Of a DNA stretch of 33,578 nucleotides, positions 1 to 33,578 are shown in pieces. Origin of the DNA: Clostridia bacterium (lineage in GTDB: Bacteria; Bacillota; Clostridia; DUPQ01). A program made the position numbers and the translations under genes. Where the stretch lies: contig JAFGIJ010000002.1 of the NCBI GenBank assembly GCA_016929655.1, forward strand, positions 1-33,578, given 5' to 3'. Each line of letters begins with the position of its first letter. Position 1 is the first letter of the stretch. The notes below the pieces were generated by a model. The model worked only from the letters and a program-made list of their open reading frames with translations, had not been told where the DNA came from and ran no database searches.

Positions 1-934
1 AAGTACTCCCCGCAGTACCTGAAGGGATTCTGGTCTGCGGAATCCTGGTTTTCCTCTATACCGAATGCATCATATGTATAGTCCTTGGTAATTGCTCCGG
101 TGCTGCCACTGGTCAGATGCACTACATCTCCATGTGCATTGAACATATAGAAGCTCTCTGTTGTACCGTCATCCATGCATATGAGGTTTATCCCACGGAT
201 GTATTGTACCTCATCTGTTGATGATATTTCAAATATTATATTTGCACCTGACCATATGTGTCTGGTTTTTGCTCCATTGACTGTCTTGGTTGTTCTGAGT
301 CCGTCTGCATTGTATGTGTACTCTGCCCGTATGTTTCCTGTATTGGTCTTAATAAGCTGGTTGAAACCATTGTACACATTGTATGTTGCCTTTGGTTCGG
401 TGTCCTCTCCGATGATCTCAAGATGTGCAGAAGGTGTTCCCGTACCATTTGCTACTTCCTCTTCATCCCAGGTTGTTATCTGGTTTCCATTGTTGTCATA
501 CCCATAATTGGTAATGGATGTGACCGAACCATCTACTGTTGATTCCTTGAGGAGCCTGTTGTTTGCATCATATGTATATGTGGTAGTTCCGCCTGTCTGA
601 ACAGATTTTGTTGCTCTGTTGCTGTAGTCATCATATGTATAGGTGTATGCTTCTACGGTAGTATCATCGTCTTTTTCGGTTTCTGTCAGAAGTCTTCCCA
701 GTCTGTCATAAGTGTATTCGGTGGACTCAAGGCCAACTGTTTCAGATTCCTTTATCCTGTTGCCATCCAGGGTGTATTCATATGTGAAGTTACTTAATGT
801 TGTTGTTCCCTGTTTGTTTGTAAGTGATGTAATGCTGTTTGCCAGGTTATAGCTGTAGATGAATATGTATATGTTGTTGGTAAGTTAGAAGGATCAGTTA
901 CTGATGAATCTCCATATCCGGAGAAGTCGTTCAT
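1..934 (-). pseudogene. RHS/YD-repeat protein, C-terminal remnant (frameshifted, runs off left edge)
   Basis: Read on the minus strand, codons from about 884 down to 1 are open and encode classic YD repeats (YTYDRLGRLLTE, YTYDANNRLLKE). These are followed by an RHS core-like stretch (YMFNAHGDVVHLTS) and YTYDAFG near the left edge. RHS proteins are large secreted or surface polymorphic proteins with a beta-cage shell. Here a TAA lies in frame at 885-887, there is no ATG before about codon 240, and upstream YD-like sequence (TTYTYS, ATG at 934) sits in the other frame, which indicates a 1-nt shift near 865. The ORF track misses it because the frame has no early start. It is either a broken gene or a displaced C-terminal cassette; a sequencing frameshift cannot be excluded. 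What lies left of position 1 is unseen. Confidence 0.75.
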
Positions 935-1019
935 ATATGATTATAGAACCTTATTTAATTCCTTTGTTCCTTCTGTATCAACTCTCTCAATAATTCTACA
1001 GGATTCATATCTGTGATAT

Positions 1020-1055
1020 GGAAACAGGAGCCATATCGGCACCCTGTCTGTTTCC
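1020..1055 (-). terminator. Hairpin just after the SGNH/sialidase-like gene
   Basis: GGAAACAG at 1020-1027 pairs with CTGTTTCC at 1048-1055, immediately downstream of the minus-strand stop at 1058. There is no clear U-run after it, so it may be a weak or Rho-dependent terminator or a 3'-end stabilising hairpin closing the long minus-strand operon. Confidence 0.35.
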
Positions 1056-1057
1056 TG

Positions 1058-3037
1058 TTATTGAAAAGTCTTGTCAGTCTCTCTCGGCTGTTCATTAACA
1101 TCGATTGAATCCAGCAATTCATCCGTCAGTGTTCTGCCAAGAAGATAATATTTTCTGTCCGGATACCAGAGGATTCTTTTACCATTCCATTCAATATAGC
1201 TGGTATATGTGGCTATTTCAGCGGTTTCCTTGGGACCTATTGCAATGTCATCCGTATCAAACAACTTATATGGTATGCCAAACCAAACAGGCTGATGTGC
1301 ATCCTTTTTGTAATGCCCGATGCAGATATAGGTGGGATTTCTGAAGAAATTGGCTTCATTTTGTTCCCATCTGTCCTTGAACTGGGAAAACCCAAGATGT
1401 TCACCCGGATTATTATGGAACAGCAGGAAGAACCTTCCATCCGACATACTGTATATGGGACATGGTGACAGGGGATGCTCAATGAAATCACCTTCATCGC
1501 AGAATCTGAGTGCCTCAGGTTTCCTCCAGGTCCTGCCATTGTCTTCTGAAACTGAATAATGGACATATCCCGTCATTGTTCTCATTGTGGCAAGCAGCCT
1601 GCCGTCGGGCAGCAAGACTATCGAAGGTTCCTGGTTCACGGACATGTCCGGTATTTTTCTGTTGGGAGATTCCAGTCCCATGTCATCCTTGGGAAGCCAC
1701 GTGATCCTGATGTCTGATGGAGCCGGATTTTCATCAATGTTCTCAAATCTCATGAAATATGACCTTGTATCCGTATTAACCCACATATCATACTGAGGAC
1801 TAATGGATTTACTTGTCACCAATGTGTAACCTGCGATATACCCCCCAAGGGCATCCCTTACGGGAAGCTGCCATACAATCCAGTTCTTTGGAAATTTTGG
1901 ATCAGGATTGTCATACCTGCCCCTTGGCATATCAATGAGATGCTCATCAGACCATGTAAACCCATTGTCATCCGAGAACATACATCCCATACCTCCGCTG
2001 CCCTGCCGGTTGTTATCGTGCAGGTCGAGTTCCCTTGTATAAATCAGATATATCCTTCCTTGGGCTGACACAACAGGGAACCCCCAGCTAGACTGTTTTT
2101 CATCAACTCCCTTTTTATATCCTGAAAGATAAACCGGTTCGCTCCAGTTAAGTCCGTCACTGCTTCTTGAAGATACCAGATGGTTGTCACCCTTTCCTTC
2201 ACATGAGCTCTGAGTCCAGAAGGCAATCATTTCATCACTCCTGGGAGCATTTATCACCAGAAAATGCTCATTGTCATTGTCATATTCATCTTCCCTTGGC
2301 TTGTACATCACTATATCGGGGAAACTTCTCTTCCACTCCTCTTCGGAATTACCCATTGGAATCCCCGTGGCAGCCTTGCCGTATGGATATCCTGATTCAA
2401 TGAGTTCCATCCTTGTCGGCAGATTATACCCCAATATTCCAAGAAGTTCCCTGTAAATGAAGTCCGCCTGAACTTTTCTTGCTTCATCTATGAAATGTAC
2501 ATGGTCAGCATAAGCCGACTCTCCCATAGCAAGGGTTATATCATAGAGATTTATCATGTCCAGATTGTGCCTTGATACAATATCCCGTGCAATTTCATTG
2601 TATCTTTGCAGATCAGCATTATATCGCTTCATTGATTTTGAGATTGAGTTATGGATTTCATCATTTACAGGTGTTGACTCAATCCAGATTACCGCCCGGG
2701 CCATTTTGCAGGCAATACTCAGGATGGCTTCCAGATTTCCGGCATATTCAGTTTCATCAACCTGACAGCAACCGTCATCATTGTTAACCTTTATATCATG
2801 TAACCCGCAGTTCAGGAGAAGAATGTCATATGTTATGCCCACTTCCTTCTTTTCACTGATGTATTTGAGAACATGCCTGCTGTCTCCCCCATTTGCACCC
2901 TGGGCAGTATACATGTCATTGAGTGTTCCATCAACCCCACGCTTCCTGTCATAGAGGAATCTTCCCTCCACTGCTTTCTCCAGGTATGGTCCGTAATGCA
3001 TCGATATACTGTCGCCTATTACAAAAATACTTCTCAT
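1058..3037 (-). CDS. SGNH/GDSL esterase fused to BNR/sialidase-like beta-propeller
   Basis: Residues 1-200 form an SGNH hydrolase: the GDS nucleophile motif (S10), a GG pair at 50-51, block III LLNCGLHD (N76) and the catalytic D178/H181 pair in DHVH. Residues from about 210 to 640 resemble BNR/sialidase-family propellers and carry three Asp-box-like motifs (SSDGLNWSEP, SDDNGFTWSDE, SEDNGRTWRKP). The architecture suggests removal of an acyl group plus recognition or hydrolysis of a glycan, for example O-acetylated sugars. The substrate is unknown and sialidase catalytic residues were not verified. No signal peptide is visible, so the protein looks cytoplasmic. It starts 4 nt after the alpha-toroid gene with AAAGG upstream and is the last gene of the operon. 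Confidence 0.8.
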   Translation of the reverse strand: MRSIFVIGDSISMHYGPYLEKAVEGRFLYDRKRGVDGTLNDMYTAQGANGGDSRHVLKYISEKKEVGITYDILLLNCGLHDIKVNNDDGCCQVDETEYAGNLEAILSIACKMARAVIWIESTPVNDEIHNSISKSMKRYNADLQRYNEIARDIVSRHNLDMINLYDITLAMGESAYADHVHFIDEARKVQADFIYRELLGILGYNLPTRMELIESGYPYGKAATGIPMGNSEEEWKRSFPDIVMYKPREDEYDNDNEHFLVINAPRSDEMIAFWTQSSCEGKGDNHLVSSRSSDGLNWSEPVYLSGYKKGVDEKQSSWGFPVVSAQGRIYLIYTRELDLHDNNRQGSGGMGCMFSDDNGFTWSDEHLIDMPRGRYDNPDPKFPKNWIVWQLPVRDALGGYIAGYTLVTSKSISPQYDMWVNTDTRSYFMRFENIDENPAPSDIRITWLPKDDMGLESPNRKIPDMSVNQEPSIVLLPDGRLLATMRTMTGYVHYSVSEDNGRTWRKPEALRFCDEGDFIEHPLSPCPIYSMSDGRFFLLFHNNPGEHLGFSQFKDRWEQNEANFFRNPTYICIGHYKKDAHQPVWFGIPYKLFDTDDIAIGPKETAEIATYTSYIEWNGKRILWYPDRKYYLLGRTLTDELLDSIDVNEQPRETDKTFQ

Positions 3038-3041
3038 GATG

Positions 3042-3971
3042 TCAATAACCTTTCAGCTTTCCTGCTCTTTTCATTGATGTCAGTGCATAGAATGTAACCC
3101 ACTCATTTCCCTCACCTCTTTCTCCCGGTTTGAATGGTACGGGAGGGTTCCATTGCAGTTTATAGTATCCGCTTGCATCCCTTTGTGAATCCAGGTCATT
3201 CCAGGCATCGGACAATGCCCTTTTACGACCATATCCCATTGTACTGAGTGCATACAGAGGCTCCAGCAGACTTACATCGATTGTAAATGGGAAACTCAGC
3301 TGCAGACCTCCCCGTATTTTCTCTGTCAGCTCAGGTTTCCTGTAATATACATTCCTGGACAGAAAGTAATCAACGGTGCGTTTACAGCTTTGGTGTTCCC
3401 AGAATTCAGGCAATTCAGCATAGGCCATAAGTGCCTTGGTTGTTCCTCTGATACAGCTCTTTGTACTATCCTTGAACGATTTTCTGACACACAGATATCC
3501 ATTGTCATCCCTTACTTCGTTGAGCAGGGTTTTTATTCTTGGTGCCATATGAACATCATCTTTATATCCAAGCATTATGAAAGTTCTGATATTTTGTGAA
3601 TAAAGGCATGACTGTCCGGTAAGGTAATCAGGAGGAGATAGCCATTTCTGAGGCTCTTTCAAAGCCCAATACCTTCTGACTGCCTTATCTATTCTGTCAT
3701 CCCATTTTCCCAGACCAAGTTCAGCAAGATAAGAAAGTATGAAATGAGTTGATGAACTCATGGAATAATCAATTCCATCACCACTCCCCTTATGAAGCCA
3801 ATAACCATCCGGATGCATTTTTTTGAATATTTTTTCGACTTGTTTGCTGGCCAGAATCCTTTCCCTTAGATTTTCATCCGGCTCAATTTCAAGAAAATCC
3901 CTCTGCATCCTGTATCGTATGGAGGGTGACTCACTGTTGAGTAGTTTTTCAACCAGATATTTTTCATTCAT
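3042..3971 (-). CDS. Alpha-toroid (prenyltransferase/squalene-oxidase-like fold) protein
   Basis: A protein of about 309 aa with repeated helical segments and motifs such as SPSIRYRMQRDFLE, DGYWLHKGSGDG and DDNGYLCVR. These are typical of bacterial alpha/alpha-toroid proteins annotated as prenyltransferase- or squalene-cyclase-like. No DDxD-type cyclase motif is seen, so enzymatic function is unknown. The listed ORF begins at 3995, but the ATG at 3971 is better: AAGGTGG lies 8 nt upstream, right after the HAD stop codon, and the family usually starts with the helix that follows. The 4-nt gap to the downstream SGNH gene implies co-transcription. Confidence 0.65.
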   Translation of the reverse strand: MNEKYLVEKLLNSESPSIRYRMQRDFLEIEPDENLRERILASKQVEKIFKKMHPDGYWLHKGSGDGIDYSMSSSTHFILSYLAELGLGKWDDRIDKAVRRYWALKEPQKWLSPPDYLTGQSCLYSQNIRTFIMLGYKDDVHMAPRIKTLLNEVRDDNGYLCVRKSFKDSTKSCIRGTTKALMAYAELPEFWEHQSCKRTVDYFLSRNVYYRKPELTEKIRGGLQLSFPFTIDVSLLEPLYALSTMGYGRKRALSDAWNDLDSQRDASGYYKLQWNPPVPFKPGERGEGNEWVTFYALTSMKRAGKLKGY

Positions 3972-3984
3972 TAAAAACACCACC

Positions 3985-4683
3985 TTACAAGTCAATCAAA
4001 TCCAACATTTCCCTTATATCTTCTATCTCTACGAAATTCGGCAGATTCTTTGTATTTTCAACCAGCTCATGTGCCCATGTTGTATGAAAGGGTATGTGTA
4101 TTCCATTTCCACCAATTTCAAGTACCGGTAAAATATCAGATTTCATGGAATTGCCTACCATAAGGAAATCAAATGGTTCCACTCCAAGATTGTGAAGCAG
4201 TTTTCTGTAATCTTCTTCTCTTTTGAAACTCATGATTTCAATATGGTCAAAATACTGTGCTAACCCTGATTTCCTAAGTTTTCTTTCCTGGTCCAGCAGG
4301 TCCCCCTTGGTTGCTACTATCAGTTTATATCCGGCATCACTCAATGTTTTCAGAGTATCTTCAACGCCGTCAAGAAGAATAATATCCTCGTTTATAAGCC
4401 CCCGTCCCATTTCTATGATTCTATTCAAATCCTCCGAGGATACTTTTCCTTTGGAAATTTCCAGAGCTGCTTCAATCATGGAAAGCATGAAACCTTTGGC
4501 TCCATATCCATAGATTTCAAGGTTGTCCACTTCCCTTCGATGGATATCATCAGAAATAATTTTTCTATCAGCATACCTTGCCATGAGTTCTATGAAATCC
4601 TTTTCAATGTCCTGATAAAAGGTTTCATTGACCCACAGGGTGTCATCGGCGTCAAAGCAAATAATTTCCGGCCTTCTTATCAT
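3985..4683 (-). CDS. HAD-superfamily hydrolase
   Basis: All four HAD motifs are present: DADDT (nucleophile D11, acid/base D13), ATK at 124-126, K154 in SFKREED, and GNSMKSD (around 177-183) for Mg2+. The length of 232 aa with a helical cap between motifs I and II fits phosphoglycolate-phosphatase-like small-molecule phosphatases. The substrate cannot be read from sequence. The start overlaps the GNAT stop by 4 nt (ATGA) and has AGAGGA as SD, so translation is probably coupled. Confidence 0.85.
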   Translation of the reverse strand: MIRRPEIICFDADDTLWVNETFYQDIEKDFIELMARYADRKIISDDIHRREVDNLEIYGYGAKGFMLSMIEAALEISKGKVSSEDLNRIIEMGRGLINEDIILLDGVEDTLKTLSDAGYKLIVATKGDLLDQERKLRKSGLAQYFDHIEIMSFKREEDYRKLLHNLGVEPFDFLMVGNSMKSDILPVLEIGGNGIHIPFHTTWAHELVENTKNLPNFVEIEDIREMLDLIDL

Positions 4684-5093
4684 TTTTTAATCCTCTTGCA
4701 CATCATAATTTCCATAGCCTTTTGTTCGGGTGGTTTGAAGGCGCCTATGTCCTCGTAACCACGTTTCCTATAAAAATGCTGTGCACTTTCATCAGACTGA
4801 GTACTTAAATAAATAATATTATAACCCATTTCCTTCATGTCAGATTCCCATCTTTCCATCAGACTGGTGCCCAGTCCCCGGCCTCTGAATTCATCTTTTA
4901 GATATATAATATTTAGAAACGGAAATGAGTCATAAAGATATCCATATCTTAGATAGCCTGCCATAAGTTTATTCAGGCAGACAATGTATATACGGCCCTC
5001 TTCGATACACCTCATCAACATTGCAGATTCAATATGCTTGTCCAGTAATATGATTTCAGCAATATCACCTATTACTGCTTTTCTAATTTCCAT
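4680..5093 (-). CDS. GNAT family N-acetyltransferase
   Basis: Single-domain GNAT of 137 aa. The acetyl-CoA pyrophosphate-binding motif A is FRGRGLGTSLM, and motif B contains SAQHFYRKRGYE. It transfers an acetyl group from acetyl-CoA to an amine; the acceptor is unknown. GAGGG sits 7 nt before the ATG. It is followed by an overlapping HAD gene. The preceding 90 nt to the Nudix stop is the largest gap inside this gene run and may hold a weak internal promoter (TTGAAT / TAAAAT, minus strand). Confidence 0.85.
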   Translation of the reverse strand: MEIRKAVIGDIAEIILLDKHIESAMLMRCIEEGRIYIVCLNKLMAGYLRYGYLYDSFPFLNIIYLKDEFRGRGLGTSLMERWESDMKEMGYNIIYLSTQSDESAQHFYRKRGYEDIGAFKPPEQKAMEIMMCKRIKK

Positions 5094-5183
5094 GGTGCAT
5101 CCCTCAGATTCAATTTTAACAAAAACACTAGAAAATTCAAAGTTTTACCCTGCAAAGTCTTATGAGCCTGTGTTCAAGTATAA

Positions 5184-5639
5184 CTATTGCGCTATCTTAT
5201 ATAGATTTTTCTTCAATCTTTCGTTCAGCTCCCATAGAGCCACCTTATTATCATGCCAGAACAATTTCTTCATGGCTTCTTCAAATCCAAACCACCCGAA
5301 ATCAGTATGTTCACATGAAATTTTCACTTCGCCTGTATGCTCGGTATAAAAATAATACATTGGAATTACGTAAATGGTACTGTCCCATTTTTCATTGTCC
5401 TGGAACAAAGTTTTTTCCATGTAGGAAATTGTATCCAGTCTGTTAATTTTGGTGTACAGGATTACTCCGGTTTCTTCCTTCAGTTCCCTTAAAGCTGCAT
5501 CGGGAGGATTTTCTCCTGTTTCTCCACCTCCGGCTGCACCCTGCCAGACCCCGTCATCACTTCTTTTTAGAAGAAGATACTCCGGCACTTCATTATATAA
5601 CCTGTATATGTATACAAAAACATTCCATGGTTGTCTCAT
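5184..5639 (-). CDS. Nudix hydrolase
   Basis: A full Nudix box is present (GGETGENPPDAALRELKEET), with the RELKEET Mg2+-binding core at about residues 50-57 of 151. The surrounding sequence (LLLKRSDDGVWQGAAGG near the start, TDFGWFGFEEA near the end) resembles dihydroneopterin-triphosphate or dinucleoside-tetraphosphate Nudix enzymes. It hydrolyses a nucleoside-diphosphate-linked substrate of unknown identity. The start codon overlaps the metallophosphoesterase stop by 4 nt and the SD AAGGGAG lies inside that upstream gene, which argues for translational coupling. Confidence 0.88.
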   Translation of the reverse strand: MRQPWNVFVYIYRLYNEVPEYLLLKRSDDGVWQGAAGGGETGENPPDAALRELKEETGVILYTKINRLDTISYMEKTLFQDNEKWDSTIYVIPMYYFYTEHTGEVKISCEHTDFGWFGFEEAMKKLFWHDNKVALWELNERLKKNLYKIAQ

Positions 5640-6490
5640 ATGTACATCTCCCTTTCCAAGTCATCAAGACTCATATAAGTATTGATATTTGTCAGCCATT
5701 CGTCTTTCACAAATTCAACATTTCTATTTTCAGTGTCCATCAATGCAATACACCCTGCCCTTAGATTCCTCCCGGGTTTTCCCCTTAACGGAAGTACCAG
5801 ATTATTTAGTCCCATATGAATTGTTCCATGTCTGTCATGGGGACCAATCATATGATGGTAGTGGGCGGTTATGTGAAAATCAGGTTTCAGTTTATCTACA
5901 AGTTCTGTTATATTTCTTGACCCCTGGGTGATGCCGTGATAACTGAAACCTACTCCAAAATACGTTTCATGGGTTACCAATATATCGATATCTCTAGTTT
6001 CTAACATCAGCCTTTCAAGAGCTTCCTGGTTTATCTCTCCACCGTTCTTTGCTCCAAATTCCGCACCACCGAGAAATGCAAATTTTATCATATCAAATGA
6101 TTTTACCGTACCATCCTGAACATATTTAAATAGGCCATAATCATCAGCTGCACATATACCGCCTTCATCCTTCAGCGAATCAAGCCACTTGAAATCTTCA
6201 TGGTTTCCCCTGATGAAATAAACCGGTGATGTCAATTCAGTCTTTATTATATCGGCAAATTCATCCACTTGCCTGCCACCTGAAATCAATTTGGAAAAAT
6301 CAAGTTCCGTGGAGTCTTTTATCACAAATCTATTATTTAGAAGTTTTTCATCCGGATATGGGTAAGCACCTAAATCACCGGCCTGAACAATCAAGTCAAG
6401 TTTTATTTCATTTACTTTCTGCCACTTAACAAGTGCAGCCAATGCATGGAACACCCTTCCATGTATATCTCCGACAAATGCGATTTTCAT
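5636..6490 (-). CDS. Calcineurin-like metallophosphoesterase
   Basis: The metal-binding motifs appear in order: GDIHGR (7-12), GDLG (about 38), GNHED (about 96), a THE motif and TAHYHH near the C-terminal third. This is a complete dinuclear-metal phosphoesterase of 284 aa with no signal peptide or membrane segment. The family includes phosphodiesterases and phosphatases on nucleotides; the substrate is unknown. Its neighbours are also small-molecule phosphate or acyl enzymes (Nudix, HAD, HD, GNAT). No convincing SD is seen just before its ATG, and the gap to the upstream double-GNAT gene is 28 nt. Confidence 0.85.
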   Translation of the reverse strand: MKIAFVGDIHGRVFHALAALVKWQKVNEIKLDLIVQAGDLGAYPYPDEKLLNNRFVIKDSTELDFSKLISGGRQVDEFADIIKTELTSPVYFIRGNHEDFKWLDSLKDEGGICAADDYGLFKYVQDGTVKSFDMIKFAFLGGAEFGAKNGGEINQEALERLMLETRDIDILVTHETYFGVGFSYHGITQGSRNITELVDKLKPDFHITAHYHHMIGPHDRHGTIHMGLNNLVLPLRGKPGRNLRAGCIALMDTENRNVEFVKDEWLTNINTYMSLDDLEREMYI

Positions 6491-6518
6491 ATACTCAGTT
6501 TACCAGAATTCCCTTGTT

Positions 6519-7454
6519 TCAAACCCTGAATTCATATCTTGCAGACATGAAATACTGCAAAACCTTTTTTTCATCCACCCTGACGAAGCCCTGGCTTTCA
6601 TAGAACCCGGCAAGCTTTTCCCTGTCGGCAATGCAATCAAGCCTCAGGAACTGCCTGCCCCTATGACTGACCTGTGCCTTGGCCCATTCAAGCATGTATC
6701 CTGATATCCCTAGGCCTGCATATTTTCTTTTGACGGCCAACTTATGAACATAAAGAGCTTCACCTTCACGGGCATCCGGCCAGAACATTTCATCTCTTTC
6801 CTGAAGCTTTATACATCCTGCAGGTTCATCATCCAAATAGCATATGAACAGTTCATCCAAATTATTTTTATCTTTCATTGCTTCAATTCCGAAGGATTCC
6901 GGATCCCAGTTCCTGAAACCCTGTGAAATCATCCAGTTAGCTGCTTCAGTGAGAATCGCTGCAATCTGCCACAGGTTTTCATCATTAACTTTTTCAATCC
7001 TCAGCCGGCTTGTGGAATAAAGAATCTTTTCCATAATATAATGAGGGACAAGGACTTCAGCAAACTCTTCCCCTCTTGGTTTATATCCCAGTTTTCTATA
7101 GAAATCAACTGCAGTTTTTCTTGCATGCATAGTGATTTTCAAAAACCCGTTTTGAAGTGTGTATTCCTCTGTATACCGGACCATCATAGAACCAATTCCT
7201 CTGCCACGGTATTCATCATCAACTGCTACCTGTCTCATCTTAAGGGTGGTTTCATTTTCCCGCACAAGCAGCAGACACCCGACAAGTTCATTTCCCATGA
7301 ATGCTCCTATATGGATATTCTCAGGTTCCCGGCCCATGTCCTCTGTAAACAAATCAAGTCCCAGTGGTTTTCTCAGGACTTTGTTCCTAATGTCCAATTC
7401 CTTTTTGTAGTCATCGCTTCCGTATGCAATTTCCCTTATGGTAATATCATTCAT
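6519..7454 (-). CDS. Tandem GNAT acetyltransferase (two GNAT domains)
   Basis: About 311 aa carrying two GNAT domains. The first (about 1-150) has motif A YRGRGIGSMMV and the RNKVLRKPLG start typical of a stand-alone GNAT subfamily. The second (about 158-311) has the degenerate motif KYAGLGISGYML. The start chosen is the ATG at 7454 rather than the track's 7484, because MNDITIREI aligns with the family N-terminus and the ORF start itself spans the GGAGG region. This start overlaps the HD gene stop by 8 nt. Acceptors are unknown. A two-domain GNAT may use one domain for binding only. Confidence 0.82.
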   Translation of the reverse strand: MNDITIREIAYGSDDYKKELDIRNKVLRKPLGLDLFTEDMGREPENIHIGAFMGNELVGCLLLVRENETTLKMRQVAVDDEYRGRGIGSMMVRYTEEYTLQNGFLKITMHARKTAVDFYRKLGYKPRGEEFAEVLVPHYIMEKILYSTSRLRIEKVNDENLWQIAAILTEAANWMISQGFRNWDPESFGIEAMKDKNNLDELFICYLDDEPAGCIKLQERDEMFWPDAREGEALYVHKLAVKRKYAGLGISGYMLEWAKAQVSHRGRQFLRLDCIADREKLAGFYESQGFVRVDEKKVLQYFMSARYEFRV

Positions 7455-7962
7455 TGTCAATTCCAATTTCCTCCAGGAATCCACTGACCCTTATATGCCT
7501 GTCTTTTTGAGTATCCAGTCCGTGCAGATATGCATCAAGGCTGTCCACATCCTTTATCATTTCAGCATAAGGATTATCTGAATAATCAGATTTGTATCCA
7601 TGAACAACTACTGCTGATAAAATTGTTTCTGTCTCCTTTTCTGTTATTGGTTCCAGTTTATATCTGCCACCTTCGTTGTATCGTTTTATTGCTCCCTTGA
7701 CATACTCTGTTGCAAGCCCATCATGGTTTTCCCTGAATTTTCCCTCAACAACTGCAATATCGTGTAAAACCGCAATCAACGCACATATTTCAGGGTCCAA
7801 TCCCTTTTTAAGTGCATACAATTTTGCAAGCTGGGAACTTGTAAACATGTGCATGATATTCCATTCAATCTTCAGTGGTCTGCCTTCATTCCCATGACCT
7901 TTCCACTCACTGAAAAGCATGAGCATCATTCTGTTGGCTCTTTTTATTTCCAGATTATTCAC
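7447..7962 (-). CDS. HD-domain phosphohydrolase
   Basis: 171 aa with the HD signature LIAVLHDIAV, an upstream histidine (NIMHMF) and a downstream KDVDSLDAY aspartate, so the H...HD...D metal site is present. HD enzymes of this size cleave phosphomonoester or nucleotide substrates. The start is GTG with GGAGG 8 nt upstream, beginning within the stop region of the toxin gene. It resembles the HD part of the HD-CHAD protein at 25446-26720 only in motif. Confidence 0.8.
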   Translation of the reverse strand: MNNLEIKRANRMMLMLFSEWKGHGNEGRPLKIEWNIMHMFTSSQLAKLYALKKGLDPEICALIAVLHDIAVVEGKFRENHDGLATEYVKGAIKRYNEGGRYKLEPITEKETETILSAVVVHGYKSDYSDNPYAEMIKDVDSLDAYLHGLDTQKDRHIRVSGFLEEIGIDNE

Positions 7963-7975
7963 GATATTTGCCTCC

Positions 7976-8194
7976 TCAGCTATTTTTATTGAAGTACTCC
8001 ATGCTCACTCCAAGCTGTCTTTTAAGAATTTCCTTCCATAACCTTCCCGGAATTTCATGACTTCCCATGGATACCTTTGTTCTTCTGAGATTTCCATCTG
8101 AGGTTTTTTTTCTGTAATAATAGTGATCAGTTACCTTATACAATTCCCAGCCATCATTATCCAGGAAACGTTTCAAATCCTTCCAGTCAGGCAT
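7976..8194 (-). CDS. HicA-like toxin candidate (dsRBD-fold mRNA interferase)
   Basis: 72 aa from the ATG at 8194. The layout is HicA-like: a short helix (WKDLKRFLDNDGWEL), then beta strands TDHYYYRKK and RRTKVSMGSH, then PGRLWKEILKRQLGVS, equivalent to the HicA C-terminal helix that usually reads LRsILKQaGIs. The conserved catalytic His may be the one in TDHYYY, by analogy with the GSHhif motif. The start overlaps the antitoxin stop by 8 nt (ATGCCTGA). The partner upstream is not HicB but a Phd/YefM-like protein, making this a mixed pair. The assignment is by fold-level resemblance and gene order. Confidence 0.6.
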   Translation of the reverse strand: MPDWKDLKRFLDNDGWELYKVTDHYYYRKKTSDGNLRRTKVSMGSHEIPGRLWKEILKRQLGVSMEYFNKNS

Positions 8195-8618
8195 CGGATT
8201 TCTCTGTATGGTATTCATTGACAATATCATTCAACCGGTTTTCATTTGCCAGAACTTTCTGTACGTATGGAAAATGCCTGTTCCTGTCCTTTGAGTGAAA
8301 ATATAACTGGAATTCATTCATATATTCATTACAATATTCAATCAACTCATCATACAAAGCTTTTTTTAACAATTGCTCTGTCTTACGGTTTTCAAGTAAA
8401 TCCAACTCTTCAATCAGCCCTGACACACTTCCGTCAGATTCACGCCATATTTTCATTGTAATACTGAACTTTTTAAGCAAAAGGTTCAATTGTTCAAGGG
8501 ACATCATGGAAACTATGTCCTGATTCCTTTTAATGAGAATAGGTTTGCTTCTGATTACTGTATTGATTACCAGACTCCAGTTTTTCCTTACATCCGAGGA
8601 TTTCATCAATGCACTCAT
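8187..8618 (-). CDS. Phd/YefM-like antitoxin candidate with long C-terminal extension
   Basis: The start at 8618 is chosen over the track's GTG at 8669 because GGAGG lies 7 nt before it. The first 45 residues (SSDVRKNWSLVINTVI ... RNQDIVSMMSLEQLNLLL) match the Phd/YefM DNA-binding dimer pattern. Phd proteins are usually about 80-90 aa; this one is 143 aa, with an acidic, Leu- and Tyr-rich C-terminal region that may bind and neutralise the HicA-like partner. The three GTAC repeats 22 nt or more upstream are a likely autoregulatory operator. Confidence 0.65.
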   Translation of the reverse strand: MSALMKSSDVRKNWSLVINTVIRSKPILIKRNQDIVSMMSLEQLNLLLKKFSITMKIWRESDGSVSGLIEELDLLENRKTEQLLKKALYDELIEYCNEYMNEFQLYFHSKDRNRHFPYVQKVLANENRLNDIVNEYHTEKSDA

Positions 8619-8639
8619 GTGGTTACCTCCACAAATATT

Positions 8640-8661
8640 GTACACTTCGTACGTTTTGTAC
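8640..8661 (-). promoter_or_regulatory. Triple GTAC repeat, candidate operator of the toxin-antitoxin pair
   Basis: GTAC occurs at 8640-8643, 8649-8652 and 8658-8661, exactly 9 bp apart. GTAC is self-complementary, so this forms two overlapping inverted repeats just upstream of the antitoxin SD and at the end of the Nudix gene. Phd-type antitoxins bind short spaced palindromes, so autoregulation is the natural guess. No binding data are visible here. Confidence 0.45.
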
Positions 8662-8665
8662 GCAA

Positions 8666-9169
8666 TCACTTTCTATATTTGAATACTAAATCTATATAAT
8701 CAATCATTGGAACAAACTCACCCTTTTCAAGCATTTCCATGATCTTTTCTCTGGTTGCCCACATTGCATCACAGGTTTCACCTTCCTGAAGAACCACATC
8801 GGAAAGATCAAAATCCTTCTTAAAGAACCAAACATCACAGAAATCCGGATGCCCATGGAGTTCCTCCCTGCAATAAGTATGAATCAGTATCCCGTCATCT
8901 TCTTCAAGAATAATGCCTGCTTCTTCAAAGACTTCCCTGACTGCACACTGCCTGCTTGTGTCCCCCGCAACAACCGATCCTCCTGTGCATTCCCAGTAAC
9001 CGCCCCACATTTTGTTCGGAGTACGCCTGGTTAGAAAATATTCATCCCTGCTGTTCCTTATCCAGACATTCACTATCTCATGATAATCACCGGGATTCAT
9101 TTTCTCACCCCTCAGATGGGTGTAACCCTTAGGCTGCCTGTTCCTGTCATAGATGTCCCAAAGTTCCAT
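8666..9169 (-). CDS. Nudix hydrolase (IPP-isomerase-like/YfcD-like subgroup)
   Basis: 167 aa from the ATG at 9169. The N-terminus MELWDIYDRNRQPKG is typical of the YfcD/isopentenyl-diphosphate-isomerase-like Nudix subgroup. The Nudix box is AVREVFEEAGI preceded by GGSVVAGD, with Asp where the first conserved Glu normally sits. The start is fixed by an exceptional junction: the upstream gene ends AGG AGG TAA, and those two arginine codons are the SD for this gene, one nucleotide before the ATG. The substrate is unknown. Confidence 0.85.
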   Translation of the reverse strand: MELWDIYDRNRQPKGYTHLRGEKMNPGDYHEIVNVWIRNSRDEYFLTRRTPNKMWGGYWECTGGSVVAGDTSRQCAVREVFEEAGIILEEDDGILIHTYCREELHGHPDFCDVWFFKKDFDLSDVVLQEGETCDAMWATREKIMEMLEKGEFVPMIDYIDLVFKYRK

Positions 9170-9170
9170 T

Positions 9171-10676
9171 TTACCTCCTGAATTCAAATGCGTATAAGTC
9201 AGAATCAACAAGGTTTATTTCCATCCTTACTGCTTTTCCCTGAAGGGATGAAAGATCGCCTCCTCTTTCCCATACCACTTTTTTGTTTATATCATTGCAT
9301 GTGTGGATTGTCAGACACTTCTCCATTGAAAACCTTGGTACAGGGATTCCGGTGGAATCACATAAACCGACTTTCACCATTCCTGCCGCACCTGTATCCA
9401 CGTTCAGGCAAAGGCTGCTGCCTTCAAAGGTGAATAACGGAGCAGTAAAGCTACCTCCTCTATAATCTGCAGAAACAGAAATGAATCCGTCTTTTCGCAA
9501 TATTAATCTGCTTATAGCTGATATTTTGTTGGCAGGAGCATATCCAGTGGCTGTTAGAATATGGTTTTCCCTTTCTTCATACCGGTCTCCCCTGTCCCAA
9601 CCATGCATCAGATCAGTTCCCATATAATACATGTACATATCATTGCCTTTGCCCGGGACTATGCCGTTTAACATATACAGGGAATATGAATCAAAATCCT
9701 CCTTACCTCCGATTCCCACAAAGGGTTTTCTATCATGGCGGTTCCAGCTGATTCCATCCCGGCCTGAGGCAAATCTTATGTCAATTGGTCCGGCATTCCT
9801 CGGCTTGTCTTTTTCGAACTCCGGCAGAAAAGTGTCATATTTGAAATATATATTTGGAAACATGAAATATGCATCTTCTGCCCATGGATATTTTAGAGTG
9901 GCATTTGTATAGAAATCCGAAGCCGGCTGTCTGCCTTCAGGAGTATCGATTTGATAATCATTTGCATCCGTGGACAACACAACAGGCATGTCTTCTACCG
10001 CAGGAAATCCATCCAGTGTCCTGCTTTCTCCACGGGCAATGGTTCTGTACTGACCGTGCTTTTCGAAATTTTTCCTGACATAAGCCACATATTTGCTGAT
10101 CCTGTCATCCCAGAAAATTACATTCTGGGAATCAAGATGGAAAACTCCTTTATTATCTGAAAATCTCCCGTCATCAAGGACAGTTTCAAGTTCCATCTCC
10201 CAGTTGATTCCATCATTTGAAGAATATAAGCCCAGGGGTTCATGAAGTCCATGCCGGGCAGTCATCCTGAATCTGCCGTCATTCGGATCAAGGAAAACCA
10301 TGCATGTTCCATCACCAAGACCACCCGAAATCCCTCCGGCACCATACCCAAGGACAACATTGTTGGGCTTTCCTTTGTATTCACCTGCAATTCCAAGTTC
10401 AGGAAGTACCCATGTAATTCCATCATCTGAAACAGCAAGTCTGACACAAATGAATATCCCATTGTTCCTGTAATCATTTTCACCATACCAGATCATATAC
10501 CTGCCATTGTGATAAATCACAGAGCTATATCCACCAATTCTCACATGGGAGGTACCTGCAGAAAAGACATTCATCTCATGGGTCTTGAGGGGTCTGTGCA
10601 AAACAAGATCAATATTGCTTGATTCGGTGATGAATCGATTGTCAATGAAAAGCTGTCTTTTGTTTATTAGTTTCAT
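9171..10676 (-). CDS. Glycosidase-like five-bladed beta-propeller protein
   Basis: 501 aa, no signal peptide. The N-terminus (KRQLFIDNRFITES) and the repeated blades (YHNGRYMIWYG, RLAVSDDGITWV, LYSSNDGINWE, RFASGRDGISW) match large propeller proteins related to GH32/GH43/sialidase folds, many annotated only as hypothetical glycosyl hydrolases. The last 100 residues form a beta-sandwich (GGDLSSLQGKAVRMEINL) like the C-terminal module of GH32. A sugar substrate is likely but unidentified. It is the first gene of the 12-gene minus-strand run. GGGGGAGAG precedes the ATG and a TATAAT lies about 20 nt further upstream. Confidence 0.7.
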   Translation of the reverse strand: MKLINKRQLFIDNRFITESSNIDLVLHRPLKTHEMNVFSAGTSHVRIGGYSSVIYHNGRYMIWYGENDYRNNGIFICVRLAVSDDGITWVLPELGIAGEYKGKPNNVVLGYGAGGISGGLGDGTCMVFLDPNDGRFRMTARHGLHEPLGLYSSNDGINWEMELETVLDDGRFSDNKGVFHLDSQNVIFWDDRISKYVAYVRKNFEKHGQYRTIARGESRTLDGFPAVEDMPVVLSTDANDYQIDTPEGRQPASDFYTNATLKYPWAEDAYFMFPNIYFKYDTFLPEFEKDKPRNAGPIDIRFASGRDGISWNRHDRKPFVGIGGKEDFDSYSLYMLNGIVPGKGNDMYMYYMGTDLMHGWDRGDRYEERENHILTATGYAPANKISAISRLILRKDGFISVSADYRGGSFTAPLFTFEGSSLCLNVDTGAAGMVKVGLCDSTGIPVPRFSMEKCLTIHTCNDINKKVVWERGGDLSSLQGKAVRMEINLVDSDLYAFEFRR

Positions 10677-10725
10677 AATGACTCTCCCCCAATATTGCGG
10701 TTATTATATAATATTTCAGTGCCAA

Positions 10726-10754
10726 TTGACCATTTCCTGCTTCAATGATACGAT
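10726..10754 (+). promoter_or_regulatory. Promoter of the small lipoprotein gene
   Basis: TTGACC at 10726-10731, a 17-bp spacer, and TACGAT at 10749-10754, a good sigma-A match, lie 20 nt before the ATG at 10775. The divergent minus-strand gene must start its transcript within the same 98-bp gap. Confidence 0.55.
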
Positions 10755-10774
10755 GATTCCAAGGAGGCAAGTCC

Positions 10775-11401
10775 ATGAAGAGAATTTTATTATTGTTCTT
10801 TTCACTTCTAATGGTGGTAACTGTCGGATGTACAAAGACATCTGAATCACCTTCTCCTTCGGCTATACCTACCCTCGAACCTGTTCAGGAAGTTATTCCT
10901 TCCGACTACTTTCCAATGACCCCCGGAAGCACCTGGGGTTATATCGGCGATGGCAATGAATATGCCTCATATACCCAGACTGTCCTTTACAATGAATGTT
11001 CGTATTTCCAGGTTTCCAGGGATAACGGCGGAACAGTTACCTCGACTGTATATTATGTCAGTGACAATGATATCCGGATGGTTCTTTCCAGAGGAGAGGA
11101 ATACGATAAAGCAAACATCATCAGTGAGCCACCCAATACCGATGAAATCATCCTGAAAACTCCCCTTGAACCCGGAACAGAGTGGGAGTCTGGAAGCATA
11201 AAAAGAAGGATACTGTCCATGGATGATACAATTGCTACCCCGGCCGGTCTGTTCGAGGACTGTCTTACAGTAAGGTCAGATTATCCTGACTCGTATATAA
11301 TAGATTATTATGTCATTGGCATCGGACTTGTATATACCGAGTTCCATTCAGGGGATGACATTATCACTTCCTCATTGGAATTCTATGATATAGCGGACTG
11401 A
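10775..11401 (+). CDS. Small secreted lipoprotein of unknown function
   Basis: 208 aa with a type II signal peptide: MKR, a hydrophobic run, and a lipobox ending VGC at about residue 19. A Ser/Pro-rich linker (SESPSPSAIPTLEP) follows. The mature part contains YFPMTPGSTWGYIGDG, a start typical of small extracellular beta-rich domains in Bacillota, and no catalytic motif is recognisable. AAGGAGG lies 7 nt before the ATG. It is monocistronic. Its stop codon abuts the stop codon of the convergent ATP-grasp gene with no intervening base. Confidence 0.75.
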   Translation: MKRILLLFFSLLMVVTVGCTKTSESPSPSAIPTLEPVQEVIPSDYFPMTPGSTWGYIGDGNEYASYTQTVLYNECSYFQVSRDNGGTVTSTVYYVSDNDIRMVLSRGEEYDKANIISEPPNTDEIILKTPLEPGTEWESGSIKRRILSMDDTIATPAGLFEDCLTVRSDYPDSYIIDYYVIGIGLVYTEFHSGDDIITSSLEFYDIAD

Positions 11402-13351
11402 TCATAAGCTTGAAACCAGTCTTTTCTCGCTCCTTGAGTCTTCTATCCTGTTATATATTGACTGCATTATTGAGTGATATAATCCGGTTCCTGCAATTTT
11501 GTCCTCAACACTATATTCAATGCTTGGGTTATCATTAACCTCAATGACATAGACTTTGCCATTCTTTTCCTTTAAATCAACTCCATAGAGTCCGTCCCCG
11601 ATTAATGCTGTGGCTTTAAGCGCTGCTTTCACCACTTTCAATGGAACTACACTTATATCCACTGTTTCAAATCCACCGGAAAAATTATCATGTCCATCTT
11701 CCTTCCAGTTATAGATCTGCCAGTGATTGAAAGCCATATAGTACTTGCATGCATATATAGGATGATTGTCCAGAACCCCGATCCTCCAGTCAAATTCAGA
11801 TTCAATGTACTCCTGGAGCATGATTAAATCAGAGGATTCAAACAAATTTGCAGTAAGCCTGTCATATTCCGCCTTTGTTCCGGCTTTGTGTACTCCCATG
11901 GAAAAGGCACTGTCAGGTTTCTTTAAAATAACCGGGTATCCAAATCCTTCTTCTACAGGGTCAAAGTTGTTTCCTTTTCCCAAAATGACGGTTTTTGGAG
12001 TATTTACCGAACCTGTCCTCATTCTCTCAGCCAGGAACAGTTTATTGGAACATTTCAGAATTGACCATGGGTCATCAATGACCACAAGCCCTTCTGCATA
12101 GGCATATCTGGAAAACTGATATGTAAAGTCATTTACATTTGTTGTACATCTGATGAAAAGTGCGTCATATTCACCCAGTCTTGAGTAGTCATCTTTGTAT
12201 ATGAAGTCTACAAAAAACCCAATGTCTTCCGCTGCTGTCTTGAACTCTGACAGAGCCTTAATATCTGACGGCGGATTTTTTTCATCCGGGTCGATGAGAA
12301 TTGCCATGTCATATTTATAATCCCTGAACCTGGATATACTGAACCGCTTCTGGCTGAAATACTTTACTGCAAGATTTCTGATGTTGGGAATATCCATTGA
12401 CTCCTCAGGTGGTATTGCCCTGACCGCCCAAAGTCTCCACTCCATGCCTTTTTTAAATGAGAACTCAAGGAATGGTGATTCAAACAGCCTATACAAAGCC
12501 CTGCCTAACTTTGCCTTTGTTCCGTCACTGCTTTGTCCGAAAATAACCCGCAGAGAAAATTCTTTATCGTTGATTCCTGCCAGCTCCTCCTGGATGATTC
12601 TATGAATTTCTTCACCGATGCTTCTGATAATCCTGGTATCGGAAAAATCCTTGATGGTAGTGACATTCGGTATGACCCGCTGGTCCCTTGCCGCTGCAAG
12701 AAGTGATACATAGTAACCCATGGTCTGGTACTCATAGGATTGACAAAGATTGAAAACCCTTATTCCTGTACTGCTTTGATATGAATCACCACCCAGATAC
12801 TCATCAGCATGAATTATTTCCAAATCAGGAATATCATAAAGATATTCAAGCCCTGAATCAATGACGACAACATTTCTCTTTTTACTGCGAATTATGTTAT
12901 GTTCCGACTCCTTAAGGAAAATCACCATTCTAAGGGCATGTTCTCCCGGACCATAGTAATCTTCAAAAAGCCTTTCGTCGGAAAATCCCAGTGAACGGTA
13001 CCAGTCAAGCAGCCTTGTGTCCGATGAATCTGCCTCCAGTAGAATTCTGGTCATATTGCTATCTTTGGCAAGGTCAATTATATGCTTCATCATTTTCTTT
13101 CCTATAGACATTCCACGCATATCGTTACTGACAGCAATTGAATATATTCTTATGGATTTTTTATGTAATCTGATTACAGCACAACCTGCACGAATACCGT
13201 CATTCTCAGCAATCAACACTTTCTGGGCTTGATTGTTCAGGCTATACTTGATTGATCTGGCACTTGATCTTCTGGATTCAGGGAAACTAAGTTCCTCCAA
13301 TTGCATCATGAATCCAATGTCGTCTTCCCTTGCCGTTCTGATTTCTGTCAT
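11402..13351 (-). CDS. GNAT - RLAN - ATP-grasp (RimK-like) fusion ligase
   Basis: 649 aa from the ATG at 13351 (GGAGG 6 nt upstream; the track's 13381 start lacks an SD). Residues 1-155 are a GNAT domain (motif A MRGMSIGKKMM). Residues of about 165-320 match the RimK-like ATP-grasp N-terminal (RLAN) domain, with VFNLCQSYEYQTMGYYVSLL. The C-terminal half is ATP-grasp: KTVILGKGNN, YPVILKKPDSAFSMGV, and a metal-binding end DLKEKNGKVYVIEVNDNPSI. ATP-grasp RimK-like enzymes join a carboxylate to an amine, often adding amino acids to peptides or proteins. The attached GNAT suggests acetylation of the same substrate. There is no precursor-peptide gene beside it. Confidence 0.85.
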   Translation of the reverse strand: MTEIRTAREDDIGFMMQLEELSFPESRRSSARSIKYSLNNQAQKVLIAENDGIRAGCAVIRLHKKSIRIYSIAVSNDMRGMSIGKKMMKHIIDLAKDSNMTRILLEADSSDTRLLDWYRSLGFSDERLFEDYYGPGEHALRMVIFLKESEHNIIRSKKRNVVVIDSGLEYLYDIPDLEIIHADEYLGGDSYQSSTGIRVFNLCQSYEYQTMGYYVSLLAAARDQRVIPNVTTIKDFSDTRIIRSIGEEIHRIIQEELAGINDKEFSLRVIFGQSSDGTKAKLGRALYRLFESPFLEFSFKKGMEWRLWAVRAIPPEESMDIPNIRNLAVKYFSQKRFSISRFRDYKYDMAILIDPDEKNPPSDIKALSEFKTAAEDIGFFVDFIYKDDYSRLGEYDALFIRCTTNVNDFTYQFSRYAYAEGLVVIDDPWSILKCSNKLFLAERMRTGSVNTPKTVILGKGNNFDPVEEGFGYPVILKKPDSAFSMGVHKAGTKAEYDRLTANLFESSDLIMLQEYIESEFDWRIGVLDNHPIYACKYYMAFNHWQIYNWKEDGHDNFSGGFETVDISVVPLKVVKAALKATALIGDGLYGVDLKEKNGKVYVIEVNDNPSIEYSVEDKIAGTGLYHSIMQSIYNRIEDSRSEKRLVSSL

Positions 13352-13421
13352 TTTAAGCCTCCGGTTTTGATACAGGTACATGATAATCCTGATTTAATGG
13401 ATTAACAACTATTTTTTTTGT

Positions 13422-13453
13422 TTGAAATCAACTTTTGCGGGAAATTATATAAT
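13422..13453 (+). promoter_or_regulatory. Putative heliorhodopsin promoter
   Basis: TTGAAA at 13422-13427 is followed 17 bp later by TTATAT (13445-13450), overlapping a perfect TATAAT at 13448-13453 (20-bp spacer). The TATAAT begins 40 nt before the ATG. One of the two pairings is probably used. Confidence 0.45.
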
Positions 13454-13487
13454 AGGTTATTAAATTTTGAAAGGATTAATCTAAAAA

Positions 13488-14273
13488 ATGAAAAAAGAAA
13501 TTAATTTTACTTCGCTTAGGAAATTCAACATATTCATGGGTCTTCTGCATTTGGTCCAAGGTTCTGCAATGCTTTTATTTGCTCTGCTAATCGATCAGGT
13601 CAAGAATTTCAGAACTCCTGTCTGGTCCTATTTCCTTACATTTGACCAAACTCAGATGAGGCTTGTTACAGACCCGCAGAAACTTTTTACAGTTCCCTTT
13701 GGCATTTTGGTATCTGTATTCCTATTCATGTCAGCAGCGGCACACTTTATCATAGCTGCTCCGAAGACCAATGATATTTATAACAGGGATTTGCAAAAAG
13801 GTATCAACAAATTCAGATGGTATGAGTATTCACTCAGTTCATCCTTGATGATATTCCTTATTGCAATGCTTTTCGGAGTATATGACATCGGTGCACTGAT
13901 ATTGATTGTTCTAATCAATGCCACAATGAATCTGTTTGGACTTGTTATGGAAGAAATAAACCAGTTCAAGGAAAAGACCGATTGGAAACCGTTTATATTC
14001 GGTTCGCTTGCCGGTCTTGGTCCCTGGATTGTAATAGCATTGAACGCATTCGGCAATGCGGACCCGGCTGAAGTTCCATGGTTTGTATATGCAATTGTAG
14101 GATCATACTTTGTATTCTTCAACCTCTTCCCCATCAATATGATTCTTCAGTACAAAAAGGTTGGGAAATGGGCAAACTACATTTACGGAGAAAGAGCATA
14201 CATCATTCTCAGTCTGGTTGCTAAATCAGTACTGGCCTGGCTTGTATTCTCCGGTGTAATGCAACCTATGTAA
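13488..14273 (+). CDS. Heliorhodopsin
   Basis: 261 aa with seven hydrophobic segments. It carries heliorhodopsin hallmarks: LRKFNIFMGLLHLVQG in TM1, WYEYSLSSSLMI in TM3 (E113, the expected Schiff-base counterion), and ERAYIILSLVAKSVLAW in TM7 with the retinal-binding lysine K246. H21 and H86 correspond to the two internal histidines described for heliorhodopsins (mapping by inference). Heliorhodopsins bind retinal, sit inverted relative to type-1 rhodopsins (N-terminus inside) and are generally not ion pumps; a sensory or signalling role is proposed. The gene is monocistronic, with its own promoter and terminator. The SD GAAAGGA lies 12 nt upstream of the ATG. No retinal-forming dioxygenase or carotenoid gene is in the window. 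Confidence 0.95.
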   Translation: MKKEINFTSLRKFNIFMGLLHLVQGSAMLLFALLIDQVKNFRTPVWSYFLTFDQTQMRLVTDPQKLFTVPFGILVSVFLFMSAAAHFIIAAPKTNDIYNRDLQKGINKFRWYEYSLSSSLMIFLIAMLFGVYDIGALILIVLINATMNLFGLVMEEINQFKEKTDWKPFIFGSLAGLGPWIVIALNAFGNADPAEVPWFVYAIVGSYFVFFNLFPINMILQYKKVGKWANYIYGERAYIILSLVAKSVLAWLVFSGVMQPM

Positions 14274-14289
14274 AAAAGGAAGCATTTTC

Positions 14290-14321
14290 AAAGTCGTTCC
14301 AGAGTGAGCGACTTTTTTTTT
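14290..14321 (+). terminator. Rho-independent terminator of the heliorhodopsin gene
   Basis: AAAGTCGTTC and GAGCGACTTT form a 10-bp stem (one G-U) with a 6-nt loop, followed by an unbroken T-run to 14321. It insulates the heliorhodopsin gene from the next operon. Confidence 0.9.
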
Positions 14322-14327
14322 GATTTG

Positions 14328-14347
14328 TTATTGACATATGTCAATAA
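14328..14347. promoter_or_regulatory. Perfect 20-bp palindromic operator over the -35 box
   Basis: TTATTGACATATGTCAATAA is its own reverse complement. It contains the -35 hexamer TTGACA of the downstream operon, so a bound dimer would block RNA polymerase. The DUF134 HTH protein encoded second in the operon is a natural candidate regulator (inference). Confidence 0.7.
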
Positions 14348-14358
14348 CTGGGTATAAT
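14331..14358 (+). promoter_or_regulatory. Promoter of the DUF5320-DUF134-MinD-Mrp operon
   Basis: Consensus TTGACA (14331-14336), 16-bp spacer, consensus TATAAT (14353-14358). This is the strongest promoter match in the window. The first ATG with a good SD is at 14404. Confidence 0.85.
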
Positions 14359-14403
14359 GAAGATATAAAGAGCATATGTTCAAAACCAAAGGAGGTGAAA
14401 CAA

Positions 14404-14712
14404 ATGCCTGCAAGAAATGGAACAGGACCAATGGGTCAGGGCCCCATGACAGGAAGAGCAATGGGATTCTGCACTGGTAACAGAGTTATAAACAACCGCT
14501 TTGCCTATGGCAGAGGTATGGGTTTAGGCCGTGGATTGGGATTTGGCCGAGGAATGGGCTTGAGAAGAGGCTATGGACAGTATTATAATGACCTTGGACC
14601 CTTAGAATATAAATCTGAGAAAGATTTCCTGGCCGAGCAGAAAGAATTTCTGAAGCAACGCCTGGATATAATCAACGGCCAGTTGGAAGATCTGGTTGAA
14701 GACAGCAAGTAG
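14404..14712 (+). CDS. DUF5320 family protein
   Basis: 102 aa from the ATG at 14404, preceded by AAAGGAGGTG. The track's upstream start at 14338 lies inside the promoter. The N-terminus GTGPMGQGPMTGRAMGFC is the DUF5320 signature, followed by a Gly/Arg/Met-rich segment (GRGMGLGRGLGFGRGMG) and a charged helix (FLAEQKEFLKQRLDIINGQL) that may form a coiled coil. The function is not known; in anaerobes the family commonly accompanies NifX-like and ferredoxin-domain MinD genes. It is the first gene of the operon. Confidence 0.85.
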   Translation: MPARNGTGPMGQGPMTGRAMGFCTGNRVINNRFAYGRGMGLGRGLGFGRGMGLRRGYGQYYNDLGPLEYKSEKDFLAEQKEFLKQRLDIINGQLEDLVEDSK

Positions 14713-14752
14713 CAGGGGCCCCCTCCCCTGCTTCTTTTAAGAAGGAGTAAGA

Positions 14753-15139
14753 ATGCCAAGACCACGTAAATGGAGAAAAGTCTGTTGTCTGCCTGAATGG
14801 AGAGTCTTTGGTCCTGTAGGCCCGGGAAAGGGACGGGCAAACATGCAGGTCATGACTGTGGATGAATATGAAACCATCCGTCTGATAGATTATGAAGGCA
14901 TGACACAGGAAGAGTGTGCAATAAGTATGAATGTTGCCCGCACAACCGTTCAGCGAATCTATAATGATGCCCGCAAAAAAATATCTGCAATCTTTGTTGA
15001 CGGGGATCTTATAAGAATAGAAGGCGGAGATTATAAACTATTTACAGAAATCGAGCATCAACAGGGGTATGGGAGCTGCAGACGTCACAGAGGACAGAAC
15101 AGAAATTACATCGAAATTGATGATGAGGAGAACGATTGA
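14753..15139 (+). CDS. DUF134 (UPF0251) family HTH DNA-binding protein
   Basis: 128 aa. The N-terminus [15 protein letters not shown] is the family signature. Residues of about 38-75 ([20 protein letters not shown], then [19 protein letters not shown]) form a sigma-70 region 4-like helix-turn-helix. The C-terminus is acidic. The two adjacent Cys near the N-terminus could bind a metal or Fe-S group. It probably regulates this operon through the palindrome at 14328-14347 (inference). AAGGAG lies upstream, and the stop overlaps the next start by one base. Confidence 0.85.
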
Positions 15140-15513
15140 TGATAGCAGTATTACCGGTTGAAACAAATAATATGGGAGCATGTATAAATATCTCCCTTGG
15201 AAGAACTCCGTTTTTCCTGATATACGACACAAATACGAACCACAGTCTTTTTATTGAAAATACAGCGGCAGGAAGTCAGGGTGGCGCGGGAGTCAAAGCT
15301 GCGCAGCTCATGGTCGACAATGGAGCGGATGTTGTCATAGCTCCGGCCTGTGGGAAAAATGCTGCTGATGTGCTTATGGCATCAGGCATAAAAATTTATA
15401 AGAGCAGCGGTTGTTCAATCAAGGATAATATAACTGCATTAATTGCAGGAACGCTTGAAGAATTAAGTGATATTCATCCTGGCTTTCATAACCACGGAGG
15501 TTCAGGAAATTGA
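15139..15513 (+). CDS. NifX/NifB-C-terminal-like (dinitrogenase cofactor biosynthesis fold) protein
   Basis: 124 aa from the ATG at 15139 (GAGGAG upstream). The IAVLPVE start, the G-rich AGSQGGAGVKAAQLMVDNG loop, VVIAPACGKNAADVL and a final IHPGFHNHGG belong to the dinitrogenase iron-molybdenum cofactor-binding family. In non-diazotrophs these small proteins are thought to carry Fe-S or Mo-containing clusters. It lies between DUF134 and the first MinD ATPase. There are no nifHDK genes here. Confidence 0.85.
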   Translation: MIAVLPVETNNMGACINISLGRTPFFLIYDTNTNHSLFIENTAAGSQGGAGVKAAQLMVDNGADVVIAPACGKNAADVLMASGIKIYKSSGCSIKDNITALIAGTLEELSDIHPGFHNHGGSGN

Positions 15514-16346
15514 AAATAGCAGTTTTAAGTGGAAAAGGTGGCACAGGCAAGACCTTTGTATCAGTGAATCTTGCCTTCTCCGCAGGAAATTGCATGTACA
15601 TTGACTGTGATGTGGAAGAGCCAAATGGTCACATTTTCTTCAAGCCACAGATTACAGATTCACATGATATAACAGTGGATATTCCCTTGATTGACAGCAG
15701 TAAGTGCACAGGCTGTCGTCTTTGTGTGAATTTCTGCAAGTTCAATGCCCTGGCATATATCAAGGGACATGTGGAAGTATTTGATGATATCTGTCATTCC
15801 TGCGGTGGTTGTTCATTGCTTTGTCCTGAAGAGGCAATTTCCGAAAGAAAGAAATCCATAGGAAAAATTCAATCAGGTATTTCCGGCAATGTTACTGTAG
15901 TTACAGGTATTCTAAACCCCGGAGAAGAATCCGGTGTTCCAATAATCAAGGAACTCCTGAATGGGAAAAATGATGGTGATATTTTCATAGACTCACCTCC
16001 GGGAAGTTCATGCACTGTAATGGAAAGCATCAGAGATGCTGATTATTGTATTCTGGTCGCAGAACCTACTATCTTTGGAATGCATAATCTCAAGATGGTT
16101 CTTGAACTTGTCAATATTTTCAAAAAGCCCCATGGTGTGGTCATCAACAAAACCCAGGGGGAATTTCCGGCCTTGAAAGAATTTCTTTCCGGAAATGATA
16201 TCGAGGTGCTTATGGATATACCCTATGACAACGAACTGGGCAAAATCAATTCAATGGGGCTGATAGCTGCTGATGAAATATTGGAATACAGGGTGTTGTT
16301 TTCCTCTTTGCTGAAAAAAGTATATAAGGAGGCAGGCCATGTTTAG
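15510..16346 (+). CDS. MinD-type P-loop ATPase with inserted 2x[4Fe-4S] ferredoxin domain (copy 1)
   Basis: 278 aa, TTG start (GGAGG 9 nt upstream, 4-nt overlap with the previous stop). Deviant Walker A GKGGTGKT lies at residues 8-15. An inserted ferredoxin domain has two CxxCxxCxxxC motifs at C66/69/72/76 and C95/98/101/105. The Walker B region is IFIDSPPGSS. The family is related to NBP35/Mrp ATPases and is probably an Fe-S or metallocofactor carrier, not a cell-division MinD. It is the paralogue of the next gene, with which it overlaps by 8 nt. Confidence 0.9.
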   Translation: MKIAVLSGKGGTGKTFVSVNLAFSAGNCMYIDCDVEEPNGHIFFKPQITDSHDITVDIPLIDSSKCTGCRLCVNFCKFNALAYIKGHVEVFDDICHSCGGCSLLCPEEAISERKKSIGKIQSGISGNVTVVTGILNPGEESGVPIIKELLNGKNDGDIFIDSPPGSSCTVMESIRDADYCILVAEPTIFGMHNLKMVLELVNIFKKPHGVVINKTQGEFPALKEFLSGNDIEVLMDIPYDNELGKINSMGLIAADEILEYRVLFSSLLKKVYKEAGHV

Positions 16347-17220
16347 ACTTCTTGTATTAAGTGGCAAAGGCGGTACAGGAAAAACAACAGTTTCAAGTGC
16401 CCTTATCAAGTTATCTGACGCCAAAGCCTATGCTGACTGTGACGTTGATGCGCCGAATCTTCATCTGGCAGTGGAACATAATGGTTTGAAACTGCAGTCA
16501 GATTTCAATGGAATGGGAAAAGCCTGGATAGACCAAAATCTTTGTATCAACTGCGGTATCTGCATGAACAATTGTAAATTTGATGCCATCGAATTCAATT
16601 CAACCTATGCGGTTGATTTCTATTCCTGTGAGGGATGTTCGGTTTGTGCTGCCACTTGCCCTGCAGGAGCAATTCAAATGACACCCGCGGTTGCTGGAAA
16701 GCTCGATTTATATAAATCAGATAAAATTTTTTCCACTGCCAGATTGAACATGGGATTCGGCAATTCCGGTCTCCTCGTAACAGAAGTAAAAAAGAATCTT
16801 GATAGATATACAAAAGACTCTGACTTTGCCGTCATTGATGGTTCCCCGGGAATCGGGTGTCCGGTTATTGCTTCAATCAGTGGTGTTGATATGCTTTTGC
16901 TTGTTACTGAACCTACCTTGTCAGGTATTTCTGATATGAAAAGGATCATTGATACAGCCCGTGGTTTTTATCCTGAAATTATTGTGTGTATAAACAAATC
17001 GGATATAAACACAAAAAATACTGAACAAATTGAAATGATATGCAGGGATATGAACATTCCGGTTGTCGGTAAAATACCCTATGATCCCACTGTATCAGTT
17101 GCATTGAACAATGGAATCAATATTACAGATTTTGATTGCCCGGCTTCTGCAAAATTGAAGGAGTTGTATTATAATACTTTTGGACTAATAAACAAAAGAA
17201 TCAAGGAGAACATAGAATGA
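16339..17220 (+). CDS. MinD-type P-loop ATPase with inserted 2x[4Fe-4S] ferredoxin domain (copy 2)
   Basis: 293 aa; ATG with AAGGAGG 6 nt upstream. Walker A GKGGTGKT is at residues 9-16, and cysteines C69/72/75/79 and C97/100/103/107 form two predicted [4Fe-4S] sites. The ATPase core resumes at FAVIDGSPGIG. It is the same fold as copy 1 but clearly diverged, so the two probably act as a heterodimer, as is usual for these tandem pairs (inference). It overlaps the Mrp gene by 4 nt. Confidence 0.9.
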   Translation: MFRLLVLSGKGGTGKTTVSSALIKLSDAKAYADCDVDAPNLHLAVEHNGLKLQSDFNGMGKAWIDQNLCINCGICMNNCKFDAIEFNSTYAVDFYSCEGCSVCAATCPAGAIQMTPAVAGKLDLYKSDKIFSTARLNMGFGNSGLLVTEVKKNLDRYTKDSDFAVIDGSPGIGCPVIASISGVDMLLLVTEPTLSGISDMKRIIDTARGFYPEIIVCINKSDINTKNTEQIEMICRDMNIPVVGKIPYDPTVSVALNNGINITDFDCPASAKLKELYYNTFGLINKRIKENIE

Positions 17221-18059
17221 GTGAAAATTGCGACAATAATTGCAGTTCATGCAGTGAAAACTGCAATGAAAGAACTTCCGAGCAAACTGATTTTACAGCC
17301 AAGCTGCATGAACTAAGCACAGTCAGGAATGTTATAGCTGTCATGAGTGGAAAGGGCGGGGTTGGAAAATCCCTGGTAACTTCCTTAATGGCTGCAAAAA
17401 TGAGAACAGAGGGATATAATGTTGCTGTTCTTGATGCAGATATAACAGGACCATCAATACCAAAGGCATTTGGTATAAAAGAAAAAGTCTTTGGTAATGA
17501 GCTTGGACTTATCCCGGCTAAAAGCAGTACAGGTATAGAAATCATGTCCATTAACCTGCTTTTGGAAAATGAAACAGACCCGGTTGTATGGCGCGGTCCA
17601 TTGATCGGTGGAACGGTAAAACAATTCTGGTCGGATGTGGTATGGAAAGACATTGACTTTATGTTCATAGACATGCCTCCGGGAACAGGTGATGTATCAC
17701 TGACTGTATTCCAGTCATTGAAAGTTGATGGAATCATTGTTGTTACCTCACCTCAGGAATTGGTTTCAATGATAGTTTCAAAGGCTGTCAAAATGGCAAA
17801 CCTTATGCATATACCTATAATCGGTCTTGTTGAAAACATGTCATATATCGAATGCCCGGACTGCGGGAAAAAAATAGAGCTCTTCGGGAAAAGCCATACA
17901 GATGAAGCAGCAAAATCCCATGGTCTGGATGTCCTTGCCAGGATGCCCGTCAGCACAGTAATAGCAGAAGCCTGCGACTCAGGTGAAATTGAAAAGGTAC
18001 AGACCGATTATTTCAATGAACTTACAAAAAAATTAATTGAATTGGAGGAATCAAAATGA
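17217..18059 (+). CDS. Mrp/NBP35 family Fe-S cluster carrier ATPase
   Basis: 280 aa. The N-terminal Cys-rich stretch CDNNCSSCSENC resembles the NBP35 N-terminal cluster site. Walker A is GKGGVGKS (45-52), with DADITGPSIP, the MPPGTGD switch and the family motif VENMSYIECPDC with the bridging CxxC. It assembles or delivers [4Fe-4S] clusters to apoproteins in the cytosol. It is translationally coupled on both sides by 4-nt overlaps. Confidence 0.92.
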   Translation: MSENCDNNCSSCSENCNERTSEQTDFTAKLHELSTVRNVIAVMSGKGGVGKSLVTSLMAAKMRTEGYNVAVLDADITGPSIPKAFGIKEKVFGNELGLIPAKSSTGIEIMSINLLLENETDPVVWRGPLIGGTVKQFWSDVVWKDIDFMFIDMPPGTGDVSLTVFQSLKVDGIIVVTSPQELVSMIVSKAVKMANLMHIPIIGLVENMSYIECPDCGKKIELFGKSHTDEAAKSHGLDVLARMPVSTVIAEACDSGEIEKVQTDYFNELTKKLIELEESK

Positions 18060-18409
18060 AAATAGCCGTAGCAAGCATAGATCAGAATGTTGCAGCCCAT
18101 TTCGGGCACTGTGAGGAGTTTTACATCTTTGAAGAATGTGATGGTAAAATCGCTTCCGGCAAAGCTGTTCCAAATCCAGGCCACAAACCCGGGTTTTTGC
18201 CAAATTTCCTGAATGATCTTGGAATCAACGTCATTATATCCGGCGGCATGGGTGGAGCTGCAGTGTCTATATTCAATGAACATAACATTGAAGTTGTAAT
18301 AGGACCTGCGGGTGATGTCAAGGAAGCTGCAAAGAAGTATCTTGCAGGTGAACTTGAATCAACCGGCTCAGTATGTCATGAACATGAACACAGTGATGAC
18401 TGTCATTGA
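18056..18409 (+). CDS. NifX-like iron-molybdenum-cofactor-fold protein with His-rich tail
   Basis: 117 aa. IAVASIDQNVAAHFGHCEEF is the family signature (the FGHC loop), followed by a GGMGGAAVSIF glycine loop and a C-terminal metal-binding tail rich in Cys and His (CHEHEHSDDCH). It is the second NifX-like protein of the operon and the last gene. It probably binds a metal cluster received from the MinD/Mrp proteins (inference). AAGGTAC or GGAGG precedes the ATG. It converges on uvsE with 9 nt between the stop codons. Confidence 0.88.
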   Translation: MKIAVASIDQNVAAHFGHCEEFYIFEECDGKIASGKAVPNPGHKPGFLPNFLNDLGINVIISGGMGGAAVSIFNEHNIEVVIGPAGDVKEAAKKYLAGELESTGSVCHEHEHSDDCH

Positions 18410-18418
18410 TATCATTAT

Positions 18419-19672
18419 CTAATCAATGAAATAATATGACTCCAGCAAATAGTTGGAGTCATATTTATATGCAAGGTTATAAAGCGTTTTCTTAACTGAT
18501 GAAAGGCTTCCCCTGTCTTTTGTGTAATTTTCCAGAACTCTGAAGAATTTCTTTTTCTCTGATTCTGTTGCAATATTCTTGAAATAGCCCCAGACATGTT
18601 CAGCTGCATTCACAGCTTCCCCTTTTTGGGTTTCAATTCCAAAACTCTTTTCTGCAAGCCTGTAAAACTCAATGGCGGGAAATTCATTTTCACCGAATAG
18701 TTTTCCTGCTGCTTTATACTCTTCCTGTGATTTTTCCATGATCAGGTATTTATATCTTGCCCAGTCCCTTTGAAGAAATCCTTTGGAACCGCTGTCAGAA
18801 ATGCTGTTGATACATTTTACTGCAGATATATTCTTATCCTTTACTTCAAGCATAATGTCCAGCTCAATGTTTCCCAGAGACCTGTGAAATTCCATGAATT
18901 CATCTATTCCGATTGTATTTGTATGGGCTCCTTGTTGCTTATCAGGATTCTGCTGGGAATAGTGAATCTTCTGACGCCCGTCCTTCTTTCTCCATGTACC
19001 TCTGCACTCAGAAATCCATTGTAAATCCTCATTACTCCTGCAGCCTTTTACCCTATTATGCAAATTATCATAAACCACAGGAATATCAAGCCCTGTTGCT
19101 GTTTCCAGAATATCGCATATTGTATATGAGCGGTCATCGTTTTCTAGCACTAGTTTTCCCTTGATATCATCAGGAAGTTTTCTATAATTTTCTGCAAATC
19201 TTTCTTTTGCCTTGGCAGGCTCTCCGTAAACACCACCAAGGTGAAGTATGATTTTATTTTCAGTGTTTGCACCAAGACAATTCATGAATCTGCTGTGATA
19301 TACCAGGTCTTCCACTGCCCTGTCCACAATTCCATCATAAGGGGAATTCAAAACAGTATATTGACCGGGATGCATTGATATACGCATGCCTGATTTTTGG
19401 ATCTTGCATTTTATTCTGTTGAAATCCTCCTCGAAGATGTTCCACCATTCAAGTTTGTTTACAGGGCTGGACCCGAAGGGAACTATATCTGAGCTTATTC
19501 TAAAGAGCATTACGTTGTTCCTGATGTTATAATCCACCAGGTTTTCAAGGGATTTCAAGTTGTGTTCTATCAGCTCCCTAAGTTTTTCATCCGTTGCATT
19601 TTTCATGATGCAGCTTTTGAAACCTGTGTCAGGAACTGCAAGAGCCAGACAGGCATAACCTATTCTTATCAT
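18419..19672 (-). CDS. uvsE: UV DNA damage endonuclease UvsE
   Basis: 417 aa. UVDE TIM-barrel motifs are present: MHPGQYTVLNSP, ILHLGGVYGE, LENDDRSYT, YDNLHN and HYSQQN. UvsE nicks DNA 5' of UV photoproducts, independently of UvrABC. Typical bacterial UvsE is about 300-320 aa; this protein has about 100 extra C-terminal residues (from about 300) of unknown role. The ATG overlaps the Rieske stop (ATGA), so the two proteins are probably co-translated. The last 15 codons also form a perfect 12-bp hairpin. Confidence 0.93.
   Translation of the reverse strand: MIRIGYACLALAVPDTGFKSCIMKNATDEKLRELIEHNLKSLENLVDYNIRNNVMLFRISSDIVPFGSSPVNKLEWWNIFEEDFNRIKCKIQKSGMRISMHPGQYTVLNSPYDGIVDRAVEDLVYHSRFMNCLGANTENKIILHLGGVYGEPAKAKERFAENYRKLPDDIKGKLVLENDDRSYTICDILETATGLDIPVVYDNLHNRVKGCRSNEDLQWISECRGTWRKKDGRQKIHYSQQNPDKQQGAHTNTIGIDEFMEFHRSLGNIELDIMLEVKDKNISAVKCINSISDSGSKGFLQRDWARYKYLIMEKSQEEYKAAGKLFGENEFPAIEFYRLAEKSFGIETQKGEAVNAAEHVWGYFKNIATESEKKKFFRVLENYTKDRGSLSSVKKTLYNLAYKYDSNYLLESYYFID
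18433..18465 (+). terminator. 12-bp hairpin inside the uvsE 3' end; terminator for the plus-strand operon
   Basis: AATATGACTCCA (18433-18444) pairs perfectly with TGGAGTCATATT (18454-18465) around a 9-nt loop. It lies 24 nt after the plus-strand operon's last stop but inside the uvsE coding end. The following sequence (TATATGC) is only weakly U-rich. Confidence 0.5.
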
Positions 19673-20646
19673 TGTGGATTGTTTTCTTTCTTCAATCTGT
19701 TCCTTATTCTCCTGTATTCAACAATAGGCCTGTCACCGGGCACAAGTTTTTCATTAGATTTCAATGATGAAGCCTTCGGTTTTTGGGTTATTACTACCCT
19801 CTTGTCCTGCCTTTCAATGGTTCTGTTCCCGAATTTACCAGAAAATGCAACCAAGGTATTGAACGGTCTGAACTTTGACAATTTGCAATAAAACCTTATA
19901 TTCAACACTGTGTTTTCATCGTCAACCGGAGCAAAATATATCATAACCTTTATTTTTTCACTTATATGGTTCATCCAGAGGTTTGGAAAGATAAATTTAA
20001 GATAAGTCGGGTTGATTGTACAGTCCTCTGCTTTTTTGGGAGTCTGACCCACGTCAAATTCGTTGTTTGCACTTGTAACTATCGTATCATTTTCTACAAT
20101 GACCCTGGGACCGTTGACAAGGGTTTTATTGCCTTTTCCTATTGTATTGTAATGAACGAATGGAAGGTGAACCACATCCAACTGGTTTTCAATGCATCTG
20201 GAATAATGGGAATTCCAATGATCCTGGATTTCACTCCATGAATATCCGTCATCAATCTGGTCATCAAAGAATGGAATGTTTTCTGTGACTTTATCTTCAT
20301 CACCAAACCATATATAGATTATGTCATTCTTTTCCCTGACCGGGTAACTTTTAACATTATACCTTGATATATCATCCTTTGTTGCAATGCCTATCGCAGG
20401 TACCAGTCTGCATTTTCCAGACTCATCAAACCTCAATCCATGAAATGGACATTGCACACAACCATCTACAATCTTTCCTTTGCTAAGGGCTGCTCCCCTG
20501 TGGGTACATTGGTCAACAACGCATCCCGCTTCACCCTCTTCTGTCCTGAAGAATGCAAGTTCCATGCCTAGTCTTTTCACAGCAAGTATTTTTCCCTTTT
20601 TCACCGCCTTCGACGGCAGCACTGCGTACCATTGGTTGTAAATCAT
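19669..20646 (-). CDS. Rieske [2Fe-2S] non-heme iron oxygenase
   Basis: 325 aa from the ATG at 20646 (GAGGAGGAATCG upstream; the track start at 20700 has no SD). Rieske centre: CTHRGA ... CPFHG (CxH and CxxH). The mononuclear iron motif NQLDVVHLPFVH matches N-x2-D-x2-H-x4-H of ring-hydroxylating/PaO-like oxygenases. It would use O2 and a reductase to oxidise an aromatic or isoprenoid-like substrate, but the substrate is unknown. The only flavin reductase nearby (24151-24849) lacks an Fe-S domain. It lies between a lipoprotein gene and uvsE in one probable operon. Confidence 0.9.
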   Translation of the reverse strand: MIYNQWYAVLPSKAVKKGKILAVKRLGMELAFFRTEEGEAGCVVDQCTHRGAALSKGKIVDGCVQCPFHGLRFDESGKCRLVPAIGIATKDDISRYNVKSYPVREKNDIIYIWFGDEDKVTENIPFFDDQIDDGYSWSEIQDHWNSHYSRCIENQLDVVHLPFVHYNTIGKGNKTLVNGPRVIVENDTIVTSANNEFDVGQTPKKAEDCTINPTYLKFIFPNLWMNHISEKIKVMIYFAPVDDENTVLNIRFYCKLSKFRPFNTLVAFSGKFGNRTIERQDKRVVITQKPKASSLKSNEKLVPGDRPIVEYRRIRNRLKKENNPQ

Positions 20647-20660
20647 CGATTCCTCCTCAG

Positions 20661-21821
20661 CTATGGTAGCTCGTTGTAAGTTATATTGTACATCTGCCAC
20701 TCGGGCAAATCATATCCGAATGAATCCATCGGCACAAATATCCTGAGTTCAGGCCTCAAACCTATCAATGAATCCGGTGAAATGGTCGGTGCTACCAATG
20801 ATTCAAAATGCAGAACCTCCAGGTTCATGCATCCAACAAATGCATGACTGCCGATGAATATTACCGACTCAGGAATATATATTTCCCTGATTCCTGTTCC
20901 ATCTGAAAAGGAGTTGGGTTCTATATGTGTTACCGGAAGTCCTTCGATCAAAGATGGAATCTGCAAAACACCTTCGAAGCCCATATCCACAAGGCCTGTC
21001 ACCCTCGTTGATACATCATCCTTGATATATCTGACATCCCTTGCGGTACCACAGATGCTGCACACCCCGTCTTTCCATTGCCAGTCTGCCGTCTCTTCCA
21101 TGAGTTCTGAATAGGAGCAGCCATCATGGGAACATGTTCCTACCAGATGGTGTGGATGCAGGCTGCTGTAGTTATCAGAATCTGTAAGAAGCTCCCATTT
21201 TTCGGTTGCATTCTTCTCTATGTATGTATGGTCACATCCCGGGTAGTCACATTTAACAATAAGATAATGCGGGTGTTCGGCTGTCGATTCCTCTGTAATC
21301 AATCTGCTGACGCCCATACTTTCTGCAGTAATTCCCTTGTCTGTCTTCGTAACTTCACACCTGGAACATTTCAAAATTGCATAATGGGGATGTGATTCTG
21401 TATATCCTGATATATACCACACCAGTTCAGTCGGAAGATTTTCATTGGGAAATCGTTCATGGCATATGCTGCATTCTTCCAGCATATAGTGCGGGTGTTC
21501 AGGTGATGTCCCAACTATGGTCATTTTGAAATCTGCCGTCTCATGGGCAACAACCCTGACTGCACCGCATTCACATTTATATTCTGCAGAGTGGGGATGT
21601 ATTTCCTGATATCCACTGAACACCCAAACATGTTCATGTTCATTGTCAATTGCTTCCTGCGCAATTCTTTCATACTCTGCAGCTTGTTTTTCTGCTTCAG
21701 ACAATTCCTTTGTCGATGTAGGTGATGGCATATCAGATTTTGTTGAATCAGAAGAAGTAGCACATGATGTCAATAAAAGGATTACCATGACCAGCATCGA
21801 TACTATCCATTTAATTTTCAT
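20661..21821 (-). CDS. Lipoprotein with five HPH...CxxC repeats and BspA-like LRR tail
   Basis: 386 aa. The lipobox LLTSC (C20) makes it a membrane-anchored extracytoplasmic lipoprotein. A Ser/Thr linker and a Glu/Ala-rich helix follow. Five repeats at residues 75, 109, 144, 183 and 222 each contain an HPH core then a spaced Cys pair (HPHYAILKCSRC, HPHYLIVKCDYPGC), with a sixth CSIC at 254. These look like small metal-binding modules of 34-39 residues. The last 100 residues are a BspA-type leucine-rich repeat (IREIYIPESVIFIGSHAFVGC). The function is not known. CAGGAGG precedes the ATG; 14 nt separate its stop from the Rieske start. Confidence 0.75.
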   Translation of the reverse strand: MKIKWIVSMLVMVILLLTSCATSSDSTKSDMPSPTSTKELSEAEKQAAEYERIAQEAIDNEHEHVWVFSGYQEIHPHSAEYKCECGAVRVVAHETADFKMTIVGTSPEHPHYMLEECSICHERFPNENLPTELVWYISGYTESHPHYAILKCSRCEVTKTDKGITAESMGVSRLITEESTAEHPHYLIVKCDYPGCDHTYIEKNATEKWELLTDSDNYSSLHPHHLVGTCSHDGCSYSELMEETADWQWKDGVCSICGTARDVRYIKDDVSTRVTGLVDMGFEGVLQIPSLIEGLPVTHIEPNSFSDGTGIREIYIPESVIFIGSHAFVGCMNLEVLHFESLVAPTISPDSLIGLRPELRIFVPMDSFGYDLPEWQMYNITYNELP

Positions 21822-21851
21822 ACTACCTCCTGTTGGATAACCCTGCGTATA

Positions 21852-23123
21852 TTATATAACAATATTCAGTCTGCCATCCAACGAACCCTTTCTGCATTTG
21901 AATCCCTTGATATCAATGAATTCAATTCCGGGTACTTCAACAGGATTGAATTCCAGTTTCCCGGAAAAGCCTGCAATACCATTCAATATCATGGAAAGAT
22001 AACCCGTGGCACTCCATAGCTGATGCTCGCAGGATTTCAGCCTGCTGTATTCCCCGTTTCTAACGGGTTCCTGGATGCCCCCATATGGCATACCGGTTAT
22101 TGGATGATATATCTCGTAGAACTGTCCGTCCCTGATAGCTTTCTCAGTCAGCATATTGAATTCACTGATAAATGTGTCCTTCTTTCCCACCCTAAGTGCT
22201 TCGTTTGCATAGAATGAGTTGATGAATGACCATATTGTCCCGCTGTGGCGCCCCAGATCATTACCCTGTTTGTATCTGTCATATGTACTGTCAACGCATG
22301 TAATGCCGTGGGCTGTGGTCCTTATGTCATCAAGTACCTGGTCCGGCAGAATGTCAAACATCCGGCCAAATGATATGCCCAGACCCTCCTGTTCATCATG
22401 ATTGCCAAGAGGACCGGTTATGTATCTGACCCTTCCTTCATGATAGAAATTTGTCAGTATGGATTTGCTGAGCAGCTTTGCCTTTTCAAGGAAATCCTTT
22501 TTACCGGTAAGCCTGTATACCATCATATATGCATTGTAATAAACACAGTTTGTAGAAAGAACATGCATTGGAATGCCATAACCTATTTTTGCTGCCCGTT
22601 CACCATTGGCAGCAGGCCATCCGAGGATGCAACCGTCACTGCCGGAAACACCATAGACCTCCGGGTATGCTGAAACACCGTCACCATAGACTGCAGCTCC
22701 CCTGAATAGACCATAATCCGGGCTGAACTCATCCCTTTCCATTTTTTCTATTGTGTTGGACACAGCATCGACGGCTATTCTGAGAAATTCGGGATCTTCA
22801 TGTATTTGCAGATATCTTTCTGCACCCATTGCCCAGATTACACAATCCCAGTACTGTCCCCCTATAAATAACTTATCTCCAACCTTCTCAACTACAGATA
22901 CAAGCGTGTTACGTGCAATCTCACGGTCATGGGCAGCAATGAAATTATATGTATTTATGGATGCATCCCTGGTCCATGGCCTGTCATAATCCGCACCGGC
23001 CATCATCACCTGTCTTTTTTCCTCAAGCAGACCACCCTTGTACTCCTTGATATTGATCCTAATATCCTCCATTGCTATAGCAATTGCCTTGTTTACCTTC
23101 TCCGATGATGTCCTAATATCCAT
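21852..23123 (-). CDS. (alpha/alpha)6-barrel glycoside hydrolase-like protein (GH63/MGH-like)
   Basis: 423 aa, no signal peptide. DRPWTRDASINTYN, FIGGQYWDCVIWAMG, GWPAANGE and HSGTIWSFINSFYANEA resemble GH63/amylo-alpha-1,6-glucosidase and mannosylglycerate-hydrolase type barrels. The exact sugar substrate is unclear. The start is set by AAAGGA 5 nt before the ATG, and that SD contains the end of the tiny repeat ORF, so the two may be co-translated. It heads the block with the HPH lipoprotein (28 nt downstream). Confidence 0.75.
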   Translation of the reverse strand: MDIRTSSEKVNKAIAIAMEDIRINIKEYKGGLLEEKRQVMMAGADYDRPWTRDASINTYNFIAAHDREIARNTLVSVVEKVGDKLFIGGQYWDCVIWAMGAERYLQIHEDPEFLRIAVDAVSNTIEKMERDEFSPDYGLFRGAAVYGDGVSAYPEVYGVSGSDGCILGWPAANGERAAKIGYGIPMHVLSTNCVYYNAYMMVYRLTGKKDFLEKAKLLSKSILTNFYHEGRVRYITGPLGNHDEQEGLGISFGRMFDILPDQVLDDIRTTAHGITCVDSTYDRYKQGNDLGRHSGTIWSFINSFYANEALRVGKKDTFISEFNMLTEKAIRDGQFYEIYHPITGMPYGGIQEPVRNGEYSRLKSCEHQLWSATGYLSMILNGIAGFSGKLEFNPVEVPGIEFIDIKGFKCRKGSLDGRLNIVI

Positions 23124-23125
23124 AT

Positions 23126-23293
23126 TTATCCTTTCCTAATCAATTTATCCAACCAATCATCCTTGGGATCTTTGGCTTTTTTTGACCAATCATCCTTGGG
23201 ATCTTTGGCTTTTTTTGACCAATCATCCTTGGGATCTTTGGCTTTTTTTGACCAATCATCCTTGGGATCATTGGCCAATATTATATTTACCAC
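23126..23293 (-). CDS. Small repeat protein candidate (11-residue repeats)
   Basis: A 55-aa minus-strand ORF, too short for the track. From a GTG at 23293 it encodes MVNIILAN, then three identical copies of DPKDDWSKKAK, then DPKDDWLDKLIRKG. Its stop (23126-23128) lies between the SD and the ATG of the glycosidase-like gene, an operon-like arrangement. The 33-bp DNA repeat keeps the frame. No good SD precedes the GTG; a TTG at about 23278 is an alternative. It could be a real small protein, the tail of a decayed gene, or chance. Confidence 0.35.
   Translation of the reverse strand: MVNIILANDPKDDWSKKAKDPKDDWSKKAKDPKDDWSKKAKDPKDDWLDKLIRKG
23153..23274. repeat. 33-bp tandem repeat, about 3.7 copies
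   Basis: Three identical 33-bp units start at 23153, 23186 and 23219 (each begins CCAATCATCCTTGGGATC and ends TTTTTTTGA). A partial copy starts at 23252 and diverges at 23270. The identity of copies implies recent expansion. The unit length, 11 codons, is open in all plus-strand frames seen and in one minus-strand frame. Confidence 0.95.
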
Positions 23294-23462
23294 CCGAGCA
23301 CACTATCCGTGGGATGGCATGATGGGCATCTGTGCGCCAGGGTTGTCTTTTCCAATAGTTCTCTCTGAAGGGGTCTCACGTTTCATTAATCCCTTCAAGA
23401 ATTTTATCATGAAGTATATTTCCGGTTCCAGTATATTCGATATCATTTATTAGATTCAACAT
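23268..23462 (-). pseudogene. Possible small decayed ORF with in-frame TGA
   Basis: Minus strand from the ATG at 23462: 28 codons (start MLNLINDIEYTG), a TGA at 23376-23378, then another 35 open codons in the same frame (DPFRENYWKRQPWRTDAHHA) to a TGA at 23268. One CGA-to-TGA change would explain the break. It is not similar to anything I recognise. Together with the repeat this covers most of the 443-bp gap between the glycosidase-like gene and mscL. Confidence 0.25.
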
Positions 23463-23501
23463 TTCCGACATTAATATAACTACTAAATTATCTATTTTAT
23501 A

Positions 23502-23530
23502 CTGATATTTTTGTTTGTTTTCTTTATAAT
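23502..23530 (+). promoter_or_regulatory. Putative mscL promoter
   Basis: TATAAT at 23525-23530 with CTGATA 17 bp upstream; TTTGGGAGGA (SD) and the ATG follow at 23568. Confidence 0.45.
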
Positions 23531-23567
23531 AGGGAATATTAAGGTATAAATTTGGGAGGATAATAAT

Positions 23568-24008
23568 ATGTGGAAAGATTTTAAGAAATTTGCTATTAAA
23601 GGCAATGTAATTGATTTGGCTGTAGCAGTTATCATTGGTGGTGCTTTTGGCCTCATAGTTAAATCACTGGTAAATGATATCATCATGCCGCTGGTAGGAA
23701 AACTACTGGGTGGAACAGATTTCTCCAACCTGTTCATAGTATTGGGACCCGGTTCATACAATACCCTTGTTGAAGCGCAGGAGGCAGGAGCCGCTACACT
23801 GAATTACGGGTTGTTTATAAACACGATTATAAACTTCCTGATAATTTCTTTTTCAATATTCCTTGTAATCAAGCTTTTTGAAAAGGCAAAGAAAAAAGAA
23901 GAACCTGCTCCTGCAGCTCCGACCACAAAGAAATGTCCTTATTGTATTACTGAAATCAGCATTGAAGCGACAAAATGTCCAAACTGTACATCTGATTTAA
24001 ACGGTTGA
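23568..24008 (+). CDS. mscL: Large-conductance mechanosensitive channel MscL with C-terminal zinc ribbon
   Basis: 146 aa. The N-terminal half is canonical MscL ([20 protein letters not shown] in TM1, IIMPLVG, then a second TM around [20 protein letters not shown]). It opens at high membrane tension to release solutes on osmotic downshock. After the usual charged tail there is a Pro/Ala linker and a zinc-ribbon-like segment [10 protein letters not shown]...KCPNC, which many MscL proteins lack. GGGAGG lies 8 nt before the ATG. It is monocistronic with a strong terminator. Confidence 0.95.
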
Positions 24009-24013
24009 AAATG

Positions 24014-24046
24014 ACCCGGGCAATCAATATTGATGCCCGGGTTTTC
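24014..24046 (+). terminator. Terminator of mscL
   Basis: ACCCGGGCA pairs with TGCCCGGGT (9 bp, GC-rich); the loop itself contains the palindrome TCAATATTGA. It is followed by TTTTC. A strong intrinsic terminator, possibly bidirectional for the minus-strand reductase gene. Confidence 0.85.
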
Positions 24047-24150
24047 TTTGCTTTTTTCCCTTCTACAGTATGCCTTTATTCATTAGTTAATTTCAATTGT
24101 GCAATATGTCATAGATTTTCAGAAAGTTAGTTTTTGAAGGGATATTCGGC

Positions 24151-24849
24151 TCAATACCCCAGAAATGGGTCATTTATAATTTTTGTCCCTTTGACCCCGG
24201 CTCTTTTAAGGAGCTTTTTCATTGACAATATGGACTTTATACTTCCGGATACATAATAATAGGCATTGTTACCATACTTTACAGCAAGTCTATTCAATGT
24301 ATTTGCTGTAGCTTCCCTATCAACTGTATAGTGTAGTTTCAGGTTACTTATTTCTTCTGTGATTTTTACAAAATCTTCCTTGAAAAGATGGTATTTGCCT
24401 GAGTGAACCAGTTCTGCATTTATTTGGGGATGCTTTTTTAACTCCATTGCAATTGCACGGTTCGGTGTTATTCCCACACCGGTAGCCGCCAAAACAATCT
24501 GCTTTACATCCTTATGAAGTTTATACCAACCAAAGGGCCCCCTCAGATTTACTGTTTCCCCGGGCTTCATTCCAAGTAAAATCTTCTTGAACTCACTTGT
24601 CTTTTCACCGGTGCGTGTTCCGATCATTACTGTTTCTTCTTCAGGTATGGATGCAATACTGAATACCCTCCAACCTCTTCCCTTCATCCTTTTGCCGGGC
24701 ATTGTAAAAATACCATGCTCACCTGCATTCCAATGCAGGTCTTTTTTCGGTTTCAGTGATATCACCCAGTAATCTTCATTAACATTAATTGCTGAAATGA
24801 ATTCAAGTTGTCTTCTACTAAAAATTCCCGTTATATCAGATATTTTCAT
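24151..24849 (-). CDS. Ferredoxin-NADP-reductase-fold flavin oxidoreductase
   Basis: 232 aa. FAD-binding RVFSIAS motif (about 61-67), with phosphate and NAD(P)-binding ATGVGITPNRAI (about 122-133) and the usual C-terminal aromatic end (PFLGY). There is no [2Fe-2S] domain, so it transfers electrons from NAD(P)H to an external carrier or acceptor that is not identified. AGAAGGA precedes the ATG. It could serve the Rieske oxygenase 3.5 kb away, but nothing in the sequence proves it. Confidence 0.8.
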   Translation of the reverse strand: MKISDITGIFSRRQLEFISAINVNEDYWVISLKPKKDLHWNAGEHGIFTMPGKRMKGRGWRVFSIASIPEEETVMIGTRTGEKTSEFKKILLGMKPGETVNLRGPFGWYKLHKDVKQIVLAATGVGITPNRAIAMELKKHPQINAELVHSGKYHLFKEDFVKITEEISNLKLHYTVDREATANTLNRLAVKYGNNAYYYVSGSIKSILSMKKLLKRAGVKGTKIINDPFLGY

Positions 24850-25010
24850 TTCTCATTCCTTCTCTTTCTATCTATTTGAATGATACCCATATGCATGATT
24901 ATAAAATCACAATACCTGACATCACCGGCGCAAAATTTAACACAATCTACCTTTAAGAAATTGTAAACCCTGGGTAAAATTTACATATTAATATTCCGGG
25001 AAGGGTTACT

Positions 25011-25445
25011 ATGAAAAAGAAAGTTTTATTCGTATGTGTACACAATTCAGCAAGAAGTCAAATGGCTGAAGAATTTCTGAGAAAATTGGGTGGTGAGTTC
25101 TTCGAAGCAGAAAGCTGCGGTTTTATACCATCATCCATCAATCCTCTGGTCCTGGAGGTCATGAAGGAAGAAGGAGTTGATCTCAGCAATAAAAAGACTC
25201 AGAGTGTCTTTGATTTATATAAGGAAAACCGTCTTTACAGTTTTGTAATAACCGTCTGTGATCGTGCCAGGGAAAAGGATTGTCCCGTTTTTCCGGGTAT
25301 CGTAAAACGCCTCCACTGGAATTTGGAAAACCCTGAGGATTTTTCCGGCACCCATGATGATAAAATCGAAAAAACCAGAGAACTTATGATAGAAATAAAA
25401 CAGCTTGTCATTGATTTTATAAATGAGTACAAAGATTCTGAATAA
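25011..25445 (+). CDS. arsC: Arsenate reductase, thioredoxin-coupled (LMW-PTP fold)
   Basis: 144 aa. The P-loop CVHNSAR (C9, R15) is the CX5R active site; C83 and C91 (VCDRAREKDC) match the resolving cysteines of ArsC. The following HWNLENPEDF is the usual Asp-containing loop. It reduces As(V) to As(III) using thioredoxin. There is no arsB/acr3 or arsR gene next to it in this window. GGGAAGG precedes the ATG. Its stop is directly followed, with no gap, by the stop of the convergent HD-CHAD gene. Confidence 0.9.
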   Translation: MKKKVLFVCVHNSARSQMAEEFLRKLGGEFFEAESCGFIPSSINPLVLEVMKEEGVDLSNKKTQSVFDLYKENRLYSFVITVCDRAREKDCPVFPGIVKRLHWNLENPEDFSGTHDDKIEKTRELMIEIKQLVIDFINEYKDSE

Positions 25446-26720
25446 TCAGAACATGATGTTAAGAAGAAAGAGTTTTTCATTTATCAGTCCCAGGGTTTCA
25501 TTGCTATCATGAAATTTTCTCATAAGCTCTTCATATAGGGATGCTCTTACCAGCATCGGTTCATTTTTTCTAATTTTTTTTATCATTGCTACATTTTCTT
25601 TATTGTCATTCAGGAAACCTATCAGACCATTGAGATTGCACAGGACATCAGGAACCCCTTCATCGGAAAACCTGATTATACTCATTTCATTCAGATATAT
25701 AAGTTTTTTGCAAAGCACCCTGAGCTTGTGAAGGGATTTTATGTCATCCGGTTTTACTTTTCTTATACTTTGGGAAAACCTCATTCTCTCTGTGCTTTTT
25801 TGAAAATCAACAGAACTCAATGAAGGTTGAATAACATTCAGTCGTTCGGAAATATCATTAATTAAATCAATGTGCTTTTTCAGTGCTTTCCTTTCGATGC
25901 TCAGATGTTCCCTGCTTCTCAACTTTTTAAGGTGTCCTGATAATTCTTCTGATGAATTCACTTCTATGATTCTTTTCCTCAGAACATGCAGCTTCCTGGC
26001 TTTGCTGTAATCCCTGAAAATACCTTTGAGCTCTTCATCCATGATTTCCATAGTTACCCGCATGTTTTTTTTGACATCTTTCCTGATATACCATATCAAT
26101 GACCTGAGTGCTCTGATTTTGATTCGTATCTGATGAACAAGAGCAACCGAAGCCCCTTCTTCAATCAGCTTCTCCAAACATCCTTTTATATCTATGGCTT
26201 TCTCAATCATTGTTTTTGCAATATCTGCATCGTGGTTGTGCATTATGGTAAGTTTGCCTGAAAATGCATATCTGCTCCTTAGATACACCCGGTCTTTTTC
26301 ATCTCCCGCTTCTCCTTCTTTGTACCTTGTCATGGAATCTGCATCCTTTATCAGCTCGGAATAACTGTCATGTATCATCATCTTCTTGCTGTGGTTTGAA
26401 ACTGCCCTTGCAATCCTTTTGCATGTTCTTCTTTCCATACCTATTCCATCAAGGAATTCCATGGTTTCTTCAGCACCTGCGGAGGCATGTCCTTTTCCAT
26501 ATATGCCGAACTTTGTCCTTCCTATGTCGTGAAGCAAAGCAATAAGAACTGCGGTATTCCCGTCCAGTTCCCTTTCTGCTGAAAGCTTTTTTATGTTTTT
26601 TTCAACTTCCTTTAAATGATTTACTTCAAAATTTGAGTCAGCCGCACTATATGCCAGGGAATAGACATATTCCCTAGTCTTTTCAATAATTGCCGGCGGA
26701 ATAATACTTTTCTTTTTCAT
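25446..26720 (-). CDS. HD domain - CHAD domain fusion
   Basis: 424 aa. Residues 1-180 are an HD hydrolase domain (LIALLHDIGRTKFG, NHSK, KDADSM). Residues of about 195-415 are a CHAD domain: two repeats of conserved His-rich basic helices (VHQIRIKIRALRS and LHKLRVLCKKLIYLNE). CHAD domains bind polyphosphate, and HD domains hydrolyse phosphoesters, so a polyphosphate or nucleotide function is plausible (inference). It is monocistronic and no strong SD is seen (CGGGTT before the ATG). Confidence 0.85.
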   Translation of the reverse strand: MKKKSIIPPAIIEKTREYVYSLAYSAADSNFEVNHLKEVEKNIKKLSAERELDGNTAVLIALLHDIGRTKFGIYGKGHASAGAEETMEFLDGIGMERRTCKRIARAVSNHSKKMMIHDSYSELIKDADSMTRYKEGEAGDEKDRVYLRSRYAFSGKLTIMHNHDADIAKTMIEKAIDIKGCLEKLIEEGASVALVHQIRIKIRALRSLIWYIRKDVKKNMRVTMEIMDEELKGIFRDYSKARKLHVLRKRIIEVNSSEELSGHLKKLRSREHLSIERKALKKHIDLINDISERLNVIQPSLSSVDFQKSTERMRFSQSIRKVKPDDIKSLHKLRVLCKKLIYLNEMSIIRFSDEGVPDVLCNLNGLIGFLNDNKENVAMIKKIRKNEPMLVRASLYEELMRKFHDSNETLGLINEKLFLLNIMF

Positions 26721-26833
26721 AACCCGAAACCAATCTTTCCCACTTCGATTCTATCTGATTGGCAATATAATTTCCACAAAGTTTGTGTTAAGTTTTCTTA
26801 ACTCATGGGTGTGAGATTTGTCCGGTCCTCCAA

Positions 26834-27940
26834 TTATACTTTTTCGTTGTATTCATCCACCAGCTTACCAATCAGCTTAACCCTTTCTATGTTACCGGTC
26901 GATGAAATTTCATCGGATATGCCAAGAATGAGTCTTGGGGCAAAAAGATCGATGACCTCCCTTGCCTGATCAAGGAGTTCTTCTTCAGAATACCTTTCGT
27001 CGAACAGAATTGCCGCTATGCAGTCAATCATGAACATGTCACCCATGGCTTCCTTTGCTTCTTGCAGTGTAACATCACCCTGAGGGACCGGTGTCACTGC
27101 TTCTATCCCATCAAGTTCGCACTCTTGTGCATACTGAAGAATTCTTTTTACATCGCCATCCCAATGGCTGTATGTGAATTTGCCTGCCTTATGGAGAAGC
27201 TCTCCCCTCCTTCTGTATGCCGGAAGAACATATTCCTCAAAAACCTCAGGAGGAAGATAACCGTCATGAAGGTTGTCACCGTAGTTGATGATGTCAACAG
27301 GTGAAGAATTTATAACTTCTATCAGACTTTCCTGGTTTTCTTCAAGTGCATCACAATACTTCCTAATCAAGGCCGGATAGTCTGCCAATGCGTACGCAGT
27401 ATTCATAAACCCCATCTGTCTTATGAAAAGATGCTGTATACCGATTCTTGGCATATACATGCAGGGTGCTCCAAGCCCATTCCATTCAGCAGTGAGTTCA
27501 TCGAATTTGCTGCGGTCAAAGGTCCAATGAGCCCTGCTGTCAATCCATTCCAGTATTTTAAGCTCATCTTCATCATTTACCCACCATTTTTCATAGTACT
27601 TACCTACATTGGAAGAGTTTCTTCTCATTATGCAGGTTATTTTGCCAACTGGGGAACTGATGGTGTGGAGTTCCCTGCCAGCTTCAATTTCCTCAACGGA
27701 TATGGAAACACGTGGATCCTCGGTTCTCACAAAGCAGTCGTTGTACTCATATATTCTTGCTGAACATCCCAAGGCCCGGTAGAGCTCAGGCTTAGACATA
27801 CCCGAATAGGGTTCCGGTAATTTGCCGTCTCTGCTGATATGGTCACTGATCCAGCATCCTATCCTCGGTTGCCAGATTATTTTTTTATTATCCGGCTTGA
27901 AACAAACATCCCTGTGAAGCTGAACAAAATTCTTTTCCAT
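26834..27940 (-). CDS. Uroporphyrinogen-decarboxylase (URO-D) family protein
   Basis: 368 aa. A UroD/MtaA-like TIM barrel is suggested by QHLFIRQMGFMNTAYALADY, DIINYGDNLHDGYLPPEVFE and TYSHWDGDVKRILQYA, with C-terminal LGISDEIS. In Clostridia such non-heme UroD relatives often act as corrinoid-dependent methyltransferases or have unknown roles; no corrinoid protein is nearby. CGGGGG lies shortly before the ATG. A 22-bp-arm inverted repeat lies 56-102 nt upstream. A short GTTAAG/CTTAAC hairpin follows the stop. Confidence 0.75.
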   Translation of the reverse strand: MEKNFVQLHRDVCFKPDNKKIIWQPRIGCWISDHISRDGKLPEPYSGMSKPELYRALGCSARIYEYNDCFVRTEDPRVSISVEEIEAGRELHTISSPVGKITCIMRRNSSNVGKYYEKWWVNDEDELKILEWIDSRAHWTFDRSKFDELTAEWNGLGAPCMYMPRIGIQHLFIRQMGFMNTAYALADYPALIRKYCDALEENQESLIEVINSSPVDIINYGDNLHDGYLPPEVFEEYVLPAYRRRGELLHKAGKFTYSHWDGDVKRILQYAQECELDGIEAVTPVPQGDVTLQEAKEAMGDMFMIDCIAAILFDERYSEEELLDQAREVIDLFAPRLILGISDEISSTGNIERVKLIGKLVDEYNEKV

Positions 27941-27967
27941 AGTATACCCCCGTATGTCATTACATGA

Positions 27968-28042
27968 ATTATATCATGCACTCCCTTGGTTTCACCAAAC
28001 CTATCGAGTAAACACCCCTCGGGTGTTTACTCGATAGGTTTG
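27968..28042 (-). promoter_or_regulatory. UroD-family gene upstream region: -10 box plus 22-bp-arm inverted repeat
   Basis: A minus-strand TATAAT lies at 27968-27973. The arms 27996-28017 and 28021-28042 are perfectly complementary (22 bp each), separated by 3 nt (CTC). The core is GTAAACACCC / GGGTGTTTAC. There is no U-run on either side, so it does not look like a terminator; an operator or RNA hairpin is more likely. Confidence 0.7.
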
Positions 28043-28063
28043 CATTATTACCTTTTATCAGGC

Positions 28064-28092
28064 TTTACAACCGAACATATGTTCGGTATAAT
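28064..28092 (+). promoter_or_regulatory. SOS promoter with perfect LexA/DinR box
   Basis: TTTACA (28064-28069), 17-bp spacer, TATAAT (28087-28092). Between them CGAACATATGTTCG (28072-28085) fits the Gram-positive LexA consensus CGAACRNRYGTTYG exactly and sits in an 18-bp perfect palindrome (ACCGAACATATGTTCGGT). Confidence 0.88.
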
Positions 28093-28113
28093 TGAATGTA
28101 CAGAGGAACTTGT

Positions 28114-28377
28114 ATGAAGCTTTTAATGAAAAATGTTGATATGATATGTGTAAGTACGCGTGAAGGAAGGATCTCTCCCCTTAAATTCAGGCTGCCTGAT
28201 GAAAGGGGCGGTCACTCTGTTGTAAAGATTGATCGTGTCTTAAAACGTGACGAACAGAAAATTGCAGGCAATCGAATGCTGGTTTATACAGTACAGAGCC
28301 TTATAAATAACATTGAAACTGTATATGAAATGAAGTATGAGGTCGCCACCTGCAAGTGGTATATTTCCAAGCTTTAG
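28114..28377 (+). CDS. Small SOS-inducible protein of unknown function
   Basis: 87 aa from the ATG at 28114 (AGAGGA 6 nt upstream; the track start at 28096 has no SD). The sequence has KNVDMICVSTREGRISPLKF, VVKIDRV, AGNRMLVYTVQSLINNIETV and ends CKWYISKL. I recall similar short proteins beside DNA polymerase IV/SOS genes in Clostridia, but there is no such gene here. It has no catalytic motif and no membrane segment. The LexA box makes DNA-damage induction very likely. Its 3' end overlaps the convergent CPBP gene by 4 nt. Confidence 0.75.
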   Translation: MKLLMKNVDMICVSTREGRISPLKFRLPDERGGHSVVKIDRVLKRDEQKIAGNRMLVYTVQSLINNIETVYEMKYEVATCKWYISKL

Positions 28378-29315
28378 AAAACAGGAAACATATATGTTAT
28401 ATACAGCGTAATTGTAAACAGGAACATCCCCGCCATTACAATTAATCCTGGAACAAATGATACTATTTCGCGTGACTCCATCTTCGATGATATTTCTAGT
28501 TTTGTCTTTCTGCCTTCAGTGTTTTTATATAATGCATAGATCAGTACCCCTGCAATTATTGAAAAGAAAACAACTATGATTCCCAGAATTCCATATTCCA
28601 CAATTTCCGGGATTCCTTCCACTGACACCAGGCTCTGATCAACCAGGTCTTCAGGAATCTTATTTGCAAAGAATGATATCACAACTGCAGCGGTGTTATT
28701 TGTAAAGTGTGCAAGCATCCCCATGTAAAGCGAGTTGGTTCTGTAAACTATGAAACCAATCAACAATGATAAAACAAAAACACCAAGGAAGTGCTCGATA
28801 TTGAAATGGAAGGCAGCAAACAGCACTGATACGATTATGAACATTCCTGCTTTGCCCAGCTTTTCCATGCTTCCTTGAAGGATTCCGCGGAACAGAACCT
28901 CTTCGCAGACAGCAGCTGTCACCCCTATTACAAGTATGCTTATGACAAGCTCTCCACCGGTTTGGGCAATGGGAATTTCAACATTTAGGTTCTGCCCGAA
29001 TATGACCTTAACCAGCCACATATTCAATGCATTTACAGCAAGATTCAACGGCATATAGCACAGGGTGATTATAATGACCAATATCGCATCTGATATCCTG
29101 AATCCGTTGAGTTTCAGAGATGCTTTTATATTCTTTTTGAAAATAGCAATTCCAATAAGTGAAGGCAATAATATCGGGAGTACTTCTCCAATAATTCCGG
29201 ATAAATAAAAATCCGATATGAACAGAGTCCCTATTACCGAATATATAATGAACAATACTACAGATACGCTGAATATAATTCCTGCCTGAAACATGTTGAT
29301 TCTGTTGTTTTCCAT
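28374..29315 (-). CDS. CPBP (CAAX/bacteriocin-processing) family intramembrane metalloprotease
   Basis: 313 aa from the ATG at 29315 (AAAGGA 6 nt upstream; the track's 29393 start lies near the promoter). About eight hydrophobic segments. The Abi/CPBP motifs are present in order: EEVLFRG (EExxxR), FHFN and HFTNN. It cleaves or processes membrane-associated substrates; the substrate is unknown. There is no bacteriocin gene nearby. A minus-strand promoter TTGCAA-17-TATAAT lies at 29399-29427. Confidence 0.88.
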   Translation of the reverse strand: MENNRINMFQAGIIFSVSVVLFIIYSVIGTLFISDFYLSGIIGEVLPILLPSLIGIAIFKKNIKASLKLNGFRISDAILVIIITLCYMPLNLAVNALNMWLVKVIFGQNLNVEIPIAQTGGELVISILVIGVTAAVCEEVLFRGILQGSMEKLGKAGMFIIVSVLFAAFHFNIEHFLGVFVLSLLIGFIVYRTNSLYMGMLAHFTNNTAAVVISFFANKIPEDLVDQSLVSVEGIPEIVEYGILGIIVVFFSIIAGVLIYALYKNTEGRKTKLEISSKMESREIVSFVPGLIVMAGMFLFTITLYITYMFPVF

Positions 29316-29398
29316 ATAAAATCCTTTACTTGATTTTGGTTTGGATGCCTGATCATATATTTGATCTGAAGCCACCTGAATCTTGCTTCTCACATATC

Positions 29399-29427
29399 AT
29401 TATAACTTTCAGACTTACTCTTTGCAA
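29399..29427 (-). promoter_or_regulatory. Promoter of the CPBP protease gene
   Basis: On the minus strand TTGCAA (29427-29422), 17-bp spacer, TATAAT (29404-29399), leaving a leader of about 75 nt to the ATG at 29315. Confidence 0.65.
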
Positions 29428-29449
29428 TTCAAACACCCTTGAATCCATG

Positions 29450-29499
29450 CCTAATAATTACGACAGACGTAAATATTTACGTCTGTCGTAATTATTAGG
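29450..29499. repeat. 50-bp perfect palindrome
   Basis: Each base from 29450 to 29499 matches its complement about the centre between 29474 and 29475. The inner part reads GACGTAAATATTTACGTC and the ends read CCTAATAATTA / TAATTATTAGG. It lies between the divergent CPBP and GH4 promoters, 31 bp upstream of the GH4 -35 box. Confidence 0.97.
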
Positions 29500-29529
29500 G
29501 GTAAAAGTATTGGATTTTTGACAGATTGG

Positions 29530-29558
29530 TTGAAATGCAGATATTACAGGGATACAAT
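29530..29558 (+). promoter_or_regulatory. Promoter of the GH4 gene
   Basis: TTGAAA (29530-29535), 17-bp spacer, TACAAT (29553-29558); the ATG follows at 29588 after GGGGGT. A TTGACA at about 29518 is a second, less well-placed -35. Confidence 0.6.
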
Positions 29559-29587
29559 GGTTGCAGCAAATATACGGGGGTACACAA

Positions 29588-30940
29588 ATGGCAATTAAAA
29601 TAGCTTTTATAGGAGCCGGCAGCATTGGATTTACGAGGCGTTTGCTTACAGATATTCTGAGTGTTCCTGAACTTCGGGATATCGATATCCGGTTCATGGA
29701 TATCGATGAGAGCAATCTTGATATGGTTGCACAGCTATGTCGTCGTGATATTGCTGAAAATGGTCTGAATCTGAAAATTTTAACAACACTTGACCGCAGG
29801 GAAGCACTGAAGGATGCAGATTATATTATAAACACTGTAAGAATCGGGGGCCTGGAAGCCTTTGAAACAGATGTTGAAATCCCCATGAAATACGGTGTTA
29901 ACCAGTGTGTCGGTGATACCCTTTGTGCCGGTGGAATAATGTATGGCCAAAGAGGTGTAGCATTCATGCTTGATCTGTGCAAGGACATCAAAGATGTGTC
30001 ATCCCCTAAAGCACTTATGCTGAACTATGCCAATCCGAATGCAATGATGACCTGGGCAGCGAACCAATTCGGAGGTGTCAACACTGTCGGGCTTTGCCAT
30101 GGTGTGCAAGGCGGCCATGGGCTCATTGCTGATGCACTTGGTCTTCCCAAGGAAGAAGTTGACATAATCTGTGCAGGCATAAACCATCAGACCTGGTACA
30201 TCAGCATCAAACACAAGGGAAAAGATATGAATCCCCTTCTTCTGGATGCATTGAAAAAACATGAAAAATATTCCAGGACAGAAAAAGTACGTATAGATAT
30301 GATGGAACGCTTCGGCTATTTCAGTACAGAGTCCAATGGGCACCTCAGTGAATATGTTGCCTGGTACCGTAAGAGACCTGAAGAAATCATGGATTGGATT
30401 GAACTTGGGGTCTGGATTGATGGTGAGCCCGGAGGTTATCTGAGGCAGTGCAAGGAACGAAAGAACTCATATGATACGGATTTCCCTCAGATGATGAAGG
30501 ATGAGCCGAATAAATATTTATATGAAACCCGCAGCCATGAACATGGGTCGTTCATAATCGAGGGTCTTGAAACCGGAAGAATTTACAGAGGCCATTTCAA
30601 TGTCAGAAATGGTGGGTGCATAACAAATTTACCCGAGGATGCCATTGTCGAAGTTCCTGGCTATATTGATGCAAATGGAATCAACATACCTATAGTAGGA
30701 GACCTTCCACTTGGCTGTGCTGCAGTATGCCAGCAGAGCATCGATGTACAGAGGTTGGCTGTAAGGGCAGCAGTTTACGGAGATGTATTGTCATTGAAAC
30801 AGGCAATGCTCATGGATCCACTTGCCGGTGCAGTTTTGAACCCCCCTGAAGTCTGGAAACTGACGGACGAAATGCTTGTTGCCCAGGCTGAGTGGCTTCC
30901 TCAGTACAAGGATTACATTGCAGGCATAAAACAAGTATAG
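29588..30940 (+). CDS. Family GH4 alpha-glucosidase/alpha-galactosidase-like glycosidase
   Basis: 450 aa from the ATG at 29588 (residue 10 of the track ORF, with GGGGGT 6 nt upstream). NAD-binding Rossmann start IAFIGAGSIGFTRRL; NPNAMM; metal site LCHGVQGG (Cys) and INHQTW (His). GH4 enzymes need NAD+ and a divalent metal and cleave glycosides by an oxidation-elimination route. The sequence fits the melibiase/alpha-glucosidase branch, but the sugar is not certain. It is cytoplasmic. The gene is alone on the plus strand, near the isomerase/kinase pair on the opposite strand. Confidence 0.9.
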   Translation: MAIKIAFIGAGSIGFTRRLLTDILSVPELRDIDIRFMDIDESNLDMVAQLCRRDIAENGLNLKILTTLDRREALKDADYIINTVRIGGLEAFETDVEIPMKYGVNQCVGDTLCAGGIMYGQRGVAFMLDLCKDIKDVSSPKALMLNYANPNAMMTWAANQFGGVNTVGLCHGVQGGHGLIADALGLPKEEVDIICAGINHQTWYISIKHKGKDMNPLLLDALKKHEKYSRTEKVRIDMMERFGYFSTESNGHLSEYVAWYRKRPEEIMDWIELGVWIDGEPGGYLRQCKERKNSYDTDFPQMMKDEPNKYLYETRSHEHGSFIIEGLETGRIYRGHFNVRNGGCITNLPEDAIVEVPGYIDANGINIPIVGDLPLGCAAVCQQSIDVQRLAVRAAVYGDVLSLKQAMLMDPLAGAVLNPPEVWKLTDEMLVAQAEWLPQYKDYIAGIKQV

Positions 30941-30953
30941 GTGTTTAATATGT

Positions 30954-31101
30954 TTGAATCCCTCCCGGCAGGTATATAATCAATATATGACGTGCACGGA
31001 AATCTTCATAAAGGAGGTGATTCGATTTGGTAAAATTGAATAGAGAGGTGGTCCCGGCCTGAAGCGGGATGGAGACAGCGGAGCAATCCGCTGTCTTTAT
31101 T
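30954..31101 (+). ncRNA. Small terminator-bounded transcript unit of unknown kind
   Basis: In the 263-bp gap after GH4 there is TTGAAT (30954-30959) with TATAAT at 30975-30980 (15-bp spacer; 16 bp if the -35 is read as TTTGAA). A very strong SD (AAAGGAGGTGA, 31010-31020) is followed by a TTG ORF of 11 codons (31027-31062). A 5-bp TCCCG/CGGGA stem and a 10-bp GC-rich terminator stem with GCAA loop (31073-31096) plus TTATTTT come next. It could be a leader-peptide transcript, a small RNA, or the structured 3' UTR of GH4. An 18-codon ORF starts at the ATG at 30987. None is similar to a family I can name. Confidence 0.45.
31073..31101 (+). terminator. Rho-independent terminator after GH4 / small transcript
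   Basis: AGACAGCGGA - GCAA - TCCGCTGTCT forms a perfect 10-bp stem with a tetraloop, followed by TTATTTT. Confidence 0.9.
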
Positions 31102-31203
31102 TTAGTTCCCATTTGGGTAAAAGCACCGTTAGTAAACGTATTGAAGCCTTCATGCCGTGATGTCTATTTCACTTAACTGCTTTGAAATACTTTGTTCCCC
31201 ATT

Positions 31204-32511
31204 TTATTTACATCCATATATTTTCTCCAGCATCCTAATTTCATCAGTACAGTCCCCGTAACAAAAGGCATAATGCTGACCAGAGAGATTCCTGATGAAG
31301 TCCTCCGCCGGTATATCAAGCCTCACATCAAGTGCAGGCATATAGCCCTGCCTTAGTTCTGTCGGCATCCCGGTGCCTTTCCCATATATGAAATGATACC
31401 CATCCATATCCTCTGCTATCCTCAGGTATGTGATGGTTCCCCCCTTGAAAACAAAGCTGTTCTGGATGCCTTCAAAACCGTAACCGGGCATGAAATTCCT
31501 GACAATCTTCTCACCGGAACCGAGTTCATAGGGTATCATCCCACAGGGAGAAAACTTCACAAAGCCTTCACTGTCAACATCCAGGGCATCACCATATGCC
31601 GGAATTCCCCCTGAAAGATATTTCAAGGCAAGCATTGAAACACTGCAAGGTATGTCTCCTTCACATGATGTTACCACTCCTTCCCCGGCAAGCATGGAAA
31701 GCGGCACACATGCCGTCATTCCAAGCTCCTTTGAAAATTCATACTGGCACTTAACATTTATTGCATCAAAACCTTCACTCCATTTTTTCAATGCACAATA
31801 CATCCTCAGTGATTTTTCCAATGACTCGTCTGTTACTTCAGAATGAATTGCTGCCTTTTCCAGGAGAACTGATTTAGCTTTGGAGATTTCCCCGGGGGTA
31901 ACTTTATCCATCATATTGACAATGGTATACGAGTCGGTTTGCAGAACCTCCGGGCCAATCTTTTTTCTTAGCATCGGAGCATCAAACATACCCGTATATA
32001 TTCCCATGGAACTGTATCCTACAAGGCCGATCAGGCTTCTTTTCAATCTGTAGCGCGCTGATGCAGCACTTGTAAAAATTTTGATATTGGATATGGTCCT
32101 GGAATTATCTGGATTACCTGTAAATGTTTCATGATTATATTCCATTTTTTTAAATGCACCGGTTAGCATAGCAAGGGAAACGAAAGAACCAGTCGACTCC
32201 CTTTTACCCTCATGGTCAAACATGCCCATGCCCCATAAAGCAAATGGAATATGTTCTATTTCAGTAACCGCAGCCATAACTACAGGACATTCCACCCAGG
32301 TTGCAGGAAAAATTATTACACTGCTTGTTCTTCCCTTCAAGAGTTCAGATGAAGCTTTTCCCGCTTCATGAATGTCCGTATGGATTTTCCCATCATAAAC
32401 AATATCAATTCCTGCATCAACTAAAGCCCTGACTGCCTCCAATGTCTTTGCCCGGGCCATTTCACTTACATAATCACCATGTCCTACTGCCAGAAATCCG
32501 GTTTTCATCAC
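31204..32511 (-). CDS. L-fucose/L-arabinose isomerase family protein
   Basis: 435 aa. TGFLAVGHGDYV, VIIFPATWVECPVV, LIGLVGYSSMGIYTGMFD and the C-terminal YALxx-like segments fit the FucI/AraA-like isomerase superfamily, which interconverts aldoses and ketoses with a divalent metal. The pairing with an FGGY kinase (4-nt overlap, ATGA) supports sugar catabolism by isomerisation then phosphorylation. The individual substrate is not clear, and the metal ligands were not mapped. Confidence 0.8.
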   Translation of the reverse strand: MMKTGFLAVGHGDYVSEMARAKTLEAVRALVDAGIDIVYDGKIHTDIHEAGKASSELLKGRTSSVIIFPATWVECPVVMAAVTEIEHIPFALWGMGMFDHEGKRESTGSFVSLAMLTGAFKKMEYNHETFTGNPDNSRTISNIKIFTSAASARYRLKRSLIGLVGYSSMGIYTGMFDAPMLRKKIGPEVLQTDSYTIVNMMDKVTPGEISKAKSVLLEKAAIHSEVTDESLEKSLRMYCALKKWSEGFDAINVKCQYEFSKELGMTACVPLSMLAGEGVVTSCEGDIPCSVSMLALKYLSGGIPAYGDALDVDSEGFVKFSPCGMIPYELGSGEKIVRNFMPGYGFEGIQNSFVFKGGTITYLRIAEDMDGYHFIYGKGTGMPTELRQGYMPALDVRLDIPAEDFIRNLSGQHYAFCYGDCTDEIRMLEKIYGCK

Positions 32512-33578
32512 ACACCACCAAATATTTTATTTTCAAGCTTCTTATATTCTCTATATTTAGTTTCATATCTCTTTGTTTTTTTCAGATCCGGATAAAATAT
32601 CCACTTGACAACAGATTCCGGAGAATGTGCCGGACCAAGTGCCCGAGAACACATAATTGCAGCTCCGAGGCATGCACACTCTTCAAGATATGGTAACCTG
32701 ACTTCCCTGCCTGTTACATCTGATATTATCCTAAGCCATATTTCACTTGATGCACCACCGCCGAAAACAGATATTGAAGTGAAGGATTTTCCAAGTGACT
32801 CCATTTTATCCAAATTGGCTTTAATATTAAATGCTACACTTTCAAGTACAGCTGCTGCCATCTGACTATTACTTGTATCCAGGGTAATCCCAAGAAATCC
32901 TCCGCCTTTTGCATCATACCATTCAGGGGAAGCCGTCCCACCTAGATATGGAAAGAAAATTACATTGTCCGGCAGTTTATCTGTATCATAAAGCAATGCA
33001 ATACTGTCGTCGATTTCCATGTATGATCTTCTGCCGCCCATATTGTCTCTGAACCATTTGACAGATGCTCCTGCAGTTGAACCAAATCCTTCCAGAACCC
33101 AGCTTTTCCCGTCAACGTATGGAAAACAAGGAAGGCTCATATCATCCAAAAAAACCGGCTCATCAAAGAGCGCTGTTATTGCACATGAAGTTCCAAGGGA
33201 AACCGTGACGCAGTCAGATGATAAACCCGCCCCCAAAGCTGCACATTTCTGGTCCTGTCCCCCCGTTGAAATCAAAACACCTTCCGGAAGACCCATTTTC
33301 AGGCTGTTTTCTGCTGTCAGATATCCCACAGCTGTTCCGGATTGGTATACTTCGGGCATCTTATCCAATGAGACTCCGGCATATTCAAGTATGTCCGGAT
33401 CCCATCTCTTTTTGGTTATATCATAAGCCATTGTCCCCGCAGCAATACTATCCTCCGTTACATAATTTCCACTCAACTGAAAAATTATATAGTCATGGGC
33501 AGTAAGGAATTTATAGGTATTTTCATATATCCCAGGTTTGTTTTCCCTGAGCCACATTATTTTGGGTAATGTATAAGC
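32508..33578 (-). CDS. FGGY-family carbohydrate kinase (xylulokinase-like), N-terminus beyond the right edge
   Basis: At least 356 codons are visible; the frame continues open to the window edge (AYTLPKIM before the listed Met), so the true start lies to the right. Typical features: TAHDYIIFQLSG, STGGQDQKCAALGAG, VTVSLGTSCA, and the C-terminal VFGGGASSEIWLRIISDVTG of FGGY kinases. It phosphorylates a keto-sugar with ATP, probably the product of the isomerase encoded immediately downstream. About 130-150 N-terminal residues are missing compared with full-length members. Confidence 0.92.
   Translation of the reverse strand, partial: AYTLPKIMWLRENKPGIYENTYKFLTAHDYIIFQLSGNYVTEDSIAAGTMAYDITKKRWDPDILEYAGVSLDKMPEVYQSGTAVGYLTAENSLKMGLPEGVLISTGGQDQKCAALGAGLSSDCVTVSLGTSCAITALFDEPVFLDDMSLPCFPYVDGKSWVLEGFGSTAGASVKWFRDNMGGRRSYMEIDDSIALLYDTDKLPDNVIFFPYLGGTASPEWYDAKGGGFLGITLDTSNSQMAAAVLESVAFNIKANLDKMESLGKSFTSISVFGGGASSEIWLRIISDVTGREVRLPYLEECACLGAAIMCSRALGPAHSPESVVKWIFYPDLKKTKRYETKYREYKKLENKIFGGV

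Follow-up and report, generated by a model that had tools for sequence, protein, structure and literature searches.

The closest solved structure to the proteins of family DUF134 (UPF0251, PF02001), both by profile (E=4e-5) and by fold, is the deoxyribonucleoside regulator DeoR, which was solved on its operator (PDB 7bhy). DeoR has a large effector domain, whereas DUF134 proteins carry either a tail, short and Cys-rich or resembling a zinc ribbon, or a fused NifX domain. The helix-turn-helix (HTH) fold is also common to DUF134 and region 4 of sigma factors (SigmaE region 4, 2h27), the DUF134 protein studied here matches the Pfam model Sigma70_r4, and the DNA that is read overlaps the -35 hexamer. 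Unlike sigma factors, DUF134 proteins have no region 2 and their target is palindromic, which points to a dimer acting as a repressor. The Pfam entry of DUF134 gives no function, and the literature searched, which covered few subscription journals, held annotation-level mentions of the family, with no function, operator or regulon described and no regulator study for the site sequence.

MinD-type ATPases, Mrp and NifX-type domains are part of the gene content of the orp operons (MrpORP or orange-protein) of Desulfovibrio vulgaris. A related gene content is found in the operon described here (PMC6345978). The orp operons are activated by sigma54 and the enhancer-binding protein DVU2106 with IHF (PMC3897727), whereas the present operon has a sigma70-type promoter and the DUF134 layout. 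It is located in the window, which is the whole stretch of 33,578 nucleotides that was analysed (contig JAFGIJ010000002.1 of a Clostridia bacterium), and its features are given in Table 1.

An earlier note had described a perfect 20-bp palindrome on the -35 box of this operon, with TATAAT 16 bp downstream of TTGACA. The palindrome, TTATTGACATATGTCAATAA, is present at 14328-14347 as the core of a longer symmetric site and has no further match with up to three mismatches in the window. Both promoter elements were found as well, forming a 12/12 consensus promoter (TTGACA-16-TATAAT). Operator 2, a weak version of the site, lies 38 bp downstream of operator 1, at about +10 relative to the inferred start of transcription, and is found in two other genomes of the genus with its position unchanged. 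Comparison within the genus shows that the sequence is kept from the palindrome onward, including the second site, and is divergent upstream of the palindrome. The DUF134 gene is the only one of its genome, and its product matches PF02001 over residues 3-95 with 76.8 bits, the gathering cut-off being 27 bits. It is highly likely that the Fe-S/NifX/Mrp operon regulates itself, with the palindrome as its main operator and the DUF134 protein, encoded by gene 2, as its repressor. Through the hairpin between genes 1 and 2, DUF5320 could become the product made in the largest amount, with the synthesis of the repressor held down.

Table 1. Coordinates of the promoter region, the operon and the gene upstream of it, as positions in the window.
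Feature	Position	Strand	Remarks
Heliorhodopsin gene	13488-14273		directly upstream of the operon; ends in its own terminator-like hairpin
Terminator-like hairpin	14290-14315	+	closes the heliorhodopsin gene, setting the operon apart from it
Operator 1 (putative)	14327-14348	.	perfect 22-bp palindrome GTTATTGACATATGTCAATAAC; also conserved at DUF134 loci
-35 element TTGACA	14331-14336	+	inside operator 1; 12/12 promoter score together with the -10 element
CATATG core of operator 1	14335-14340		within the 22-bp palindrome
-10 element TATAAT	14353-14358	+	16-bp spacer to the -35 element
Operator 2 (putative), degenerate	14369-14382	.	AGAGCATATGTTCA; CATATG at 14373-14378
DUF5320 gene	14404-14712	+	gene 1 of the operon; PF17253, E=5e-25
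Terminator-like hairpin	14711-14732	+	between DUF5320 and DUF134; possible attenuator
DUF134 protein, 128 aa, proposed repressor	14753-15139	+	PF02001, E=2e-21; Sigma70_r4 also above its cut-off
DUF134 helix-turn-helix, residues 52-70	14906-14962	+	predicted helices 52-59 and 63-83
Thr64 codon, proposed specificity residue	14942-14944	+	best predictor of the operator base among the alignment columns
NifX-type (Nitro_FeMo-Co) protein	15136-15513	+	PF02579, E=2e-18; ATG start likely 15139
MinD-type ATPase with ferredoxin insert, copy 1	15510-16346	+	profile match
MinD-type ATPase with ferredoxin insert, copy 2	16339-17220	+	profile match
Mrp/NBP35 Fe-S carrier ATPase	17217-18059	+	N-terminal part of the MrpORP model (NF041136 positions 1-243), below the model cut-off
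NifX-type protein, second	18056-18409	+	C-terminal part of the MrpORP model (NF041136 positions 265-365), below the model cut-off

The loci compared with the window were gathered from its own genus, family and class, together with named genomes and single-species genomes. The start of the recognition helix varies among the DUF134 proteins (ARTTVQ, ARSTVQ, ARGTVQ, SRTTVT, SRGTFQ, SRQTFQ and others). In the ARTT class, 111 sites hold TTGACA, and a -10 element matching at least five of six positions is present in 97 of 109, with a spacer of 16 or 17 bp in nearly all; the background, TTGACA found elsewhere, has a -10 element of that quality in 23 of 104 cases. The first site has the consensus rTTATTGACATATGtCannAAc and the second TAAATGACATATGTCA; the distance from the first to the second, which lies downstream, is most often 38 or 39 bp, so the pair in the window has the commonest distance of paired sites at related loci. 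The site overlaps the core promoter or the transcription start, as is characteristic of an HTH autorepressor, and sites that cover a near-consensus -35 and the region of the start are arranged as for repression. The family-wide overlap with TTGACA and the -10 element and the paired sites at 38-39 bp support the repressor-operator geometry that the earlier note had proposed.

Repression rather than activation is what the geometry of the sites suggests. DUF134 could also bind the site as an activator or dual regulator, a possibility that draws on the resemblance of its HTH to the sigma region 4 domain and on the fact that the direction of regulation is unreadable from sequence alone. This is unlikely, given that the sites lie on the -35 and just past the transcription start of promoters near consensus, while the site of an activator is usually found ahead of a poor -35.

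The site follows the presence of DUF134. TTATTGACATATGNC is present in 100 of the 392 genomes of the class, and 91 of these 100 carry DUF134, against 157 of the 392 overall (Fisher p=4e-35); among genomes without DUF134 it is found in 9 of 235, near the rate of the reversed-pattern control. A genome-wide search with TTGACATATGTCAA allowing one mismatch was too permissive for the definition of a regulon because its reversed-pattern control also gave many matches, and TTATTGACATATGNC, with a control near zero, was used instead.

The base at ±4, which adjoins the CATATG core, was scored solely on half-sites other than the -35 hexamer. Proteins with Thr64 face A in 79 cases and G in 26, while those with another residue at this position face G in 25 and A in 3 (Fisher p=5e-10), Ser, Gly and Gln going with G, and the rule is also seen within the AR-helix subfamily alone (Fisher p=8e-6). 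Residue 64, the second residue of helix 63-83 in the predicted structure, predicts this base better than any other column of the DUF134 alignment (z=12.8, next 7.7) and again ranks first within the AR-helix subfamily (z=10.4, next best column 5.5), the z-scores being derived from shuffled labels, which do not fully remove shared ancestry. Residues other than Thr arose at position 64 repeatedly, at separate places on the DUF134 tree, and in the AR lineage every scorable case with Ser or Gly at 64 has G at ±4. Proteins with the SRGTFQ helix face TGCATATGCA. The 26 Thr64 loci with G indicate that residue 64 is not the sole determinant of the base. The dependence would otherwise be hard to explain and argues for a contact of DUF134 with those bases; a recognition-helix residue that determines the operator base is again what characterizes an HTH autorepressor. 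On these comparisons, the recognition of DNA by DUF134 is strongly supported.

The same data bear on the ownership of the palindrome by another regulator, such as a Crp/Fnr-type or ArsR-type protein. The outer letters TTGAC-N4-GTCAA resemble the Fnr box, TTGAT-N4-ATCAA, and two Crp/Fnr-type genes (L063 and L322) have a similar site upstream, but the centre is fixed (CATATG, with ATAT in most sites) where the Fnr box has a free N4, and neither the co-occurrence with DUF134 in 91 of 100 genomes nor the tracking of the site base by residue 64, above any other DUF134 column, is expected for a foreign regulator. Crp/Fnr or ArsR ownership, which is very improbable, was rejected on the co-occurrence and the residue-base dependence, and DUF134 is kept as the probable binder.

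The earlier note had made its proposal depend on the palindrome being found upstream of other DUF134 genes, and it does recur there. Every 10-bp palindrome was counted, with no motif given, in the 1-kb flanks on both sides of 225 DUF134 genes, the downstream control having about two-thirds of the upstream bases (148 kb vs 218 kb). The top-ranked palindrome was GACATATGTC, with 89 occurrences upstream and 1 downstream, while GGCATATGCC gave 14 vs 0 and TGCATATGCA 8 vs 1; in the first 127 loci, GACATATGTC had given 60 vs 1. The 89 vs 1 count shows a further mark of an HTH autorepressor, a palindromic site conserved in front of the operon that encodes the regulator. No CATATG site reaching the threshold was found within 1 kb at 12 of the 127 ARTT-type loci, one of which has just 105 bp of upstream sequence and four of which retain degenerate sites. 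In the SRQTFQ class a recognizable site was found within 1 kb at only about 10 of 37 loci.

Taken alone, the symmetry of the 22-bp palindrome departs only slightly from chance. Perfect palindromes of 20 bp occur twice in the window, and at least one was found in 6 of 60 Markov shuffles (mean 0.1); the palindrome rises above chance because it is conserved, not because it is symmetric. Symmetry arising by chance from a consensus promoter or from AT-rich intergenic DNA, which the shuffles make conceivable, is extremely improbable and was rejected on the upstream enrichment and the co-occurrence with DUF134; the site geometry and the residue-base dependence contradict it too, with the second sites, which have no -35 role, and the conserved footprint within the genus also against it. 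The other perfect 20-bp palindrome of the window, AGACGTAAATATTTACGTCT at 29465-29484, has no sequence relation to operator 1.

Roughly 40% of the 392 genomes searched in the class carry DUF134, and the family also occurs in archaeal control genomes and on plasmids of the conjugative kind in Klebsiella, Citrobacter and E. coli. Synergistaceae and Bacillus DUF134 loci also carry sites. On plasmids of Enterobacterales and Aeromonas, the DUF134 gene adjoins a NifX-type gene and the helix reads SRQTL; 189 plasmid records match such pairs, with SLAC1, Dps or thioesterase genes nearby. Three plasmid examples, from E. coli (L330), Aeromonas media (L331) and Morganella morganii (L332), have two CATATG sites each, mostly with G at ±4. 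Six IMG/VR contigs (L324-L329) encode DUF134-NifX (Nitro_FeMo-Co) fusions as one chain of about 240 aa (for example L324:1268-1993 and L328:2501-3226), two of which were confirmed by Pfam, and most have two putative CATATG operators just upstream.

The predicted DUF134 HTH superposes on the DNA-binding domain of operator-bound DeoR with 0.6 Å over 40 residues and on SigmaE region 4 on -35 DNA with 0.9 Å. A Foldseek search with the predicted DUF134 domain, which is small, gave no match below E=0.001. DUF134 as a sigma factor was rejected, the protein having 128 aa, region-4-like matches only and no region 2. DUF134 presumably binds as a dimer, which is putative because the structure was predicted as a monomer.

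From the sequence comparisons it is very probable that DUF134 proteins act as switches, binding the palindromic site and lowering the expression of their own operon. In a dimer, each of the two recognition helices, beginning at residue 63 within ARTTVQ, would enter one half of the site (TTGACAT and ATGTCAA), and residue 64 would choose the base adjoining the CATATG core. DUF134 would cover the -35 box when bound at operator 1 and the transcription start when bound at operator 2, so that RNA polymerase would be blocked and the DUF5320-DUF134-NifX-MinD/Fer4-Mrp-NifX operon would stay low. Release (or loading) of the repressor would presumably depend on the state of a cluster of the Fe-S or Mo-Fe type, which may be read via the conserved cysteines of DUF134 or via a partner or fused NifX domain. 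Cys11 is found in 122 of 127 ARTT-type proteins and at least two cysteines past residue 95 in 121 of 127, and the DUF134 protein of the window lacks one of the common C-terminal cysteines. These cysteines, the NifX/Mrp neighbours and the NifX fusions suggest cluster sensing, and the signal may well be the metal-cluster status; the fusions suggest that their NifX domain is the sensor. A wider proposal is tentative: DUF134 proteins might be widespread cluster-sensing repressors that mimic sigma region 4, with a dimeric HTH reading two inverted TTGACA-like halves in competition with sigma for the same letters and a NifX-type domain, neighbouring or fused (L324-L329), as the sensor. With a defined target of 14-22 bp, a specificity residue, a pair of operators and a regulon of small size, the role of DUF134 is open to immediate testing, and these features offer a way into the control that anaerobes exert over the handling of Fe-S or Mo-Fe clusters by NifX/Mrp proteins, apart from nitrogen fixation.

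Sites away from the DUF134 gene, in genomes that carry one, precede NifX-type genes at L280, L286, L307, L310 and L320, with a further unlisted DUF134 gene close by not excluded at L310 and L320, and DUF5320 genes at L288 and L305. Single unlinked sites precede DsbD/CcdA, C_GCAxxG_C_C and DUF364 genes, and the remaining ones have no evident connection to the NifX/Fe-S pathway. The unlinked sites at matching genes, the genome co-occurrence, the dependence of the base on residue 64 and the CATATG pairs in other phyla point to DUF134 as the binder, as the earlier note had proposed.

Matches with 2-3 mismatches elsewhere in the genome of the window (L002) were rejected as targets, the genes nearby being unrelated. 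Sites of the TTGACATATGCC type are found upstream of Crp/Fnr-family genes (L063:1495-1520, and L322 at 334 on the reverse strand), and these are either additional DUF134 targets or sites of another regulator. A 26-bp perfect palindrome, TACTTATTGACATATGTCAATAAGTA, is found at L086:1495-1520 upstream of a DUF364 gene (putative heavy-metal chelation), unlinked to the DUF134 gene of that genome.
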